Assembly (NCBI RefSeq): GCF_900142395.1
Contig: NZ_FRAS01000010.1
Coordinates: forward strand, 1 to 64,000
DNA length: 64,000 bases
Direction of reading: 5' to 3'
Source: Hymenobacter psychrotolerans DSM 18569
GTDB taxonomy: Bacteria; Bacteroidota; Bacteroidia; Cytophagales; Hymenobacteraceae
Made by a program: the position numbers and the translations under genes. The stretch's first letter is position 1; each line of letters opens with the position of its first letter. Below the pieces are notes generated by a model that saw only the letters and a program-made list of their open reading frames with translations, was not told where the DNA came from and searched no databases. Positions 1-64,000 of this stretch are shown piece by piece.

Positions 1-537
1 ACGTGCTCGACTCGTTTCCGGTGGCCGTGTGCCACAACACGCGCATTCCGCGCTGCAAGCTCTTGACGGGCAAGGCCTACCACGGCCGCTGCGCCAGCAA
101 GCGCGGTTGGTTTTACGGCCTGAAAGTGCAGGTGGTGGCTACCAGCGACGGCATTCCCGTCGAGTTCCACATCCACGCCGGGGCCGAGTCGGAGCAAACC
201 GGCCAGCGCGGGCTGCCGTTGGACCTGCCCATCGGTAGCGTCCTGTACACCCATGCCGGCTACACGGACTACGTGGCCGAGGACCTCTTCCACGAGGCCA
301 GCGGCAGCCAGCAGGTCACGGCTCGCCGCACCAACAGCACACGCCCGCTGCACCCGGCGCAAACCTTTCTGCTCCAGTATTTCCGCAAAGGCATCGAAAC
401 CTGTTTCAGCCAACTCACGGCCCGCTTTCCCAAGCAGATTCATGCCGTGACAGCCGCCGGATTTGCCCTCAAAATTGCCCTCTTCGTTTTCGCCCACACC
501 CTCCACCAAGCCGGCCTATAGCCCGCAACTTGGGTTT
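1..537 (+). mobile_element. IS982-type insertion sequence, right-hand part
   Basis: The transposase fragment is followed within about 15 bases by GCAACTTGGGTT (526-537), a plausible right terminal inverted repeat. The left end lies outside the window, so neither the repeat pair nor a target-site duplication can be checked. Immediately to the right the base composition drops to very AT-rich, which marks the insertion boundary. Confidence 0.6.
3..521 (+). CDS. IS982-family transposase, 3' part (5' end outside window)
   Basis: This is the catalytic half of a DDE transposase of the IS982 family, which cuts and joins DNA at the element ends. The frame is open at the left window edge, so the N-terminal part is missing. 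Seen: the DSFPVxVCxNxRI block with the first catalytic Asp (fragment residue 3), the ASKRGWFYGLKVQ strand, and the RKGIETCFSQL block with the catalytic Glu (residue 132). The second catalytic Asp normally sits just before the GYTDY motif. Here the fragment reads THAGYTDY, with His at residue 84 (bases 252-254). If my alignment is right, the transposase is catalytically dead. The family call is firm; the substitution is from memory of the family consensus. Confidence 0.88.
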   Translation: MLDSFPVAVCHNTRIPRCKLLTGKAYHGRCASKRGWFYGLKVQVVATSDGIPVEFHIHAGAESEQTGQRGLPLDLPIGSVLYTHAGYTDYVAEDLFHEASGSQQVTARRTNSTRPLHPAQTFLLQYFRKGIETCFSQLTARFPKQIHAVTAAGFALKIALFVFAHTLHQAGL

Positions 538-735
538 GCTAATTAAGATTATATATAAGTGTTGTTACCTAATTTACGTCATGCATATTCTATGCTTTTG
601 AATCTATAGTAACGAAGTAAGGCCTATCTATTAATCAGGAGTCCTGAATATGAGCTGTAGTTGAGAAGATACGATTGATGGGGAGCGTCCTTATTCGGGC
701 TGCTTATGTCTATCTTCATGCTTCAATGCTTCCTC
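538..735. other. AT-rich intergenic junction
   Basis: This stretch between the IS element and the BatA-like gene is far richer in A+T than the rest of the window. It contains runs such as TTAAGATTATATATAAG. No gene, tRNA or clear promoter element was found in it. Confidence 0.6.
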
Positions 736-2793
736 ATGTCCTTAACTCACCCTTGGTTTCTACTTGGTCTGCTTGCGTTAGCTATTCCTATAGCTATCCA
801 TCTATTTGAACTGCGGCGGCCTAAGCGCGTGGTCTTTACTAATGTTGAGTTTATCAAGGAAGTCAGGCTAGTTACTGCTCGCCAGCGTAAACTCAAGCAT
901 CTGTGGATTTTGCTGGCCCGACTAAGCTTCGTTTTGTTTCTGGTCATGATGTTTGTGCAGCCTTATATAGCTGCTCCAATACAGGATAGTAAGCAACGTG
1001 TAGTGGGTGTGGTGGTCGATTCTTCCCCTAGCATGCAGGCTGGCGCGAGTGAAGCAGACAACTATTTCGATCAAGCAGTAGAGCAAGCCAGGAATCTGCC
1101 GAATGCTTATTCAGCAGGTGGGCAGTTCATGTTTGCTCAAGATCAACTTCAGCCATTGAACTCGGCAGCTTATCGGGAGTCGTTGGATAAGCTGCGGGTT
1201 TCCGGGCAGAGCGCTAGCCTTACTAACTTGATCAACCGTGCCGGAGCTAGTGTGGGGGCTCAGAAGGCAGGGGAGATATTTGTCTTTTCGGACTTTCAGA
1301 GAAATGCGTTTACCGTTCAGAGCTTGGAAAAGCTGGACTCAACGCAACAAGTGTTTCTAGTCCCGGTAGGTGGAGCAAATTCGCGCAATGCTTTTGTGGA
1401 TAGTGTCTGGCTTGATGACGCATTTGTGCGCAGCAACACCGATATAACGGTTCATGTGCGTCTACGCAATGGCGGAAAAGAGCCAGTAGAAAATTGCCAG
1501 GTGAAACTGTTCGTTGGCCAGCAGCAAGCTACGGCCTTCACGGTGACGGTGCCGGCGAAAGAGCCAATTGCTGTGACTGCGCGCGTGCGCATAACCTCAG
1601 CTGCCCCTGCCTACTGTAGAGTGGAGTTGGAGGACTATCCGGTTACGTTCGACAACGCTTATTATTTCTCGCTGCAGCCCTCTCCCAAAGTGCGCGTACT
1701 GGATATAGCCGGGCCGCAAGTGCCGCCGACGCAGCAACTATACTCCAACGAACCACTGTTCAGCTACAGCCGCACAACTGCCGGTAGCCTGAGCTATCAG
1801 TCAATTGAGGGAGCCAGCCTGGTACTGGTGCAAGGGCAGAGTCAACTAACTGCCAGCCTGCGCGAGAGTCTGCAACGAGTGGTGCAGCGTGGTGGTTCGG
1901 TCGCAATTGTGCCTACCAGTAATGTGCAGGGGCGCGCTTCCTACGATTTGCTTTTCCGAGAGCTTGGCGTTGGGCCAGTGCAATGGGAGGATGCGGCCAG
2001 CGCGCCGGTGTTACGCTCCGTGGCCACACCTGAGCGGCGCAACCCCTTCTTTCGGGATGTATTTAGTGCGCAAAGCCGCCAGCCGGTGATGCCTAAGGCG
2101 GCGCCGGTGTTGCGCTGGTCACGGTCGGGTAGCGAAATTCTGCGGCTGCAGGACGGTGACGGGTTTCTGGGGGCATTTACCAGCGGCAACGGAACAGTCT
2201 ACTTGTTTTCGACTCCGTTTGATGAGGCGCGTACCGATTTTATGCAGCACGCTTTGTTTGTGCCGGTGATGTACCGGCTGGCAATGCAGAGCTTCCAGCG
2301 TGAGCAGCAGCCGGCGTATCGGCTCAACCAAGGAACCGTTGTGGTACCGGTAGATGCCGTTCCGGGCCAGGGTGAGCAGGTATTCAAGCTCATTAAAGAC
2401 AGCCTGACCTACATTCCCAGTCAGCGGCTACAGGCCGGTACGCTCCGCTTTGAAGTGCCGGCTGCCATGCGCGAGCCGGGCTTCTACACATTGGTGCGTG
2501 GCAGCCAGCCGGTGGCTACGTTGGCGTTCAATATTGACAAAAAAGAGTCGGAGCTGGCGGCTTACTCCGCGGAGGAATTGCGGCAGCTCATCGGGCCTAC
2601 CCGCAAGAACGTGCAGGTGTATGACGCCAGTACGGGTGAGTCGGTGGCGGCGCGCTACAAGGCGGAGCGGGTAGGCACCCCGCTGTGGCAGTATTGCCTG
2701 TGGGCCGCGCTGGCTTCCCTGCTGGCCGAAGTGCTGTTGCTGCGCTTCATGAACCGTACTAAAACCGCCGAGCCGGTGGCCATGGCCGCCTAG
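736..2793 (+). CDS. BatA-like membrane protein with von Willebrand A-like domain
   Basis: A membrane-anchored protein of about 685 residues whose N-terminus (HPWFLLGLLALAIPIAIHLF) is the typical BatA N-terminal domain: two membrane segments separated by a basic loop. A VVDSSPSMQ motif near residue 95 resembles the DxSxS metal site of von Willebrand A domains. A further membrane helix lies near the C-terminus. I chose the ATG at 736 over an in-frame ATG at 706 because family members start with the MSxxxPWFLLG segment. Such proteins occur in Bacteroidota envelope operons, but their exact role is unclear. Codon use in the first 1.1 kb is much more AT-rich than in the last 0.9 kb. Confidence 0.85.
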   Translation: MSLTHPWFLLGLLALAIPIAIHLFELRRPKRVVFTNVEFIKEVRLVTARQRKLKHLWILLARLSFVLFLVMMFVQPYIAAPIQDSKQRVVGVVVDSSPSMQAGASEADNYFDQAVEQARNLPNAYSAGGQFMFAQDQLQPLNSAAYRESLDKLRVSGQSASLTNLINRAGASVGAQKAGEIFVFSDFQRNAFTVQSLEKLDSTQQVFLVPVGGANSRNAFVDSVWLDDAFVRSNTDITVHVRLRNGGKEPVENCQVKLFVGQQQATAFTVTVPAKEPIAVTARVRITSAAPAYCRVELEDYPVTFDNAYYFSLQPSPKVRVLDIAGPQVPPTQQLYSNEPLFSYSRTTAGSLSYQSIEGASLVLVQGQSQLTASLRESLQRVVQRGGSVAIVPTSNVQGRASYDLLFRELGVGPVQWEDAASAPVLRSVATPERRNPFFRDVFSAQSRQPVMPKAAPVLRWSRSGSEILRLQDGDGFLGAFTSGNGTVYLFSTPFDEARTDFMQHALFVPVMYRLAMQSFQREQQPAYRLNQGTVVVPVDAVPGQGEQVFKLIKDSLTYIPSQRLQAGTLRFEVPAAMREPGFYTLVRGSQPVATLAFNIDKKESELAAYSAEELRQLIGPTRKNVQVYDASTGESVAARYKAERVGTPLWQYCLWAALASLLAEVLLLRFMNRTKTAEPVAMAA

Positions 2794-2814
2794 AATGGAA
2801 GCAGGCGTCGTATC

Positions 2815-3363
2815 TTGCCGCTCTCATCTGATTTGCTCTTGGAAACTACTGCTCCTACTTCCAGCCCGGTTTTGCGCACTGCTTTGTTGTGCGGCACGGT
2901 AGCTGGCCTGCTCTGCATTGGTTGGGTCCTCTTTCTGTACCTGACCGACAACAACCCATACGGTCCTAAACGGACACTGTCGGATTTCTTCCCTCCGATT
3001 GCCGCTGTTGTCAGCCAGATTCTGTTGCGGAGGTATTATGCCGAAGGGCCTGGGTTGGGGAAGGCAGTAGGCGTGGGAGTATTGGTGACGGTGCTGACTG
3101 CGCTGCTGGCCGCTACCGGGCTCTACCTGTTCGCCCGCACTGCCGATGCCAGCCTCATCGAGCAGCATCTGGTGGAGGCCCGGCAGCTGCTGGAAAATGC
3201 CAAGTCGTTGTATATGGCCCAGACCAACGGGCGGCAGCAATTTGAGGCTACACTGCGCAATCTGGCGCATACTCCGGCGGCTTTTGCACAGGACGAATTT
3301 CTGAAGAAGATGCTGCTGGGCATCTTAATCAGTATTCCAGGCGGGATATTCCTGAGGAAATAG
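2815..3363 (+). CDS. DUF4199-family membrane protein
   Basis: A 182-residue integral membrane protein that looks like a DUF4199 member: four hydrophobic segments, a short NPYGP loop after the first, and a long charged loop before the last helix. The function of DUF4199 proteins is not known. The frame opens with TTG at 2815, and no in-frame ATG precedes the first membrane helix. It lies 21 bases after the BatA-like gene and 48 bases before a second DUF4199 gene, so co-transcription is likely. It shares domain architecture with its neighbour but has diverged strongly. Confidence 0.72.
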   Translation: MPLSSDLLLETTAPTSSPVLRTALLCGTVAGLLCIGWVLFLYLTDNNPYGPKRTLSDFFPPIAAVVSQILLRRYYAEGPGLGKAVGVGVLVTVLTALLAATGLYLFARTADASLIEQHLVEARQLLENAKSLYMAQTNGRQQFEATLRNLAHTPAAFAQDEFLKKMLLGILISIPGGIFLRK

Positions 3364-3411
3364 AATATTGCACCCTGCAAATTCTTTCTTCCACTTTCCA
3401 ACACCTTTCCC

Positions 3412-3936
3412 ATGGAAAACACAACTACTCCTGTTACGACCAGCGCCGTAGCCATCCGCTATGGCCTGCTGACCGGGCTGGTATCCATCATTTTCTCGTT
3501 TCTGCAACTCAGCCTCATCGACGATCCGGAAACACCGCTGCGCTGGCTGAGTCTGGTGATTCTTGCGGTAGGCATCTGGCTGGCCCATAAACAGTTTAAG
3601 CAGCTTAATAATGGGTTTATGAGCTACGGCCAGGGTGTGAGCCTTGGCACCATCCTGGCAACAGTTTCGGGAGTGATTGGAGGGGTGTTCAGCTACATAT
3701 ACTTCACGTTCATCGACCCTACCTATATGCAGCGCGTTATGGACCTGACCCGCTCACGCATGGAGGAAAAAGGCATGGACGACGCCCAAGTCGACCAGGC
3801 TATGGCTATGGCGGAAAAGTTTTCCGGGCCAATAGCTACCACGATATTCGCGGTTCTGGGAGCCTTGCTTATTGGCCTCATCATTTCACTGGTGATATCT
3901 GCCATCACCAAACATGCCCGCCCCGAGTTTGAGTAA
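3412..3936 (+). CDS. DUF4199-family membrane protein, second copy
   Basis: A 174-residue protein with four predicted membrane segments and the DUF4199 layout. These include a FMSYGQGVSLGTIL segment around residues 63-77 and a charged loop carrying DPTYMQRVMDLTRSRMEEKGM before the last helix. It overlaps the start of the following glycosyltransferase by 23 bases, which points to translational coupling. DUF4199 proteins are often found next to family 2 glycosyltransferases in Bacteroidota (from memory), which suggests a membrane partner or accessory role in lipid-linked sugar transfer. That role is inference. Confidence 0.82.
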   Translation: MENTTTPVTTSAVAIRYGLLTGLVSIIFSFLQLSLIDDPETPLRWLSLVILAVGIWLAHKQFKQLNNGFMSYGQGVSLGTILATVSGVIGGVFSYIYFTFIDPTYMQRVMDLTRSRMEEKGMDDAQVDQAMAMAEKFSGPIATTIFAVLGALLIGLIISLVISAITKHARPEFE

Positions 3937-4909
3937 ACGTCCTTCTTTTCCGGTTGAGCTATCCATCGTCGTTCCGTTGCTCAACGAAGCCGAGTCGCTG
4001 CCGGAGCTGACCCGCTGGATACACCGCGTGCTAACCCAGCATGGGCTTACCTACGAGGTGATTCTGGTAGACGACGGCTCCACCGACACTTCCTGGGAAG
4101 TAATTGAGGAGCTGGCCGAAACCGATACGCACCTGCGCGGCATCCGCTTCAACCGCAACTACGGCAAGTCGGCGGCCCTGAACGTGGGCTTCAAGGAAAC
4201 GAGCGGGCGGGTGGTGTGCACCATGGACGCCGACCTGCAGGACTCGCCGGAAGAGCTGCCCGAACTGTACCGCATGATTACGGAGCAGGGCTACGACCTG
4301 GTGAGCGGCTGGAAAAAGAAGCGCTTCGACCCCTTGTCGAAAACCATTCCGACCAAGCTGTTCAACGGCGTCACGCGTTGGATTTCGGGCATCCAGCTGC
4401 ACGATTTCAACTGCGGCCTCAAAGCCTACGACCACCGCGTGGTACGCAGCATCGAGGTGTATGGCGAAATGCACCGCTATATCCCCGTTATTGCCAAATG
4501 GGCAGGTTTCCGCAAGATTGGCGAGAAGGTGGTGCAGCACCAGGAGCGTAAGTACGGCACCACCAAGTTCGGGCTGGAGCGGTTCGTGTACGGCTTCCTC
4601 GATTTGATGAGCATCACGTTCGTGAGCCGATTCCGGCGGCGCCCCATGCACTTTTTCGGCACGATGGGCATGATTTCGTTTGTGCTCGGGATGCTGATTA
4701 CGCTGTGGCTGGTGAGCGAAAAGGTGTATCTGTCCTTCCACAACCTGGAGGCCCGCAACGTAACAGACCAGCCGCTGTTTTTCCTGGCCCTGACGGCCGT
4801 GATGATTGGGGCTATGCTGTTCCTGACGGGCTTCCTGGCTGAGCTGATCCAGCTGAACGGCGCCAACCGCAACGACTACCTGGTGCGGGACAAGGTAAAC
4901 CTTACGTAA
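3914..4909 (+). CDS. Family 2 glycosyltransferase, polyprenyl-phosphate type with membrane tail
   Basis: A 331-residue GT-A fold enzyme. The N-terminal half carries the nucleotide-sugar site (VDDGSTDTSW near residue 55, TMDADLQDSPEEL near 105) and a DFNCGLKAYDHRV acceptor segment. Two long membrane helices follow in the last 100 residues. This layout matches enzymes that load a sugar onto undecaprenyl phosphate (ArnC, GtrB and DPM1 relatives). The sugar cannot be read from the sequence. It overlaps the upstream DUF4199 gene and is followed by a strong hairpin before the GT4 gene. Confidence 0.9.
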   Translation: MPAPSLSKRPSFPVELSIVVPLLNEAESLPELTRWIHRVLTQHGLTYEVILVDDGSTDTSWEVIEELAETDTHLRGIRFNRNYGKSAALNVGFKETSGRVVCTMDADLQDSPEELPELYRMITEQGYDLVSGWKKKRFDPLSKTIPTKLFNGVTRWISGIQLHDFNCGLKAYDHRVVRSIEVYGEMHRYIPVIAKWAGFRKIGEKVVQHQERKYGTTKFGLERFVYGFLDLMSITFVSRFRRRPMHFFGTMGMISFVLGMLITLWLVSEKVYLSFHNLEARNVTDQPLFFLALTAVMIGAMLFLTGFLAELIQLNGANRNDYLVRDKVNLT

Positions 4910-4924
4910 GACAACACGAGCTGA

Positions 4925-4965
4925 AACGTCATGCGAAGCCGCAGCTTTGCATGACGTTCTTTTTT
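4925..4965 (+). terminator. Hairpin with T-tract between GT2 and GT4 genes
   Basis: Perfect 10-bp arms AACGTCATGC (4925-4934) and GCATGACGTT (4949-4958) are followed by CTTTTTT. It resembles a rho-independent terminator and ends only about 10 bases before the next start codon. It may therefore limit transcription into the GT4 gene or act as an attenuator. Confidence 0.75.
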
Positions 4966-4975
4966 GCAGAAGCCT

Positions 4976-6106
4976 ATGAAAGTGGTCATCATCGGGCCGG
5001 CGTATCCGCTCAGGGGCGGGCTGGCCACCTACAACGAACGACTGGCCCGCGCCTTCCGCGAAGTCGGCGACGAGGTGCGGCTGGTGACATTTTCGCTGCA
5101 ATACCCCGATTTCCTGTTTCCGGGCCAGACGCAGTTCAGCACCGAGCCCGGCCCCGCCGACCTCGATATCGAAGTCAGCATCAACTCCGTGAACCCCTGG
5201 ACGTGGTGGCGCGTGGGCAATAAGCTACGCCGCGAAAAGCCGGATCTGGTGATTTTTCGGTTCTGGCTGCCGTTTATGGGGCCGGCGCTGGGCACGATTG
5301 CGCGAGTAATTCGCCGCAACCGCCACACCCGCCTCGTCGCCATCACCGATAATGTAATTCCGCACGAGAAGCGCCCCGGCGACCGGCCACTCACGCAGTA
5401 TTTCCTTGCAGCCTGCCACGGTTTCGTGACCATGAGCCGGGCGGTGCTGGCCGATTTGCGCCGCCTGCATTTCCGGCAGCCGGCCCTCTACAAGCCGCAT
5501 CCGCTCTACGACAATTTCGGCCCGCTCAGGCCCAAAGCAGAGGCCCGGCAAGCCCTAGGCCTCGACCCGGCGTTCGGTTACCTGCTGTTCTTTGGCTTTA
5601 TCCGGGCCTACAAGGGGCTCGATATTCTGCTGGAAGCGTTTGCCGACCCCCGCCTGGCCGCATTGCCCGTGAAACTCATTGTAGCGGGCGAATACTACGA
5701 GGACGCCGCGCCCTACGAAGCCCTGATCCGGCAGCACAACCTGGAAAGCCGCCTGATTCGCGCCACCGACTTCATTCCGAATGAGCGGGTGGTAGACTAT
5801 TTCTGCGCCGCCGATATGGTAGTGCAGCCCTACAAAAACGCCACGCAGAGCGGCGTTTCGCAGATTGCCTATCATTTCGAGCGGCCCATGCTGGTGACAG
5901 ACGTAGGCGGCCTGGCTGAGCTGATACCGGATGGCGAAGTCGGCTACGTAGTACCGCCGAAGCCCCAGGCTATTGCCGATGCGCTGGTGGATTTCTACGA
6001 ACACCAGCGCGAAGCGGAGTTTACGGCCGGCGTATGGGCGCGCAAAAAGGAATTCTCGTGGAGCGAGATGGTGACGGCCTTGAAGGAAGTCGCCAGCCCC
6101 AGTTGA
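4976..6106 (+). CDS. Family 4 glycosyltransferase
   Basis: A 376-residue GT-B enzyme. The N-terminal domain begins MKVVIIGPAYPLRGGLATYN, the glycine-rich acceptor loop of GT4 enzymes. The C-terminal domain holds the donor site, with LLFFGFIRAYKGLDILLEA near residue 200 and a QSGVSQIAYHFERPMLVTDVGGL segment near 300. It probably transfers a sugar in envelope polysaccharide or glycolipid synthesis; donor and acceptor are unknown. I chose the ATG at 4976 over an upstream in-frame codon because conserved sequence starts there. It follows the GT2 gene in the same direction across a hairpin. Confidence 0.88.
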   Translation: MKVVIIGPAYPLRGGLATYNERLARAFREVGDEVRLVTFSLQYPDFLFPGQTQFSTEPGPADLDIEVSINSVNPWTWWRVGNKLRREKPDLVIFRFWLPFMGPALGTIARVIRRNRHTRLVAITDNVIPHEKRPGDRPLTQYFLAACHGFVTMSRAVLADLRRLHFRQPALYKPHPLYDNFGPLRPKAEARQALGLDPAFGYLLFFGFIRAYKGLDILLEAFADPRLAALPVKLIVAGEYYEDAAPYEALIRQHNLESRLIRATDFIPNERVVDYFCAADMVVQPYKNATQSGVSQIAYHFERPMLVTDVGGLAELIPDGEVGYVVPPKPQAIADALVDFYEHQREAEFTAGVWARKKEFSWSEMVTALKEVASPS

Positions 6107-6136
6107 GCAGCGCTTGTATTTTGAGCCGTAGCATAA

Positions 6137-6171
6137 AAAGAGCCTCCCGCACTGCAGTCGGGAGGCTCTTT
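6137..6171. terminator. Bidirectional terminator between convergent glycosyltransferase genes
   Basis: Perfect inverted repeat AAAGAGCCTCCCG (6137-6149) and CGGGAGGCTCTTT (6159-6171), with A and T runs on the outside. It can end transcripts from both convergent genes. Confidence 0.88.
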
Positions 6172-6190
6172 GCTTACTGTGTAGCTGGCA

Positions 6191-7288
6191 TTATACCGGT
6201 ACGCTTGCCTGCACAGCGGCGAATACCTTTTCAGCCGGCAAATCCTCCATGCAACTGGTACCGAGCTGGCAGGTGCCGCGGTAGAAACACACGCACTGCT
6301 TGTCCGGCCCCACCAGCTGGCCGCGGCCGTAGAGGTCGAATTCGTAAGGGTTGAAGATGTTGTTCATCAGGATGGTGGGCTTGCCCAGCGCAATGCTGAT
6401 GTGCATGCCCATGGTCACCTGCGTCACGATGCCGTCCATTTGGTGCATGAGGTTGATGAACTGCTGCAGCGGAAACGTGCCCAGATACGTGGCGCCGGTG
6501 GCAGCCTGCAGCACCTGGTTGCGGGCGTTTTCTGCTTCGCCGCCCAGGAGCACGGGCGCGTAGCCGGCGGCCTGCAGCTGTGTAATCAGGGCAATCCATT
6601 TCTCGTCCGACCACAGGCGCGTCGTCCACCGGTCGCCGCAGCCGGTGTTGAGGCCGATGCGCGGCCGGCCCTCCGGGAGGGCTTCCCAGCGGTAGCCCTT
6701 GTCCTCGTGCGTGTCGAACACGTATTCTTCGCCCCGGAAATCGAAGCCGCACAGCTCGAATATCTCCTGCACGTAGGGCTTCTGGTTCTGCAGGCTGAGC
6801 TGGTCGAAAACGCCGGTCAGGAATTTATGGTGAGCCTGCTCGTTCTGGGGCCACGCTACCCCGTCGTACTCGCGCAGCGTGTAGCCGAACTTAGCCGGCG
6901 CCTCTACTTTGAGCAGCAGCGCGCAGGCTTCCTTTTCCTTGTCGAGGTTGATGGCTACATCGAAGTGCCGGGCCATAAGCTGCAGAGAGCTGGCGAAATC
7001 GAACTTCAGAATCTCGTCTACCTCCCCCTGGGGCAGAATGGCGGGCGTGAGCGTGAGCCACGTAATATAGCAGCCCGGGTACTCCTGGCGCAGCCGGCGC
7101 AGCAGCGGCGTGGTCCGAATTACGTCGCCGATGGCACCCAGCTTGATGAGCAGAATGCGTTTCTGAACCGGCGCGTACACCGGACAGCTCTGGCAGATGT
7201 AGCCGTGCTCCTTGTTAGGGCGGCAGGGCAGGTCGCCGCGGAAATAGCGGCAGTCGGCATGAACAGTGACGCCGGAAAGGTCGGACAT
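6191..7288 (-). CDS. Family 9 glycosyltransferase with cysteine clusters
   Basis: A 365-residue GT-B enzyme of the heptosyltransferase-like family 9. It shows the ILLIKLGAIGDVIRTTPLLRRL signature near residue 45 and the donor-domain segment RIGLNTGCGDRW in the middle. It is likely to act in lipopolysaccharide or surface glycan assembly. The start at 7288 gives MSDLSG; an ATG three codons upstream is also possible. Odd feature: about 40 residues before the catalytic fold hold four cysteines (C-x8-C-x9-C-x2-C). A second set, C-x-C-x5-C-x5-C, lies near the C-terminus. Together they could bind a metal. A TATCTTCG element lies 22 bases upstream. Confidence 0.88.
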   Translation of the reverse strand: MSDLSGVTVHADCRYFRGDLPCRPNKEHGYICQSCPVYAPVQKRILLIKLGAIGDVIRTTPLLRRLRQEYPGCYITWLTLTPAILPQGEVDEILKFDFASSLQLMARHFDVAINLDKEKEACALLLKVEAPAKFGYTLREYDGVAWPQNEQAHHKFLTGVFDQLSLQNQKPYVQEIFELCGFDFRGEEYVFDTHEDKGYRWEALPEGRPRIGLNTGCGDRWTTRLWSDEKWIALITQLQAAGYAPVLLGGEAENARNQVLQAATGATYLGTFPLQQFINLMHQMDGIVTQVTMGMHISIALGKPTILMNNIFNPYEFDLYGRGQLVGPDKQCVCFYRGTCQLGTSCMEDLPAEKVFAAVQASVPV

Positions 7289-7309
7289 AAGGGGCACGGT
7301 TAGGAACCG

Positions 7310-7317
7310 CGAAGATA
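7310..7317 (-). promoter_or_regulatory. -7 element TATCTTCG for GT9 gene
   Basis: Matches the Bacteroidota TAnnTTTG -7 motif with one change. It lies 22 bases upstream of the GT9 start codon, implying a short leader. Confidence 0.5.
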
Positions 7318-7330
7318 GCCAGCCAGTCCG

Positions 7331-7626
7331 ATGTTGGGTATAGCCTTTAACGGGGAAGTAGCTGCGGAATACGCGGCGCCTCCGGATTATGGCTCCCTGG
7401 CGCGTCAGATTCGGCGGGCCTGGAGGCGGGCCGCACCGAGTACCAGTTTGGCAAGTCGGTGCATTGGGCGGCAGGAGGCATCAGCTTGTCGCGGGTGCTG
7501 GCCGGCAGCTCACCAGAAGCGCTGCCTGAAGCGAAAGAAGTGAAGTCTGACATGCAAATCGGCGATTGGTACAAGGGCGAGTTTGTACCAAAGTTTCACC
7601 AATTCCTTCTACTTGGCAATACCTAG
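7331..7626 (+). pseudogene. Possible decayed coding remnant in 0.5-kb gap
   Basis: The gap 7289-7804 has no intact gene. Two adjacent reading frames look like coding sequence. One runs from ATG 7331 (MLGIAFNGEVAAEYAAPPDYG) to about 7400. The next frame runs from about 7402 to the stop at 7624-7626 and includes the segments EAGRTEYQFGKSVHWAAGG and QIGDWYKGEFVPKFHQF. A single frameshift near 7400 would join them. I do not recognise the family. The rest of the gap (7627-7745) is AT-richer and shows nothing. Confidence 0.35.
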
Positions 7627-7745
7627 TTTTCGGTATTTTAACCAGAATCACCTAGTGTTAAGCTAATGGGAACATGTATCCACGGCACTACGAGGCAAGA
7701 GCGGAGACGGACACAAGCAGTTGCCGGAAGACTCTCCAGCACATA

Positions 7746-7783
7746 GCAAAGCCCGGCCGGTACAACTGCCAACCGGGCTTTGC
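7746..7783 (-). terminator. Terminator hairpin after purB
   Basis: Inverted repeat GCAAAGCCCGG (7746-7756) and CCGGGCTTTGC (7773-7783), 22 bases past the purB stop codon. Confidence 0.7.
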
Positions 7784-7804
7784 ACAACACGTCAATCGGA
7801 CTTC

Positions 7805-9169
7805 CTAGATACCCACGTAGCTCTGCGGCGTGATGGCGCGCAGCTCAGCTTTCACACTTTCCTCTACGTTCAGGCCATCCACAAAAGCGGCAATGGTAGT
7901 AGCCGAAATGGCCTCGCCGGTACGGGTCAGGGCCTTGAGGGCGTTGTAGGGGTCGGGGTAGTTTTCGCGGCGGAGCACCGTCTGGAGGGCTTCGGCTACT
8001 ACCGCCCAGTTAGCTTCCAGGTCGCGGTGCAGGGCGGCTTCGTCGAGGGCCAGCTTGTTGAGGCCGCGTTGCAATGCCGTGAGGGCAATGAGCGTGTGGC
8101 CCAGCGGCACGCCCAGGTTGCGCAGCACCGTGGAGTCGGTCAGGTCGCGCTGCAGGCGGCTGATGGGCAGCTTGGCCGCCAAGTGTTCCAGCACGGCGTT
8201 GGCCAGGCCCAGGTTGCCCTCGGCGTTTTCGAAGTCAATGGGGTTCACCTTGTGCGGCATGGCCGACGAGCCCACTTCGCCGGCCTTGATGGTCTGGCGG
8301 AAATAGCCCATCGAAATGTACTGCCACACGTCACGAGCCAGGTCGATGAGGATGGTGTTGAGCCGTTTCAGGGCGTCGCAGAGCGCGGCCAGGTGGTCGT
8401 AGTGCTCAATCTGGGTGGTGGGGTAGGAGCGGTGCAGGCCCAGGCGGTTGTTCACGAATACCTCCGCGAACTGGTGCCAGTCAACCTGCGGGTAGGCTAC
8501 GTTGTGGGCGTTGAAGTTGCCGGTGGCACCCCCGAATTTCGCCCCGAACGGCACCTGCCCCAGCAGCGCCACCTGCGCATCAAGCCGCGCCACAAACACC
8601 TGCACTTCCTTGCCCAGGCGCGTGGGCGAGGCCGGCTGCCCATGAGTGCGGGCCAGCATCGGCACCTCGGCCCACTGCCCGGCCCGCTCGGCCAGGCTGT
8701 TGCGCACCTGCGCGTAGGCGGGCAGCAGCGTGTTGATGAGGGCGTGCTGCAAGCTCAGCGGCACGGCCGTATTGTTGATGTCCTGCGACGTCAGGCCGAA
8801 GTGAATAAACTCCAGGTACCCGCCCAGCCCCAGCGCCGTAAACTGGTCGCGCAGGAAGTATTCCACGGCTTTTACGTCGTGGTTGGTTACTTTTTCGTGG
8901 GCTTTCACGGCTTCAGCATCTGCCGCCGAGAAGTTCTTATAGATGCCGCGGAGCTGCTCAAACACGGTGGCATCTACCGCCTGCAACTGCGGGAGCGGCA
9001 ATTCGCAGAGCGCAATGAAATATTCAACCTCCACCAGCACGCGGTAGCGAATCAGGGCCAGCTCCGAAAAATAAAGGGCCAACGGGGCCGTGGCAGAGCG
9101 GTAGCGGCCATCGAGCGGCGAAACGGCAGTGAGCGAAGTGAGGGCAGCGTAGTCGGCAGCAGCGTTCAT
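7805..9169 (-). CDS. purB: Adenylosuccinate lyase
   Basis: A 454-residue enzyme of the fumarase/aspartase superfamily. It cleaves SAICAR to AICAR and adenylosuccinate to AMP, each with release of fumarate, in purine synthesis. Seen: SPLDGRYR near the N-terminus, LARTHGQPASPTRLGKE in the middle, and the family signature GSSAMPHKVNPIDFENAEGN near residue 295, which contains the catalytic Ser loop. Length and the IDFENAEGN form match the E. coli-type PurB. A TACCTTTG element lies 29 bases upstream and diverges from the promoter of the transglycosylase gene. Confidence 0.97.
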   Translation of the reverse strand: MNAAADYAALTSLTAVSPLDGRYRSATAPLALYFSELALIRYRVLVEVEYFIALCELPLPQLQAVDATVFEQLRGIYKNFSAADAEAVKAHEKVTNHDVKAVEYFLRDQFTALGLGGYLEFIHFGLTSQDINNTAVPLSLQHALINTLLPAYAQVRNSLAERAGQWAEVPMLARTHGQPASPTRLGKEVQVFVARLDAQVALLGQVPFGAKFGGATGNFNAHNVAYPQVDWHQFAEVFVNNRLGLHRSYPTTQIEHYDHLAALCDALKRLNTILIDLARDVWQYISMGYFRQTIKAGEVGSSAMPHKVNPIDFENAEGNLGLANAVLEHLAAKLPISRLQRDLTDSTVLRNLGVPLGHTLIALTALQRGLNKLALDEAALHRDLEANWAVVAEALQTVLRRENYPDPYNALKALTRTGEAISATTIAAFVDGLNVEESVKAELRAITPQSYVGI

Positions 9170-9197
9170 GCGTAGAGAGGGTTGGCCAGAAGTAGGC

Positions 9198-9205
9198 CAA
9201 AGGTA
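9198..9205 (-). promoter_or_regulatory. -7 element TACCTTTG for purB
   Basis: Exact match to the Bacteroidota -7 consensus TAnnTTTG on the minus strand, 29 bases from the purB start. Confidence 0.7.
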
Positions 9206-9248
9206 GCGAAGGCGCTGCGCGCCGGAAACCGACGAGGGCCTTTTTCGT

Positions 9249-9256
9249 TACCTTTG
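9249..9256 (+). promoter_or_regulatory. -7 element TACCTTTG for GT51 gene
   Basis: Exact TAnnTTTG match, about 78 bases upstream of the GTG start at 9334. It is back-to-back with the purB promoter 43 bases away. Confidence 0.68.
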
Positions 9257-9333
9257 TACTCCGAGCGGCGGCGGATTTGGCCTGAATCTGGCCGAGCCGG
9301 GCCGCGACTTTCTTCTCTCTCCGAACTGTTCGC

Positions 9334-11484
9334 GTGACTCCAGCAACCAAGAAAAAAATAGGGATTGGCGTAGGTATCCTGGTGGCCCTGCTGGGCATTG
9401 GGCTGGCGGTGTTTCTGGCCAAACGGCAGCAGCTGCTCGATTACGCACTGCAGCAGGTGAAAGTCAAGGCCGAACGCAAGTACCCGGTTACGCTCACGCT
9501 GGGCCCGGCCCAGTTCACCGACCTGAATACGGTGCAGGTGGCCGGCATGAGCCTGGTGCCCAATGCCACGCCCTCCGATACGCTGATGCAGGCCCGCCTG
9601 ATGACGGTTTCGTTGAGCGTAAAGTCGTTGTTTGCGGGGCGTCCGGTGTTCAGCAACCTCGAAATCAGCGACGCCCGCTTTACGGCGCGCAAAACCGCTG
9701 CCGGCACCGATAACTACTCGTTTCTCTACAGGAAGAAGGGCAAACAGCCCGCCGTGCCGCGCGACACGACCAAAGGCACCAACTACGGCCTGCTGGCCAA
9801 CCAGCTGCTCGAAGCCGGCTTCGACAACATGCCCGGCGAAGCCGATTTCCAGAATTTTCTGGTCACCTACGACAGTCCCCGGCACCGCGCCCGCATCGTC
9901 ATGCCCCGCCTCTCCATCGAAGACGGCGACATTCAGGGCCAGCTGACGGCCGTAATCGACTCGGTGGAAAACCGCGTGGGCGTGCAGGGGCACATCGAGC
10001 CCGGCGACTATGCGCTGAACGCCGAAATATTCGGGCTGGACCGCCGGCCCGTTACGCTGCCCTTCGTGCAGCGTCGCTATGGAGCCCGCGTGCAGTTTGA
10101 TACGTTGCGCTTCAGCGTGGCCGATAAGGAGCTCGACGATGACGAGCTGACGCTGCGCGGCACTGCCTCCGCCGCCAACTTTATTGTCAATCACCCGAAG
10201 CTCTCCGACCGGGACGTGCGCTTCCCGCGCGGCGGCATCGACTTTGCGGCGCGCCTGGGGCAGGCATTTGCGGCCCTGGAAAAAGGCACGAAAGTCACGC
10301 TCAACCGCATGGAGTTTTATCCGGTGATGAGCATCCGCAAGCTGCCGCTGGAGCAGCGGGTGGTGGGCAAAACGATTAACGGCGTGCGCAACCGCCGCGA
10401 GCTGCTGGCCGGCCTGCAGGTGAAAGCCGACATTGAGTCGGCCGAAACGCCGGCCAACACGTTCTTCGCGGCGCTGCCCGAAGGCATGTTCAACACGCTG
10501 GAAGGCATGCAGGGCAGCGGCACGCTTCAGTACCGCATGCATCTCAACCTGGATATGAACCGCGTAGACAGCCTTGAATTCAACTCAAGCCTGACGCCGA
10601 AGAACTTCCGCATCACGCGCATGGGGGCTGAGGACCTCAACAAGCTCAACACGGAGTTCATCTATACGGCCTACAACGACAAAGGCGACTCCATCAAAGC
10701 GTTTGCCGTGGGGCCATCCAACCCGAAGTTTGTGCCCTACGATGACGTGGCCAACTACCTGAAGGCCGCCATCATGACGGCCGAAGACCCGCGCTTTCTC
10801 ACGCACAAAGGCTTCATGGAAAAGGCTTTCGTGAAGTCGGCCATCCAGAATATCAAAGAGAAACGCTTCGCGCGCGGCGGCAGTACTATCTCCATGCAGC
10901 TGGTGAAAAACGTGTTTCTGACGCGGCAGAAAACCGTGACCCGCAAGATTGAGGAGGCCTTGATTGTGTGGCTCATCGAAAATACCAAACTGGTGTCGAA
11001 GGAGCGCATGTTTGAGGTGTACCTGAACATTATTGAGTGGGGCCCGAAAATATACGGCGCTACCGAAGCCGCGCAGTTCTACTTCGATAAGCAGCCCGCC
11101 AACCTCAACCTGTCCGAGAGCCTGTATATGGCCAGCATCATTCCGCGGCCCAAATACTACCAGAACTCCTTCAACCAGTACGGCGAAATGCGCAGCTCCT
11201 CGCGCTACTTCCACCGGCTTATTGCGGATCTGATGCTGCGCAAAGGCCTGATTTCAGAAGACGCCCGCAACACGCTGAGCTATAGCCTGAGTTTCCCCGG
11301 CCGCGCCCATGGCTCCATCTTCCGGGCCGTGCGCGACACCGTACGGGCTTTCCAGCCCTCCGATTCTACTCAGTTTGAGCCGCTGAACCTGATTGATTTG
11401 CTGGGCGGCATGCCCGACGAAGGCGTGAACACCAACGTGCCCGCCCCGCCCGGCGGCAACCCCAATCCGGCCCCCAAGCCGTAG
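9334..11484 (+). CDS. Membrane-anchored GT51 peptidoglycan transglycosylase with long N-terminal region
   Basis: A 716-residue protein with one N-terminal membrane helix (residues about 8-27), about 450 residues of AsmA-like beta-rich periplasmic sequence, and a GT51 domain at about 450-640. GT51 polymerises lipid II into glycan strands. Motifs seen: AEDPRFLTHKGF with the catalytic Glu, GGSTISMQLVKN, RKIEEALIVW, and YLNIIEWGPKIYGATEAA. There is no transpeptidase domain, so it is monofunctional. Family enzymes of the MtgA type are about 240 residues, so the large extra domain is unusual outside Bacteroidota. The C-terminus is Pro/Asn-rich. The start is GTG. Confidence 0.87.
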   Translation: MTPATKKKIGIGVGILVALLGIGLAVFLAKRQQLLDYALQQVKVKAERKYPVTLTLGPAQFTDLNTVQVAGMSLVPNATPSDTLMQARLMTVSLSVKSLFAGRPVFSNLEISDARFTARKTAAGTDNYSFLYRKKGKQPAVPRDTTKGTNYGLLANQLLEAGFDNMPGEADFQNFLVTYDSPRHRARIVMPRLSIEDGDIQGQLTAVIDSVENRVGVQGHIEPGDYALNAEIFGLDRRPVTLPFVQRRYGARVQFDTLRFSVADKELDDDELTLRGTASAANFIVNHPKLSDRDVRFPRGGIDFAARLGQAFAALEKGTKVTLNRMEFYPVMSIRKLPLEQRVVGKTINGVRNRRELLAGLQVKADIESAETPANTFFAALPEGMFNTLEGMQGSGTLQYRMHLNLDMNRVDSLEFNSSLTPKNFRITRMGAEDLNKLNTEFIYTAYNDKGDSIKAFAVGPSNPKFVPYDDVANYLKAAIMTAEDPRFLTHKGFMEKAFVKSAIQNIKEKRFARGGSTISMQLVKNVFLTRQKTVTRKIEEALIVWLIENTKLVSKERMFEVYLNIIEWGPKIYGATEAAQFYFDKQPANLNLSESLYMASIIPRPKYYQNSFNQYGEMRSSSRYFHRLIADLMLRKGLISEDARNTLSYSLSFPGRAHGSIFRAVRDTVRAFQPSDSTQFEPLNLIDLLGGMPDEGVNTNVPAPPGGNPNPAPKP

Positions 11485-11500
11485 CTCCCGTTCCGCACAG

Positions 11501-11534
11501 AAAAGCCCGGCTGATCAACTTCAGCCGGGCTTTT
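11501..11534. terminator. Bidirectional terminator between GT51 and TerC-like genes
   Basis: Perfect 14-bp arms AAAAGCCCGGCTGA and TCAGCCGGGCTTTT around a 6-base loop, between two convergent genes. Confidence 0.9.
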
Positions 11535-11565
11535 CTGTGAATAAACCTCTGTGCCAGGGCCGCCC

Positions 11566-12501
11566 TTACGGCTGAATAATTTCTTCCTCTTTCTTGGGCC
11601 AGATCAGCGACGCCACAACGGACAGCAGCAGCAGCCCGCCCACTACACCCAGCGACAAGCCCATCGAAACGTGAAACACCTCGGAGAACAGCAGCTTGGC
11701 CCCGATGAAAATGAGGATGAGCGAAAGGCCGTAGTGCAGGTAATGAAACAGCCGCATCAGGCCTTCCAGCGCGAAATACAGCGCCCGTAGCCCCAGCAGC
11801 GCAAACACGTTGGATGTGTACACAATGAACGTGTCGCGCGAGACGGCCAGGATGGCGGGAATAGAATCGGCGGCAAATACCACGTCGGTAGTTTCTACCA
11901 TCACCAGCACCACCAGCAGCGGCGTGGCAAACAGGGTGCCGTTCTGGCGCACGAAGAACTTGCCACCGTGCAGCTGGTTGGTGATGGGCAGGTGCCGGCT
12001 CAGAAACTTAACGACGGGGTTGGAGTCGGGGTCAATATCGGGCTGGCCGCCGCTGGTAGCCATCTTGACGCCGGTATACACCAGAAAAGCGCCGAGCACA
12101 TACAGCAGGAAGTGAAACTTGGCCAGCAGCGCGGCCCCGGCCAGAATAAAGACGGCCCGCAACACCAGCGCCCCGATAATGCCCCAGAACAGAATCTTGT
12201 GCTGATACTGCGCCGGAACCTTGAAGTAGCTGAAAATGAGCAGAAAGACAAACAGGTTGTCGACGCTCAGCGACTTCTCAATCAGGTAGCCCGTCAGGAA
12301 CTCCATGCCCGCCTGCGGGCCCATCCAGTGGTAGACGAGGTAGTTGAACGACAGGGACAAAGCAATCCAGAAGGTGCTCCAGCCCAGCGCTTCGCGCATC
12401 TTCACGACGTGTGCCTTGCGGTTGAGCACCAGCAGATCGAGCAGAAGCATGGCCAGCACAAAGGCATTGAAGCCAACCCAGAACAGGGGAGTTATTTCCA
12501 T
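11566..12501 (-). CDS. TerC/Alx-family integral membrane protein
   Basis: A 311-residue protein with about eight membrane helices. It has the TerC signature EKSLSVDNLFVFLLIFSYF near residue 70 and the matching second-half motif VETTDVVFAADSIPAILAVS near 200, each with acidic residues inside the membrane. Members such as E. coli Alx are linked to manganese and metal homeostasis, so a metal transport role is likely. The ATG at 12501 (MEITPLFW) is preferred over an upstream in-frame ATG that would add a hydrophobic stretch. It is convergent with the GT51 gene. Confidence 0.93.
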   Translation of the reverse strand: MEITPLFWVGFNAFVLAMLLLDLLVLNRKAHVVKMREALGWSTFWIALSLSFNYLVYHWMGPQAGMEFLTGYLIEKSLSVDNLFVFLLIFSYFKVPAQYQHKILFWGIIGALVLRAVFILAGAALLAKFHFLLYVLGAFLVYTGVKMATSGGQPDIDPDSNPVVKFLSRHLPITNQLHGGKFFVRQNGTLFATPLLVVLVMVETTDVVFAADSIPAILAVSRDTFIVYTSNVFALLGLRALYFALEGLMRLFHYLHYGLSLILIFIGAKLLFSEVFHVSMGLSLGVVGGLLLLSVVASLIWPKKEEEIIQP

Positions 12502-12561
12502 GAGCAGAAGCAGGGTGAACCCAAAGAACGGTAACAACAGCCACAATAGCTGCCGCTACGC

Positions 12562-13350
12562 TTACCGGGTTTCGGAAGCGGAGGTTACGGACACCAGCGG
12601 CGCCGCGCTGCCGGGCCTTACCTGCTCGAAACGGCGGAACCAGCTGCTGACCTTCATCTTGATAACGCCCAGAAAAGCTTCCTGCACAATGCCCTTGCTC
12701 ATCTTGGAGGTGCCGCGGGTGCGGTCGGTGAAAATAATGGGCACTTCCTTGATGCGGAAGCCATATTTATACGCCAGCCACTTCATTTCAATCTGGAAGG
12801 CGTAGCCCACAAACCGAATCCGGTCGAGCGGAATGGTGCGCAGCACGCGGGCTGTGTAGCACTTAAAGCCCGCCGTGGAATCCATGATGGGCATGCCCGT
12901 GATAAAGCGCACATACGCCGAGGCGAAATACGACATCAGCACCCGGTTCATGGGCCAGTTCACCACGTTTACGCCCTGAATGTAGCGCGAGCCGATAGCC
13001 AGGTCGTAGCCCTGGTGGGCGCAGGCGTCGTAGAGCTTCACCAGGTCGTCGGGGTTGTGCGAGAAGTCGGCGTCCATCTCAAACACATACTGATAGCCCC
13101 GATCCAGCGCCCACCGGAACCCGTGGATATAAGCGGTGCCCAGGCCCAGCTTGCCCTGGCGCTCTTCCAGAAACAGGCGTTCCGGAAACTCTGCCATCAG
13201 GTCCCGGATGATGGCCGCCGTACCGTCCGGCGAGCCGTCGTCGATGATAAGTACATCGAACGGCTTGGGCAACGAGAATACCTTACGGACGATGAGTTCC
13301 GCATTTTCACGCTCATTATAGGTGGGTATCAGGACGAGCCCATCATTCAT
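12562..13350 (-). CDS. Polyprenol monophosphomannose synthase-like GT2
   Basis: A 262-residue soluble GT-A glycosyltransferase of the DPM1 class, which moves mannose from GDP-mannose to polyprenyl phosphate. Seen: LIPTYNERENAELIV at the N-terminus, IDDGSPDGT near residue 36, FEMDADFSHNPDDL near residue 90, GSRYIQG, and the EVPIIFTDRTRGTSKMS segment near 200. Unlike the GT2 at 3914 it has no C-terminal membrane helices, as in bacterial Ppm1/DPM1 catalytic domains. A TATCTTTG element ends only 4 bases before the start codon, so the mRNA is probably leaderless or nearly so. Confidence 0.92.
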   Translation of the reverse strand: MNDGLVLIPTYNERENAELIVRKVFSLPKPFDVLIIDDGSPDGTAAIIRDLMAEFPERLFLEERQGKLGLGTAYIHGFRWALDRGYQYVFEMDADFSHNPDDLVKLYDACAHQGYDLAIGSRYIQGVNVVNWPMNRVLMSYFASAYVRFITGMPIMDSTAGFKCYTARVLRTIPLDRIRFVGYAFQIEMKWLAYKYGFRIKEVPIIFTDRTRGTSKMSKGIVQEAFLGVIKMKVSSWFRRFEQVRPGSAAPLVSVTSASETR

Positions 13351-13354
13351 TGGT

Positions 13355-13362
13355 CAAAGATA
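13355..13362 (-). promoter_or_regulatory. -7 element TATCTTTG abutting the GT2 start codon
   Basis: Exact TAnnTTTG match on the minus strand. Only four bases separate it from the ATG (13350), which implies transcription starts at or very near the start codon. Confidence 0.62.
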
Positions 13363-13467
13363 GAAGTTAGGCAGAGAGTGAAAAGCGGAAACAGGAATTT
13401 GTAAAACAGCGAATCAGCCGGTTTGATAGCACAGTGGGCCAGATAATTTCTGGCTGTTGGCAGCTTA

Positions 13468-14799
13468 TTATTTCGTCAGCTCGGCGGCCACCTGCAGCGC
13501 ATGCCGGATGCAGTCTGGCACGCCCACGCCGCCGCGCCAGTTGGCCACGCTCCAGATGCCCTGCGCCTGCAGCGCATCGGCTGCCGCATGTGCCGGCCCA
13601 ATACGCTGGTCGAATTGCGGAATAGCCCGGGGCCAAAAGTACCGGAATTGCCACAGAGGTTGCGCGCCTTCCCGCACGTTGTACAGGCGGCTCAACTCCG
13701 CGTGCACCGCAGCTTTCTGGGCAGCTTCCGGCTGGCGGGCCTGCTCTTCGTACTGCGCGCCGCCCACAAATGTGGTGAAGAGCACCTGCCCGGCGGGCGC
13801 GCGGCCGGGAAAAATAGAACTGGTCCAGATGCTGCCGGCGGCATAAGGCTGCTCGATTTTGGGATTGAGCGCCCCGAATCCGTTCAGCGCGTGGCCCACA
13901 TCAGCGCGCTGGTAGGCGGTGTAGATGGCGGCCATAGGCGGGTAGTACACGGCGGCCAGCGCGGCGGCGGCTTCCGGAAACAGCGACTGCAGGAGCGGGG
14001 CTGCCGCATAGGCCGGCAGCGCCAGAACCACGGCATCGTAGGCGAAGCCCCCGTTCAGGCCGGCCGCAGTCTGCACCTGGTAGCGCCCGTTGCTGGTGCG
14101 GAAAATAGCCTGCGCGGCCTGCCCGGTGTGGCGGTGCGTAAGTCGGGCAGCCAGCGCATCGGTCAGTGTCTGGATGCCTTTGCGCAGCGTGATGATGCGC
14201 CGACGACCGGCCCCGCCGCCCGCTTTGGCCAGGCCCCGCAGCACCGAGCCGTGCTGCTGCTCCAGGGCCGCTACTTTGCTGAAGGTTTTGTGCACCAGCA
14301 GCTGCTCCGGGTCGCCGGCATAGATGCCCGAAATGAACGGATTGACGGCATAGTCCACAATTTCCGGCCCGAAGCGCCGCCGGAAGAAGCTGGCTACCGT
14401 TTCCTGCGGATTAACGGGTAGTGCCGGCCGCAGAAACTCGCGCAGAATATTGAGCTTGCCCTTCAGGCTGAAGAAACCATTGGTGAGCAGCGTGGGCGGC
14501 GAGCCGGGCAATTCCTGGTAGCGGCCCTCGCGTAGCACGTAGCGGTGCTTGCTCACGGCGGCAGCATCCTCAATCTCCTCGTTCAGGCCCAGTTCCGTCA
14601 GCAGCGCCAGTAGCTCGTCGCTGAGCTGCAGCGAGTTGGGGCCGGTTTCAATGAGGTAGCCGGCCGGGTGCTGCACTGAGCGCAGGCAGCCGCCGGGCGT
14701 GTCGTCGGCCTCAAACAGGTCGTAGGCCACGCCGGCCTTTTGCAGTTGCCAGGCCAGCGTAAGGCCCGAAATACCGCCGCCGAGGATAGCTACAGTCAT
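13468..14799 (-). CDS. hemG: Protoporphyrinogen oxidase (FAD-dependent, HemY type)
   Basis: A 443-residue flavoprotein that oxidises protoporphyrinogen IX (or coproporphyrinogen III) in haem synthesis. The N-terminus has the dinucleotide-binding fold VAILGGGISGLTLAWQLQ followed by an acidic strand end (FEADDTPGG). Other family marks are ETGPNSLQLSDELL, AVNPFISGIYAGDPEQL near residue 175, and a C-terminal GIWSVANWRGGVGVPDCI segment that closes the FAD site. I chose the ATG at 14799 because the Rossmann strand starts directly after it; the 43 upstream residues have no family match. It diverges from the HAD phosphatase gene. Confidence 0.93.
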   Translation of the reverse strand: MTVAILGGGISGLTLAWQLQKAGVAYDLFEADDTPGGCLRSVQHPAGYLIETGPNSLQLSDELLALLTELGLNEEIEDAAAVSKHRYVLREGRYQELPGSPPTLLTNGFFSLKGKLNILREFLRPALPVNPQETVASFFRRRFGPEIVDYAVNPFISGIYAGDPEQLLVHKTFSKVAALEQQHGSVLRGLAKAGGGAGRRRIITLRKGIQTLTDALAARLTHRHTGQAAQAIFRTSNGRYQVQTAAGLNGGFAYDAVVLALPAYAAAPLLQSLFPEAAAALAAVYYPPMAAIYTAYQRADVGHALNGFGALNPKIEQPYAAGSIWTSSIFPGRAPAGQVLFTTFVGGAQYEEQARQPEAAQKAAVHAELSRLYNVREGAQPLWQFRYFWPRAIPQFDQRIGPAHAAADALQAQGIWSVANWRGGVGVPDCIRHALQVAAELTK

Positions 14800-14843
14800 A
14801 GAAGTCAGGAAAAGAAGGTCACGGGAAAGAGCACCAGCGCCTA

Positions 14844-14851
14844 CAAAGGTA
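14844..14851 (-). promoter_or_regulatory. -7 element TACCTTTG for hemG
   Basis: Exact consensus match on the minus strand, 45 bases upstream of the start codon. A divergent copy on the plus strand lies 42 bases away. Confidence 0.68.
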
Positions 14852-14892
14852 AGACGGGGCCGCACTGGCCCGCTGGTGCCTGGCATTACTTC

Positions 14893-14900
14893 TACCTTTG
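14893..14900 (+). promoter_or_regulatory. -7 element TACCTTTG for HAD phosphatase gene
   Basis: Exact consensus match on the plus strand, 33 bases upstream of the ATG at 14934. Confidence 0.7.
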
Positions 14901-14933
14901 CGGCCCGCCATCTATCCAACCAAATCAACTGCC

Positions 14934-15446
14934 ATGAAAAATAAAGCCGTGTTTCTCGACCGGGACGGTGTACTCAACAATGAAATCGGCGACTATGTGT
15001 GGGAGCCCGACAAGCTGGTGGTTTCCGACGAGGTGCCCCAGAGCCTGGCCCGCCTCAAGCAGGCCGGCTACTACCTCATCGTCGTCACGAACCAGGCCGG
15101 CATTGCCAAAAAGCTTTACACGGCCACCGAGGTGCACGCCTGCCACGACAAGCTGCAGCAGGCCTGCAGCGGCATAATCGACGCCTTCTACTACGCGCCG
15201 GGGCACCCCAGCGTGTCGGAGTCGCTGCTGCGCAAGCCCGATTCGCTGATGCTGGAAAAGGCTATTGCGCGCTTTCACCTGGACCCGGCGCAGTGCTGGA
15301 TGATAGGCGACCGGCTGCGCGATATGCAGGCTGGGGCCAAAGCCGGGGTGCAGGGCATTCTGGTGGGCGAGGACGAAGGCTACGGCTACCAGCCGCACGT
15401 AGCGCACCTGGCCGCCGCCACCGACCTTATTCTGGCCAGCCACTAG
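14934..15446 (+). CDS. HAD-IIIA phosphatase, GmhB-like
   Basis: A 170-residue HAD hydrolase resembling D-glycero-D-manno-heptose 1,7-bisphosphate phosphatase. Seen: the nucleophile motif FLDRDGVLNNE near residue 8, motif II VVTNQAGIAK near residue 50, the Lys in the RKPDSLML segment near 103, and the acidic motif MIGDRLRDMQAG near 125. GmhB supplies ADP-heptose for lipopolysaccharide core, which would fit the GT9 gene nearby. The zinc-loop cysteines typical of E. coli GmhB are not evident, so histidinol-phosphatase-like or other substrates are possible. The start is the ATG at 14934. Confidence 0.85.
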   Translation: MKNKAVFLDRDGVLNNEIGDYVWEPDKLVVSDEVPQSLARLKQAGYYLIVVTNQAGIAKKLYTATEVHACHDKLQQACSGIIDAFYYAPGHPSVSESLLRKPDSLMLEKAIARFHLDPAQCWMIGDRLRDMQAGAKAGVQGILVGEDEGYGYQPHVAHLAAATDLILASH

Positions 15447-15467
15447 GCGGGTTTTCGGTAGGTATTT

Positions 15468-15513
15468 CCACCGCAACGCCGATTTCCGCTTGAGGAAATC
15501 GGCGTTGCGGTGG
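15468..15513. repeat. Perfect 20-bp inverted repeat after HAD gene
   Basis: Arms at 15468-15487 and 15494-15513 (CCACCGCAACGCC... and its complement) are perfect over 20 bp around a 6-base loop. A T-tract is absent on both strands, so it may be a factor-assisted terminator or an mRNA-stabilising hairpin. Confidence 0.75.
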
Positions 15514-15523
15514 GGGCAGGGGG

Positions 15524-15676
15524 CTACTGCCGGTTAGCGGCTTCCGCGTGGCTGGCAGTCATGGCGGGTGCTGCCAGCTGAGTGTCAGGCTTTACGCTGC
15601 TGTACGCCGGGCATTTGGTGCGGCACGAGCTCAGAACCATGAGTGCCATAACTATGCAAAGCAGTGCATTATTCAT
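15524..15676 (-). CDS. Mini-lipoprotein with KCPAY motif, copy 1
   Basis: A 50-residue protein with an N-terminal hydrophobic signal (MNNALLCIVMALMVLSSC) and a lipobox Cys at residue 18, followed by RTKCPAYSSVK and a polar Ala-rich tail. It is predicted to be an outer or inner membrane lipoprotein of only about 33 residues after cleavage. It shares the Cys-x3-Lys-Cys-Pro-Ala-Tyr core with the gene at 15875-16030, so the two are paralogues in tandem. Function is unknown. The start ATG at 15676 begins the only plausible signal peptide. Confidence 0.72.
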   Translation of the reverse strand: MNNALLCIVMALMVLSSCRTKCPAYSSVKPDTQLAAPAMTASHAEAANRQ

Positions 15677-15807
15677 CTTTAAATGCAAAAAGGGTGGAAA
15701 TTGATACTAAGGCAATGGGCTAAAGATTAGATCATTCCATCTGATAACGAAATGAACTTCTATAAATTATACAGATTGTGAGTTAAGTTAAGTGTTGGGC
15801 AAGCAGA

Positions 15808-15842
15808 AAAGCCAGCCGCTGCGCAAGGCAAGGGCTGGCTTT
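15808..15842 (-). terminator. Terminator after mini-lipoprotein copy 2
   Basis: Arms AAAGCCAGCC (15808-15817) and GGCTGGCTTT (15833-15842), with a T-rich exit on the minus strand. Confidence 0.75.
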
Positions 15843-15874
15843 ACAAAAGCAGGAAGCTGGCTTCCGGCGGTAGC

Positions 15875-16030
15875 TTACAGGCGCGTAGCTTCCGGGGTAG
15901 CAGCAGACGCCGTAATCGGCGACGAGACACGGTTGGCGGCTTTGGTGCTGGTATAAGCCGGGCACTTCTGCTTGTTGCATGCGCTCAGACCCAGAACGGC
16001 CACAGAGGCCAGCAGGAGTAGCTTTTTCAT
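15875..16030 (-). CDS. Mini-lipoprotein with KCPAY motif, copy 2
   Basis: A 51-residue protein. It has a classical lipoprotein signal MKKLLLLASVAVLGLSAC with the acylated Cys at residue 18, then NKQKCPAYTSTKAANR and a Thr/Ala-rich tail. The Cys18-x4-Cys-Pro-Ala-Tyr spacing nearly matches copy 1. It lies 99 bases from the arginine decarboxylase stop codon on the same strand, so it could be a 3' member of that transcript or have its own promoter. No function is known to me. Confidence 0.8.
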   Translation of the reverse strand: MKKLLLLASVAVLGLSACNKQKCPAYTSTKAANRVSSPITASAATPEATRL

Positions 16031-16129
16031 TAATTGAAAATGTGAAACAGGTTAAGAAAGAGGAGTTAAGTCCAAAAATACGGTTTCCGGGCGCCCCGTC
16101 CAACCGCGCCGCCCGGAAATCCTGATATT

Positions 16130-17554
16130 CTAAGCCTGATAGCCCAGAATCCGCATCATGGAGTCGCTGGTCTGCTTTTCGCCGAATACGTAGTCGGTGA
16201 TGTTGCCCTGCTCGTCGCGGTCCAGAATGACGTGCTTGGGTGCCGGAATCAGGCAGTGCTTGATGCCGCCGTAGCCCGAGAGGCTTTCCTGGTAGGCACC
16301 GGTATGGAAGAAGCCCACATACAGCGGCTCAGTGTCCTTGGCGGGCTTGGCTGACGCCGACCGTTGGTTGCGCTCCGGCAAAAACACCTGGTAGATGTGC
16401 TTCTCGGCATTGTAGTAGTCCTGCGAGTCGCAGGTGAGGCCGCCGAGCTGGATTTTCTTGTACTGCTTGTTCCAGCCGTTGAGCGCCAGCATGATAAAGC
16501 GCTGGTTTAGCGCCCAGGTGTCGGGCAGATTCGTGATGAACGAGCCGTCAATCATGTACCACAGCTCCTTGTCGTTCTGCAGCTTCTCATCCAGAATGCT
16601 GTAGATGGTAGCGCCCGACTCGCCCACCGTGAAAATGCCGAACTCGGTGAAAATGTCCGGCTCCGGCACGCCTTCCTCGGCGCAGATACGCTGGATAGTG
16701 CGCAGTACTTCCTCAATCATGTACGGGTAGTCGTACTCTTTCTGGATGCTGGTCTGGATGGGCAGGCCGCCCCCGATGTCGATGGTGGTCAGCGTGTCGC
16801 AGACTTTGCGCAGCTCGCAGTACTTATGCACAAAGCGGCTCAGCTCCGACCAGTAGTAGGACGTATCCTTGATGCCCGTGTTGATAAAGTAGTGCAGCAT
16901 CGTCAGCTCGAAGCGCGGGTCGTTCTTGATTTTCTGCTCGTAGAGCGGAATAGCATCGGCGTAGCGGATGCCGAGGCGCGAGGTGTAGAACTGGAAGCGC
17001 GGCTCCTCATCAGAAGCCAGGCGCATGCCCACATTGCACTTCTCGCGTACGTTTTCGTGGTAGTACTCCACTTCGTTCGGCGAGTCGAGGATGGGCATGC
17101 AGTTCACAAACCCGTCGTTGATGAGGCTGGTGATTTCGCGCTTGTATTCTTCCGGCTTGAAGCCGTTGCAGATGATGTAGGTGTCTTTGCTGACCTTGCC
17201 CTTCTCGTGCATGGCCCGGATGATGCTGGTATCAAACCACGACGAGGTTTCGATGTGCACGCCGTTTTTGAGGGCTTCTTCCACCACGAAGCTGAAGTGC
17301 GAGGCCTTGGTGCAGTAGGCGTAGGAATACTTGCCCTGATACCCGATTTTCTCGATGCCCGCCCGGAACCACTCCTTGGCCCGCTGAATCTGGGAACTGA
17401 TTTTGGGCAGATACGTGAGGCGCAGCGGTGTGCCGTGCTTTTTCACCAGCGCCATCAGGTCAATGTCGTGGAAGCGCAGCTCATTTTGCTCTACCTGAAA
17501 CTCATCGGTAGGAAAGTCAAACGTCTGGGAAATCAGGTCGTGGTAGGTATCCAT
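16130..17554 (-). CDS. speA: Biosynthetic arginine decarboxylase (PLP, alanine-racemase fold)
   Basis: A 474-residue enzyme of the ornithine/diaminopimelate/arginine decarboxylase fold, predicted to make agmatine for polyamine synthesis. The PLP lysine sits in SYAYCTKASHFSF (K83). The glycine-rich phosphate loop is DIGGGLPIQ near residue 255, and the C-terminal catalytic Cys region is LGGLTCDSQDYYN near 365. It is shorter than E. coli SpeA (about 650 residues), in line with the compact form found in Bacteroidota. It diverges from an arginase gene, so both arginine-using steps share one intergenic region. A TATCTTTG promoter lies 144 bases upstream, leaving a long structured leader. Confidence 0.88.
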   Translation of the reverse strand: MDTYHDLISQTFDFPTDEFQVEQNELRFHDIDLMALVKKHGTPLRLTYLPKISSQIQRAKEWFRAGIEKIGYQGKYSYAYCTKASHFSFVVEEALKNGVHIETSSWFDTSIIRAMHEKGKVSKDTYIICNGFKPEEYKREITSLINDGFVNCMPILDSPNEVEYYHENVREKCNVGMRLASDEEPRFQFYTSRLGIRYADAIPLYEQKIKNDPRFELTMLHYFINTGIKDTSYYWSELSRFVHKYCELRKVCDTLTTIDIGGGLPIQTSIQKEYDYPYMIEEVLRTIQRICAEEGVPEPDIFTEFGIFTVGESGATIYSILDEKLQNDKELWYMIDGSFITNLPDTWALNQRFIMLALNGWNKQYKKIQLGGLTCDSQDYYNAEKHIYQVFLPERNQRSASAKPAKDTEPLYVGFFHTGAYQESLSGYGGIKHCLIPAPKHVILDRDEQGNITDYVFGEKQTSDSMMRILGYQA

Positions 17555-17590
17555 TGAAAGAAACGTGTGGAGAGGGGGCTATAAGGAAGA

Positions 17591-17689
17591 AACGGCTGTT
17601 CTGCTGCGCTGGTGCAGAAGTTCAGCCGTAAAAAGGGCAGCTTCAGAGTTCAGCTTTACTATTTCTTAACGCGGCGGTTTTTGCTGAAC
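17591..17689 (-). promoter_or_regulatory. Structured leader of arginine decarboxylase mRNA
   Basis: Between the promoter at 17698-17705 and the start at 17554 there are two potential stems. One is an imperfect CGGCTG-TTCTGC / GCAGAA-TTCAGCCG hairpin at about 17593-17627. The other is a GTTCAGC / GCTGAAC pair at 17649-17655 and 17683-17689. No known riboswitch class was recognised. Confidence 0.35.
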
Positions 17690-17697
17690 TTGCGGTG

Positions 17698-17705
17698 CAA
17701 AGATA
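17698..17705 (-). promoter_or_regulatory. -7 element TATCTTTG for arginine decarboxylase
   Basis: Exact TAnnTTTG match on the minus strand, implying a leader of roughly 135 bases. Confidence 0.6.
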
Positions 17706-17843
17706 CCCCCTCGCGGGGGTTTTGGTTGTGCTTTGTTCGTTGGTTGCGCCGGAGGGTCCGCGCGCGTCAAGCCTGAGAGGAATTCCCACCCGCTCAATCG
17801 GCAAGCATCAGAACCACCCTAACCCTTTTCCTGCCAATGTAAT

Positions 17844-18818
17844 ATGCGACGCATTAAGCTTCTGGAAGTCCGCTCCGAGCTGGGAGCCGGGACCCGTGGT
17901 GCCAGTATGGGCGTAGATGCCCTGAAAGTGGCCTGCCTCAACAAAGGGTCCGACTACTTCCGTCGGTTCAACTCGGTGAATGTGCCGGACCTGAACCACG
18001 TGCTCTTCGAGAAAAACCATTTTCCGAAGGCCAAGCACATCGATTCTGTCTATACAGTGCAGAAAAATATTGCCAGCACCGTGGAGCAGACGCTCCGCTT
18101 CGGCGAGTTTCCGCTGGTGCTGGCCGGCGACCATAGCAACGCCTCCGGCACTATTGCGGGCATCAAGGCGGCCTATCCGCACAAAACGCTGGGCGTAGTC
18201 TGGATAGACGCCCACGCCGATATTCACTCGCCCTACACCACGCCCTCGGGCAACATGCACGGCATGCCGCTGTCCATCAGCCTCGGCGACGACAACCGCG
18301 AGTGCCAGCGCAACCAGCCGGAACCCGAAACCGAGTTTTTCTGGCAGAAGCTGAAAAACCTCGGCGAGCCGGGCCCCAAAATCGCGCCCGAGCACCTCGT
18401 GTACGTTGTCGTGCGCGATACGGAGGCTGAGGAAGACGCCGTAATAGAGCGGCTGGGCATCAAAAATTACAAGCTCGACGAAGTGAAGGCCAAGGGTACC
18501 CGCCAGGTGGCCCGCGAGATTTATGAGCGGCTGCGCTTCTGCGACATGGTCTACATCAGCTTCGATGTGGACTCGCTGGACTCGCGCTTCTCGAAAGGCA
18601 CCGGCACGCCCGTGGTAGACGGCCTGAACGTGGAAGAAGCCATCAGCCTGTGCCGCGCCCTGCTCGACAACGACCGGGTGGTGTGCTTCGAGATGGTGGA
18701 AATCAACCCCACGCTCGACAATATGAACACCATGGCGACCAACGCCTTCGATATTCTGGAAGCCGCCACCGACGCCATTCAGAACCGGCTGCGTATGGAG
18801 GAAGTAGTGAGCCGCTGA
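17844..18818 (+). CDS. Arginase / ureohydrolase family protein
   Basis: A 324-residue manganese enzyme of the arginase-agmatinase family. All metal-binding motifs are present: AGDHSNASG (H97), DAHADIHSP (from residue 122) and SFDVDSLDS (D241, D243), plus the EINPTLD segment with Glu286. The family hydrolyses arginine to ornithine and urea, or agmatine to putrescine and urea. The overall sequence looks more like arginase. Because it diverges from an arginine decarboxylase, agmatinase activity is a real alternative. Three 22-bp-phased palindromes begin directly after its stop codon. Confidence 0.88.
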   Translation: MRRIKLLEVRSELGAGTRGASMGVDALKVACLNKGSDYFRRFNSVNVPDLNHVLFEKNHFPKAKHIDSVYTVQKNIASTVEQTLRFGEFPLVLAGDHSNASGTIAGIKAAYPHKTLGVVWIDAHADIHSPYTTPSGNMHGMPLSISLGDDNRECQRNQPEPETEFFWQKLKNLGEPGPKIAPEHLVYVVVRDTEAEEDAVIERLGIKNYKLDEVKAKGTRQVAREIYERLRFCDMVYISFDVDSLDSRFSKGTGTPVVDGLNVEEAISLCRALLDNDRVVCFEMVEINPTLDNMNTMATNAFDILEAATDAIQNRLRMEEVVSR

Positions 18819-18884
18819 TGACATAGTGATGTCACCACCGTGACATAGTTATGTCACAGGTGTGACATAACTATGTCACAGAAA
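18819..18884. repeat. Three palindromes in exact 22-bp phase
   Basis: TGACATAGTGATGTCA (18819-18834), TGACATAGTTATGTCA (18841-18856) and TGACATAACTATGTCA (18863-18878) start exactly 22 bases apart. Each is a palindrome with arms of 6-9 bp. Copies 2 and 3, each extended by one flanking G and C, are exact reverse complements of each other and could also pair as one 18-bp stem. No T-tract follows. The two-turn phasing favours an operator array over a plain terminator. Confidence 0.85.
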
Positions 18885-19211
18885 AGCGCCGGTAGGTCTG
18901 GCCGGTGACCTGGCGGGGCTGCTCTTGCGGGCGGCAACTTTTTCCGGTGGCTTCCGGCCGGGCTTTCTACCTTTGTAGCCGCAGCGGCCCGGCGTGGCTG
19001 CAGCGCTAAGTGCTTATGAAACCGGTTTTTTGGCAGCTTCTTTGGCGACGAATGTAGCGTAGGCTTCGGCTGGCGCAGGTGAGCCGGTACGCTTCCACGC
19101 GAGGCGCGCTGCTACCGGCCCGGCAGATGCTTACGCCCTTCCGCTGCTTCCGCCTGAAATCGACTTATTCCGAAGCCTGCAGCCGGCTTCATCCTCCGCA
19201 TTCTGCTTTCC
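18885..19211 (+). other. Gap and long leader before argS
   Basis: After the palindromes this non-coding stretch holds one good promoter element (18968-18975). About 236 bases of GC-rich sequence then run to the argS start. No tRNA-like, T-box or other known leader structure was recognised. Confidence 0.5.
18968..18975 (+). promoter_or_regulatory. -7 element TACCTTTG upstream of argS
   Basis: Exact consensus match on the plus strand. It lies 90 bases beyond the palindrome array and 237 bases before the annotated argS start. Confidence 0.62.
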
Positions 19212-21005
19212 GTGCAACAACTCGAACAAACCCTCAAAGCGGCCCTTGGGGCAGCTATTACGCATGTATTCGGCACCGAGGTGCCCGCCGCTCAACTTAC
19301 GCTGCAGCCCACCCGCAAGGAATTTGCGGGGCAGTTTACACTCGTCACGTTCCCGTTCACCAAGGCGCTGGGCAAAGGCCCCGAGCAGATTGGGCAGGCC
19401 GTGGGCGAGTGGCTGGTAGCCAACGAGCCGCTGGTATCGGGCTACAACGTGGTAAAAGGCTTCCTCAACCTCGAAATTGCCGATGCTGAGTGGGTGAACG
19501 TCTTCAATGCGCTCCGCCAGGCGCCGGCCGGCGCGCCCATCCCCACCGGTGGCCCCCAGAACGTGGTGGTAGAGTATTCGTCGCCGAATACCAACAAGCC
19601 GCTGCACCTGGGCCACTTGCGCAACAACTTCCTCGGCTACTCGGTGGCCGAGATTCTGAAAGCTACCGGCGCCACCGTCACGAAAGCCAACCTCGTCAAT
19701 GACCGGGGCATTCACATCTGCAAATCCATGCTGGCTTACCAGCAGTACGGCCACGGCGAAACCCCGCAGAGCGCCGGCATCAAGGGCGACCATCTGGCCG
19801 GCAAATACTACGTGCTGTTTGAGAAGCACTACCGCGAGCAGGTGCGCCAGTTGGAAGCCGAAGGCGTGCTGCCCGACGTGGCCAAGCGCCAGGCCCCGAT
19901 GATGCTGGAAGCCCAGGACATGCTGCGCGCCTGGGAGGCCGGCGACGAGGAAGTGGTAAGCCTCTGGCGCCAGATGAACGGCTGGGTGTACGAGGGCTTC
20001 GATGCTACTTACCAGAACATCGGCGTCGATTTCGACAAGTATTACTACGAGTCGGGCACGTACCTGCTGGGCAAGGAGCGGGTAGAGGAAGGCCTGCAGA
20101 AAGGCGTGTTCTTCAAGAAAGAAGACGGCTCGGTGTGGGTGGACCTCAAGGAGGAAGGCCTCGACGAGAAGCTCCTGCTCCGCGCCGACGGTACCAGCGT
20201 CTACATCACCCAGGACCTGGGCACGGCCGAGCTGAAGTACCAGGATTTCGGCTACGATTTGAGCGTGTACGTCATTGCCGACGAGCAGAACTACCACATG
20301 CAGGTGCTGAAGGCGGTGCTTAAGAAGCTGGGCAAGCCCTACGCCGATGCCATCTACCACCTCAGCTACGGCATGGTGGATCTGCCCTCGGGCAAGATGA
20401 AAAGCCGCGAAGGCACCGTGGTAGACGCTGACGAGCTGGTGCGCGAAGTGGTGGAAGCCGCCAAAGCCGCCACCCTCGAAAAAGGCAAAACCGAAGGCCT
20501 CTCCGACGACGAGCTCGGCCAGCTCTACCACATGCTGGGCCTGGGCGCGCTGAAATACTACCTGCTGAAAGTCGACCCCAGGAAGCGCATGCTCTTCAAT
20601 CCCGAAGAGTCGGTGAAGCTGGAAGGCGACACGGGGCCGTTCATCCAGTACTCGCACGCCCGGATTGCCGCCATCATGCGCAAAGCCGCCGAAATGGGTA
20701 TTTCTTCGGACGCTGATCTTAGCACGCTCACCGAGTTGCCGGCTGCGGCGCGGGAGATGGTGCAGGAGCTGGGCCGCTACCAGAGCGTGGTGCAGGAAGC
20801 TGCCCGCACGTTCTCGCCGGCTGTGGTGGCGCAGTATGCCTACGAGGTGGCCCGCGCTTACAACCGCTTCTACGCAGAAGTCCGGATTTTCCTGGAACCC
20901 AACGAAACTACCCGCGCCTTCTACGTGGCCCTTTCGGCCCAGACCGGCCAGACCATCAAGGCCAGCATGGGCCTGCTCGGCATTCAGGTGCCGGAGCGTA
21001 TGTAA
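19212..21005 (+). CDS. argS: Arginyl-tRNA synthetase
   Basis: A 597-residue class I synthetase that charges tRNA-Arg. Domain order: N-terminal additional domain (1-100), catalytic Rossmann core with NTNKPLHLGHLRNNFLG carrying the HIGH motif (HLGH) near residue 130, GKMKSREGTVVDADEL in the KMSKS position near 398, and the C-terminal anticodon-binding domain ending ASMGLLGIQVPERM. Length is normal for the family. The start is GTG at 19212, where family homology begins. A strong terminator follows. It sits next to arginase and arginine decarboxylase genes. Confidence 0.97.
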   Translation: MQQLEQTLKAALGAAITHVFGTEVPAAQLTLQPTRKEFAGQFTLVTFPFTKALGKGPEQIGQAVGEWLVANEPLVSGYNVVKGFLNLEIADAEWVNVFNALRQAPAGAPIPTGGPQNVVVEYSSPNTNKPLHLGHLRNNFLGYSVAEILKATGATVTKANLVNDRGIHICKSMLAYQQYGHGETPQSAGIKGDHLAGKYYVLFEKHYREQVRQLEAEGVLPDVAKRQAPMMLEAQDMLRAWEAGDEEVVSLWRQMNGWVYEGFDATYQNIGVDFDKYYYESGTYLLGKERVEEGLQKGVFFKKEDGSVWVDLKEEGLDEKLLLRADGTSVYITQDLGTAELKYQDFGYDLSVYVIADEQNYHMQVLKAVLKKLGKPYADAIYHLSYGMVDLPSGKMKSREGTVVDADELVREVVEAAKAATLEKGKTEGLSDDELGQLYHMLGLGALKYYLLKVDPRKRMLFNPEESVKLEGDTGPFIQYSHARIAAIMRKAAEMGISSDADLSTLTELPAAAREMVQELGRYQSVVQEAARTFSPAVVAQYAYEVARAYNRFYAEVRIFLEPNETTRAFYVALSAQTGQTIKASMGLLGIQVPERM

Positions 21006-21036
21006 GCCTGATTCAGGCACAGAATCCCTTTCTTCT

Positions 21037-21078
21037 CAGCAGCAACGCCATATCGGGCGTTGCTGCTGTTTTTCTTTT
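21037..21078 (+). terminator. Rho-independent terminator of argS
   Basis: Perfect 13-bp arms CAGCAGCAACGCC (21037-21049) and GGCGTTGCTGCTG (21056-21068), followed by TTTTTCTTTT. Confidence 0.92.
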
Positions 21079-21097
21079 GTCAACAACTCAGCGTTAT

Positions 21098-21679
21098 ATG
21101 AAAAGCGTAGCTGTGTATTGCGGCGCCAGCGCCGGCACCAACGAATTGTACACCCAGCAGGCTCAGGAAATGGGCCGCGTACTGGCCGAGCGGAACATGA
21201 CGCTCGTGTATGGCGGGGGCCGCGTGGGCCTGATGGGGGCCGTAGCCGACAGCGTGCTGGCGCACGGCGGCCAGGTTATCGGCGTGATTCCCGACTTCCT
21301 GGTGGCCAAGGAAGTGGAGCACCGGGGCGTCACGGAACTGCACATCGTGAAGAGCATGCACGAGCGGAAGCTGATGATGGCCGACCTGGCCGAAGGCTTT
21401 GTGGCCATGCCCGGCGGCTATGGTACGCTGGAAGAGCTGTTTGAAGTGCTGACCTGGGGCCAGCTGGGCCTGCACAAAAAGCCCATCGGTGTGCTCAACG
21501 TGGCCGGCTTCTACGACCACCTGCTCCGCGCCCTCGACCACATGGCCGACGAAAGCCTGCTGCGCCGCGAAAACCGCAACCAGCTGCTCAGCAACCCCAG
21601 CCCCAACGGCCTGCTCGACGAAATGCTGGCCTACCAGCCCGTAGCGCTGGAAAAGTGGCTCACACCCCGCACGACGTAG
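21098..21679 (+). CDS. LOG-family protein (nucleotide 5'-monophosphate ribohydrolase)
   Basis: A 193-residue Rossmann-fold protein of the TIGR00730/LOG family. It shows MKSVAVYCGASAG at the N-terminus, YGGGRVGLMGAVAD near residue 40, and the PGGYGTLEELFEVLTW motif near 105, which holds the phosphoribohydrolase active site. Family members release the base from cytokinin riboside or other nucleoside monophosphates; the bacterial substrate is usually uncertain. The ATG at 21098 is chosen because conserved sequence starts there. It stands alone between two strong terminators. Confidence 0.92.
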   Translation: MKSVAVYCGASAGTNELYTQQAQEMGRVLAERNMTLVYGGGRVGLMGAVADSVLAHGGQVIGVIPDFLVAKEVEHRGVTELHIVKSMHERKLMMADLAEGFVAMPGGYGTLEELFEVLTWGQLGLHKKPIGVLNVAGFYDHLLRALDHMADESLLRRENRNQLLSNPSPNGLLDEMLAYQPVALEKWLTPRTT

Positions 21680-21702
21680 TTCGGTAGCACTATAGCAACC
21701 AC

Positions 21703-21743
21703 AAAAAAGCCCGTCCCACTTCTAAAGCGGGACGGGCTTTTTT
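21703..21743. terminator. Bidirectional terminator between LOG and FabH-like genes
   Basis: Perfect 15-bp arms AAAAAAGCCCGTCCC and GGGACGGGCTTTTTT between convergent genes. Confidence 0.92.
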
Positions 21744-21757
21744 ATGTGCATGCATCC

Positions 21758-22843
21758 TTATGCCGGCATACGGTATACCACAGCGTTGCAGTTCATGCCG
21801 GCTCCCACAGAGGCAAACACGAGGTTGTCGCCGGGCGCAATGCCGTTTTCGGGTAGCTGGTGCTTCAGAATTAGATCCAGCAATGTGGGCAGCGTCGCCA
21901 CCGACGAGTTGCCGAGCCAGGAAATGGTCATGGGCATTACGCCGGCCGGTGCGGTGGCCTGGTCGTAGAGGCCGTACAGCCGCTTGAGAATGGCCTCGTC
22001 CATCTTGCCGTTGGCCTGATGGATAAGCAGCTTGTGCATACTGCCGATGGGCAGCCCGGCTTTGTCCAGCGTGTCCTTGATGGCCTGAGGTACGGTTTTG
22101 AGCGCATACTCATAGAGCTTGCGGCCTTCCATTTTCAGGAACAGCTCCTCCCCGGTGTAGGCCGGGTTATACGATTTGTCCATGCGCAGCAAATGAGCTG
22201 CCTGGATAGTATCGGAGCGGGAGCCGTGGGCCAGAATCCCGATAGGCGTGTCGCTTTCCCGGGCTTCGAGCAGCACGGCGCCGGCCCCATCCGCGTAAAT
22301 CATGCTGTCCCGGTCGTGCGGGTCGCAGACGCGGGAAAGGGTTTCGGCCCCGATTACCAGCACGCGCTTCGCATCACCGGAACGCAGGTAATAATCGGCC
22401 TGAATGACGCCCTGCAGCCAGCCGGGGCAGCCGAAAGGCAGGTCGTAGGCAACGGTTTTTGGGTTTTCGATGCCCAGCTTGTGCTTGACACGAGCCGCCA
22501 GCGAAGGCACGAAATCGGAGCGGCGGTTGTGGCTGGACACGTCGCCGAAGTTGTGCGCCACCAGAATGTAGTCCAGTTGTTCGGGGTCGGCGCCGCAGGA
22601 ATTGAACAGGTTTTGCGCCGCCAGAAATGCCAGGTCGGAAGTCACCTGGTCGTCTTCAGCGTAGCGGCGTTCCTGGATATCAGTTATCTGAGCAAATCGT
22701 TCTACTATCTCGGCACCCGGCTTGGTGAGCGGCTTCCCGTCGGCATCAAAGAAAGACGATGCGGTGAAGTCTGCGTTGCGAATAACGCGGGAAGGAATAT
22801 GGCTGCCTGTTCCGGTAATGACCGAATAGAGAGTCCTACGCAT
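21758..22843 (-). CDS. 3-oxoacyl-ACP synthase III family protein (FabH-like)
   Basis: A 361-residue thiolase-fold condensing enzyme. The KAS III triad is visible: Cys139 in DLPFGCPGWLQG, His275 in LLIHQANGKM and Asn312 in WLGNSSVATLP. The fold ends with the usual SVGAGMNCNAVVYR strand. It is longer than E. coli FabH (317 residues) because of an insert around residues 33-60, so it may make branched or special acyl chains instead of serving general fatty acid initiation. The ATG at 22843 is chosen because MRRTLYSVITGTG begins the fold. A TACTTTCG element lies about 36 bases upstream. Confidence 0.9.
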   Translation of the reverse strand: MRRTLYSVITGTGSHIPSRVIRNADFTASSFFDADGKPLTKPGAEIVERFAQITDIQERRYAEDDQVTSDLAFLAAQNLFNSCGADPEQLDYILVAHNFGDVSSHNRRSDFVPSLAARVKHKLGIENPKTVAYDLPFGCPGWLQGVIQADYYLRSGDAKRVLVIGAETLSRVCDPHDRDSMIYADGAGAVLLEARESDTPIGILAHGSRSDTIQAAHLLRMDKSYNPAYTGEELFLKMEGRKLYEYALKTVPQAIKDTLDKAGLPIGSMHKLLIHQANGKMDEAILKRLYGLYDQATAPAGVMPMTISWLGNSSVATLPTLLDLILKHQLPENGIAPGDNLVFASVGAGMNCNAVVYRMPA

Positions 22844-23062
22844 GGGCAGTGTGTGGTAAAGTGAAGGTCGCCAATGGCCGAAAGTAGGGGCTTTTCGGGG
22901 ATTGACGTACGAGGTTGTGTAAAATTCCGGCAATTTGCGCACCGGACCGGGGAGTAGCCCCCAACATTCTGCCACTGTTGTGGTTTGACGCAACACCGGA
23001 CTGCGGTGCCGTGTTTTCTCTTGCCGAAGCCAGTTGGCCGCGGTGTAGTTACTGCTCTTCTT

Positions 23063-23647
23063 ATGAAAGCCTTCGTGATTTTGGGCACACTGCTGGCCGG
23101 CAGCCTGTCATTTCCTCATCTCTCCAGTATTTCCACCACTCCCATGGCTACCGAAACAACCGCCCCGGCTACCGGCACCGTCTACGATTTCACCGTCAAC
23201 GACATCACTGGCAAGCCGGTGAAGCTGAGCCAGTACAAAGGTAAGAAGCTGCTGATTGTAAACACGGCGTCGGAGTGCGGCTACACCCCGCAGTACAAGG
23301 AGCTGGAAGAGCTGTACAAGAAACACGGCAGCAAAGTGACGGTGCTGGGCTTCCCGGCCAATAATTTCGGCGGGCAGGAGCCGGGCACCAACGAGCAGAT
23401 TTCCAGCTTCTGCGAGAAGAATTTCGGCGTGACGTTCCCGCTCTTCAGCAAAGTGTCGGTGAAGGGCGACGACACCGCACCGCTTTATAAGTTCCTGGCC
23501 GATAAGTCGCGAAACGGCGCGGTGGGAGAGGCCCCGAGCTGGAATTTCTGCAAGTACCTGGTGGACGAGCAGGGCCGCGTGGTAGCGTTTTACCCGTCGA
23601 AGGTGAAACCCATGAGCGAGGAGCTGGTGGCGGCCATCCTGAAATAA
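23063..23647 (+). CDS. Glutathione peroxidase family thiol peroxidase with signal peptide
   Basis: A 194-residue peroxidase that reduces hydroperoxides. The thioredoxin-like core holds NTASECGYTPQYKELEELY with the peroxidatic Cys72 in place of selenocysteine, LGFPANNFGGQEPGTN near residue 100, and SWNFCKYLVD near 165 with the conserved Trp and Asn. Thioredoxin-dependent turnover is likely. The first 18 residues (MKAFVILGTLLAGSLSFP) look like a signal peptide, so it probably acts in the periplasm or at the envelope. The ATG at 23063 is the first that gives a signal sequence. Confidence 0.92.
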   Translation: MKAFVILGTLLAGSLSFPHLSSISTTPMATETTAPATGTVYDFTVNDITGKPVKLSQYKGKKLLIVNTASECGYTPQYKELEELYKKHGSKVTVLGFPANNFGGQEPGTNEQISSFCEKNFGVTFPLFSKVSVKGDDTAPLYKFLADKSRNGAVGEAPSWNFCKYLVDEQGRVVAFYPSKVKPMSEELVAAILK

Positions 23648-23742
23648 GACTTTCCTGATGTTGCGGCGGCCTGTTTCGGTTGTGCTGGCAGCAGCGCGCC
23701 GGGGCAGGCCGTGGCGTTTACCATCAGCAAGCGGCGAGGTTC

Positions 23743-23750
23743 TACCTTCG
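23743..23750 (+). promoter_or_regulatory. -7 element TACCTTCG for HAD phosphatase
   Basis: TAnnTTTG variant with one change, 23 bases upstream of the ATG at 23774. Confidence 0.5.
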
Positions 23751-23773
23751 CCGCCAAATTCTACCCCGCCCTT

Positions 23774-24436
23774 ATGATACGCACCGTTATTTTCGACATG
23801 GACGGCGTCATTGTTGATACCGAGCCGGTGCACCGGTACGCGTATTACCGCCATTTCGAGGAGTTGGGCATCGAGGTGTCCGACGACGAATACGCCGGCT
23901 TCACGGGCCGCTCCACCAAGAACGTTTACCAGCACCTCAAAGACAAGCACGCCCTGCAACACCCGGTGCAGGAGCTGGTGATGAGCAAGCGGGAGTTTTT
24001 CAACCGCGCCTTCGATGAGAAGCCCGACCTAGAGCTGCTGGGCGGCGTGCGCCAGCTGATTGAGGAGTTGCACCAGCACGGCATACAGCTGGTGCTGGCT
24101 TCCTCCGCCTCCCGCGCTACCATCGACCGGGTGATGCAGCGCTTCGCGCTGAATCCGTACTTCTCCCACCTCGTCAGCGGGGAGGATTTTCCGCGCTCCA
24201 AGCCCGATCCGGCCATATTTGAGCACGCCGCGGCCTTGTCGGGCGTGCCCCGGCGGCAGTGCGTCGTGATTGAGGATTCGACCAACGGCGTGGCGGCGGC
24301 CAAAGCGGCGGGCATCTACTGCATCGGGTACCAGAGCGAGCATTCGTTGCTGCAGGACCTGCGCCACGCCGACCTGGTAGTGGGGCATTTCTCGGAGCTG
24401 ACGGCGGCGCGGATTGCGGCCATCGAGCCGGCCTAG
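23774..24436 (+). CDS. HAD-superfamily phosphatase / beta-phosphoglucomutase-like
   Basis: A 220-residue HAD subfamily IA hydrolase with an alpha-helical cap. Motif I is VIFDMDGVIVDTEP near residue 5, where the Asp-Met-Asp pair supplies nucleophile and acid/base. Motif II is the LVLASSAS segment near 105. The Lys and acidic motifs are SKPDPAIFEHA and CVVIEDSTNGVAAAKAAG near 145-175. It belongs to the group that includes beta-phosphoglucomutase and sugar-phosphate phosphatases; substrate cannot be assigned. The ATG at 23774 fits the fold, and a TACCTTCG promoter element lies just upstream. Confidence 0.9.
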   Translation: MIRTVIFDMDGVIVDTEPVHRYAYYRHFEELGIEVSDDEYAGFTGRSTKNVYQHLKDKHALQHPVQELVMSKREFFNRAFDEKPDLELLGGVRQLIEELHQHGIQLVLASSASRATIDRVMQRFALNPYFSHLVSGEDFPRSKPDPAIFEHAAALSGVPRRQCVVIEDSTNGVAAAKAAGIYCIGYQSEHSLLQDLRHADLVVGHFSELTAARIAAIEPA

Positions 24437-24440
24437 TCCG

Positions 24441-24448
24441 TACCTTTG
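24441..24448 (+). promoter_or_regulatory. -7 element TACCTTTG for menA
   Basis: Exact TAnnTTTG match, 60 bases upstream of the menA start and 4 bases after the preceding stop codon. Confidence 0.66.
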
Positions 24449-24508
24449 CCTCACTGTCAGGCCGCCCGGTGAGGCTGTGCTTTCCCGGCTGTTTCTTCCT
24501 TTTTTTCT

Positions 24509-25444
24509 ATGGCGTCGTCTTCTGCCACCCCCGCTGCTCCCGTATTTTCCGCTAAAGCCTGGCTTTCCGCGTTTCGGCCGCGCACGTTGCCGCTGGCCCT
24601 GGCCAGCATTATGGCAGGTGGGTTTCTGGCCGCCAGCTACGGGCAGTTTCGGGGCGAAGTAGTGGCCCTGGCCGCGCTTACAACCATTCTGCTCCAGATC
24701 CTGAGCAACCTCGCCAACGACTACGGCGACTCGCAGAACGGCGCCGACAGTGTGCACCGCGAAGGGCCGCAACGTGCCGTGCAGAGTGGCGCCATCACGC
24801 CGCAGCAGATGAAAAAAGGCATGGGCGTGTTCGGGGCGCTTTCGTTGCTGAGCGGGCTGGCTTTGCTGTGGGTGGCGCTGGGCACGGGCGGCGTCTGGAT
24901 TTTTGCCACGTTTTTCGTGCTGGGGCTTTCCGCCATCTGGGCAGCCGTAAACTACACGGCCGGCGCTAAGCCCTATGGCTATGCCGGCCTCGGCGACGTG
25001 TCAGTATTCGTTTTCTTTGGGATGGTGGGCGTGTGCGGCACGTATTTCCTGCAGGCCCGCGCCTTGCCGCTGCCGGTGCTGCTGCCCGCGGCTGCGCTGG
25101 GCTGCTTTGCCACGGCTGTGCTCAACGTCAACAATATCCGCGACATTCGTTCCGACGAGCTGGCCGGTAAAATTACCATCCCGGTGCGGCTGGGGCCGGT
25201 GCGGGCGCGCCGCTACCACTGGCTGCTGCTGCTGCTGGGCTTTGGGTGCGCCGTGGTGTATGTGGCCCTCACGTATCATTCGCCGTGGCAGTGGCTGTTT
25301 GTGCTTTCGGCGCCGCTGCTGCTGCGCAATGCTCGCGCCGTGTGGCAGCGCCAGGACTCCATGCAACTCGACCCGCTCCTCAAGCAAATGGCCCTCACCA
25401 CGCTGGTGTTTACGCTGCTGTTCGGAGTAGGGCAGGTGCTGTAG
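24509..25444 (+). CDS. menA: 1,4-dihydroxy-2-naphthoate polyprenyltransferase
   Basis: A 311-residue integral membrane prenyltransferase of the UbiA superfamily that attaches the polyprenyl tail in menaquinone synthesis. Eight to nine helices are visible. The first Asp-rich motif is NLANDYGDSQNGADS near residue 68. The second is the NNIRDIRSDELAGKIT segment near 208, and both are typical of MenA. Menaquinone as sole quinone fits Bacteroidota. It ends 10 bases before kptA, so the two may be co-transcribed. Confidence 0.95.
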   Translation: MASSSATPAAPVFSAKAWLSAFRPRTLPLALASIMAGGFLAASYGQFRGEVVALAALTTILLQILSNLANDYGDSQNGADSVHREGPQRAVQSGAITPQQMKKGMGVFGALSLLSGLALLWVALGTGGVWIFATFFVLGLSAIWAAVNYTAGAKPYGYAGLGDVSVFVFFGMVGVCGTYFLQARALPLPVLLPAAALGCFATAVLNVNNIRDIRSDELAGKITIPVRLGPVRARRYHWLLLLLGFGCAVVYVALTYHSPWQWLFVLSAPLLLRNARAVWQRQDSMQLDPLLKQMALTTLVFTLLFGVGQVL

Positions 25445-25454
25445 CAACGACGCT

Positions 25455-26012
25455 ATGCTCTCCGACAAAGAAACTACCCGCCTCAGCAAGCTGCTGAGTC
25501 TGGTGCTACGCCACAATCCGGCCCACCTCGGCCTGACGCTGGACGAGCACGGCTGGGTGGAAGTGGACACACTCCTGCGTCAGGCGCAGGCGCACCAGGT
25601 GCCACTTACCCGCGAAGCCCTGGTGCACATCGTGGAAACCAACGCCAAGCAGCGCTTCCGCTTCTCCGATGACCAGCAACGCATCCGGGCCAGCCAGGGG
25701 CATTCCGTGCAGGTAGCGCTGGGCTACGAGCCGGTGGTGCCGCCGGCCGTGCTCTACCACGGCACCACTACCCGCCACCACGAGCAGATTATGCGCGAAG
25801 GCCTACGGAAGATGAGCCGCCAGCAGGTGCATCTGAGCGCCGACGTAGCCACGGCCCGGCAGGTAGGGAGCCGCCACGGCCACCCCGTGATTCTGACCAT
25901 AGACGCCGCCCAAATGCACTCCGGCGGCCACGCTTTCTACCGCGCCGACAATGGTGTGTGGCTGACCGATGAAGTGCCGGCTTCCTATCTGCATCTGGCA
26001 GAAGGGCAGTAG
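25455..26012 (+). CDS. kptA: RNA 2'-phosphotransferase (Tpt1/KptA)
   Basis: A 185-residue enzyme that moves a 2'-phosphate from RNA to NAD+, giving ADP-ribose cyclic phosphate. Seen: the N-terminal winged-helix half with RLSKLLSLVLRHNPAHLGL and the catalytic half with YHGTTTRHHEQIMREGL near residue 100 and HLSADVATARQVGSRHG near 125. These carry the conserved Arg and His residues. In eukaryotes it finishes tRNA splicing. Bacteria lack that pathway, so the natural substrate is unknown. It follows menA by 10 bases and ends 4 bases from the convergent kinase gene. Confidence 0.95.
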   Translation: MLSDKETTRLSKLLSLVLRHNPAHLGLTLDEHGWVEVDTLLRQAQAHQVPLTREALVHIVETNAKQRFRFSDDQQRIRASQGHSVQVALGYEPVVPPAVLYHGTTTRHHEQIMREGLRKMSRQQVHLSADVATARQVGSRHGHPVILTIDAAQMHSGGHAFYRADNGVWLTDEVPASYLHLAEGQ

Positions 26013-26016
26013 CAGG

Positions 26017-29000
26017 CTACTGGTTTGCGCTACTGCCGCCTTCAGCTGCGCCATAATCCTGGCGCATCTGCTGCAGCACCTGGCCCAGGCGCCGCTCTAT
26101 CTCCTCCACCAACGCCGCCAGCGCGGGCCGGTGCAAGTCGTTCGGCCAGTTTTCCAGCTGCGTGAATAGGGGCAGCAGAGTCTGAACCTGCAGATGGGCC
26201 AGGCTGGGCCTGATTTCGTGGGCAGCTTCTTTCAGCGCGTTCAGGTCGTGGTGCGCCAGGCCAGCGCGCAGGTTAGCTAAGGTCTTGGCGCCGCTTTTCA
26301 GGAAAGTGCTGACCATGAAGGCCACAAACTGCTCATCCTGGCCAGCCATTTCCCGCAATCCGCTGAGCTGATAAAGCGGCGACGTTGGGCCCGTTGGGGT
26401 GGGCAGCCACTCGTGCAGGATGGTCAGCAGCTGGATTTCCAGAAAGGGCTTCGACAGGTAGTCGTTCATGCCTGCGGCCAGGCACTTTTCGTTGTCGCCT
26501 TTGATGGCATTGGCCGTCAGGCCGATAATGGGCGTAAGGATGCCTTGTTTGCGCAGCTGCCGGGTAGCGTCCAGGCCGTTGAGCACCGGCATCTGCACAT
26601 CCATCAGCACCACATCAAACGCGTGCTGTTGCAGGGCTGCTACGGCCAGCGCCCCGTTTTCGGCTTCCTGCACCTGCATACCGGCCTGCTCCAGAAACGA
26701 CTTGGCCAGCAGGCGGTTGTATTCGTTGTCTTCGGCCAGCAGCACACGCCGGCCGCGCAACGCTTCCCGTAGGTCTATGGGGCTGGCCAGCAGCTCGGGG
26801 CGGGGCAGGTGGGCGGGCGAGCCTACCGGCAGGCGCAGGGAAAAGATGCTGGTGGTACCGTGCCCCAGCTCACTTTCGAGCCGAATCTGGCCGCCCATCA
26901 GCAGCACCAGCTTTCTGGAAATGCTTAGCCCAAGGCCCGTGCCCCCAAACTTGCGCGACACAGAAGCATCCTGCTGGCTGAAGTTTTGAAACAGGCTGGC
27001 CTGGTATTCCGGCGAAATGCCGATGCCCGTGTCGCGGATGCGGAACTCCACTTCCAGCTCGGTATCGGTGCGGCTCAGCGCCTCGCAGGAAATCCGGACA
27101 GTGCCTTGCTCCGTGAACTTAATGGCGTTGCCGGCCAGGTTCAGCAGCACCTGCGTGATGCGGTGCGGGTCGCCGAGCAGCACTGGCGGAATAGTGGGGC
27201 TTACGTGTACCTGCAGACTCAGGCCTTTGTCTTCGGCTTTGTATTGCAGCGTTTTTTCTACCTGCCGGCACACCTGGCGCACATCAAACCCGATGTGCTC
27301 AATGGTCATTTTGCCCGCCTCAATCTTGGACTGGTCCAGCACATCGTTGATGATGACGAGCAGGTTGCCGGCCGACGTGGCTATAGCGTGCAAATACTCG
27401 TTCTGCTGGCCGGAAAGGGGCGTTTTGGCCAGCAGCTGGCTCATGCCCAGAATGGCATTCATGGGCGTGCGAATCTCGTGGCTCATGTTGGCCAGAAACA
27501 GCTCCTTGGCCTGCGCCGACTCCTCGGCCAGCTGTTTGGCCTCGCGCAGCTTGATTTCCAGCTCTTTCTGGTGCGTGATGTCCAGGTGCGCCGCAATCGA
27601 GCCGATGTACTGTTTTTCGTCGTTGTAGAGCGGGGCGCCACTCACTATCAGCCATTTGATGTCGCCGGCTTTGGTGTTGATGGGTACTTCGTAGGTATCG
27701 GCAACGCCGGCGGCTCGTAGCGCCCACTTTTCCTGCGGCACATGCTGGCTGCCCTCCGCCGGTTTTATTATCGACATGGGCGCGTTCAGCAGCTCGTCGG
27801 CGCGGTAGCCCGATATGTCGCAGTAGCTCTGGTTAACAAAAACAATCTGCTTCTCTACGTTTATCTCCAGCAGCCCGAGCCGCAGGTTTTCCAGAATGCT
27901 GCGGTATTTCTCTTCGCGCCGCCGGAGCGCAACGGCCTCGGTGGTGCGCTCCGTAATGTCCTCGTACTTCCACAGAAAGCCGATGTACTCGTCCTGCACG
28001 TAAATGGGCGTCGCGTCGCGGCTGAACACGCGCCCGTCCTTGAGCGTCAGGGTTTCCTCTTTTACCGTCAGGCGCTGCTCCCGGATAGAATCAACGCGAC
28101 GCAGAAAGCCCTGCTCGTCGCAGAAAGCCACGTAAGCCTGCTGCGCCAGTTCCCGGCAGTCGGCCCCCACCAGCTGTTCGGGTGGGTGGGGCAGCTGAAA
28201 CATGCGGCAGAACGCCTCGTTGGCGAGAATGATTTTCATGTTCTCGTCTTCGAGCAGCACCGCTCCCTGCAGGCTGGCAATGGTGCTGGCCAGGCGCAGC
28301 GCCGACGCCTCGCGGGCCCGGTTGGCCTTCGTGATTTCCGTGATGTCGGTGTAGGTGCCTGTCAGGATCAGCGGGTGGCCGTGCTCGTCATGCTCCGTAA
28401 TCAGGCCCCGGGCCAGGATCCGGATGGCTTCTCCCTGCGCATCAGTGAGCTGATAGATAACGGAGTATAAGTCGGTTTCGCCGTTGGCGTATGCCTGGAA
28501 AGCCTGCTCGGAAGCCTGCCAGTCTTCCGCCCTGATGTTGGCCAGGTAAGGCAGCACCGCCGACTGCGTGTTGGTGCCGGGAACGTGGCCCAGCAGGTCG
28601 CGGTACTTCTGCGAAATCAGGAGTTGCTGGGTGTGCAGGTTATACTCCCAGGTGTGGTTGCCGACGCCTTCCATGGCAGTGCGCCACCGTTGGTTGCTGG
28701 CCTGCACCAGCTCCTGCGCCACCACGGCCGCCGTGGTTTCGTGCATAATGCCCCGGTACACCAGCCCGTTGTCATCCTGATCCGACACCAGGGCGTAGGC
28801 GCGCCACCAGCGTAGCGGCTGCCCCGGCACCAGCATCCGGGCCTCAAACTCCCAGGGAATCCGCTGCCGGTTGGCTTCCTCCACCGACCGCCGCCACTGC
28901 TCGCGGTCATCGGGGTAGATGTATTCCGGTATCCGGAGCACTTCGTCGGGCGAGATGCCGAACAGCTCCCGGAACTTCGGGCTGGCGTAGGTGGCGTAGT

Positions 29001-29613
29001 AGGTGCCGTCGTAGTTTTCGCGCCACTCGTAGAGCGCACCCGGGGCTTTCTCAATCAGCTTGCGGAAGCGTTGCTCATTTTCGAACAGCGCCTGCCGGGC
29101 TACGTGCTGCTCGGTGGCGTCCTCAACCATACTGATGTAGAGAAGGGCCTGGCCTTGCGCGTTCAGCAGCGGCTGGGCTTTCACGCGCATCCAGCGTACA
29201 GGGCTTTTCTGGTTCGGGTTGGGGCCTTCAAACTCATACGGCAGGCTCTGGGCCCGGCACTGCTCGACATACGCGGCCGTGGGCTCATCGGGCCAGTAGT
29301 GGGGCAGGGCATCTTTGATGAGCCGCCCGGCTATGTCATCCAGCGTGCAGCCACAGAGCCGCATAAAGCCTTGGTTCAGCCACAGAATATGGCTTTGCGG
29401 ATCGGTCAGCAGCACCGATGAAAACACGTTTTCCAGCAGCCGAACCAGCGGGGCCAGATACTCCAGCCCGGGCCGGGCCGATAAGGCAGCAGGCAGCGGC
29501 GGAAGCGGCCGGGTGCGCAGCAGGTCCAGCTCGGCCTGCTGGCGTGCAATGGTTTCCTGCAGACGGGCATTTTCGGCTTTCAGCGCCTCAAAGTTCTCCT
29601 CTTCTCGTTCCAT
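26017..29613 (-). CDS. Hybrid sensor histidine kinase with five PAS domains, receiver and HPt
   Basis: A 1198-residue cytoplasmic sensor with no membrane helix. Order: short coiled coil (1-35); about five PAS/PAC units (about 55-690); HisKA with the phospho-His in SHEIRTPMNAILGMSQLL (about 715); an ATP-binding domain with NAIKFTEQG, DTGIGI and GGTGLGLSIS; a receiver near 960-1080 with LAEDNEYN, the phospho-Asp in VVLMDVQMP and the LTANAIKG Lys region; and a C-terminal HPt-like helix bundle with AAHEIRPSLAHL. The canonical HPt core is AHxLKGS, so this HPt is divergent. The separate output regulator is unknown. No repressor-like site was recognised upstream. Confidence 0.9.
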   Translation of the reverse strand: MEREEENFEALKAENARLQETIARQQAELDLLRTRPLPPLPAALSARPGLEYLAPLVRLLENVFSSVLLTDPQSHILWLNQGFMRLCGCTLDDIAGRLIKDALPHYWPDEPTAAYVEQCRAQSLPYEFEGPNPNQKSPVRWMRVKAQPLLNAQGQALLYISMVEDATEQHVARQALFENEQRFRKLIEKAPGALYEWRENYDGTYYATYASPKFRELFGISPDEVLRIPEYIYPDDREQWRRSVEEANRQRIPWEFEARMLVPGQPLRWWRAYALVSDQDDNGLVYRGIMHETTAAVVAQELVQASNQRWRTAMEGVGNHTWEYNLHTQQLLISQKYRDLLGHVPGTNTQSAVLPYLANIRAEDWQASEQAFQAYANGETDLYSVIYQLTDAQGEAIRILARGLITEHDEHGHPLILTGTYTDITEITKANRAREASALRLASTIASLQGAVLLEDENMKIILANEAFCRMFQLPHPPEQLVGADCRELAQQAYVAFCDEQGFLRRVDSIREQRLTVKEETLTLKDGRVFSRDATPIYVQDEYIGFLWKYEDITERTTEAVALRRREEKYRSILENLRLGLLEINVEKQIVFVNQSYCDISGYRADELLNAPMSIIKPAEGSQHVPQEKWALRAAGVADTYEVPINTKAGDIKWLIVSGAPLYNDEKQYIGSIAAHLDITHQKELEIKLREAKQLAEESAQAKELFLANMSHEIRTPMNAILGMSQLLAKTPLSGQQNEYLHAIATSAGNLLVIINDVLDQSKIEAGKMTIEHIGFDVRQVCRQVEKTLQYKAEDKGLSLQVHVSPTIPPVLLGDPHRITQVLLNLAGNAIKFTEQGTVRISCEALSRTDTELEVEFRIRDTGIGISPEYQASLFQNFSQQDASVSRKFGGTGLGLSISRKLVLLMGGQIRLESELGHGTTSIFSLRLPVGSPAHLPRPELLASPIDLREALRGRRVLLAEDNEYNRLLAKSFLEQAGMQVQEAENGALAVAALQQHAFDVVLMDVQMPVLNGLDATRQLRKQGILTPIIGLTANAIKGDNEKCLAAGMNDYLSKPFLEIQLLTILHEWLPTPTGPTSPLYQLSGLREMAGQDEQFVAFMVSTFLKSGAKTLANLRAGLAHHDLNALKEAAHEIRPSLAHLQVQTLLPLFTQLENWPNDLHRPALAALVEEIERRLGQVLQQMRQDYGAAEGGSSANQ

Positions 29614-29777
29614 TAACTCCGCGTTACGATACTGCTACTGCTGATAGAACCGAATAAAAAAGGCCTGTATATCGCTGCTGCGGGCAACCCGCACAAGATA
29701 AATATAAGTTCCAATGCCCGTTAGCGCACTACCTGGCACAAAGTAGCTGCGGCAGGCGTCCCGGCAGGACGGTACAT

Positions 29778-29811
29778 AAAAAAGCCCCCACTGATGAGCG
29801 GAGGCTTTTTG
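29778..29811 (-). terminator. Terminator of DEAD-box helicase gene
   Basis: Stem AAAAAAGCC / GGCTTTTT with a 16-base loop just past the helicase stop codon, ending in a T-run on the minus strand. Confidence 0.75.
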
Positions 29812-29820
29812 GGGCTGTGC

Positions 29821-31515
29821 TTACTCAGCGCTAGGTGAGGCCGGGGCGGCGGCTGCAGGCGCCGGGACGCTGCCTTCCGGCCGGGGCCCACGCCCGCCCC
29901 GGTTGCGGCCGCCACGCTTGCGGCGGCGCTGGCCATCCGGCTGCTCGCCTTCGGCCCGTGGGGCGGCGCCTTCCGGCTGTTCCCCTTCGGCGCGGGGTGG
30001 GCGCGGAGCACGCGGCTCACGCGGGGGGCGGGCTTCTCCTTCGGGGCGTGGAGCGCGGGGCTCGCGCCGGGTCCGGGATTCGCTGCCTTCCGGGCGGTCT
30101 TCGCGGGGTGGGCGCTGGTAGGGCTGGGCGGGCGCTTGGCCGGCATCGAGGGCGGCCAAAGCAGCCTGTGCCTTGGCAATGCGGGCCTGCTGGTCGGCAT
30201 CGGGCTTGCCATCGGCGCGGGGCGGGCGGCCGCCTTCTCGGCCGCCGGAACGGCCACCACCTTCGGGGCGTGGGCCCCGGTCGCGGCTTCCGCCGCTGCC
30301 GCCGGAACGGGCACCCCGCTCTGGCCGGCCGCCAATCTTGCCGCGCAGGCCGCTGAAGCGTTTGGGGTCGAACTCGGGCGCTTCGCCCAGGCCCATGGCC
30401 TCCGTGATGCTCTGCTTTTCTACTTCGCGCTCAATCAGCTTCTCAATCTTCAGGACACGGTCCTGGTCCTGGTCGGAAATGAAGGTGATGGCCGTGCCTT
30501 TGGTGGCCGCGCGGGCCGTGCGCCCGATGCGGTGCACGTAGTCTTCGGCGGCGCGCGGGATGTCGTAGTTCACCACGTGGCTCAGCGAGTCGATGTCGAT
30601 GCCGCGGCTCAGCACATCGGTGGCTACTAGAATCGGGAACTGCTTGTTTTTGAAGGCCCGCATGATTTCCTCGCGCTCCTCCTGCGTCCGGTCCGAGCTG
30701 ATGCCGCGCGCCTCAATGCCGAGCTTGTTGATGGCCCGCACAATACCGCCTACAGCCGCTTTCTGGCTCGTAAACAGCACCATGCTCTGCACGTCCTGGG
30801 TTTTGATGATGTGCTCGAGCAGGTAAATCTTCTGGCGGTCGAAGGCCATGTAGAACTGCTGGTCGATGCCGGCGGCGGGCTTGGATACGGCCAGCCGGAT
30901 TTCCTCCGGATTCTTGAGCAGCTGCTGCGAAAAGTCGCGGATTTTGCTGGGCATCGTGGCCGAGAACAGCAGCGTCTGGCGCTCTTTGGGCAGCTGCCGC
31001 ACAATGTTGAGGATGTCATCGGAGAAGCCCATGTCCATCATCTTGTCGGCCTCGTCGAGCACCAGATACTTCAGGTCTTCGAACTTCACGTAGCCCATCT
31101 GCATGTGCGCAATCAGGCGGCCGGGCGTGGCAATGATGATGTCGGCGCCGGAAGTGAGGGCGCGCTTCTGCTGCTCCCAGCCTTCGCTCTTGCCGCCGCC
31201 ATAAATGGCAATGGAGCTGGCTTCCACGAAGTAGCCGAAACCCGTCACCTGCTCGTCAATCTGGGTGGCCAGCTCGCGGGTGGGCACCAGCACCAGCGTG
31301 GAAGTGGTGCCGTGCTTGGCGTGGGAAATCTTGTCGAGCAGGGGCAGCAGGTAGGCGGCGGTTTTGCCGGTGCCGGTCTGGGCGCAGGCAATCAGGTCTT
31401 TGCCTTCCAGGATTTTGGGAATGGCCTGCTCCTGGATGGGCGTGGCATTCTGGTAGTTCATGGCGTCCACGCCGGCCAGCAGGTCGTCGTGGAGGTTGAA
31501 TTCGTGAAACGTCAA
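29821..31515 (-). CDS. DEAD-box RNA helicase, RhlE-like, with long basic disordered tail
   Basis: A 564-residue ATP-dependent RNA helicase. Motifs in order: the Q motif (ATPIQEQAIP), AQTGTGKTAAYLLP, PTRELATQ, TPGRL, DEAD in VLDEADKMMDMGF, SATMP, ATDVLSRGIDI and HRIGRTARAATKG. From about residue 390 the protein becomes a Pro/Arg/Glu/Gly-rich, probably disordered tail. It has repeats such as RPEGE and REPRAPRP and a GGRNRGGRG patch likely to bind RNA. Such tails are common in Bacteroidota RhlE proteins used in cold growth and ribosome assembly. A TATCTTTG element lies 75 bases upstream. Confidence 0.94.
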   Translation of the reverse strand: MTFHEFNLHDDLLAGVDAMNYQNATPIQEQAIPKILEGKDLIACAQTGTGKTAAYLLPLLDKISHAKHGTTSTLVLVPTRELATQIDEQVTGFGYFVEASSIAIYGGGKSEGWEQQKRALTSGADIIIATPGRLIAHMQMGYVKFEDLKYLVLDEADKMMDMGFSDDILNIVRQLPKERQTLLFSATMPSKIRDFSQQLLKNPEEIRLAVSKPAAGIDQQFYMAFDRQKIYLLEHIIKTQDVQSMVLFTSQKAAVGGIVRAINKLGIEARGISSDRTQEEREEIMRAFKNKQFPILVATDVLSRGIDIDSLSHVVNYDIPRAAEDYVHRIGRTARAATKGTAITFISDQDQDRVLKIEKLIEREVEKQSITEAMGLGEAPEFDPKRFSGLRGKIGGRPERGARSGGSGGSRDRGPRPEGGGRSGGREGGRPPRADGKPDADQQARIAKAQAALAALDAGQAPAQPYQRPPREDRPEGSESRTRREPRAPRPEGEARPPREPRAPRPPRAEGEQPEGAAPRAEGEQPDGQRRRKRGGRNRGGRGPRPEGSVPAPAAAAPASPSAE

Positions 31516-31589
31516 GGTTCAGCGAGTTAGGATGATGAATGGCTGACCCTGGTTTCCTGGTCAGCTTGCGGCAGTAACTTGTCTTACAA

Positions 31590-31597
31590 CAAAGATA
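31590..31597 (-). promoter_or_regulatory. -7 element TATCTTTG for DEAD-box helicase
   Basis: Exact consensus match on the minus strand. It implies a 5' leader of about 65-70 bases, which may matter for cold-responsive translation. Confidence 0.6.
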
Positions 31598-31676
31598 GGA
31601 GGATTTCGTGCCGCTATATCGCCGGCCGGGTACGGTGGCCGCCCGGGTTTGGGCACCCGGCCGCCGATAAATGATT

Positions 31677-31713
31677 CGGGCCGGGCCTGCTGCAGGCTAC
31701 CAGGCCCGGCCCG
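31677..31713 (-). terminator. Terminator hairpin of desaturase gene
   Basis: Perfect 13-bp GC-rich arms CGGGCCGGGCCTG (31677-31689) and CAGGCCCGGCCCG (31701-31713), 15 bases past the stop codon. There is no long T-run. Confidence 0.6.
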
Positions 31714-31727
31714 GGCAGCTAGTACGC

Positions 31728-32804
31728 CTACCGGCCCAGCTTACGCAGCATCCGGTAATGGGACTGTAGTGCCCCGGCGAAGGATGGATTTTCCAGGTAC
31801 GGAAGCCCAAATTCCAGGGCCGTTTGCCGGACGATGCCGGACAGCGCCGGATAATGAATATGGCAGATGCGGGGAAACAGATGATGCTCAATCTGCCGGT
31901 TGAGGCCACCGCACAGAAAGGCTACCAGCGCACTGTTGGGCGAGAAGTTGGCGGTGGTCTGCAACTGATGGACAGCCCAGGCCTCCTGCACATCACCTGC
32001 TTCGTCGGGCAGGGGGAAGGCGGTGCCCTCCACCACGTGCGCGAGCTGAAACACGAGGCCCAGCACCAGGCCTTCCACGAAGTGCATGCCCAGAAAGCCC
32101 AGCGCAACCTGCCACCACGTCACGTCCAGCACGAGCAGCGGCACCACAATGAAGAGCAGGTAATACAGGGCTTTGTAAGCAAACAGGTTGATGTACTCTT
32201 TCCGGGGGTGCGCCGGCGTGGGGTGCTGCCCGATACGGTCTTTGAAGAACTTGAGGTAGTCTTTGCGTAGAACCCAAGAGAGCGAAGCCAGGCCGTAGAG
32301 CGGAAATGCGTACAGGTGCTGGTAGCGCTGCCAGGGCCGGATGGGCTCTTCGGCGCAGAGCCGGATCAGGCCGGGCGCAACCTCAATATCCTCGTCGTGG
32401 CCGGGGATATTGGTGTAGGTGTGGTGCACGATATTGTGGGTGATGGTCCACACGTAAGGATTGGCGCCAATCAGGTTGAACAGCAGGCTGAACACCCGGT
32501 TAACCCGCTTATTGGCTGAAAAACCGCCGTGCATGGCATCGTGGCAGATGTTGAAGCCGATAAAGGCACAGCAGGCACCCAGCAGCCCCGCCAGCCCCAG
32601 TAGCTCCCACGGGCCGAACGAGCCGAATAGAATCAGGCTATACAGACCTACAAAGCTGAAAAGGAAAAACAGCGTTTTGGCCCACATGGCCCCGTTGGCG
32701 TGGCGCGAGAGTTGCCGGCTCTGGAAATAGGCGTCGACCCGCTCCCGCACGGTAGCAAAGAAGGTGGACCGGGCAGCGTTGGTAAACTTGAGCGTGGAGG
32801 GCAT
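31728..32804 (-). CDS. Membrane fatty acid desaturase, acyl-lipid/linoleoyl-CoA type
   Basis: A 358-residue di-iron desaturase with four or more membrane helices. All three histidine boxes are present: HDAMHGG near residue 92, HNIVHHTYTN near 128, and QIEHHLFPRICH near 305. The last has Gln in place of the first His, typical of front-end (delta-5/6 type) desaturases. It introduces a double bond into fatty acyl chains, probably for membrane fluidity. The ATG at 32804 is preferred. A TTCCTTTG sequence lies 3 bases upstream and may be a -7 element for a near-leaderless mRNA. Confidence 0.92.
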   Translation of the reverse strand: MPSTLKFTNAARSTFFATVRERVDAYFQSRQLSRHANGAMWAKTLFFLFSFVGLYSLILFGSFGPWELLGLAGLLGACCAFIGFNICHDAMHGGFSANKRVNRVFSLLFNLIGANPYVWTITHNIVHHTYTNIPGHDEDIEVAPGLIRLCAEEPIRPWQRYQHLYAFPLYGLASLSWVLRKDYLKFFKDRIGQHPTPAHPRKEYINLFAYKALYYLLFIVVPLLVLDVTWWQVALGFLGMHFVEGLVLGLVFQLAHVVEGTAFPLPDEAGDVQEAWAVHQLQTTANFSPNSALVAFLCGGLNRQIEHHLFPRICHIHYPALSGIVRQTALEFGLPYLENPSFAGALQSHYRMLRKLGR

Positions 32805-32815
32805 ACACAAAGGAA

Positions 32816-33160
32816 AACGGGGCGAGCAGTCCGCACCGCCTTCACTACACATCTATAGGAAGGGCTAAACTACGACCTCTTAACCGGAACCAGCAGGAAA
32901 TAGCTCCACCGTAAGGTTTATAACTGACCGGATAGCGGCTTTCAACCAGGGCAACGCATTGAACTACAGGCTCTGGGTATATTACCTTCAGCGCTTGCAG
33001 CAGGACAGTACTTCTGGCTCGGCTGTTATAGGCTCTATGCTGAGCCCGGCTCCATACTGCGCCACGCCAGAGAACAGCACGGGCCTGCCAGAAGGCGCAA
33101 AACCGGCAAGACAGCCATCGGCAGGCACCATATCCTGCGGGGCCTGCGTATCAGGGGCTG
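32816..33160. other. Gap without recognisable gene
   Basis: Between the desaturase and the 83-residue protein gene the sequence is mixed in composition. A 93-codon open frame on the plus strand (32959-33240) overlaps the next gene and reads like non-coding sequence. No RNA gene or repeat was recognised. Confidence 0.5.
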
Positions 33161-33168
33161 TACCTTTC
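33161..33168 (+). promoter_or_regulatory. Possible -7 element TACCTTTC
   Basis: One change from TAnnTTTG, 10 bases upstream of the ATG of the 83-residue protein. If used, the leader is only a few bases. Confidence 0.4.
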
Positions 33169-33178
33169 CTACATCGTC

Positions 33179-33430
33179 ATGCCTATCGATTCCGCCGCCA
33201 ACAGCAATCAACTCGTGCGCTACCACCTGCAGCTGCCTGAGTCGCTGGAGGAGCAACAACTGATTGCCATCCGCGACCTGCTCACCGAGCACCACTTCCT
33301 GGTAGATCGGCTCGGGCCCGGCGAAGCCGTGGTAGCCTCCACGCAAGGGGCCGACCCGGATTGGGTTCCGATCAAAAAGGCCATGAAGGCCATCGGCTCC
33401 CCGATTCAGGCTGTAACCACAGCAGAATAG
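33179..33430 (+). CDS. Small conserved-looking protein of unknown function, 83 residues
   Basis: A soluble protein with no cysteines, no signal peptide and no membrane segment. It has two predicted helices (LPESLEEQQLIAIRDLLTEH and VPIKKAMKAIGSPIQAV) around a short beta hairpin (FLVDRLGPGEAVVASTQG). I do not recognise a family. Codon use and the upstream promoter-like element support it being real. Its last codons form part of a large hairpin (33421-33496), so translation to the end would disturb that structure. Confidence 0.65.
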   Translation: MPIDSAANSNQLVRYHLQLPESLEEQQLIAIRDLLTEHHFLVDRLGPGEAVVASTQGADPDWVPIKKAMKAIGSPIQAVTTAE

Positions 33431-33496
33431 CTTTTGTGGCCGGCCGGAGTACGCTACTACGCGAAGTACTCCGGCCAGCCACAAAAGCATTCTGCT
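33421..33496. terminator. Long inverted repeat between convergent genes, overlapping gene ends
   Basis: Arms of about 31 bp (33421-33452 and 33466-33496) with two or three mismatches surround a 13-base loop. The left arm contains the last codons and stop of the 83-residue gene; the right arm reaches the stop of the oxidoreductase gene. It probably ends both transcripts. Confidence 0.75.
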
Positions 33497-34508
33497 ACTC
33501 CAGCGCCTGCAGCTGCCAGCGCAGCTCCTCCGCCCGCACCGGAAACGGCCGGCCGTGGCGAAGTACCTGGTATACTGCCTCGAACAGCGCCGGGTAGTTG
33601 CCTTGGGGCGTAGCAAGCTGCGTCACGTTCTTTTCGCCGTTTTCTGCCACCACCGTCAGCACGCCTGCTGAGCCGGCCGGGTCGTGGCCGTAGGTGGCAT
33701 CGGTAGGAAGCAGGCCCTGGTCGAGCTGGGTTTCCTGCACGTCGGTGCGCGGCTGCTGGAAGCTGCCGAGCGTGCCGTGCAGTACGTAGGCCGGCACCGG
33801 CGCGGCTGTGAGCAGGCTGCCGGTTACAAACACGTTCAGGCCGCCGGGGTAGGCGAGGTGCAGGTGAAAATAGTCGTCGACGCGGGAGCCGGGGCGGTGG
33901 CTGGCCAGCGTTTTGTGCACCTGTGCCGGCTCCCCGAACAAGCTCAGAGCCTGGTCGAGCACGTGCGGGCCCAGGTCGTAGCTGAGGCCGCTGCCGGGCG
34001 TGGCCGGGTCCTCCTTGAAGGCCTTGGCATTGAGGGTCGCCTTGTATCGGTCGAAGCGGAAGTGCACCTCCGTGAGCTGGCCCAGCTGCCCGCTCTCCAC
34101 CACCTGCCGCACCAGCTGAAAGTCGGAATCCCAGCGCCGGTTCTGGTAGCCGAAAACGTGCAGGTTCCGCTCCCGGGCCAGGGCCAATAGCTCGTCCAGC
34201 TCCGCCACGGTCGTCGTCACGGGCTTCTCGATGAGCACGTGCTTGCCGGCCCGCAGCGCCTGCCGGGCCAGCCCGAAGTGCGTGTTATTGGGCGTGTTTA
34301 CGACCACCAGCTCTATTTCCGGGTCGGCCAGCAGCTCATTCACGCTGCCGTAGCTCAGCACGTCCGGATACCGCTCGGCGGCCTGCTTTCGGCTGCGCTC
34401 TACCACGGCCCGCAGCTGAAAATGAGGAGTGGTAGCAATAAAAGGCGCGTGAAAAATGCGCCCCGACATGCCGTAGGCCAGCAGGCCGGTCTGAATAGGA
34501 GAAGCCAT
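33495..34508 (-). CDS. Gfo/Idh/MocA-family oxidoreductase
   Basis: A 337-residue NAD(P)-dependent oxidoreductase. The N-terminal Rossmann domain starts TGLLAYGMSGRIFHAPFI, a variant of the GxGxxG loop seen in this subgroup. It includes VVVNTPNNTHFGLARQAL and the EKPVTTTVAEL motif near residue 98 with the catalytic Lys. The C-terminal alpha/beta domain has SGLSYDLGPHVLDQAL near 175, with the usual acidic and His residues. The substrate is probably a sugar or inositol derivative but is not readable from sequence. It diverges from the methyltransferase gene. Confidence 0.92.
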   Translation of the reverse strand: MASPIQTGLLAYGMSGRIFHAPFIATTPHFQLRAVVERSRKQAAERYPDVLSYGSVNELLADPEIELVVVNTPNNTHFGLARQALRAGKHVLIEKPVTTTVAELDELLALARERNLHVFGYQNRRWDSDFQLVRQVVESGQLGQLTEVHFRFDRYKATLNAKAFKEDPATPGSGLSYDLGPHVLDQALSLFGEPAQVHKTLASHRPGSRVDDYFHLHLAYPGGLNVFVTGSLLTAAPVPAYVLHGTLGSFQQPRTDVQETQLDQGLLPTDATYGHDPAGSAGVLTVVAENGEKNVTQLATPQGNYPALFEAVYQVLRHGRPFPVRAEELRWQLQALE

Positions 34509-34641
34509 AAGCGGGTTTTAGTGAGCAATAGGTGGTCTGGGGCGGCAGCTGGCCCGTACAGCCAAGTGAAACGAGTTCCGGCCCGAGTCCGGCCGCCTTT
34601 CCAGGGCGAATAACCAAAAACCACCCACCAAAACCCAACCC

Positions 34642-35376
34642 ATGCTCGACCGATTCTCTTCCCAGGCCGACCTCTACGCCCGCTACCGCATCAACTATCC
34701 GCCGGAGCTGTATGCCTGGCTGCTGCCCCGCGTGCCGGGCCGGGAGCGGGCCTGGGACTGTGCCACCGGCAACGGCCAGGTGGCTGCCGAGCTGGCCCGG
34801 CACTTTGCGCACGTCGAGGCCACCGACATCAGCACGGCGCAGCTGGCGCAGGCTCCGGCGCTGCCCCACGTCACGTACCGGAAGTCAGGCGCCGAGCACA
34901 CGCCGTTTGCCGCAGCTTCCTTCGACCTTGTTACCGTGGGGCAGGCGCTGCACTGGTTTGATATGGCTGCTTTCAACCAGGAAGTGCGCCGTGTGCTGCG
35001 GCCGGACGGCGTGGTGGCCGAGTGGGGCTACGGCTTGGTGCAGCTGCAGCACCCGGCCCTCGATGCGCTGCTGCGCACGTTCTACGCCGACACCATGCGC
35101 CCTTACTGGGACGAAAACCGCTGGCACATTGATGATGCCTATGCCCGGCTGCCGTTTCCGTTCGGGAATGTCGCGCAAGCCCGCTTTCCGGTGGCGCGGC
35201 AGTGGTCGGCGGCGTGGTTTCTCAACTACCTGCGCACCTGGTCCAGCGTGGTGAAGTACGAAAAGCAGCACGGCCACGACCCGGTACTGCGTCTCACCGA
35301 TGAGCTGACGCAGCACTGGGGCCCCGGCGAGCGGGAGGTGGTATTTCCGGTTTTCGCGCGCCTGGGCACCGTGTAA
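34642..35376 (+). CDS. Class I SAM-dependent methyltransferase
   Basis: A 244-residue methyltransferase. Motif I is AWDCATGNGQVAAELA near residue 37. The acidic residue after strand 2 is in VEATDISTAQL, and motif IV/post-I is SFDLVTVGQALHWFD near 93. The aromatic HWFD pattern resembles trans-aconitate and farnesoic-acid-type small-molecule methyltransferases. The C-terminal half is a lid with Trp-rich segments. Substrate is unknown. It is followed after 58 bases by a CoA-transferase gene in the same direction. Confidence 0.9.
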   Translation: MLDRFSSQADLYARYRINYPPELYAWLLPRVPGRERAWDCATGNGQVAAELARHFAHVEATDISTAQLAQAPALPHVTYRKSGAEHTPFAAASFDLVTVGQALHWFDMAAFNQEVRRVLRPDGVVAEWGYGLVQLQHPALDALLRTFYADTMRPYWDENRWHIDDAYARLPFPFGNVAQARFPVARQWSAAWFLNYLRTWSSVVKYEKQHGHDPVLRLTDELTQHWGPGEREVVFPVFARLGTV

Positions 35377-35434
35377 GGGCGCCTGCACCTCACCCGTGCC
35401 GCTGGTTCGCGGGGTTTCCGTTTCTTGCGGGCCT

Positions 35435-36571
35435 ATGTCCGACCGTATTTCTCCTTCCTCCGATTTGCCGTTTCAGGGCCTGCGCGTGCTGGAGCTGGCC
35501 TCGGTGCTGGCTGGCCCGCAGGTAGGGCAGTTTTTTGCCGAGCTGGGGGCCGAAGTCCTCAAGATAGAAGCCCCGGCCGGCGACGTGACGCGCACCTGGC
35601 GCACCGCCGCCGAAGCCCCCAACACCCCCGTAACGGCGTATTTCTCCTGTGCCAACTGGGGCAAGCACAGCCGCGTGCTGGACCTGACCACGCCGGCCGG
35701 CCGCGCCGAAATCCACCGCCTGGCTCTCACCACCGACATCGTGCTGGCCAGCTACAAGCCCGGCGATGCCGAAAAGCTGGGCGTTGACTACGAAACCCTG
35801 GCGGCCCTCAACCCGCGCCTGCTCTACGGCCACATCACGGGCTACGGCCCGCACACCGCCCGCGCCGGCTACGATGCCGTGCTGCAGGCCGAAGCCGGCT
35901 TCATGCATCTCAACGCCGCCGGCCCCGAAGCAGCACCCCAGAAAATGCCCGTGGCCCTGATGGACCTGCTCACGGCGCATCAGCTGAAGGCGGGGCTGCT
36001 CACGGCGCTCTATCAGCGCGAGCGAACCGGCCGCGGCACGCTGGTGCAGGTCAGTTTGCTGGATAGCGCGCTGGCTTCGCTGGCCAACCAGGCCGCCACC
36101 TACCTCGTCACGGGCCACGACCCGCAGCCGCTGGGCTCGGGTCACCCCAGCATTGTGCCCTACGGCACCGTGTACCGCGCCGCCGATGGCGTGCGCCTGC
36201 TGCTGGCCGTGGGCGCCGACCGGCAGTTTCAACAGCTCTGCGCCGTATTGAAGCGCCCCGGCTGGGCCGAGGATGCGCGCTTCCGAACGAACCCGGCCCG
36301 CGTGGCGCACCGCCCGGAACTGGAAGCCCTGCTGCACGAGCGGATAGCCGAAGTGAGCGGAGCTGCTTTGCTGGCCGAGTTGGAGCGGCGGGCCGTGCCG
36401 GCGGGAGCCGTGCGTACCGTGGCGGAAGCACTGGAGCAGGAGTCGGCGCGGGATATGCTGCTGCCGCCGCAGCCGGCGTTTCCGCACCGGGGGCTGCGCA
36501 CGGTGGCTTTTCGCAGCCCGGCCTGGCCGGTGGCGGCCGAAGTAGCCGCGCCGCCACAGCCAGGCGCATAG
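35435..36571 (+). CDS. Family III CoA-transferase (CaiB/BaiF type)
   Basis: A 378-residue enzyme that moves CoA between carboxylic acids through an aspartyl-CoA thioester. Seen: LRVLELASVLAGPQVGQFFAELGAEVLKIE at the N-terminus, the CoA-binding region with ANWGKHSRVLDLTTPAGR near residue 73, GHITGYGPHTARAGYDAVLQAEAG near 135, and the catalytic Asp in PVALMDLLTAHQL near 180. The C-terminal part has the usual LAELERRAVPAGAVRTVAEAL. Acyl partners cannot be deduced. The start at ATG 35435 is preferred over a GTG 39 bases upstream. Confidence 0.93.
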   Translation: MSDRISPSSDLPFQGLRVLELASVLAGPQVGQFFAELGAEVLKIEAPAGDVTRTWRTAAEAPNTPVTAYFSCANWGKHSRVLDLTTPAGRAEIHRLALTTDIVLASYKPGDAEKLGVDYETLAALNPRLLYGHITGYGPHTARAGYDAVLQAEAGFMHLNAAGPEAAPQKMPVALMDLLTAHQLKAGLLTALYQRERTGRGTLVQVSLLDSALASLANQAATYLVTGHDPQPLGSGHPSIVPYGTVYRAADGVRLLLAVGADRQFQQLCAVLKRPGWAEDARFRTNPARVAHRPELEALLHERIAEVSGAALLAELERRAVPAGAVRTVAEALEQESARDMLLPPQPAFPHRGLRTVAFRSPAWPVAAEVAAPPQPGA

Positions 36572-36736
36572 CTGCTCTACCGGTGCTGGTTTCCGGGGTA
36601 AAGTTTTGGGGAAATCTATGCTACCGAAACTTCGCCGGCGCTATTCTGCGTAGGTAGCAGAAGCATTTTTGCCGTTTCAAGGCCGTTTTTCACTCGGCGC
36701 GCCACGTACCGATGCGCCTCCGACCCGCTATATCCG

Positions 36737-37591
36737 ATGGACGATACCCAGCCCGTACCTACTGCTTCCGCCACCGCCACCCAGGCCCAGCCACCGGTGC
36801 CCGCGCCTGGCCCGGTCTCGGCTCAACCGGCCGGCAACGGCACGCCCAACACCCATAACACCGCTACCAACGCGCCCGGCACACCCGGGGCCAACCCCAC
36901 CGACCGCCTCGACCTGATTTTTGAGGGACTCAAGCAGAAGTCGTCGGCCAAACAGGCCATCTACCGCAACACAGCCGCTACCTTCGATCTGCTGCGCACC
37001 GTGTCGCAGGAGCTGGTGCTGGAGCTGAGCCGCCGCATCACGTCCGTCGATTCTACGGTGATTATCGAGTACCGGCCCGTAAACGAGATGGAGTTCCACA
37101 TCCGGTTCTCCGGCGACCTGCTCGTGTTCGTGATGCACTCCAACATCGTCACCTTCCCCGACGACTACGGCCCTATGTCCACCAAATACGTGGAAGAGGA
37201 CTTCCGGCGGCGCTTTTTCGGTCATATCATGGCCTACAACTTCATGGCCGACAGCATCAAGTACCAGCGCATGAATGACCCCGGCTACCTGGTGGGCCGG
37301 TTGCTGATCAACATCGACAGCCACTTTTTCCTGGAGGGCGTGCAGCAGCTGGAACTGCCCGACAACGACATGTCGGACAACATGGTGACGGCCGACGGCC
37401 TGCGGCTGTTCGTGGAAAGCGCCATGATTGCCGCCGTTAACAACGACCTGATTGCGCCACCACTAGATGATATCCAGAAAATATCGGTGAAGCAGAAGCT
37501 GGAAAATCAGCAAGTAAGCCGCGGCAGCAAGGTGGGGTTCAGCTTCTCCAACGAGCAGCGCCCCGTCAGCATCGATGGGCTGGTGTACTGA
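36737..37591 (+). CDS. Conserved protein of unknown function with low-complexity N-terminus
   Basis: A 284-residue soluble protein. The first 55 residues are Pro/Ala/Thr/Asn-rich and probably disordered. From about residue 58 there is a folded domain with conserved-looking segments: QAIYRNTAATFDLLRTVSQEL, EYRPVNEMEFHIRFSGDLLVF, and a Phe/Tyr/Met-rich stretch FFGHIMAYNFMADSIKYQRMN. No signal peptide or membrane helix is seen. I recognise no family and assign no function. It is followed by a large REP-like inverted repeat. Confidence 0.8.
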   Translation: MDDTQPVPTASATATQAQPPVPAPGPVSAQPAGNGTPNTHNTATNAPGTPGANPTDRLDLIFEGLKQKSSAKQAIYRNTAATFDLLRTVSQELVLELSRRITSVDSTVIIEYRPVNEMEFHIRFSGDLLVFVMHSNIVTFPDDYGPMSTKYVEEDFRRRFFGHIMAYNFMADSIKYQRMNDPGYLVGRLLINIDSHFFLEGVQQLELPDNDMSDNMVTADGLRLFVESAMIAAVNNDLIAPPLDDIQKISVKQKLENQQVSRGSKVGFSFSNEQRPVSIDGLVY

Positions 37592-37604
37592 GTTACCGAC
37601 ATAT

Positions 37605-37701
37605 AAAACGGCCGTCATCCTGAGCGCAGCGAAGGACCTTATCACGCCAGTGCAGAACACGTGGTAAGGTCCTTCGCTGCACTCAGGATGACGGCCGTTT
37701 T
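37605..37701. repeat. REP-like long inverted repeat (GTCATCCTGAGCGCAGCGAAGGACCTT)
   Basis: Arms of about 42 bases run inward from AAAACGGCCGTCATCCTGAG and the reverse complement, with only two or three mismatches and a 13-base loop. A half-copy of the core recurs at 49132-49157. It may act as a terminator between the convergent neighbours and belongs to a dispersed repeat family. Confidence 0.85.
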
Positions 37702-37711
37702 GCTTTGTCTG

Positions 37712-38689
37712 CTACCGCCGCAGGTAGCCTACTTTCTCGCGCACTTTGTTCAGCACTTCAGAACCGTAGGCCTGGGCTTTGCGGGCGCCTTCGGCCAGCT
37801 TGCGGTCTACTTCGGGTAGGTTCTGGCTATAGAAGTGGAACTGCTCCCGCTCGGTGGCAAACTTCTCCCGGATCAGCTCGAAGAGGGCTGTTTTGGCGTG
37901 GCCGTAGCCGTAGCCGCCGTTCAGGTAGTGCTGGCGCATCTCGGCGGTTTGCGCGGGCGTGGCCAGCAGTGAGAACAGCTTGAAGGTGGTGTCGGTGTCG
38001 GGGTTTTTAGGCGCCTCCAGCGGCGTGCTGTCCGACACGATGCTGCGGATGGTTTTGAGCAGGGCCTTATCGTCCTGGAAGATGTCGATGATGTTGCCGT
38101 AGCTCTTGCTCATCTTCTGCCCATCGAGGCCCGGAATGGTCATCAGCTGCTCGTCGGCGCGGGCCTGGGGCAGCACGAAGGTTTCGCCGTAGCGGTTGTT
38201 GAAGGCCGAGGCAATGTCGCGCGTGATTTCCAGGTGCTGAATCTGGTCTTTGCCTACCGGCACCACATCGGCGTCATACAGCAGAATGTCGGCCGCCATC
38301 AGCACCGGATACGTAAACAGGCCCGCATTCACGTCGGAAAGCCGGTCGGACTTGTCCTTGAACGAGTGGGCGTTGGCCAGCATCGGGTAGGGCGTGAAGC
38401 AACTCAGGTACCAGGCCAGTTCCGTCACCTGCGGCACATCAGACTGGCGATAGAACAGGTTTTTGTCGGTATCGAAGCCGCAGGCCAGCCACGCGGCCGC
38501 TACGGCGTAGGTGTTCTGGCGCAGCGTTTCGGCGTCGCGCACGGTGGTCAGGGAGTGTAAATCGGCAATAAAGTACAGCGATTCATTGGCCGTGTTCTTC
38601 GACAGCTCTACGGCCGGGAGGATGGCGCCAAGCAGGTTGCCCAGGTGGGGGCGGCCCGTGCTTTGGATGCCGGTCAGGATGCGGGACAT
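37712..38689 (-). CDS. trpS: Tryptophanyl-tRNA synthetase
   Basis: A 325-residue class I synthetase for tRNA-Trp. The HIGH-type motif is in GIQSTGRPHLGNLLGA near residue 8. The tryptophan pocket segment is YPVLMAADILLYDADVVPVGKDQIQHLE near 130, and the KMSKS motif is in DGQKMSKSYGN near 193. Length is normal for bacterial TrpRS. The ATG at 38689 is chosen because the frame upstream is built from intergenic repeat sequence. A TAATTTTG element lies 85 bases upstream, overlapping the end of the transporter gene. Confidence 0.97.
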   Translation of the reverse strand: MSRILTGIQSTGRPHLGNLLGAILPAVELSKNTANESLYFIADLHSLTTVRDAETLRQNTYAVAAAWLACGFDTDKNLFYRQSDVPQVTELAWYLSCFTPYPMLANAHSFKDKSDRLSDVNAGLFTYPVLMAADILLYDADVVPVGKDQIQHLEITRDIASAFNNRYGETFVLPQARADEQLMTIPGLDGQKMSKSYGNIIDIFQDDKALLKTIRSIVSDSTPLEAPKNPDTDTTFKLFSLLATPAQTAEMRQHYLNGGYGYGHAKTALFELIREKFATEREQFHFYSQNLPEVDRKLAEGARKAQAYGSEVLNKVREKVGYLRR

Positions 38690-38697
38690 GGATTGAA

Positions 38698-38735
38698 GTA
38701 GTTGTTGATTGTCAGTTGTCAGTTGTTGGCGCCCG
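38698..38735. repeat. TTGTCAGTTGTCAG-type word repeat
   Basis: A stretch upstream of trpS built of near-copies of TTGTCAGTTGT. The same words form the arms of the inverted repeat at 40511-40556. Confidence 0.55.
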
Positions 38736-38773
38736 ATGCTCATACCGGCACCTGCTAACCAACCGCCAACAGC

Positions 38774-38781
38774 TCAAAATT
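38774..38781 (-). promoter_or_regulatory. Possible -7 element TAATTTTG for trpS
   Basis: TAnnTTTG match on the minus strand that overlaps the last base pairs of the upstream transporter gene. Confidence 0.42.
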
Positions 38782-39526
38782 ATACTGCCGCATCGGCGGC
38801 GGCTTCCTGCTGCAGCTCCTGCGTAGCCTCGTCGCCCAGATACCGGTCGATGAGGAAGTGGGCCAAGTACAGCACGGGCGTAAGCAGGATGGCGGCCGCG
38901 AATTTATACCAGTAATTCGTGTTGGCCACGCTCAGCACCTGATCCAAGGTCCAGTTGCCGAACAGATAGAAGGCTACGAACAGCACCACAAACGAATCGA
39001 CGAGCTGCGAAACCAGCGTGGAGCCGGTAGCGCGCAGCCACACATAGCGGCCGCCGGTAGCGCGGCGCAGCGCCTGAAACACGGTGGCATCAAGCACCTG
39101 CCCAATGCCAAACGCCGTGATGGAGCCCGTGATGATGCCGAGGCCCTGCCGGAAAATGCTCTGGTAGGCAAAGTCGATGTTGAACGGGTGGCCCTGGTCG
39201 TCGGTCCTGTTGACGTCGAGCCAGAAGGCGGCTGGCGGCAGCCTGGTGGTGGCATATATCACCACGAAGGCAAACAGGATGAGGGCCACCGTTAGGTAGC
39301 TGACGCGCAGCACGCCTTCTTTACCGAAGTACTCGTTGATGATGTCCGTTGTGACGAACACCACGGGCCAGATGAGCACGCCCGCCGTGAGGTTGCCGGG
39401 CAGTCCCATCAGCGCCTCCACCGAAAATATCTTGACCCCTATAATCTCCGCCAGCAGCGCATTCACGATGAAAATGCCACTGAGCACGAGGTAGAGCTGC
39501 TGTTTCTTGTGCGACATGCTCTGCAT
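38780..39526 (-). CDS. Queuosine precursor transporter (YhhQ/VUT family)
   Basis: A 248-residue membrane protein with six or so helices. It matches the YhhQ family that imports the queuosine precursors preQ0/preQ1. Seen: LLAEIIGVKIF near residue 25, PVVFVTTDIINEYFG near 55, the FGIGQVLDATVFQALRR segment near 145 and TLVSQLVDSFVVLFVAF near 175. These carry the conserved Asp, Glu and Gln residues of the family. Two start codons are possible (39526 or 39517). Its start lies 2-11 bases after the RNase Z stop, so the pair is very likely an operon linked to tRNA maturation and modification. Confidence 0.9.
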   Translation of the reverse strand: MQSMSHKKQQLYLVLSGIFIVNALLAEIIGVKIFSVEALMGLPGNLTAGVLIWPVVFVTTDIINEYFGKEGVLRVSYLTVALILFAFVVIYATTRLPPAAFWLDVNRTDDQGHPFNIDFAYQSIFRQGLGIITGSITAFGIGQVLDATVFQALRRATGGRYVWLRATGSTLVSQLVDSFVVLFVAFYLFGNWTLDQVLSVANTNYWYKFAAAILLTPVLYLAHFLIDRYLGDEATQELQQEAAADAAV

Positions 39527-39528
39527 AG

Positions 39529-40440
39529 CTAAACCGAAACCGACAAGCCTTCCACGGCCAGCTCGGTCCATTCGAACACCTCTTTGGCTTCGGCCAGCAG
39601 CGGCTGCAGGTCGGGGTAGCGGCTGGAGAAGTGCCCGATGAGCAGGCGCTGCACCTGCGCCCGGCGGGCCAGCAGCCCGGCCTGGCGGGCCGTGGAGTGG
39701 TGCGTGGTGGCGGCCCGCTCGCGCATATCGTTCAGGAACGTAGCCTCGTGGTAGAGCAGATCCACGCCGCGCACGAGGTCGGCCAGGCTTTCGGTGTAAA
39801 GCGTATCGGAGCAGAAGGCGTAGCTGCGGCTGTGGCGCGGCTCCGCCGTGACGGCGGCGTTGGCGAGCAGCAGCTGGCCGCTTTCGTCCAGGATATCCTC
39901 GCCCAGCGTGAGGGCATTTAGCTGCACCGGCGTGAGAGTGGGCGGCAGCTTTTCCTTGATCAGCGGGCGGCGCTTGGGCTTTTCGCGGAACAGGTAGCCG
40001 CAGCACGGAATGCGGTGGCGCATGGGCAGCGTGTGCACCGTCAGGTTCTTGTCCTCGAAAATCTGCTGGTGCTGCGTGGTGTCAACGGCCGTGAATTCCA
40101 GCTCGAAGCTCAGCTGCGTGTAGGAGTGGCGGAACTGCATGGTCAGCACCTCATCGAGGCCGGGTGGGCCAAACAGCTGTAGCGGCTCGGTGCGGCCGTT
40201 CAGGTGCATGGTGCCCAGCAGCCCGAACAGCCCGAAAAAATGGTCGCCGTGAAGGTGCGAGATGAACACCGTGCGAATGCGCTGGTGCCGGATCTTGTGT
40301 TCCATCAGGCGGCGCTGGGTGCCCTCGCCGCAGTCTATCAGGTACTGCGTGCCGCTCACCGTCAGGACCTGCGCCGTGTGGTGGCGGTCCAGAAACGGGG
40401 TAGCCGATGCGCTACCCAGGATTTTCAGCTCAAACTCCAA
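39529..40440 (-). CDS. rnz: Ribonuclease Z
   Basis: A 303-residue metallo-beta-lactamase-fold endonuclease that trims tRNA 3' ends. The zinc motif SHLHGDHFFGLFGLL is near residue 60. Further metal residues are in the LPMRHRIPCCGYLF segment, SYAFCSDTLYTES with Asp, and LIGHFSSRYPD near the C-terminus. The likely start is TTG at 40440, directly before EFELKILGSASATP where the fold begins. The 27 upstream in-frame residues look non-coding. It is co-directional with the queuosine transporter. Confidence 0.93.
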   Translation of the reverse strand: MEFELKILGSASATPFLDRHHTAQVLTVSGTQYLIDCGEGTQRRLMEHKIRHQRIRTVFISHLHGDHFFGLFGLLGTMHLNGRTEPLQLFGPPGLDEVLTMQFRHSYTQLSFELEFTAVDTTQHQQIFEDKNLTVHTLPMRHRIPCCGYLFREKPKRRPLIKEKLPPTLTPVQLNALTLGEDILDESGQLLLANAAVTAEPRHSRSYAFCSDTLYTESLADLVRGVDLLYHEATFLNDMRERAATTHHSTARQAGLLARRAQVQRLLIGHFSSRYPDLQPLLAEAKEVFEWTELAVEGLSVSV

Positions 40441-40510
40441 GTGTGCTGGTCGTTGACAGTGGGCGGTAGGCGGGCGGAAACAAGCTGCGTTGGTACCGCA
40501 TAAATGCAAA

Positions 40511-40556
40511 TTGGTTGTCAATTGTCAGCAATTTGCCTCTGACAACTGACAACCAA
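40511..40556. repeat. 18-bp inverted repeat upstream of rnz
   Basis: TTGGTTGTCAATTGTCAG (40511-40528) and CTGACAACTGACAACCAA (40539-40556) pair with one mismatch around a 10-base loop. It lies between the STAS gene end and the rnz start on the minus strand. There is no T-run. Confidence 0.72.
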
Positions 40557-40574
40557 CAACGGACACCTGAAAAG

Positions 40575-40949
40575 CTACTCTTTGCTCGTAAGGTCGCGCT
40601 CAATGGCGTGCAGAAAAATCCGGTCGATGCCTTCTTCCACAGTGGGCAGAATGTGCAGAACCGACTCGAGCTTGCTGATGGTGATAAGCTTCATCACGTG
40701 GTCCTGCAGGCCGGTGAGTACCAGCAGGCCGCCGGTGGAGTTGCAGAGCCGGTTGGCAATCAGGATGGAGCTCAACCCCGACGAGTCAGTGTACTTCACG
40801 TTGCTGAGGTCAAGGATCAGGTTGTTGATTCCCTCGGCGTTCAGCTTCACGAATTCCGATTTCAAATCAGGAGCCACGGTGGTGTCCAGCTTCTTTTCGT
40901 CAATCGTAATTATCGTGTACGTTTCCTTTTTATCAATCGAGTACTTCAT
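40575..40949 (-). CDS. STAS-domain anti-sigma factor antagonist
   Basis: A 124-residue single-domain STAS protein of the SpoIIAA/RsbV kind, which controls a partner anti-sigma or switch kinase through Ser phosphorylation. The phospho-acceptor motif is KYTDSSGLSSILIANRL near residue 55, preceded by the NLILDLSNV strand. No SpoIIAB-like kinase or PP2C phosphatase gene is adjacent, so its partners lie elsewhere. The ATG at 40949 begins MKYSIDKKE, and a TACCTTCG element lies 32 bases upstream. Confidence 0.92.
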   Translation of the reverse strand: MKYSIDKKETYTIITIDEKKLDTTVAPDLKSEFVKLNAEGINNLILDLSNVKYTDSSGLSSILIANRLCNSTGGLLVLTGLQDHVMKLITISKLESVLHILPTVEEGIDRIFLHAIERDLTSKE

Positions 40950-40980
40950 GCCGTCGGTGGTTCGGGGTGTAAGGGAGTTG

Positions 40981-40988
40981 CGAAGGTA
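40981..40988 (-). promoter_or_regulatory. -7 element TACCTTCG for STAS gene
   Basis: TAnnTTTG variant with a T-rich upstream stretch (TTTTTTTTG) in front of it. Confidence 0.52.
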
Positions 40989-41050
40989 ACAAAAAAAATG
41001 TTCGCCGGAAGTGTATGACGCAAGGAGCGAAATTCCCGGAAAAAGTTGCT

Positions 41051-41896
41051 CTAAAGGCCCGAAACAGGCCGAAATCCAAAAGTGAGAGTAGCCCAGGTGC
41101 TTTGCCAATCGGCCTCGGCGAGGGTGGCCGGGAGCATTTGCACAGCGCTGAGCATATACTCCCCGGGCTCCCGTAAACGAAACAGGACTCGGCCGTTTTG
41201 GTTACTGTAGAGCTTGAAAACAGAGGCCGGTCGGCCGGGGCTGCGCTGCCATATCTGCACCAGCTGGCCGGGCTTGGGCTGCCCGCCAACCAGGACGCGC
41301 ACCGTGAGTGAGGCGCCGGCCCGGAGCGTGTACGGGTTTTGCTCGGGCACGAATTCCAGCGGCTGGCCAGCCGGCCGGCTCCAGGCGCGGGCTGTGTCGG
41401 AAGGGGAGGGAGTGCCCGCCTGCAGCAGCGTTTTGGCACAGCGGCGGTACGCTTCGCGGCCGGGCTTACTGATACTGCCGCGCTTCTGGCGTTCCAGCAG
41501 AATCTGGTCGAGGCCTGCTGCCTTCAGGTAGGCGTTAAACTGGTCGGCGTCCAGGGTGGTGAACGTGTTGTTCGTGGCTAGGGCCACCATGTGCACGCCC
41601 GGCTGCCGTAGCTGCAGCACGGGGTGCAGCGTGTCGGCGGTGGCGGCGCCGGGCAGCAGGTCGGTGGGGCCGTCGGGCGCGTAGTGCGTCAGTTGCGTGA
41701 CGCGGGCACTCTTGCCGGGCCAGCGCTTTCCCGTAAAGTTTTCGCCCACCAGCACCCGCAGGTTGAGCAGGCTGCCAGGCGCCACAAAAAACCGGGGAGC
41801 TGTCAGCCAAAACTCACTGGCCAGCGCGGAGCCGGCCAGCAGGCAGGCGCCGGTGAGCAGGAAAATGCGGGGCCGAAAGTGAAAGGGGCGGGGCAT
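41051..41896 (-). CDS. DUF4198-type exported protein
   Basis: A 281-residue protein with a signal peptide (hydrophobic IFLLTGACLLAGSALA, cleavage expected around residue 27). Two Ig-like beta domains of the DUF4198 type follow. Marks are EFWLTAPRFFVAPGSLLNLRVLVGENF right after the signal and SLTVRVLVGGQPKPGQLVQIW near 200. DUF4198 proteins are periplasmic and often linked to metal uptake (NikK/CbiK-like), but no metal transporter lies nearby. The start at 41896 or two codons upstream are both possible. Confidence 0.82.
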   Translation of the reverse strand: MPRPFHFRPRIFLLTGACLLAGSALASEFWLTAPRFFVAPGSLLNLRVLVGENFTGKRWPGKSARVTQLTHYAPDGPTDLLPGAATADTLHPVLQLRQPGVHMVALATNNTFTTLDADQFNAYLKAAGLDQILLERQKRGSISKPGREAYRRCAKTLLQAGTPSPSDTARAWSRPAGQPLEFVPEQNPYTLRAGASLTVRVLVGGQPKPGQLVQIWQRSPGRPASVFKLYSNQNGRVLFRLREPGEYMLSAVQMLPATLAEADWQSTWATLTFGFRPVSGL

Positions 41897-42064
41897 GCGC
41901 AAAGATGAAGCTCCGGCACAAGGAATGAGCGAGGGAGGACTTACAAAATTTTGGGGCGACCAAACATCTGATGAGCTGGTCAGTATTGTAACTTTTGTTT
42001 AAGTTTTAACCCTAAAAATTTAAACAAAAAGAACGTATTTTCCTTCCCCAAATCCTGGGTTCTG

Positions 42065-43063
42065 TTGCGCACGTTGCTGCTGGGGCTGTTTGCTGCCTCC
42101 AGCTTCACACTGGCCTCCTGCGACGATGACAACGATGATATAACGCCCACTCCCAACCCGTCCCAGAACATTGTGCAGGTAGCGCAGGGCAATGCTTCGT
42201 TCAGCACGCTGGTGGCGGCCGTTACGAAAGCCGACCTGGGCACCACGCTCAGCGGCATCGGTCCGTTCACGGTGTTTGCGCCCACCAACGACGCGTTTGC
42301 CAAGCTGGCGGCTCCCTTCAACAACGCCGCCAACATCACGGCCATCACTGATCCGGCCCAGATTGCTACGTTGCGGGGCATCCTGCTCTACCACGTGCTC
42401 GGCCGCAACGTGAAGGCCGCCGACATTGCCAACGGCAGCAGCACGGCTACTACGGCCCGCCCGGCTTCTACCGTGGGCGGCGCTACCATCAACGATAATA
42501 CTCTATACCTGCCCAAGAACAGCACGGGCGTCTTCATCAACGGCGGTACCCGCGTGGTAACGGCTGACGTAGCGGCCAGCAACGGGACCATTCACGCCAT
42601 TGATAATGTGCTGATGCCCCCGAGCCAGACCATTGCCGCCATTGTGGCGGCCAGCGCCAGCCGCACCACCGGCCCCGAATTTACGCTGCTGCTCCAGGCC
42701 CTGCAGCGCCCCGCCGCTGCCGCCATCCTGACGGCAGCCGGTAGCTCCAGCGCCAACGTAACGGTATTTGCCCCCACCGATGCCGCCTTCCGCGCGCTGC
42801 TGGGCAATGCGCCGCTCAGCTCCGTATCCGATGCCGACCTGACGGCTATTCTGTCGCGCCACGTAATTGGCACCGGCCGCGTATTCTCGTCTGATCTGGC
42901 TGCCGGTACGGTTACCACGCTCGGTGGCCCGATAACCGTAGCTGCGGCCGGCAACGGCTTTACGGTGCGGGGCGGCACCGGCACCGCTGCCAACATTGCC
43001 TCGGCCAATATTCTGGCTACCAATGGCGTGGTGCACGTCATCGACCAGGTGATTCGTCCCTAA
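42065..43063 (+). CDS. Lipoprotein with two fasciclin domains
   Basis: A 332-residue secreted lipoprotein. The signal ends in a lipobox (FTLASC) followed by an acidic CDDDNDD spacer. Two FAS1 domains of about 135 residues each follow. Marks are GPFTVFAPTNDAFAKL and LYHVLGRNVKAADI in the first and VTVFAPTDAAFRALLG and LSRHVIGTGRVF in the second, ending VVHVIDQVIRP. FAS1 domains mediate adhesion. Start problem: no ATG precedes the signal. TTG at 42065 gives a short signal, yet the frame stays open upstream through KKNVFSFPKSWVLL, which looks like a genuine N-terminus. Confidence 0.88.
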   Translation: MRTLLLGLFAASSFTLASCDDDNDDITPTPNPSQNIVQVAQGNASFSTLVAAVTKADLGTTLSGIGPFTVFAPTNDAFAKLAAPFNNAANITAITDPAQIATLRGILLYHVLGRNVKAADIANGSSTATTARPASTVGGATINDNTLYLPKNSTGVFINGGTRVVTADVAASNGTIHAIDNVLMPPSQTIAAIVAASASRTTGPEFTLLLQALQRPAAAAILTAAGSSSANVTVFAPTDAAFRALLGNAPLSSVSDADLTAILSRHVIGTGRVFSSDLAAGTVTTLGGPITVAAAGNGFTVRGGTGTAANIASANILATNGVVHVIDQVIRP

Positions 43064-43098
43064 ACTCCCGGCTTTCCGGTTTAAGAAAACTCACACTT

Positions 43099-43138
43099 CA
43101 GAAAAGCCCAGCTCTTACTTGAGGGCCGGGCTTTTCTG
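43099..43138. terminator. Bidirectional terminator between fasciclin and glycogen synthase genes
   Basis: Arms CAGAAAAGCCC and GGGCTTTTCTG, partly extended inward, between convergent genes. Confidence 0.86.
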
Positions 43139-43161
43139 TTTCGGTGTACAGCATGGGTGGG

Positions 43162-45000
43162 CTATTGCCGCTCCAGGGCCAGCTGGTAGGCCCGGTCGTA
43201 GTAGATGCGCAGGTTTTTCCAGTCGAAGATTTCGGCGTTGCTTTCCACGTTGTTGCGCTGCATGATTCGCTCCCGGCGGTTGAGCAGCACGAAGTTCCAG
43301 AGCATTTCCGTCAGCTCTTCCGCCGACTCATCGAAGCTTTTTTCCTGGCGCTGCACCACATAAATGCCCTTGTCTTCGTGCTGGGGCACGTTCTGCATCA
43401 CGTAGTCGCCGAAGCCGGAGAGGTCGGAGGTGATGGCTGGTACGCCGCGCGCCACGCACTCCAGCGGCGTGTAGCCCCAGGGCTCGTAGTAGCTGGGGAA
43501 AATGCCTAAGTGGCAGCCCCGCACAAACTGCCCGTACTCCATACCAAACAGCGGCGAAGTAGGCGACACAAAGTCAGGGTGATACACGATTTTCACCCGG
43601 TCGTGGCGGTTGTTCACGAGGTTGGCCCGCCGCACGAAGTTGAGGATGTCGTCGTTGGCATCATCTACCAGGTTGTGGGTGATGACGGGGGGCAGGCTGG
43701 TCGTTTTCCAGCTTTGCAGCGTGCGGCGGTAGCGCAGTTTCCAGTAGTCGTCTACCATGCTGCTCAGGTCGGGCAGGCGGTGGTCGGTGCTGGCAGCGGC
43801 GGCGTAGAACAGCCGCTCACCTACCTGCTGCTCAATGGCCTCGCAGGTGGCGTGCACCTCATCGAGCACGGCGCGGCTCTGCAGAATCTGCGGGTTGATG
43901 CTGTGAAACGGGCGCTTCGTGATGAAAAACATAACTACCTGCCCATCGAGGCCGCTTTGCTGCAGGCGGTAGTTCAGGCGGGCCAGCGCCTCCAGTGTCA
44001 GGTCAAAACCCTTGTTGTGGTACTCGTAGCGGCCACTCGTGAACAGGTACAGCGTATTGTCCAGATCAAATGAGTAGCTCTGGAAAAAATGCGCCATCAC
44101 GAATTCGTGAATCTTGGACTTGTACTGCTGGTGCAGGTTCTGGAACTCGTGCAGCGCCACAAACCGCTCAATATTGAGGCCGTTGGGTAGCACCGCGTCC
44201 GGAATCCGGTCGAGCAGGTAGATACACTCGCGCACCGTCAGCTCGCTCACGGTGGTGAAGACGTGGGCGCCGTGCGCTGCGGCCCGCTCAATGCGCACCG
44301 CCGTTTCGATGTTGAAATGGCGCGCTTCAGCCTCCCAATCCACCAGCATCAGATGCTCATAGAAGTTGGCGTCGTTCATGGCCAGATAGCGGCCGAGCAG
44401 CGTGGCGTGCGTCGTGAACACCAGGTGCAGCGGCACCTGCTCGCGGCGCAGCGCCGGAATGGCCACGCCCGTCATCCACTCGTGGAAGTGGGCCACTACC
44501 CGCTGCGGCGGCACTACCTCGGCGGCCAGAATTTTCAGAAACTCCTTGGCTAGCTGCCCGAAGGCTTCCACCTGATGCAGCAGGTCGTCGTGGTCGGGGG
44601 TCGGGATGCCGTGGTGGTGCCACAGGTCGGCTTTGATCTGGCCCAGCTGCGGATACGCCTGGTGCGGGCTGATAAGTACGGCCCGGGGGCGGCCCGTCAC
44701 GAGCCACACGCCCAGGTGTACTTCGTAGCCAAGCTGGCGCATACGGCGCACGGCCCCGGCAAACGGGTCGGAAAGCGTGGAAAGCTGGTAGTCGTCGAAG
44801 GGCTCGAACTCGCTCTGGGCCTGCTGCGGAAAGTAGGGCCCCAGCAGGCAGTACCGCTCGTCCCAGGCCTGCACGGTGGCCGGCACCTTGGAGCGGATAA
44901 CGGTGTAGATGCCGCCCACCTGGTTGCAGACCTCCCAGGCCACTTCCACCAGAAGTGCATCGGGGGCAATAGGGGCGGGGGCAGAGGCGGGAACTTGCAT
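43162..45000 (-). CDS. Glycogen synthase, GT3 (eukaryote-like) type
   Basis: A 612-residue GT-B enzyme resembling yeast and animal glycogen synthase (GT3) and not bacterial GlgA (GT5). Seen: EVAWEVCNQVGGIYTVIRSK at the N-terminus, HFHEWMTGVAIPALRR near residue 155, FTTVSELTVRECIYLLDR, the FTSGRYEYHNKGFDLTLEAL core near 310, and the late EPWGYTPLECVARGVPAITSDLSGFGDY with the catalytic Glu. GT3 enzymes use UDP-glucose, so no GlgC is needed. The start at 45000 fits. It follows a GH13 gene in the same direction across a terminator. Confidence 0.93.
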   Translation of the reverse strand: MQVPASAPAPIAPDALLVEVAWEVCNQVGGIYTVIRSKVPATVQAWDERYCLLGPYFPQQAQSEFEPFDDYQLSTLSDPFAGAVRRMRQLGYEVHLGVWLVTGRPRAVLISPHQAYPQLGQIKADLWHHHGIPTPDHDDLLHQVEAFGQLAKEFLKILAAEVVPPQRVVAHFHEWMTGVAIPALRREQVPLHLVFTTHATLLGRYLAMNDANFYEHLMLVDWEAEARHFNIETAVRIERAAAHGAHVFTTVSELTVRECIYLLDRIPDAVLPNGLNIERFVALHEFQNLHQQYKSKIHEFVMAHFFQSYSFDLDNTLYLFTSGRYEYHNKGFDLTLEALARLNYRLQQSGLDGQVVMFFITKRPFHSINPQILQSRAVLDEVHATCEAIEQQVGERLFYAAAASTDHRLPDLSSMVDDYWKLRYRRTLQSWKTTSLPPVITHNLVDDANDDILNFVRRANLVNNRHDRVKIVYHPDFVSPTSPLFGMEYGQFVRGCHLGIFPSYYEPWGYTPLECVARGVPAITSDLSGFGDYVMQNVPQHEDKGIYVVQRQEKSFDESAEELTEMLWNFVLLNRRERIMQRNNVESNAEIFDWKNLRIYYDRAYQLALERQ

Positions 45001-45077
45001 TGCGGAAGAAATAGGGTGGGGCGGCAAGATATGGGAAGCCGGGAGTTTCTGCCGCCCCTGACACTGGAAAAACCGGG

Positions 45078-45121
45078 AAAAAAAGAGGTTTGCAGCGGGT
45101 ATCAGCCCGGCCGCAAACCTC
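45078..45121 (-). terminator. Rho-independent terminator of GH13 gene
   Basis: On the minus strand GAGGTTTGC pairs with GCAAACCTC, with further inner pairing, followed by a run of seven T. Confidence 0.88.
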
Positions 45122-45145
45122 GGTTCGGGAGCCGCCGGAGGTAGC

Positions 45146-46969
45146 TTAGGCGGGCTCCTGCGAAATAATCAGGACTGAATACGGCGCCAGCCCAAACGCG
45201 GCGTGGCAGGGCAGGCCGTCGTACTCGCCTTCCTGGCTGTGGGTGTCGGTGCTTTCGAAGTTGCCGAATTCCTGGTCGTAGCCCTGCCAGTCGGAGTTGA
45301 ACCGTACGCGCCAGTGGCCGCCGCCGGGCACGCCAATGGTGTAGGACTCGTGCGCGGTATCGGCGAAATTGGCCAGCACGATGGTGGTGTCGCCGGGGCC
45401 GCCGTCGCCGTCGCTCCAGCGGCGGAACGCCAGGACTTTGTCCTCATCATTGACGTGAAACACCTCGGTATGCTGGCCCAGCAGCCCCCGCGTGTGGCCC
45501 TGCAGGTTGCGGCGCAGGCCAATCAGGTCGCGGTAGAGATGCACGAGGCCCTGGTGCTCATCGGCGCGGCCCCAGTCCAGGGGCTGGTCGTCGGAGAAGG
45601 AGCCGTCGGCGAGCATGGTCTGGCCCTGAAAGAGCATTGGGATGCCGGGCGCCGTGAATACCAGCGCCGCACCCAGCGTGGAGCGTTTCTTCGGAAACCA
45701 GGAGCTGGCGTTGCCGGGCATGATTTCCTCGGTCACGCGGGCCTTGCCGTTGGCCACCTCATCGTGGCTTTCGGTGTAGATGACGCGCTGGAAGGCGTCG
45801 CCGTTGTAGACTTTGCTGATGGCTTCGGCCACGGCCGGCATGCTACGGTCGGCGTCGTGGGGCGTCGTCAGGGCATCCCGAATGGGATACACAAACGCCG
45901 AGTCCCACTGCGTGGAGAAGCCCTGGCCGCCCTCCTCGGGCGCTTTCGTGATGAACTCGTTGCCGAGCAGATCTTCCGCAATGGTGATTTTCCAGGGCAT
46001 GTGGCGCCGGATTTCCTCGTTTATCCACTGCATCAGGCTCCAGCCCTCGGGCAGGTCGCGGCTGGGGTCGGAGGAGCCATCGACGTTGCGGATGTGCGAG
46101 ATGGAGTCGCAGCGCAGGCCGTCCACGCGGTAGTCTTCCAGCCACATCAGGGCATTGTCGCGGATGTAGGCGCGCACGGCGTCGCGGCCGTAGTCGGGGC
46201 GGTTGTGGCCCCAGGGCGTTTCGGCGCGCCAGTCGTTGTAGAAGTAGATGCCGCCGCCGTCGTTTTCGCTCCAGCCGTCAAACTGCCACAAATCCAGGTC
46301 GCCGGGCCCGAAATGGTTGTAGACCACATCCAGAATCACGGCAATGCCGTGGCGGTGCGCGGCTTTCACCAGCTCTTTGAACGCCAGCGGCCCGCCGTAG
46401 TCGGTTTCCAGCGCGAACGGGTGCGCCGGGTTGTAGCCCCAGCTGCGCCCGCCCGGAAACTCAGTCGGCGGCATAATTTCAATGGCATTGACGCCAAGCT
46501 CCTGCAGGAACCCCAGCTTCTCGATTACGTCGAGGAAGGTACCGGGCTTGTCGGGGTCGGGCGCGTAGAAAGTGCCTACGTGCAACTCGTAGATGACCAG
46601 CTCGTTCCAGGCCGGCATCTGAAACTGGTCGTCTTCCCAGTCAAAATCGTGGGTCGGTACAACGGAATTGCCGGCCGAATGCGTGACCTCACGGGCATAG
46701 GGGTCGTTGCGCTGCAGCTCGCCGGCGGGCGTCTGCAGCCAGAACTTGTATTCGGTGCCAGGGCCCAGTCCGGCGAAATCGGCGGCCCAGTAGCCGTCGG
46801 CTTCGTGAGCAAGTGGGTGAGCGGTGTGGTTCCAGTCGTTGAAGGGGCCTACTACGGACACGGCTTCAGCCGCCGGCGCCCATACGCGGAACGTGGTGCC
46901 CTGGGAATGCGGAATAGCCCCCATGCCGGTTTGCAGCGTGGGCGTAAAAAGGGAAGCGGTTTTGGGCAT
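45146..46969 (-). CDS. GH13 glucan branching enzyme-like protein
   Basis: A 607-residue alpha-amylase-superfamily enzyme. Domain order: N-terminal beta-sandwich (CBM48-like, GTTFRVWAPAAEAVSVVGPFNDW), TIM barrel from about residue 115 (ELVIYELHVGTFY, then ILDVVYNHFGPGD), and a C-terminal beta domain from about 495. Catalytic residues: Asp in DGLRCDSISHIRN, Glu in TIAEDLLGN and Asp in ESHDEVANG. The nearest role is 1,4-alpha-glucan branching. Trehalohydrolase-like or other GH13 activity is possible. Its placement upstream of a glycogen synthase supports a storage-glucan function. Confidence 0.88.
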   Translation of the reverse strand: MPKTASLFTPTLQTGMGAIPHSQGTTFRVWAPAAEAVSVVGPFNDWNHTAHPLAHEADGYWAADFAGLGPGTEYKFWLQTPAGELQRNDPYAREVTHSAGNSVVPTHDFDWEDDQFQMPAWNELVIYELHVGTFYAPDPDKPGTFLDVIEKLGFLQELGVNAIEIMPPTEFPGGRSWGYNPAHPFALETDYGGPLAFKELVKAAHRHGIAVILDVVYNHFGPGDLDLWQFDGWSENDGGGIYFYNDWRAETPWGHNRPDYGRDAVRAYIRDNALMWLEDYRVDGLRCDSISHIRNVDGSSDPSRDLPEGWSLMQWINEEIRRHMPWKITIAEDLLGNEFITKAPEEGGQGFSTQWDSAFVYPIRDALTTPHDADRSMPAVAEAISKVYNGDAFQRVIYTESHDEVANGKARVTEEIMPGNASSWFPKKRSTLGAALVFTAPGIPMLFQGQTMLADGSFSDDQPLDWGRADEHQGLVHLYRDLIGLRRNLQGHTRGLLGQHTEVFHVNDEDKVLAFRRWSDGDGGPGDTTIVLANFADTAHESYTIGVPGGGHWRVRFNSDWQGYDQEFGNFESTDTHSQEGEYDGLPCHAAFGLAPYSVLIISQEPA

Positions 46970-47105
46970 TTACGTAGAAAGAAGGCAGCACAACAGGTCA
47001 ACAGTGACAGCCCTCTTACTGTGGTTATAGCGTTCTGGTTGTAAAGCTGCCGAACGGAAACCGGAAGCCACTTACGGTAAAGAATCGGGGAAGGAAGGGA
47101 GCTTT

Positions 47106-47113
47106 TACCTTTG
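47106..47113 (+). promoter_or_regulatory. -7 element TACCTTTG upstream of 139-residue protein gene
   Basis: Exact consensus match, 25 bases upstream of the earliest possible start. Confidence 0.65.
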
Positions 47114-47138
47114 TACGCTGTTTAAGACTTGTTCTTCA

Positions 47139-47558
47139 TTGCTTATCCGCTTCCCTGTGCCCCGTCCGAAACCCGTTGTGTACGGCTTATATGCCTGGAC
47201 GCCCGACTACGGCTTCCGCTACATTCATCCCGCCAACCGCCGCACCTTCGAGTGGCTGGAACCCGTGGGCAAAGTCTTCGAGAAGATTGACGAAACCGAC
47301 GACTGGATTCTGCTGCGCTACGACGAGCAGCAGTTCAAGGTCAGCGGGGAGCTGTTCAAGGAGCTCTACCAGAAACCGCCGTTCAGCTTCGGCGACACAG
47401 TGGCCGAAGCCCGCCCCGCGCCCGGCGAGCCCGCCCACCAGGGCCTCATTTCGGACGTGTACCTGGACGAAGCCAACGAAACGTTCCGGTTTCAGCTGGT
47501 AGAGCGCAAACGCAAGCTCAAGCGCATCTTCGAGGCCGACGAGCTGCGCGAGGCATAG
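47139..47558 (+). CDS. Conserved-looking protein of unknown function, up to 139 residues
   Basis: A soluble, charge-rich protein with an aromatic N-terminal half (VVYGLYAWTPDYGFRYIHP, FEWLEPVGKVFEKIDETDDW) and a strongly basic, helical C-terminus (LVERKRKLKRIFEADEL). No ATG is available. TTG at 47139, GTG at 47157 or GTG at 47178 could start it; 47157 leaves a compact MPRPKPVVYGLYAW. No family was recognised. A good promoter element and coding-like third-position GC support it. It is divergent from the GH13 gene. Confidence 0.68.
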   Translation: MLIRFPVPRPKPVVYGLYAWTPDYGFRYIHPANRRTFEWLEPVGKVFEKIDETDDWILLRYDEQQFKVSGELFKELYQKPPFSFGDTVAEARPAPGEPAHQGLISDVYLDEANETFRFQLVERKRKLKRIFEADELREA

Positions 47559-47699
47559 AGTAACTGAGTGCCTGAGCAGCTGAGTACGCTGTTCCGGCAT
47601 TCATTCGCCTGTTGCTCTGTTGAAAAGGCTGTCCTGTCTACTGGAAAATACTGGGAACCAGAAGCCTGCTCAGCTACTCAGATGCTCAGTTATTCTACA
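47557..47699. repeat. Imperfect inverted repeat with CTGAG words (MITE-like)
   Basis: Left arm about 47556-47589 and right arm about 47666-47699 pair over roughly 34 bases with about 8 mismatches around an 80-base centre. Within each arm CTGAG recurs every 8 bases (47564, 47572, 47580). It fills almost the whole gap between two convergent genes and contains both stop codons' surroundings. Confidence 0.65.
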
Positions 47700-49044
47700 G
47701 CCCTACCGCAATACCCACCAGCAGCGCCCCGGCGGCCAGGGCCAGCAGCAGCAGATACAGCGGCAGCACGAATTTCCACCACTCGTCAAACCGCACGCCG
47801 CAGGCCGCCACAATGGCCATGAGCGCGCCGTTGGTGGGCGTGATCAGCTCGCAGAGGCCCGCGCCGTACTGGTAGGCCAGCACGGTTACCTGCCGCGAAA
47901 GGCCGATGAGGTCGGAGAGGGGCACGAGCAGCGGCATGGTGAGGACGGCCTGGCCGCTGACGCTGGGCACGGGCAGATGCAGGGCCGTGTGCACGCCCAT
48001 CATGCCCAGGGCCGAAAGCGCCACCGGCAGCCCAGCCAGCGGTGCCGACAGCGTGTTGACGATGGTATCGACAATCTGTCCCTGCTCCAGCACCACGAAA
48101 ATGGCGCGGGCAAACCCAATAAGCAGCGCCGAAAAGGCAATGTCGCGGAAGCCGGCCAGGAAGCCTTCGGCAGTGCCCGTAAGGCCGAGGCCACCCACCA
48201 GGCCCGCCACTACCCCCAGCCCGAAAAACAGCGCCGCCATCTGCTCGAAGTCCCAGCCCAGCGTGAGCACACCGTAGGCAAAGAAGGCGAAGGCCACGAA
48301 CAGCAGCAGCAGTACGAGGCCGTGGTTGCGGCCCTCAGCCGCTGAGGCCGAGGAGCCGGCCGCTTCGGCGGTTTCCGGCGCTATGCGGTGGCGCTGGGCG
48401 TAGCGCACGGTGCCTGCAATCCAGATAGCCAGGGCCAGCGCCAGAAACACCAGCCGGAAGCCGCCCCCCGAAAGCAGGGGCAGCTGGGCCAGCTTCTGCG
48501 CAATGCCCACCTGGAACGGGTTGAGCGGACTAAACGCCGCGCCCACCGCCGCTGCCCCAATGCTGACGGCCGCCGCCGTGAGGGCCGGGTAGCCGATGCG
48601 CCGCATCAGAATGAGCAGCACGGGTATGAGCGGCACTATTTCCTCCTGCATGTTTTCCAGGGCGCCCATGGTAGCGAAGAGCGCCGAAATAATGGGAATC
48701 ACCACCGCCTCGCGCCCCCGGAACCGGGTCAGCAGCCAATCGACGCCGCGGCGCAGGGCCCCGGTCTGGTCTACTACCATGAAAGCGCCGCCGGCCAGAA
48801 ACACCAGAAAAATGACGGAAGCCGCGTCCGCCATGCCCTTGGGAATATCAACCAGCGCCTGCAGCGGGCTGACGGGCGAGGCGGGCACGCGGTGGTAGGA
48901 GCCGGCCACTACCACGTCGCGGCCGGTAGCGGCGTCGGGGTGCCGGTCGAATACGCCGGCTGGCAGCACGTAGCTCAGCAGGCAGGCCAGCAGAATAAAC
49001 CCCACGAGCAACACCAGCGGATGCGGAAAGCGAATCGTCTTCAT
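47695..49044 (-). CDS. YfcC-family membrane transporter
   Basis: A 449-residue membrane protein with about 12 helices, resembling the YfcC/DcuC-like ion transporter family. Marks are HPLVLLVGFILLACLLSYVLPAGVFDR at the N-terminus, LFATMGALENMQEEIVPLIPVL near residue 135, AAFSPLNPFQVGIAQ near 180, and the second-half SVSGQAVLTMPLLVPLSDLIG and GLCELITPTNGALMAIVA repeats. Family members are proposed to exchange basic amino acids or dicarboxylates; the substrate here is unknown. The ATG at 49044 is chosen because the frame upstream is tandem-repeat sequence. A TACCTTCA element lies 5 bases upstream. Confidence 0.9.
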   Translation of the reverse strand: MKTIRFPHPLVLLVGFILLACLLSYVLPAGVFDRHPDAATGRDVVVAGSYHRVPASPVSPLQALVDIPKGMADAASVIFLVFLAGGAFMVVDQTGALRRGVDWLLTRFRGREAVVIPIISALFATMGALENMQEEIVPLIPVLLILMRRIGYPALTAAAVSIGAAAVGAAFSPLNPFQVGIAQKLAQLPLLSGGGFRLVFLALALAIWIAGTVRYAQRHRIAPETAEAAGSSASAAEGRNHGLVLLLLFVAFAFFAYGVLTLGWDFEQMAALFFGLGVVAGLVGGLGLTGTAEGFLAGFRDIAFSALLIGFARAIFVVLEQGQIVDTIVNTLSAPLAGLPVALSALGMMGVHTALHLPVPSVSGQAVLTMPLLVPLSDLIGLSRQVTVLAYQYGAGLCELITPTNGALMAIVAACGVRFDEWWKFVLPLYLLLLALAAGALLVGIAVGL

Positions 49045-49048
49045 GCCG

Positions 49049-49056
49049 TGAAGGTA
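49049..49056 (-). promoter_or_regulatory. Possible -7 element TACCTTCA for YfcC-like gene
   Basis: Two changes from TAnnTTTG at the end of the motif. It is only 4 bases from the ATG, and its upstream flank is repeat sequence. Confidence 0.35.
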
Positions 49057-49090
49057 GGTGGTGGGGTAGTGGGTTGGTGGGTTGGTGGAG

Positions 49091-49130
49091 TGAGTGAGTG
49101 AGTGAGTGAGTGAGTGAGTGAGTGAGTGAA
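49091..49130. repeat. Microsatellite (TGAG)9-10
   Basis: Nine perfect TGAG units and one TGAA unit, starting 35 bases upstream of the YfcC-like -7 element. Such tracts are prone to slipped-strand length change. Confidence 0.92.
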
Positions 49131-49131
49131 T

Positions 49132-49157
49132 GTCATCCTGAGCTTGCGAAGGACCTT
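49132..49157 (+). repeat. Half-copy of REP-like repeat
   Basis: GTCATCCTGAGCTTGCGAAGGACCTT matches the core of the inverted repeat at 37605-37701 in 24 of 27 positions, including a one-base gap. No inverted partner is present here. Confidence 0.8.
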
Positions 49158-49183
49158 GCCCCGCTTGCACGAGCCGTTCAACC

Positions 49184-49247
49184 ATCCACCACCCCACAAA
49201 TCCACCACCCCACAAATCCACCACCCCACAAATCCACCACCCCACTA
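49184..49247. repeat. Four tandem 16-bp units ATCCACCACCCCACAA
   Basis: Units start at 49184, 49200, 49216 and 49232. The first three are identical and the fourth has one change. The minus strand carries regularly spaced G3-G4 runs with G-quadruplex potential. Confidence 0.92.
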
Positions 49248-49259
49248 ATCCAGCTTTTG

Positions 49260-49267
49260 TATCTTCG
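49260..49267 (+). promoter_or_regulatory. -7 element TATCTTCG for 81-residue protein gene
   Basis: TAnnTTTG variant, 18 bases upstream of the ATG at 49286. The 16-bp tandem repeat ends 12 bases before it. Confidence 0.5.
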
Positions 49268-49285
49268 GGTTTGGCTGGCTACTCC

Positions 49286-49531
49286 ATGAACCTGCGCGTC
49301 TTCAAAAAGCTCCCGATGGGCCAACAGGCCGACTGCCTGCGCCGCTACGGTCACTTTCTGGCCGAGCGGCGCGAGGACAGCTTCACGCTGCGCCTCTACG
49401 CGCTGGGTGACTTCTACGCCGAGGAGTGGCGCGTGCTGGACGAAGACCATATCCTGTTTATTCATCTGTTTCAGCATCCCGGCGGCCTCAACGAGTACCT
49501 GCACCGGATCCGGCTGCCGGAAGAGCTGTAG
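49286..49531 (+). CDS. Small protein of unknown function, 81 residues
   Basis: A basic-acidic soluble protein (MNLRVFKKLPMGQQADCLRRYGHFL...). The predicted order is helix, then beta strands (DSFTLRLYALGDFYAEEWRVLDEDHILFIHLF), then a C-terminal helix. No signal peptide or membrane segment was seen, and no family was recognised. The ATG at 49286 has a promoter-like element upstream. The next gene (GT39) starts 57 bases downstream in the same direction. Confidence 0.68.
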   Translation: MNLRVFKKLPMGQQADCLRRYGHFLAERREDSFTLRLYALGDFYAEEWRVLDEDHILFIHLFQHPGGLNEYLHRIRLPEEL

Positions 49532-49588
49532 CGGCCCGCCGCCCAAACGGGTCTGCGCGGCTACATCCGGAAGCGGCTATATTGAGGT

Positions 49589-51133
49589 ATGAAACCGTCT
49601 CGCCTCCTGCCGCCCCTGTTTGCGCTGCTCAAGTTTGTGTCGGGCTACGTGCTGGCCAGCCGCGCCTACGAACTGCACCGCGACGAGTATCTGTACCTCG
49701 ACTATGGGCAGCAGCTGGCCTGGGGCTACCTGGAACTGCCGCCCCTCACGGCTCTGCAAAGCTGGCTGACGCTGGCGCTGGGCGGGAGCTGGTTTTGGGT
49801 GAAGTTCTGGCCGGGCCTCTGGGGCAGCCTCACGGTGCTGCTGCTGGGGCGGCTGGTGCTCAAGCTGGGCGGCAAAGGCTGGGCCGTGGCGCTGGCCAGC
49901 ATCGGATACATGGTGGCGGCTTATGCGCGGCTCAACTTCCTGTTTCAGCCCAATTCCTTTGAAGTGCTGGCTTTCACGGCGGGCAGCTACGCGCTGGTGC
50001 GCCATTTCCAGACCGGCCGGCCCCGCTACCTCTACGCGCTGGGCGTGGTGCTGGGCCTGAGCCTGCTCAACAAATACACCACATTTTTCTACGGCGCGGC
50101 TGTGCTGGCCGGCCTGCTGCTCACGCCGCAGCGCCGCTTGCTGGCCAGCCGCCACCTGTGGGGCGCGGCCGGTCTGGTGCTGCTGCTCTGGCTCCCGAAT
50201 CTGCTCTGGCAGGTGGCGCACGGTGTTCCGTTTCGGCACCATATGGCCCTGCTCCACGACACCCAGCTGGTGCACGTGTCGGTGGCCGACTTCTGGCAGG
50301 ACCAGCTGCTGATGTGCCTGCCGGTGGTGTGGGTGTGGGTGCCCGGGCTGCTGGCGCTGCTGTTCTACGGCCCATTCCGGCCCTACCGCGCCGTGGGCTG
50401 GCTCTACGTGGCGGGCCTGCTGCTGCTGACGGTGCTGCACGGCAAAAGCTACTACAGCTTGGGCTACTATCCGGTGCTGCTTTCATTTGGGGCGCTGTGG
50501 CTGGAGCAGTGGCTGGAGAAGCGGCGGCGGCGCAACGTGCTGCGGCCGGCCCTGCTGGCTTTGCCCGTGCTCATTATGCTGCCGCTGCTGCCGTTTCTGT
50601 TCACGCTCTATCCGCCGGCTGCTATGCGGATGCTGGGGCCGCAGTACCGGGGACTGGGCGTGCTGCGCTGGGAAGATGGCGTAGACCACGTGCTGCCCCA
50701 GGACTTTGCCGATATGCTGGGCTGGCAGGAGCTGGCCGACAAAGTGTGGCAGGCATATCAGGCGCTGCCTGCTGCCACCCGCGCCCACACCCTCATCAAG
50801 TGCGACAACTACGGGCAGGCCGGCGCCATCAACTACTACAACCGGCACCGCCGAATGCCTCGCGCGCACAGCTTCAATGGGTCGTATCTGTTCTGGTTTC
50901 CGGTGCGGCCCGTTCAGCCCTTTCACTATCTGCTGCTGGTGGAAGACGACCAGCCCAGCGGGGTGGCCGCGCACAGCCGCAGCCTGCGGCAGGTCGGGGA
51001 AGTCCTCAACCCGTTTGCCCGCGAGCGGGGCACGGCCATCTTCGTGGTGGCCGCGCCCGACTCTGTACTGATGAGCCGGATTTACCGGGAGCACCGCGTA
51101 GCTCTGAGCCGCTGGGAAGGGGCCGCCCCGTAA
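49589..51133 (+). CDS. GT39-like membrane glycosyltransferase
   Basis: A 514-residue GT-C enzyme with about ten membrane helices and a C-terminal soluble domain of roughly 130 residues. The first periplasmic loop carries the acidic catalytic region LHRDEYLYLDYGQQLAWGYLELPPLTAL (residues 28-55). FNQPNSFEVLAF-like and LNKYTTFFYGAAVLAGLLLTP segments follow, as in ArnT/PMT relatives that use polyprenyl-phosphate sugars. It could accept the product of either GT2 enzyme in this window. The acceptor is unknown. Confidence 0.87.
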   Translation: MKPSRLLPPLFALLKFVSGYVLASRAYELHRDEYLYLDYGQQLAWGYLELPPLTALQSWLTLALGGSWFWVKFWPGLWGSLTVLLLGRLVLKLGGKGWAVALASIGYMVAAYARLNFLFQPNSFEVLAFTAGSYALVRHFQTGRPRYLYALGVVLGLSLLNKYTTFFYGAAVLAGLLLTPQRRLLASRHLWGAAGLVLLLWLPNLLWQVAHGVPFRHHMALLHDTQLVHVSVADFWQDQLLMCLPVVWVWVPGLLALLFYGPFRPYRAVGWLYVAGLLLLTVLHGKSYYSLGYYPVLLSFGALWLEQWLEKRRRRNVLRPALLALPVLIMLPLLPFLFTLYPPAAMRMLGPQYRGLGVLRWEDGVDHVLPQDFADMLGWQELADKVWQAYQALPAATRAHTLIKCDNYGQAGAINYYNRHRRMPRAHSFNGSYLFWFPVRPVQPFHYLLLVEDDQPSGVAAHSRSLRQVGEVLNPFARERGTAIFVVAAPDSVLMSRIYREHRVALSRWEGAAP

Positions 51134-51138
51134 CCAGC

Positions 51139-51170
51139 AAAAAGCCCCGACTCCAGGAAAGAGTCGGGGC
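51139..51170 (-). terminator. Terminator of CZB-like gene
   Basis: Perfect 10-bp arms GCCCCGACTC and GAGTCGGGGC. On the minus strand the stem is followed by five T. Confidence 0.88.
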
Positions 51171-51194
51171 GGAGTGGTTTTGCTTGGGGCCGAA

Positions 51195-51551
51195 TCAGGC
51201 GGCGTTGCTTTGCTCCATTTTTTGCAGCAGCGCAGCAATCTGGTCGGCGTAGGTGTCAATCTGCTCCAGGCCGGTGCGCGATTCTTCCAGCTGGCCGCGC
51301 TGGTATTGCTGCACCAGGGAGCGGCCGGTATCGAGCATGCGCTGCAGAATGCGCTCCACTTCGCGCACCTCCGGGTAGGAGCCGTAGCGCGGCTTCACCA
51401 CCGTGTTCAGCCACTCGCCCAGTGGGTTCTGCTGCATCGAAAACAGGGAGTCGTCGGCTTCGCGCACACCGTAGAGCACGGAGCGCAGCCGCGACTTAAA
51501 CAGCACCTGCTTGATACGGGCCTGCTGGAAATCCAGGTTGGTTATGTCCAT
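51195..51551 (-). CDS. CZB-domain-like protein lacking the zinc ligands
   Basis: A 118-residue all-helical protein with the spacing and core of chemoreceptor zinc-binding (CZB) domains: ARIKxxLFKSRLRSVLYG, PLGEWLNTVVKPRYG, then a VERILQRMLDTGRSLVQQY helix. The canonical 3-His/1-Cys zinc site falls at Q15, N42, L69 and L73 here. The distances (27, 27 and 4) are close to those I recall for E. coli DgcZ (30, 27 and 4). All four ligands are therefore replaced and zinc binding is unlikely. It lies 45 bases after a gene for a PAS-only protein on the same strand, which suggests joint function. Confidence 0.7.
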   Translation of the reverse strand: MDITNLDFQQARIKQVLFKSRLRSVLYGVREADDSLFSMQQNPLGEWLNTVVKPRYGSYPEVREVERILQRMLDTGRSLVQQYQRGQLEESRTGLEQIDTYADQIAALLQKMEQSNAA

Positions 51552-51595
51552 AGCACTAGCTCAGATGGTCGCCTGTGAAAAGAAAGGATGCCATC

Positions 51596-52897
51596 TTATT
51601 GAGCAGAGGAACCGGGGTTCTGGAGTTGCTGGCGCGCTAGCACTAGGTCAGTTACATCGAAAGCAAACACCGTGATACCGGCTTTCTGGCCGCCTTCCAT
51701 GAACAGTTGGTAGGTGAAGTTGAGGTAGCTGCGTTGCAGGTTGCCGTCACCGGCGTGGTCCAGCATAATCTCAATTTCGTTGCCGATAAACGTTTCGCCC
51801 GTTTCGTACACGTTGTTGAGGAGGGTAATGAAGCCTTGCTCCACCACTTCCGGCAGGGCCTCTTCCACCGTTTTTCCTACCAGCGTGCGGTTCGGGAAGA
51901 GCTTCTGATACTCAGGGTTGACGAACTCAAAGCGGTGTTCCGGACCGCGCAGAATGCAGATAATGGCCGGCGTCTGCATAAACAGGTTGAAGAACGTTTC
52001 GCGCTGCTGCACGGCCAGCTGGTAGGCCTCATAGGCCTGGTCCGACAGCTGGGCCTGCTGCTCGTTGGTTTCCAGCAGCTCCTGCACCATCTGCTTCTGG
52101 TCGTGGATATCGGTGCCGCCACCTACCCACATCGTAATAACGCCGTCGTCGTTGCGGCGGGGCAGGCCGCGCATCAGCATCCAGCGGTACTGCCCGTCGG
52201 CGCGGCGCAGGCGGTATTCTACCTGATACGGCTGGCCGGTCGCAACCGAGTCGGCCCAGCTTTTCAGCACCCGCTCCCGGTCTTCGGCATGCAGGTTTTC
52301 CAGCCAGCCGTTGTGCAGCTCCTGCGTCAGCTCGCGGCCCGTAAACTGGAGCCAGCGCTGGTTGAAATAGTCACGTATGCCGTCGGGCTGCGCAGTCCAG
52401 ACCAGAATCGGCAACGATTCCAGCACAAAGCGCATCCGCTCCTGGGTTTCGGCGAGGGCCCGCTCGGTTTCAGCGGCCAGCAAGGCGGCCCGGTACTTCT
52501 CGGTTACATCCTGCGTGCGCTGCAAAATGAACTGCAGCCGGCCCTGCGCGTCGCACACGGGATAGTGCGTGGCTTCCCAGTACAGCTCTTCCAGGCCGCC
52601 GCCCTGCGCCGCCGGCCGCTCCAGGTCGTAGCGGATCAGGGGCATGGTGTGGGCCGTCAGGTGCTGGCGCACATGCTCGTGCGACTCCCGGATAACGGCC
52701 GCCGACTCTTCGTCGGTGGAGGGGTAGGCCTCAAAAAAGGGCTTTCCCAAAACGGCTTTCCGGCTTTTCAGCGAAACTACTTCGTGGCTGTCCGTATTAT
52801 CGACGATGGTCGCATCCGCATCAGGCGCGATAAGCAAAAAGTTTTCGGGCAGAGACCGAAACAGCTGTTGATAGTCGACCGGGAATGCAGAAGTCAT
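51596..52897 (-). CDS. PAS-domain protein without output domain
   Basis: A 433-residue soluble protein made of three PAS units: about 12-130 (FLLIAPDADATIVDNTDS..., ending in a PAC-like LQFILQRTQDVTEKY), about 152-270 (LVWTAQPDGIRDYFNQRWLQFTG, EYRLRRADGQYRWMLMRG) and about 300-420 (PAIICILRGPEHRFEFVNPEYQKLF). Coiled-coil linkers (ALAAETERALAETQERM; QKQMVQELLETNEQQAQLS) join them. There is no kinase, cyclase or receiver; the protein simply ends after the third PAS. It may be a sensor subunit for a partner, perhaps the adjacent CZB-like protein, or a kinase that has lost its C-terminus. Confidence 0.85.
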   Translation of the reverse strand: MTSAFPVDYQQLFRSLPENFLLIAPDADATIVDNTDSHEVVSLKSRKAVLGKPFFEAYPSTDEESAAVIRESHEHVRQHLTAHTMPLIRYDLERPAAQGGGLEELYWEATHYPVCDAQGRLQFILQRTQDVTEKYRAALLAAETERALAETQERMRFVLESLPILVWTAQPDGIRDYFNQRWLQFTGRELTQELHNGWLENLHAEDRERVLKSWADSVATGQPYQVEYRLRRADGQYRWMLMRGLPRRNDDGVITMWVGGGTDIHDQKQMVQELLETNEQQAQLSDQAYEAYQLAVQQRETFFNLFMQTPAIICILRGPEHRFEFVNPEYQKLFPNRTLVGKTVEEALPEVVEQGFITLLNNVYETGETFIGNEIEIMLDHAGDGNLQRSYLNFTYQLFMEGGQKAGITVFAFDVTDLVLARQQLQNPGSSAQ

Positions 52898-52946
52898 ACG
52901 GAAAGCACAAACAATGAAAAGACCAACCACTCGGATAAGCAGCCTG

Positions 52947-52954
52947 CGAAGGTA
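52947..52954 (-). promoter_or_regulatory. -7 element TACCTTCG for PAS gene
   Basis: TAnnTTTG variant, 49 bases upstream of the ATG at 52897. Likely serves the PAS/CZB-like pair. Confidence 0.5.
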
Positions 52955-53168
52955 GAGCAATCCGGCCGGCAAAAAAGCGCGCTACCAGCGCAAATACGTT
53001 TCTCAGCGCGCCGGCAGCCATGGGTTCTGAAGCACAAGCACAACCATAGCGGCCGACAGAAATTCCCGGGACAAAATAAATATTTAGCAGAGGGCAGGTA
53101 GCAGACCGGTACCTGGCGGCAGTGCCCGGGCTGCTGCCCGTAGCGGCTGCCGGGGCTGCGCGGCTTGG

Positions 53169-53618
53169 CTACGGCCGCACCATATGAATATGCGCAATCC
53201 CGTCTTCCAGATACCCTTCGCCGACCTGCCGGAACCCGAAGCTTTCATAAAAGGCCTGGAGGTAGAGCTGGGCGCCAATCTGGATGGGCTGCGCGCCGAA
53301 TAGCTGCTCCACTGCCCCAATAGCCTGCTGCAGCAGCTCGCGGCCCAGCCCGTAGCGCCGGAATTTCGGGCTGACTACCACGCGCCCGATGCTGGCCTCG
53401 GGGTAGCTGATGCCGGCCGGAAACAGCCGGGCATACGCCGCCAGCTCGCCGGCTTCGGTGTGGCCCAGCAGATGATGCGCGGCCTGGTCCTGCCCGTCGA
53501 TGTCCTGAAACGCGCAGGTTTGCTCTACCACAAACACTTCGGAACGCAGCTGAAGCAGGGCGTAAAGCTCCGGTAAGGTGAGGGCCGAAAAGGGCTGGGT
53601 GGTCCAGGTGAGGGTCAT
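53169..53618 (-). CDS. GNAT acetyltransferase, ElaA family
   Basis: A 149-residue N-acetyltransferase. It begins with the ElaA-type LPELYALLQLRSEVFVVEQTCAFQDIDGQD segment (residues about 15-45). The acetyl-CoA loop is SIGRVVVSPKFRRYGLGRELL near residue 78, and YLQAFYESFGFRQVGEGYLEDGIAHIHM closes the fold. The target amine is not known for ElaA. The ATG at 53618 is chosen by fold start; a CATCTTTG sequence lies 29 bases upstream. It diverges from the aldo/keto reductase gene. Confidence 0.93.
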   Translation of the reverse strand: MTLTWTTQPFSALTLPELYALLQLRSEVFVVEQTCAFQDIDGQDQAAHHLLGHTEAGELAAYARLFPAGISYPEASIGRVVVSPKFRRYGLGRELLQQAIGAVEQLFGAQPIQIGAQLYLQAFYESFGFRQVGEGYLEDGIAHIHMVRP

Positions 53619-53760
53619 GGGGGCGGCAGAAATGAGCAGATACGGCGCAAAGATGGCAGTGCTGCCGCCAAATCCGGTGCCTGGCGGGCAAGCCCGGCCG
53701 CAGCGCTTCTGCGGCGGCCTGCGTATAGCTGGTTTCTCTACGGCCACCACCTTCGCAAGT

Positions 53761-54741
53761 ATGGACTATGTTCGGTTAGGGGCCACGGGCCTCAAAGTTT
53801 CCAAAATCTGCCTCGGCACCATGACCTACGGCACGCCCACCGAGCGGTGGCCCTGGGCCCTGAAAGAGGAGCAAAGCCGCCCCTTCATCCAGAAAGCGCT
53901 GGAGCTGGGCATCAACTTCTTCGACACGGCCGACGTGTATTCCAATGGTGCCAGCGAAGAGGTGGTAGGCCGGGCCCTGCGCGACTTTGCCCGGCGCGAC
54001 GAAGTAGTGCTGGCTACTAAGGTCTACAACCCCATGGGGCCGGGGCCCAACCAGCGCGGCCTGTCCCGCAAGCACATTTTGAGCGCCATTGATGCCAGCC
54101 TCAAGCGCCTCGGCACCGACTACGTAGACCTCTACCAGATTCACCGCTGGGACTACGATACGCCCATTGAGGAAACGCTGGAGGCGCTGCACGACGTGGT
54201 GAAGGCCGGCAAAGCCCGCTACATCGGGGCCAGCAGCATGTTTGCCTGGCAGTTTGCGCAGGCCCTGTACCTGGCCGACAAGCACAACTGGACCCGCTTT
54301 GTGAGCATGCAGCCGCACTACAACCTGGTGTACCGCGAGGAGGAGCGCGAGATGCTGCCGCTGTGCCAGGACCAGAGCATCGGCGTGATTGCCTGGTCGC
54401 CGCTGGCGCGGGGGCTGCTGACGGGCGGCCGCGGCAAGGAGCGCAACGAAACCGAACGGGCCCGCACCGATGCGTTCGGCAAAAGCCTCTACGGCCGCGA
54501 CGACGATTTTGCGGTGGCCGACCGGGTGACGGAAATAGCCCGGGAGCGAGGCCTGCCCAACGCCCAGATTGCCCTGGCCTGGCTCCTGAGCAAGCCCGCC
54601 GTTACGGCTCCGATTGTGGGCGCCAGCAAACCGGGCCACCTGGAAGATGCCGTGGCCGCCGTGTCGGTGCAGCTGACTCCGGACGAAATCCGGCGGCTGG
54701 AAGAACCGTATCAGCCCCATCCGGTGCTGGGCTTCTCCTGA
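53761..54741 (+). CDS. Aldo/keto reductase
   Basis: A 326-residue NADPH-dependent (beta/alpha)8-barrel reductase. It begins MDYVRLGATGLKVSKICLGTMTYG. Catalytic residues are visible: Asp and Tyr in FFDTADVYSNGASEEVVG near 55, Lys in VVLATKVYNPMG near 85 and His in DLYQIHRWDYDTPIEET near 125. The NADP-binding C-terminal part includes APIVGASKPGHLEDAV. It resembles the YajO/YdjG-type AKR13 and AKR11 enzymes that reduce varied aldehydes. The ATG at 53761 is directly preceded by a CACCTTCG sequence that may be the promoter. Confidence 0.94.
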   Translation: MDYVRLGATGLKVSKICLGTMTYGTPTERWPWALKEEQSRPFIQKALELGINFFDTADVYSNGASEEVVGRALRDFARRDEVVLATKVYNPMGPGPNQRGLSRKHILSAIDASLKRLGTDYVDLYQIHRWDYDTPIEETLEALHDVVKAGKARYIGASSMFAWQFAQALYLADKHNWTRFVSMQPHYNLVYREEEREMLPLCQDQSIGVIAWSPLARGLLTGGRGKERNETERARTDAFGKSLYGRDDDFAVADRVTEIARERGLPNAQIALAWLLSKPAVTAPIVGASKPGHLEDAVAAVSVQLTPDEIRRLEEPYQPHPVLGFS

Positions 54742-54753
54742 GGCCGCGCGGGG

Positions 54754-55617
54754 CTACTCGCCGCCGACCGGGGGCGCCGTGGTCAGGGTAGCGCCGAAGC
54801 TGGCCGCCACGATAAAAGCCACGGCCAGCCATTGGTTGCTGGTCAGCTGCTCGCCCAGCAGCAGCCAGCCCGAAAAGGCGGCGGCCACCGGTTCCAGGCT
54901 CATCAAGATGCTGAAGGTGCGGGTGGGCATGGTGCGGAGGGCCTGCATTTCCAGCGAGAAAGGCAGCACACTGGAAAATATGGCCAGCAACACGCCCAGC
55001 AGCAGCAAATAAGGGCTCAGCGCCAAGAGGTTGCCGATTGCTGCCCCGAAAGGCAAAATAGTGAGAGCCGCAACCAGCATTCCGACCGTGACGGCCAGTT
55101 GCCCGGGCAGCACGGCCCCCGTGCGGCGTCCTAAGATGATGTAAAGCGCCCAGCAGCCCCCGGCGGCCAGCGCAAAGCCTGCTCCCAGCATATCGATGCC
55201 CTGGCCCTGCCACGGCGCAATGAGGGCAATGCCGGCCCCGGCCAGCAGCACCCACACCAAATCCAGGGCGCGGCGCGAGCCGGCCAGCGCCACGCCCAGC
55301 GGCCCCACAAACTCCAGCGTTACGGCCAGTCCCAGCGGAATGCGGGCCAGGGCGCAGTAGAACAGAAAGTTCATGAGCCCCAGTACCACCCCATACGGCA
55401 CCACTGCCCGCCACTGCTCCGGCCGCAGCTGCCGCAGCCGGGGCCGCACCACCAGCACCAGCAGCACCGCCGAAAAGCCGATGCGCAGGCTGGCGGTGCC
55501 GGCCGGCCCGGCCACCGGAAACAGGCCTTTGGCAATGGCGGCCCCGCCCTGCACGCTCACAATGGAAAGCAGCACGGCCGGCAGCGGCGGCAACGTAAAT
55601 CGGGAGGGAGAAGCCAA
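54754..55617 (-). CDS. EamA/DMT-family exporter (RhtA-like)
   Basis: A protein of about 287 residues with ten membrane helices in two EamA repeats. Marks are VLLSIVSVQGGAAIAKGLFPVAGPAGTASLR at the N-terminus, ARIPLGLAVTLEFVGPLGVAL near residue 90 and LRTMPTRTFSILMSLEPVAAAFSGWLLLGEQLT in the second repeat. It resembles RhtA-type threonine/homoserine exporters. No ATG is near the start of homology; TTG at 55617 (MASPSRF) is my choice. The promoter element TAGCTTTG at 55687-55694 agrees with a start downstream of it. Confidence 0.88.
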   Translation of the reverse strand: MASPSRFTLPPLPAVLLSIVSVQGGAAIAKGLFPVAGPAGTASLRIGFSAVLLVLVVRPRLRQLRPEQWRAVVPYGVVLGLMNFLFYCALARIPLGLAVTLEFVGPLGVALAGSRRALDLVWVLLAGAGIALIAPWQGQGIDMLGAGFALAAGGCWALYIILGRRTGAVLPGQLAVTVGMLVAALTILPFGAAIGNLLALSPYLLLLGVLLAIFSSVLPFSLEMQALRTMPTRTFSILMSLEPVAAAFSGWLLLGEQLTSNQWLAVAFIVAASFGATLTTAPPVGGE

Positions 55618-55686
55618 CGGGAAGGGGCCTGAATGCGGATGGAAACGACGACGATGAGCGGAAACCTGCGCCTGCTCAGCCGGCGG

Positions 55687-55694
55687 CAAAGCTA
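55687..55694 (-). promoter_or_regulatory. -7 element TAGCTTTG for EamA exporter gene
   Basis: Exact TAnnTTTG match on the minus strand. It makes start codons upstream of 55680 unlikely. Confidence 0.55.
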
Positions 55695-55817
55695 CTCTTA
55701 AAGTTGCCGGATGCGGCAGAAATTCCTTGTTGTACTGGCTGTGAGCCAGGAGTTTTACGTAATCCAATGCCCAGGGCCTGTGGCTCTGACCTGTTTACTA
55801 TCACTTTATCCAGTACC

Positions 55818-56363
55818 ATGAAGCCATTCCTGATTCTGCTACCAGCCCTGTCCGTTGCGGCCTGCTCGCCGGTGCGCGTCGAGTCCACGACGCAGGCGCC
55901 GGACGTTGATTTTGCCTCCTACAAAACCTACAACTTCCTGGACGTAACGGCCCGCAACGAAGACGCCTTCCGGGGCAGCAGTGCCAACGTGGACGAGCTG
56001 AAGCGGGCCGTGGCGCGCGAAATGGAGCTGCGGGGCTACCGCCGGGCCGACACGCCCGAGCTGTGGGTGAACATCGGGGTAGTGACGGAAGAGAAAGTCC
56101 AGACCCGCGAAACCAACATCCAGTGGGACGGGCCGCGCTACATCGGGCAGCGCAACTACCACTGGCAGAGCCAGCAGGTGCCCACCGGAACCTACCGCGA
56201 AGGCACCGCCACCGTAGACGTGGTAGACGCGGCCCGCAACCAGCAAATCTGGTAGGGCGTGGCGGCCAGCACCCTCTCCAAAGACCCGGAAAAGCTGTCC
56301 GCGCGCATTGATGAAGGCATTGCTGCCATGTTTAAGTCCTTTCCGGTAGCGCCCCGCCCGTAG
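55818..56363 (+). pseudogene. DUF4136 lipoprotein gene interrupted by an in-frame stop
   Basis: The gene starts MKPFLILLPALSVAACSPVRVES, a lipoprotein signal with Cys16, and continues as a DUF4136 protein (DFASYKTYNFLD, RREM-like AVAREMELRGYRRADTPELWVNIGV, the Tyr/Gln/Trp-rich middle and GTATVDVVDAARNQQIW). Codon 146 is TAG (56253-56255). The same frame then continues without a break as GVAASTLSKDPEKLSARIDE to the stop at 56361-56363. This is the normal C-terminal helix of the family. A single base change (CAG, GAG or AAG to TAG) explains it. Without readthrough the product lacks about 35 residues. Confidence 0.85.
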
Positions 56364-56471
56364 CGGCCCGCCCGAAACCGGCACCCTGGCCGCTCACAAT
56401 CCGTATCGGGAGAAGGCGGCCCTGTGTGCGGCCTGTCCCCGGAATTTCAGTTGATACGCTTACCCAATCTC

Positions 56472-56735
56472 ATGAAAAAGAAAACCACCACCGCCCTCAT
56501 CGGCGCTTCGCTGGCCGCGGCTGCCGGGGCCTACATCACCTATACCCGGGGCCAGTGGCCGTTCAGGAGCGTGCCCGCCGGCTCGGCTGCCGATATGGAG
56601 AAAAAGCGCAAACCCGCCAACTCTCCGGCTCCGGTAGATGTGGCCCTCACCAACGAAGTAGCTGAAGCCACGATGCACAACCCCAGCAACGCCGCCGATT
56701 TTGTGGATGAAGGAGCCACCGGCAACGCCGATTAG
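56472..56735 (+). CDS. Small protein with N-terminal membrane segment, unknown function
   Basis: An 87-residue protein starting MKKKTTTALIGASLAAAAGAYITY, a membrane anchor or uncleaved signal. A basic stretch and a polar, acidic, probably disordered C-terminus (NEVAEATMHNPSNAADFVDEG) follow. No family was recognised. The ATG at 56472 is the first with a proper signal. It lies 108 bases after the broken DUF4136 gene in the same direction. Confidence 0.7.
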   Translation: MKKKTTTALIGASLAAAAGAYITYTRGQWPFRSVPAGSAADMEKKRKPANSPAPVDVALTNEVAEATMHNPSNAADFVDEGATGNAD

Positions 56736-56964
56736 TTGCCCCTGAGCCATAGCAGGCCACTTGGAAGCCGGGCAGCCCGCCGGTTGCTATCGGAAACGAT
56801 TGGATAGTTTATCTGCGGCGGCCGGGCGTTTCTGATAGGCCAGCAAGTAGGGGAGAGGTCTATATTTGGCGGGAGCCGCCGCGCCTTCCGGCTCGTTCGG
56901 GGGCGCGGCGGTTCCCGCTCCGCCTTTCTGAAAAGCATTGACCTCACCCTAAAACTTCCCCGCC

Positions 56965-58092
56965 TTGTTGTCGAAACCCCTGCCCCGACTTCTGCCTTCG
57001 CTGGCGCTGCTCCTGCCGCTGGCGCTGGCGCTGGCCACCTCCTGCCAGAGCAATACCCCCGAAACCGACACGGCAGCTTCCGGCTCCCAGCCCGCCGGTG
57101 CCGCCCCGGATTCGGCCGGCACGAAGTTTCTGAGCAAGCCGCTCATCAAAGACATCTATACCGCCGACCCTTCAGCGCACGTCTTCGACGGCAAAATCTA
57201 CATCTATCCCTCGCACGACATTGAGGCGGGGATGCCGGAAAACGACAACGGTGACCATTTCGCCATGCGCGACTACCACGTGCTGTCCATGGACAGCATT
57301 GGGGGCAAGGTCACGGACCACGGCGTAGCCCTGGATATCAAGGATGTGGCGTGGGCCGGCCGGCAGATGTGGGCGCCCGATGCGGCCTTCAAAAACGACA
57401 CGTACTACCTCTACTTTCCGGCCAAAGACAAGCAGGACGTGTTCCGCATCGGGGTGGCTACCAGCACCTCGCCCACTGGTCCGTTCAAGGCCCAGCCCCA
57501 GCCCATTGAGGGCAGCATGAGCATCGACCCGGCTATCTTCACGGACACCAATGGCGGCTCGTATCTGTACGTGGGCGGCATCTGGGGCGGGCAGCTGCAG
57601 CGCTGGCGCACCGGCCAGTACGACGCCAGCAACCCCAAAGAGCAGGAACCCGCCGACAACGAAGTGGCCCCCGGCCCGCGCGTGGCCCGCATGAGCTCCG
57701 ACATGCTGCGCTTTGCCGAGCCGATGAAAGAGGTGAAGATTCTGGATCAGGACGGCAAGCCGCTGCTCGCCGGCGACAAGTCCCGGCGCTTTTTTGAGGG
57801 GGCCTGGGTGCACAAGCACAACGGCACCTACTACCTTTCCTATTCCACCGGCGACACGCACCTGCTGGTTTACGCCACCAGTACCTCGCCCTACGGCCCC
57901 TTCACGTACCAGGGCATTATCATGAACCCGGTGCAGGGCTGGACCACGCACCATTCCATCATCGAGCAGCAGGGCAAGTGGTACATCTTCTACCACGATA
58001 CCGAGCTGTCGGGCAAGACGTGGCTGCGCAACATAAAAGTAGCCGAGCTGCCTCGCAACGCCGATGGCAGCTTCGGCACCATCACGCCGTAA
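56965..58092 (+). CDS. GH43-family glycoside hydrolase lipoprotein
   Basis: A 375-residue lipoprotein with signal LALLLPLALALATSC and acylated Cys near residue 27, a Thr/Ser/Ala-rich linker, and a five-bladed beta-propeller GH43 domain from about 57. Candidate catalytic residues: Asp in YTADPSAHVFDGKIYIYPSHD (general base), Asp in MSIDPAIF (pKa modulator) and Glu in RRFFEGAWVHKHNGTYYLSYS (general acid). It is expected to release arabinose or xylose from plant polysaccharides at the cell surface. The start is TTG at 56965. It is convergent with a Gfo/Idh/MocA gene. Confidence 0.9.
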   Translation: MLSKPLPRLLPSLALLLPLALALATSCQSNTPETDTAASGSQPAGAAPDSAGTKFLSKPLIKDIYTADPSAHVFDGKIYIYPSHDIEAGMPENDNGDHFAMRDYHVLSMDSIGGKVTDHGVALDIKDVAWAGRQMWAPDAAFKNDTYYLYFPAKDKQDVFRIGVATSTSPTGPFKAQPQPIEGSMSIDPAIFTDTNGGSYLYVGGIWGGQLQRWRTGQYDASNPKEQEPADNEVAPGPRVARMSSDMLRFAEPMKEVKILDQDGKPLLAGDKSRRFFEGAWVHKHNGTYYLSYSTGDTHLLVYATSTSPYGPFTYQGIIMNPVQGWTTHHSIIEQQGKWYIFYHDTELSGKTWLRNIKVAELPRNADGSFGTITP

Positions 58093-58112
58093 TTGCGCGA
58101 TATGCTAACCAC

Positions 58113-58150
58113 AAAAAAGCCGCCTGAACAGAAGTTCAGGCGGCTTTTTT
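58113..58150. terminator. Bidirectional terminator after GH43 gene
   Basis: Perfect 17-bp arms AAAAAAGCCGCCTGAAC and GTTCAGGCGGCTTTTTT around a 4-base loop. Confidence 0.93.
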
Positions 58151-58181
58151 ATTGGCTTGAAAAAAGCAGGAAGTGCCCGCC

Positions 58182-59384
58182 TTACCGGCCGCTGCCCACC
58201 TCGTCCAGCACGGCCACCACGTCTTTGGTGGAAACCTTCCGGCCGGTTTCGGCGGCGCGGTAAATGGCCTGCAGCAGCTGCACGTCGCGGAGGCCCATTT
58301 CGCCGGGCACGCGGGTGGGCTTGTCGTTGAGGATGCAGTCGGCGAAGTCGTCTAGCTGGCGGGCCTGCTGGGGCACGTTCTGCAGGCTCATGGCGCCCTG
58401 GCTGCTACGGCCCGCAATGCCGCCGTAGCCGAAAGCCGGCTCCAGCTCCATCCAGTCTGTGGTGGTTTCGGCGCGCAGGCGGCTGCTCAGGTTTTCGGCG
58501 TAGCTGGTGCGGCAGTCGGCCACGCTCCCATCCCCGAACTGCATCTGCCAGCTTACGCCCGCCTCCACCTCCCGGAACAGGCCTTTGGGGTCGGGGTTGG
58601 GGGCCAGCTTCGCCGTCACGGATACCGGCAGCTCGCCTTTGGTGTATACCACGCCCTGCACGCAGTAAATGCCCATATCCATGAGCGGCCCGCCGCCGGC
58701 CAGCTCCTTGTCCACGCGCCAGGGCGTGTCGTTGTTGAAGCGGAAGCCATTGTCGGCCACCAGGCTTTTGATGGGGCCCAGCACTTTCTGCTGGCCCAGG
58801 CGCATCATTTCGCGGTGGTGGGGCTCGAAGTGCAGGCGGTAGCCGATGCTGAATTTCTTGCCCGACTTCTGCATAGCCGCCAGCATGCGGCGGCAGTCGG
58901 CGGCGGTGGGGGCCATGGGCTTCTCACAGATAACGTGCTTGCCGGCGCGGGCGGCGCGCTCCACGTACTCGGCGTGCAGCCCCACGGGCAGCACAATGTA
59001 GATGATGTCGATGGCCGGGTTGTCGGCTATCCTATCGAAGGTCTTGTAGTCGTAGATGTTCTGCTCGGGCAGGCGGTACTGCTGCTGCCACCGCGCCGCC
59101 TTGGCGGGGGTGCCTGTCACGATGCCGGCCAGCTTGCAGAGCCGGGTTTGCTGCAGGGCCGGGGCCAGCTGCCCGGTGCTGTATTTGCCCAGGCCCACCA
59201 GCGCTACGCCCAGCTGCCGGCCGGTTTGCAGGGCGTCGAGTGTAGCGGGCCCATAGTCGGTTTCCGTGAGCCACGCCAGCGGCCCGCCCAGCACCGAAGT
59301 GCCTGCGAGCGTAGCGCCCAGCCCCAACGAGAGCGTACGCATAAACTCCCGGCGCGAGGCCGCAGTAGTAGCAAAGGGTTTCAT
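58182..59384 (-). CDS. Tat-exported Gfo/Idh/MocA-family oxidoreductase
   Basis: A 400-residue NAD(P)-dependent oxidoreductase resembling glucose-fructose oxidoreductase. The N-terminus carries a twin-arginine signal (SRREFMRTLSLGLGATLAGTSVLGG), so the folded, cofactor-loaded protein should be exported to the periplasm. The Rossmann part shows LGVALVGLGKYSTGQLAPAL. The catalytic EKPMAPTAADCRRML motif lies near residue 160 and GGGPLMDMGIYCVQG near 240. It is likely to oxidise or rearrange sugars, which fits the neighbouring GH43 enzyme. The ATG at 59384 is set by the signal. Confidence 0.92.
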   Translation of the reverse strand: MKPFATTAASRREFMRTLSLGLGATLAGTSVLGGPLAWLTETDYGPATLDALQTGRQLGVALVGLGKYSTGQLAPALQQTRLCKLAGIVTGTPAKAARWQQQYRLPEQNIYDYKTFDRIADNPAIDIIYIVLPVGLHAEYVERAARAGKHVICEKPMAPTAADCRRMLAAMQKSGKKFSIGYRLHFEPHHREMMRLGQQKVLGPIKSLVADNGFRFNNDTPWRVDKELAGGGPLMDMGIYCVQGVVYTKGELPVSVTAKLAPNPDPKGLFREVEAGVSWQMQFGDGSVADCRTSYAENLSSRLRAETTTDWMELEPAFGYGGIAGRSSQGAMSLQNVPQQARQLDDFADCILNDKPTRVPGEMGLRDVQLLQAIYRAAETGRKVSTKDVVAVLDEVGSGR

Positions 59385-59617
59385 AGCCAGATGCGTTGGT
59401 GTACCCTGCTGTACCGCATTGTGGGCGCAGAGGTTGCTGCCGGGCTGATTGGCCCAGGGGGCTGGACCGTTACTTTTCATAGCTGACTGGGTATAGTCCG
59501 GGTCTATCGGTAAAAGGCAATATATTGCTGTGTTTTTGGGCTATCCTTGTAGTTTTTCGGTGGTAAGGAGGGGAGCTGTTCACTTTTTGCCTTCACCCTA
59601 TTTCATCCTGTTTGTGC

Positions 59618-62600
59618 ATGAAACACCTGTACACATCCCTGTATTTCAGTAAGAGTTGTGTTCCGGCAAGTCTCCGAACCTTGCTGTTACTAAGCCTGGC
59701 CGGGGCCAGCGGCGCGGCCCAGGCCCAGTTTGCGCCGTTTGTCAGCTACTCCGTTAGCGCAAGCCCCAGCTACCCCGTCCTCGCCGATCTGAACGGCGAC
59801 GGCCGCCCCGACATCGTGGCGAGCAGCCTGTCAGCGGGTGGTATCAATGTGCTGCTGGGCCAGACCGGCGGCGCCTTTGGTGCCGCCAGCACCTATCCCG
59901 TGCAGGCCAATGCGGCGCCGTTCGGGCTGAAGCTCGGCGACGTGACCGGCGACGGTCGCCCCGACGCGGTAGTGGTCAACACCAGCATTAATCTGGGCTT
60001 GAGCGTGCTGCCGGGCCAGGCCAATGGCACGTTTGGCACGGCTACCAACTATCCGACCAATAACAGCGCCAGCGCTTACAACGTAGCCCTCGGCGATTTG
60101 AACAGCGACGGCCGCCTCGACGCGGTAGTTACCTCGGGCAATGGACTAGCCGTGTTTCTGGGCCAGGCCGGCGGCACACTCGGCACACCCTCCTTCGCTA
60201 TATCCAGCGGCAGCGTGTACGGCGTGGACTTGGGCGACGTGAACGGTGATGGCCGCCTCGATGCGGTGGTCAGTAATTTCGAGAGTAGCAGCGGCACTAC
60301 GGTGTCGGTGCTGCTGGGCCAGGGCGACGGCACGCTCGGCACCCCGATGCAGTACAACGTCGGCACGGCGCCCGCGGGCCTGAAGCTGGGCGACCTGAAC
60401 GGCGACGGCCGCCTCGACCTGGTGGTGGCCAACTACAACAGCAGCAACCTGGGCGTACTGCTCGGGCAGGCCGGCGGCACGTTCGGCCTCATGACTGCCT
60501 ACAGCAGCGGCGCGGCCAACCCGCGCGAAGTAGCCCTGGCCGACTTCAATCTCGACGGCCGCCTCGACGTGGTGGCCACCAACATGGGGCCGCTTTCGGG
60601 CGCCGCCGGCAGCACCGTAGGCGTGCTGCTGGGCCAGGGCAACGGCACGCTCGGCGCCGCCACCACCTACCCGGTCGGCAGTGGCAGCCGGCCCTGGGGC
60701 GTAGCGGCGGACGACGTGAACGGCGACGGAAAGCCGGACATCGTGACGGCCAACCGGGACAACAACACCGTCAGCGTACTCCTGAACTTCTCCCTGACAG
60801 CTCCCACGGCCAGCGGCGCCAGCCGCTGCGGCGCGGGCCCCGTTACGCTCACGGCCAGCGGCGCCCCGGCCGGCGGCTCGTACCGCTGGTACACGCAGGC
60901 TACCGGCGGCACGGCCATCAGCGGAGCCACCGGCAGCAGCTACACCACCCCCACGCTCTACGCCAGCACCACGTACTACGTCAGCGCGGTGACGGCTGCC
61001 AGCGAGGAAAGCTCCCGCACGGCCGTGACGGCTACCGTGAGCTACGTGGCGCCGCCCAGCATCGTGGCCGGCGGCCCGACGACCTTCAATGCCGGCGGCT
61101 CAGTAACGCTGACGGCCCGGCCCAACCTGGCGCTGAGCTTTACGGGCGTGAACAGCACCAGCAGCCAGCGCGTAACGACCAGCCTCAATGCCTCGCCCGC
61201 GGCAATGCCCAACACCACCTGGGAAGCTTGGGTGTACCCCACGCGCACGGGCTACGCCGTGCGCCAGACGGTGTTTTCGGTAGACGACGGCGGCTATGAC
61301 CGTGGCCTCATCATCGAAGCCAATTCGAGCAGCTGGGGCGTGTTTACCGGCACGGAGGCGTGGCAGCCCACCACCGTCGACCTGAACCAGTGGCAGCACG
61401 TAGCCGTGGTGTATAGCAGCACGGGCATCCGCTTCTACAAGAACGGGGTGGAATACGTGTATGGCGGCGGCCCCAACACGGCCGGCACCACCAACCGCTT
61501 CACCATCGGCAGCAACCCGGGCTTCCTGAACGAGTCGTGGCAGGGCCAGATCGACGAGGTGCGGGTGTGGAACACGGCTCGCAGCCAGAGCCAGATCCAG
61601 AGCCTGCTGTTCGACGCACCGGCCGGCACTACTGCCGGGCTGGCCGGCTTCTGGCGCTTCAATGAGGGCAGCGGCAGCACCGCTACCGACGAAACGGGCA
61701 GCAACAACGGCACGCTCGCCAATGCCCCGGCCTACGTGACGCCCGGCCAGAGCAGCGTTGTGGCCTCGACCTACGCTTGGAGCCCGGCCACCGGCCTGAG
61801 CGCCACCAACACGGCCACGGTGACGGCCGCGCCCGGCAGCACCCAGACCTATACCGTGCAGGTGAGCAACGGCGGCACCTGCGCCAGCTCGGCCCAGCAA
61901 ACCGTGACGGTGAACCCGCTCACGGACCTCATCGTCAGCACGGCGCAGAACATTCCGGCCGGCAGCTACAATACCATCACCGTGACGGGCACCGGCGCGG
62001 GCACGCTGACCGGCGCCGTAAGCGTGGCCGGCGCCCTGGTGGTGCAAGACGGTGGCTCGCTGAACACCAACTGCCAGCCGCTGACCGGCGCGGGCTCCTT
62101 TACCCTGCAGGACGGGGCCACGCTCAGAATCTGCTCGGCGGCCGGCATTACCAGCTCGGGCGCTACCGGCGCGGTGCAGCTGGCGGGCACGCGTAGCTTT
62201 TCGGCCGACGCCAACTACGTGTACAACGGCACGGCGGTGCAGGTGACTGGCAACGGCCTGCCCGCGCAGGTGCGCAACCTGACCTCGACCAACAACAACA
62301 ACCTGACTCTCTCGCAGGCGGTGGCCATCCGGCAGGTACTGACGCTGAATGCGGGCAACCTGGTTCTCAGTAGCCGCACTCTGACGCTGCTTTCCGATGC
62401 TTCGGGCACGGCCCTGATTGCCAACCTGGGCGCTGGCTTCGTCTCGGGCACGACGGTGACGGTGCAGCGCTACATCGACCCCACGCTGAACCCCGGCCTG
62501 GGCTACCGCCACCTCTCGTCTCCGGTGGCCAATACCACGGCGGCCAGCTTCGGCTCGGGCGGCACCACGCTGGTGGTCAACCCCGCCTACAACACCTCGG

Positions 62601-63856
62601 CCACGCCCAACCAGGTGACGCCGTTTCCCACCATCTTTGCCTACGACCAGGCGCGGCTGGCCTCCTCGCCGGCCACTACGCTGTCGGCTTTCGATAAGGG
62701 CTGGGTTTCGCCCGGCTCCCTGTCCGAAGCGGCCCAACTGGCCACCCATGGCTTCACGGTGCAGCTGCCGGGCGCCCAGACGCTGAGCTTCACCGGTCAG
62801 GTAGGCAACAGCAGCGGCTCCATTTCGCTGAGCCGGGCCAGCGGCGCCACGGCCGCCGACGCGGGCTGGAACCTCATCGGCAACCCCTATCCTTCGCCCC
62901 TGGATTTTAGCACCATCACGGCCGGACAACGCGTCAATATGGACGCGGCTTTCTACACCTACGAAAGCACGGCGCAGTACGTGGGGCAGTACCGGAGCTA
63001 CATCAATGGGGTGGGCAACCCGCTTATCGGCACGGCGCAGGCCTTTTTCGTGCGGGTGAGCAGCGGCCAGACCAGCGGCTCGCTCATGCTCAACAACCCG
63101 AACCGCGTGACCAGCTACAGCCAGCAGGCGCCCGTGCGCCGCGGCACCGACCTGCGCCCCCTGGTGCGCCTGACGGTGCAGGGCAGCGGCAGCTCGTTGC
63201 TCGATGAAACCTATGTGTATTTCCAGGCCGGCGCCACGGCCGGCATTGATGCCGAATACGATGCCCTGAAACTGCCCAACTCCCACGGGCTGAACCTGGC
63301 CACCGTGGCCGCCGGCACGGGCCTCGCCATCAACGGCCTGCCCCAGCTGACGGCTGCCTGCGTGGTGCCCCTCACGCTGTATGTGCCGCAGGCCGGCAGC
63401 TACACCCTCACCGCCGCTGACCTGCTGAACCTGACCGGCGCCCAAGTGTACCTCCACGACGCCCAGACCAACCAGACCATCGATCTGCAGCAGACGGGCC
63501 GCTACACGTTCAGCACCGGCACGGCCACCAGCCTGCCCGGCCGCTTCGAGCTGCGCTTTGGCCCCGCCGGCCCCCTGGCTACCCAGCCGGGCCTGACGGC
63601 CGCCGGTATCGGGCTCTACCCGAACCCGGCCCACGAGAACTTCACGGTGCAGCTGCCGGCCGTCAGTGGCGTGAGCCGGGTGCAACTGGGCCTCTACAAC
63701 AGCCTCGGCCAGCAGGTGCGCGAGCTGACGCAGCCGCTGGGCAGCACCGGCCTGCAGGCCCAGCTGTCGGTGGCCGACCTGGCGCCCGGCGTGTACGTGC
63801 TGCGCGTGCAGGCCGGCACGGCCACGCTCACCAAACGCGTGGTGGTGGCCCGCTAG
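59618..63856 (+). CDS. Giant secreted protein: VCBS/FG-GAP propeller, LamG, T9SS sorting domain
   Basis: A 1412-residue exported protein. Order: signal peptide (1 to about 38); seven FG-GAP/VCBS repeats (about 45-395), each with a calcium-type loop such as DLNGDGRPD, DVTGDGRPD or DVNGDGKPD, likely forming a seven-bladed propeller; an Ig-like segment (about 395-480); a LamG-type jelly roll (about 505-690, with TWEAWVYPTR, QWQHVAVVY and GQIDEVRVWNTARSQ); a second Ig-like part; a long beta-rich Ala/Thr/Gly region with GWNLIGNPYPSPLDF; and a C-terminal type A sorting domain (GLYPNPAHENFTVQLP ... GVYVLRVQAG). It should be surface-bound or released through the type IX system, perhaps in adhesion or glycan binding. 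Confidence 0.94.
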   Translation: MKHLYTSLYFSKSCVPASLRTLLLLSLAGASGAAQAQFAPFVSYSVSASPSYPVLADLNGDGRPDIVASSLSAGGINVLLGQTGGAFGAASTYPVQANAAPFGLKLGDVTGDGRPDAVVVNTSINLGLSVLPGQANGTFGTATNYPTNNSASAYNVALGDLNSDGRLDAVVTSGNGLAVFLGQAGGTLGTPSFAISSGSVYGVDLGDVNGDGRLDAVVSNFESSSGTTVSVLLGQGDGTLGTPMQYNVGTAPAGLKLGDLNGDGRLDLVVANYNSSNLGVLLGQAGGTFGLMTAYSSGAANPREVALADFNLDGRLDVVATNMGPLSGAAGSTVGVLLGQGNGTLGAATTYPVGSGSRPWGVAADDVNGDGKPDIVTANRDNNTVSVLLNFSLTAPTASGASRCGAGPVTLTASGAPAGGSYRWYTQATGGTAISGATGSSYTTPTLYASTTYYVSAVTAASEESSRTAVTATVSYVAPPSIVAGGPTTFNAGGSVTLTARPNLALSFTGVNSTSSQRVTTSLNASPAAMPNTTWEAWVYPTRTGYAVRQTVFSVDDGGYDRGLIIEANSSSWGVFTGTEAWQPTTVDLNQWQHVAVVYSSTGIRFYKNGVEYVYGGGPNTAGTTNRFTIGSNPGFLNESWQGQIDEVRVWNTARSQSQIQSLLFDAPAGTTAGLAGFWRFNEGSGSTATDETGSNNGTLANAPAYVTPGQSSVVASTYAWSPATGLSATNTATVTAAPGSTQTYTVQVSNGGTCASSAQQTVTVNPLTDLIVSTAQNIPAGSYNTITVTGTGAGTLTGAVSVAGALVVQDGGSLNTNCQPLTGAGSFTLQDGATLRICSAAGITSSGATGAVQLAGTRSFSADANYVYNGTAVQVTGNGLPAQVRNLTSTNNNNLTLSQAVAIRQVLTLNAGNLVLSSRTLTLLSDASGTALIANLGAGFVSGTTVTVQRYIDPTLNPGLGYRHLSSPVANTTAASFGSGGTTLVVNPAYNTSATPNQVTPFPTIFAYDQARLASSPATTLSAFDKGWVSPGSLSEAAQLATHGFTVQLPGAQTLSFTGQVGNSSGSISLSRASGATAADAGWNLIGNPYPSPLDFSTITAGQRVNMDAAFYTYESTAQYVGQYRSYINGVGNPLIGTAQAFFVRVSSGQTSGSLMLNNPNRVTSYSQQAPVRRGTDLRPLVRLTVQGSGSSLLDETYVYFQAGATAGIDAEYDALKLPNSHGLNLATVAAGTGLAINGLPQLTAACVVPLTLYVPQAGSYTLTAADLLNLTGAQVYLHDAQTNQTIDLQQTGRYTFSTGTATSLPGRFELRFGPAGPLATQPGLTAAGIGLYPNPAHENFTVQLPAVSGVSRVQLGLYNSLGQQVRELTQPLGSTGLQAQLSVADLAPGVYVLRVQAGTATLTKRVVVAR

Positions 63857-63881
63857 CTCTGCGCTCCTTTGTTTTTGCACG

Positions 63882-63925
63882 CGTTGCCGCGTCGCCCGGG
63901 TGGGGTGGCGCGGCAACGTTTTTTT
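63882..63925 (+). terminator. Rho-independent terminator of giant secreted protein gene
   Basis: Arms CGTTGCCGCG (63882-63891) and CGCGGCAACG (63909-63918), followed by seven T. No gene is seen in the remaining 75 bases. Confidence 0.92.
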
Positions 63926-64000
63926 CGGCCCGAAGCGGAGGGGCAGGGGGGAATGGCCCGCTGGGGCCCGTATGCCGACCGGTCGGACCGTCTGCGGCGG

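Follow-up and report, generated by a model that had tools for sequence, protein, structure and literature searches.

Palindrome arrays phased at 22 bp accompany HU-HIG genes in Hymenobacter and other Bacteroidota

Background

Dimers of the HU family bend DNA. Plasmid iterons and ParB-parS systems are site arrays for a protein that is encoded next to them, and some iteron sets have a spacing of about two helical turns; iterons are direct repeats and not palindromic. The arrays described here likewise adjoin a gene whose protein may use them as sites, but they are palindromic, and no gene for Rep or ParB was recognised. Among palindromic repeats, REP sequences co-diverge with their cognate TnpAREP proteins (PMC8266576). 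In P. gingivalis the HU protein PG0121 has been described as similar to E. coli HU, with a preference for distorted DNA structures (PMC3969353).

The present analysis concerns an array behind an arginase gene in a window of 64,000 nucleotides (the whole stretch of DNA that was analysed), together with its 4.76-Mb genome, 120 Hymenobacter genomes and further Bacteroidota.

Results

The array behind the arginase gene

The features of the locus are the following.

17844..18818, plus strand: arginase gene, 324 aa, whose stop TGA (18816-18818) abuts the array; identity read from the sequence
18818..18835, no strand: unit 1, ATGACAT-AGTG-ATGTCAC, imperfect 18-bp dyad that starts on the final A of the arginase stop codon
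18840..18857, no strand: unit 2, GTGACAT-AGTT-ATGTCAC, perfect 7-bp arms around a 4-bp core
18862..18879, no strand: unit 3, GTGACAT-AACT-ATGTCAC, reverse complement of unit 2 with the 22-bp phase kept
18918..18943, plus strand: terminator-like hairpin with a T-run, between the array and the -7 element; weak consensus match
18968..18975, plus strand: TACCTTTG, -7-like element facing argS, 90 bp past the array
19212..21005, plus strand: argS, 597 aa, next gene downstream; identity read from the sequence, with no family search

The original prediction had described three 16-bp palindromes in an exact 22-bp phase, and they are present exactly so: TGACATAGTGATGTCA (18819-18834), TGACATAGTTATGTCA (18841-18856) and TGACATAACTATGTCA (18863-18878). 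It was also correct that the first begins straight after the arginase stop codon, that the second and third are reverse complementary and that a -7 element faces argS 90 bp beyond the array, TACCTTTG at 18968 matching the Bacteroidota -7 consensus. Its statement that no T-tract follows had overlooked the hairpin and T-run at 18918-18943, a weak consensus match of which 0.7 are expected in shuffles. At up to two mismatches the window contains six strand-matches to the motif, every one inside the array, against a mean of 0.22 and a largest value of 2 in shuffled sequences. The array is thus beyond chance.

A second array behind the single HU-HIG gene

The genome-wide search for the palindrome and its 22-bp phasing that had been proposed was run with TGACATN4ATGTCA. 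It returned only the window array and one more (C43:179164-179223), and the reversed control pattern returned none. The second array has three units in a 22-bp phase, the middle one degenerate, and begins a few bases past the stop codon of this gene:

C43:179234-179668, minus strand: HU-HIG gene, 144 aa, the single HU-HIG of the genome, outside the window; PF18291/TIGR01201

The protein is a clear member of the HU-HIG family, with 111.1 bits against PF18291 (cut-off 26.2), covering positions 1-124 of 125, and 82.2 bits against TIGR01201 (HU_rel; cut-off 68.6). Its AlphaFold model is poor (pLDDT 61) and has helices and strands in an HU-like order. At both loci of the genome the stop codon is followed by the array and the array by a GC-rich hairpin, the window hairpin being the weak terminator match given above. 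A single element at C42:20867 (L301), relic-like in BLAST, was considered as an array relic and rejected because it shows no phasing.

Distribution across Hymenobacter

Pairs of ACATN4ATGT in a 22-bp phase were found in about 14 of the 120 Hymenobacter genomes; the reversed control patterns gave almost none. Both the arms (GTG..CAC, CGG..CCG, AAG..CTT, AAA..TTT) and the 4-bp core are variable. An array is also present in the public record of H. aerophilus DSM 13606. Gaps occupied in several species are the HU-HIG 3' end, the region upstream of rlmD, the recQ 3' side, a DIFPDK gene, an RNaseD-type convergent gap and an ABC-permease gap; these gene names, except HU-HIG, were read from the sequence and not obtained by family searches.

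The HU-HIG ortholog is rare, being present in 16/120 genomes, and in 16/16 of these three palindromic units phased at 21/22 bp lie 3' of the gene. The units are of the ACAT type in 8/16, and in the other eight they are of the AACTCATN4ATGAGTT, ACTCTTGCSCAACAGT, AAACCCGCCGGGGTTT, AAAATCCGCCGGGATTTT, AAATCGACGGGACC and AAAAGGTCCCGATGAGTT types. A de novo detector that uses phase and dyad symmetry alone (threshold score 44) gave at least 44 at 15 of the 16 loci, with a period of 22 in 13 and of 21 in 2. None of 88 control loci (transposase, arginase and ordinary HU loci) reached 44, their maximum being 40; L167, the locus of the window array, is left out of this count, and L240 and L246 had been moved post hoc from the ordinary HU controls as HU-HIG matches over the whole domain with 23-bp arrays. 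HU-HIG and ACATN4ATGT arrays co-occur among the 120 genomes (p=1.2e-9), also when trans arrays alone are counted (p=2e-7) and when related genomes are collapsed (p=7e-4). Three Hymenobacter genomes have arrays and no HU-HIG ortholog (G003, G061, G078), and these arrays are assumed to be relics.

Some further arrangements were observed in the genus. The gap upstream of rlmD (L053, L058, L060, L064, L072, L343) contains layered inverted repeats of the types ACAT, ACTCTT, AAATCG, AAAATCC and GCGAACTACAAAGTTCGC, which look as if successive array types had piled up. In many Hymenobacter genomes (G011, G039, G041, G048, G049, G074, G088, G089, G115) the gene downstream of HU-HIG and the array encodes an AAA-type ATPase (ENVRSFGEKQTISF..ILGDNGVGKTTVLKAL). 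One and the same ABC ATPase/permease gap holds an array in G011, G089 and G115 (L338, L340, L348), with units made of two different half-sites.

Array sequence, HU-HIG protein and cognate copies

The unit sequence follows the HU-HIG protein rather than the species. Across 15 species, array distance is related to HU-HIG distance after removal of arginase distance (partial Mantel r=0.50, p=0.0002), and it shows no correlation with arginase (species) distance given HU-HIG. Between G000 and G007, arginase differs by 3% and HU-HIG by 33%, and the arrays are unrelated. Residues flanking the beta-arm vary with the array type: SFSVSLQ/VKVVF (ACAT), SFRVTLR/VNVSF and SFFTTLK/VxVKF.

Furthermore, a pooled query of the HU-HIG-adjacent arrays from 13 species was searched against 23 genomes. 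Trans arrays usually match the genome's own HU-HIG array, as in G011, G089, G048, G076, G167, G371, G404 and G543; Hymenobacter is mixed, and in the four non-Hymenobacter genomes (G167, G371, G404, G543) 22/22 listed trans loci match. One own-type and one other-type array were found in G067, the match in G115 is of a type that belongs to a different species, and arrays of the G048/G076 type occur besides ACAT in G041, G049 and G050. G048, G076 and G067 retain ACAT arrays that mismatch their own HU-HIG type. The gap upstream of rlmD holds the own HU-HIG type in G067 and the ACAT type in G041, G048, G049, G050 and G076. Matches in G002 and G013 were at E=0.2-0.3 only, and the search of four HU-HIG-less genomes (G091, G070, G079, G097) returned no array.

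Arrays beyond Hymenobacter

In G167, which belongs to another family, four copies of AAAAGCTN4AGCTTTT lie behind the HU-HIG gene. Phased arrays also adjoin HU-HIG in G320, G543, G404 and G371, and with a 23-bp phase in G163 and G214. In total 10/31 non-Hymenobacter HU-HIG loci have phased arrays, a count that excludes L271 and L283, which pass the detector through 27-bp and 20-bp repeats alone. The other 21/31 score below 44 or pass through such unrelated repeats only; several of the negative loci bear weaker 22-bp arrays and many bear none. In records of Parabacteroides distasonis and Bacteroides finegoldii, HU-HIG belongs to a cluster that comprises a gene of the replication type, a small DUF gene, HU-HIG itself and usually an amidase, and in 4/8 records the replication-type gene has 22-bp-phased dyads at its 3' end, with detector values of 40-45 in a longer scan window that are individually marginal.

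The array lies on the 3' side of HU-HIG in Hymenobacter, G167, G320 and G543, and just upstream of it in G371 and G404; G371 also has arrays in two divergent gaps (L316, L320). The commonest position is the 3' end of a gene. A strictly 3' position was rejected on account of the two divergent gaps and the upstream arrays outside Hymenobacter.

Other loci were noted during the searches. G543, with four HU-HIG genes (L328-L334, L262, L278), mixes several unit types in one phase. In G404 (L322-L327) every array is bounded by the terminal inverted pieces AATCCTTGT..ACAAGGATT, which enclose roughly three units and give it the outline of a MITE. More 22-bp-phased arrays of the GACAT type occur in the Bacteroidales MAG RGIG6215 (L082-L084), in Prevotella RUG536 (L079) and in an IMG/VR contig (L110); an HU-HIG gene was not recognised in the listed parts of L079 and L082. 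The IMG/VR matches to the relaxed pattern were set aside, since most of them repeat a single, unrelated region of prophage; dozens of prophage contigs (L095 and similar IMG/VR loci) have one region in common in which two ACATN4ATGT palindromes stand at a 22-bp spacing, and this seems to be an unrelated case.

Discussion

Proposed binding of HU-HIG dimers to cognate dyads

The explanation that we prefer, with a probability of roughly 60%, is that HU-HIG dimers bind cognate dyads as sequence-specific sites phased at two helical turns, and thereby form nucleoprotein nodes at gene boundaries, that of their own gene included. The window array would be a trans copy of the repeat that is cognate to the single HU-HIG protein of the genome. 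The dimer would recognise both half-sites of the 18-bp dyad (here GTGACAT), the 4-bp core being unconserved, and the 22-bp phasing would set neighbouring dimers on one face of the DNA, so that three units could nucleate a compact, bent complex of several dimers. Such nodes would occupy the HU-HIG locus and a small number of further intergenic sites, most of them 3' ends of genes; they may have a local architectural or boundary role and may exert feedback on HU-HIG. Protein and repeat would switch specificity jointly, and arrays of the old type would linger as relics.

A DNA site for a dimer is favoured by the dyad arms with their unconstrained 4-bp core, by the two-turn phasing and by the lack of a GU bias (see below). 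What the data show is the phasing, the match of arrays to their own HU-HIG type, the co-occurrence and the co-divergence; binding, stacking on one face, the boundary role and feedback are inferred from these. The evidence for a sequence-specific protein/site pair is indirect and consists of the co-divergence and the cognate match. HU proteins are mostly not sequence-specific, which counts against this reading, as do the 21/31 negative loci outside Hymenobacter, the three genomes with arrays and no ortholog, and the arrays that mismatch their genome's own type. Given the upstream arrays of G371 and G404 and the two in divergent gaps of G371, the putative role is called boundary or architectural and not termination. 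More tentatively, HU-HIG proteins in general may be phylum-wide HU relatives with a private, diversifying specificity and dedicated 22-bp-phased dyads at their own gene and a few chromosomal sites, a co-evolving system of protein and DNA address that has no described counterpart.

Alternative explanations

The main rival is a REPIN-like family of mobile palindromes in low copy, with HU-HIG as a hitchhiking or accessory architectural protein of mobilisation and not as the user of the sites. It would account for the repeat type common to the HU-HIG gene and the scattered copies, for the patchy distribution of the gene and for the fact that neighbouring units are often inverted copies, their cores being reverse-complementary in 16/53 neighbours where 3.2 are expected; the terminal inverted pieces common to the G404 arrays also fit it. 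However, the copies per Hymenobacter genome are few (two arrays here), neither an empty site nor a target duplication was found, and no match to the Y1/HuH transposase (PF01797) was obtained in G048, G049, G061, G076 and G078, of which G049 is a single contig with several arrays. A RAYT/Y1_Tnp protein as mobiliser was rejected, since it is absent from several array-bearing genomes. Moreover, arrays recur at the rlmD, recQ, DIFPDK and ABC-permease gaps across species with changed sequence, and recurrence at the same gaps with altered sequence fits maintained sites better than fresh insertions. We regard mobility as an unlikely explanation, although one to be taken seriously.

That the arrays act as 3'-UTR hairpins in RNA, stabilising the mRNA or aiding termination, is quite improbable. 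The position between stop codon and terminator-like hairpin and the RNA fold (z = -6.9) agree with such a role, but good folding is expected of any inverted repeat, the Rfam search gave no match, and some arrays occupy divergent gaps or, in G371 and G404, the upstream side of HU-HIG. The transcribed strand has 21 GU versus 28 AC among its non-Watson-Crick pairs, with no bias towards the RNA strand, and this comparison leaves the structural 3' hairpin, named originally as an alternative, unsupported.

A slightly lower probability still is given to an absence of function, with slippage and template switching keeping chance tandem palindromes perfect. Neighbouring copies are indeed inverted, and arm shuffling within arrays accounts for most of the arm pairing (0.757 observed vs 0.695, p=0.015), but the link with HU-HIG, the cognate match and the co-divergence with the protein are left unexplained.

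Finally, an arginine-responsive operator for argS or arginase, suggested by the position in an arginine gene cluster and by the -7-like element 90 bp downstream, is hardly credible, as the identical repeat type lies behind the HU-HIG gene and the arginase 3' gap contains such an array in 0/29 of the closest relatives examined, so that an arginine or argS role is not supported. In many of these relatives the gap is filled by other genes or other inverted repeats. Absence of the motif from this gap was the outcome that the original prediction had itself named as speaking against it. Its idea of phased dimer sites survives in part: the dyads have the appearance of dimer sites at a spacing of two helical turns, and this phasing is seen again at orthologous sites in further species and, across Bacteroidota, next to HU-HIG genes, but the link to arginine is lost.

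Comparison with known systems

A cognate repeat array for HU-HIG was not described in the open literature searched. HU proteins are the textbook case of non-specific binding. The HU relatives studied here seem to be paired with DNA addresses of their own, and these can keep their genomic positions even as their sequence changes along with the protein. Should binding be borne out, the arrays would offer many natural protein/site pairs for the question of how the HU fold gains and switches specificity, and a possible explanation of phased palindrome arrays in Bacteroidota, gut species included.

The P. gingivalis capsule locus, with PG0121 and a 77-bp inverted repeat, is likewise a case of an HU protein with a large inverted repeat nearby in Bacteroidota, and differs in that its inverted repeat is single (PMC3969353). 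The REPtron or REPIN-RAYT systems share more with the HU-HIG arrays: the gene adjoins a repeat type that also occurs dispersed through its genome, the repeat diverges together with the protein (PMC8266576), and the repeats are extragenic and often 3' of genes. Unlike the HuH nuclease of the REPtron, HU-HIG is a DNA-binding protein of the HU superfamily, a clear PF18291/TIGR01201 member in the genome studied here, and Y1_Tnp is missing from several array-bearing genomes. The arrays are also few per genome, whereas REPtron repeats are in high copy; they have a strict 22-bp tandem phasing, and the GTAG/CGTC tag was not seen. Nothing in the open literature searched matches this combination, which is the logic of the REPtron with a different class of protein, a low copy number and tandem phasing.
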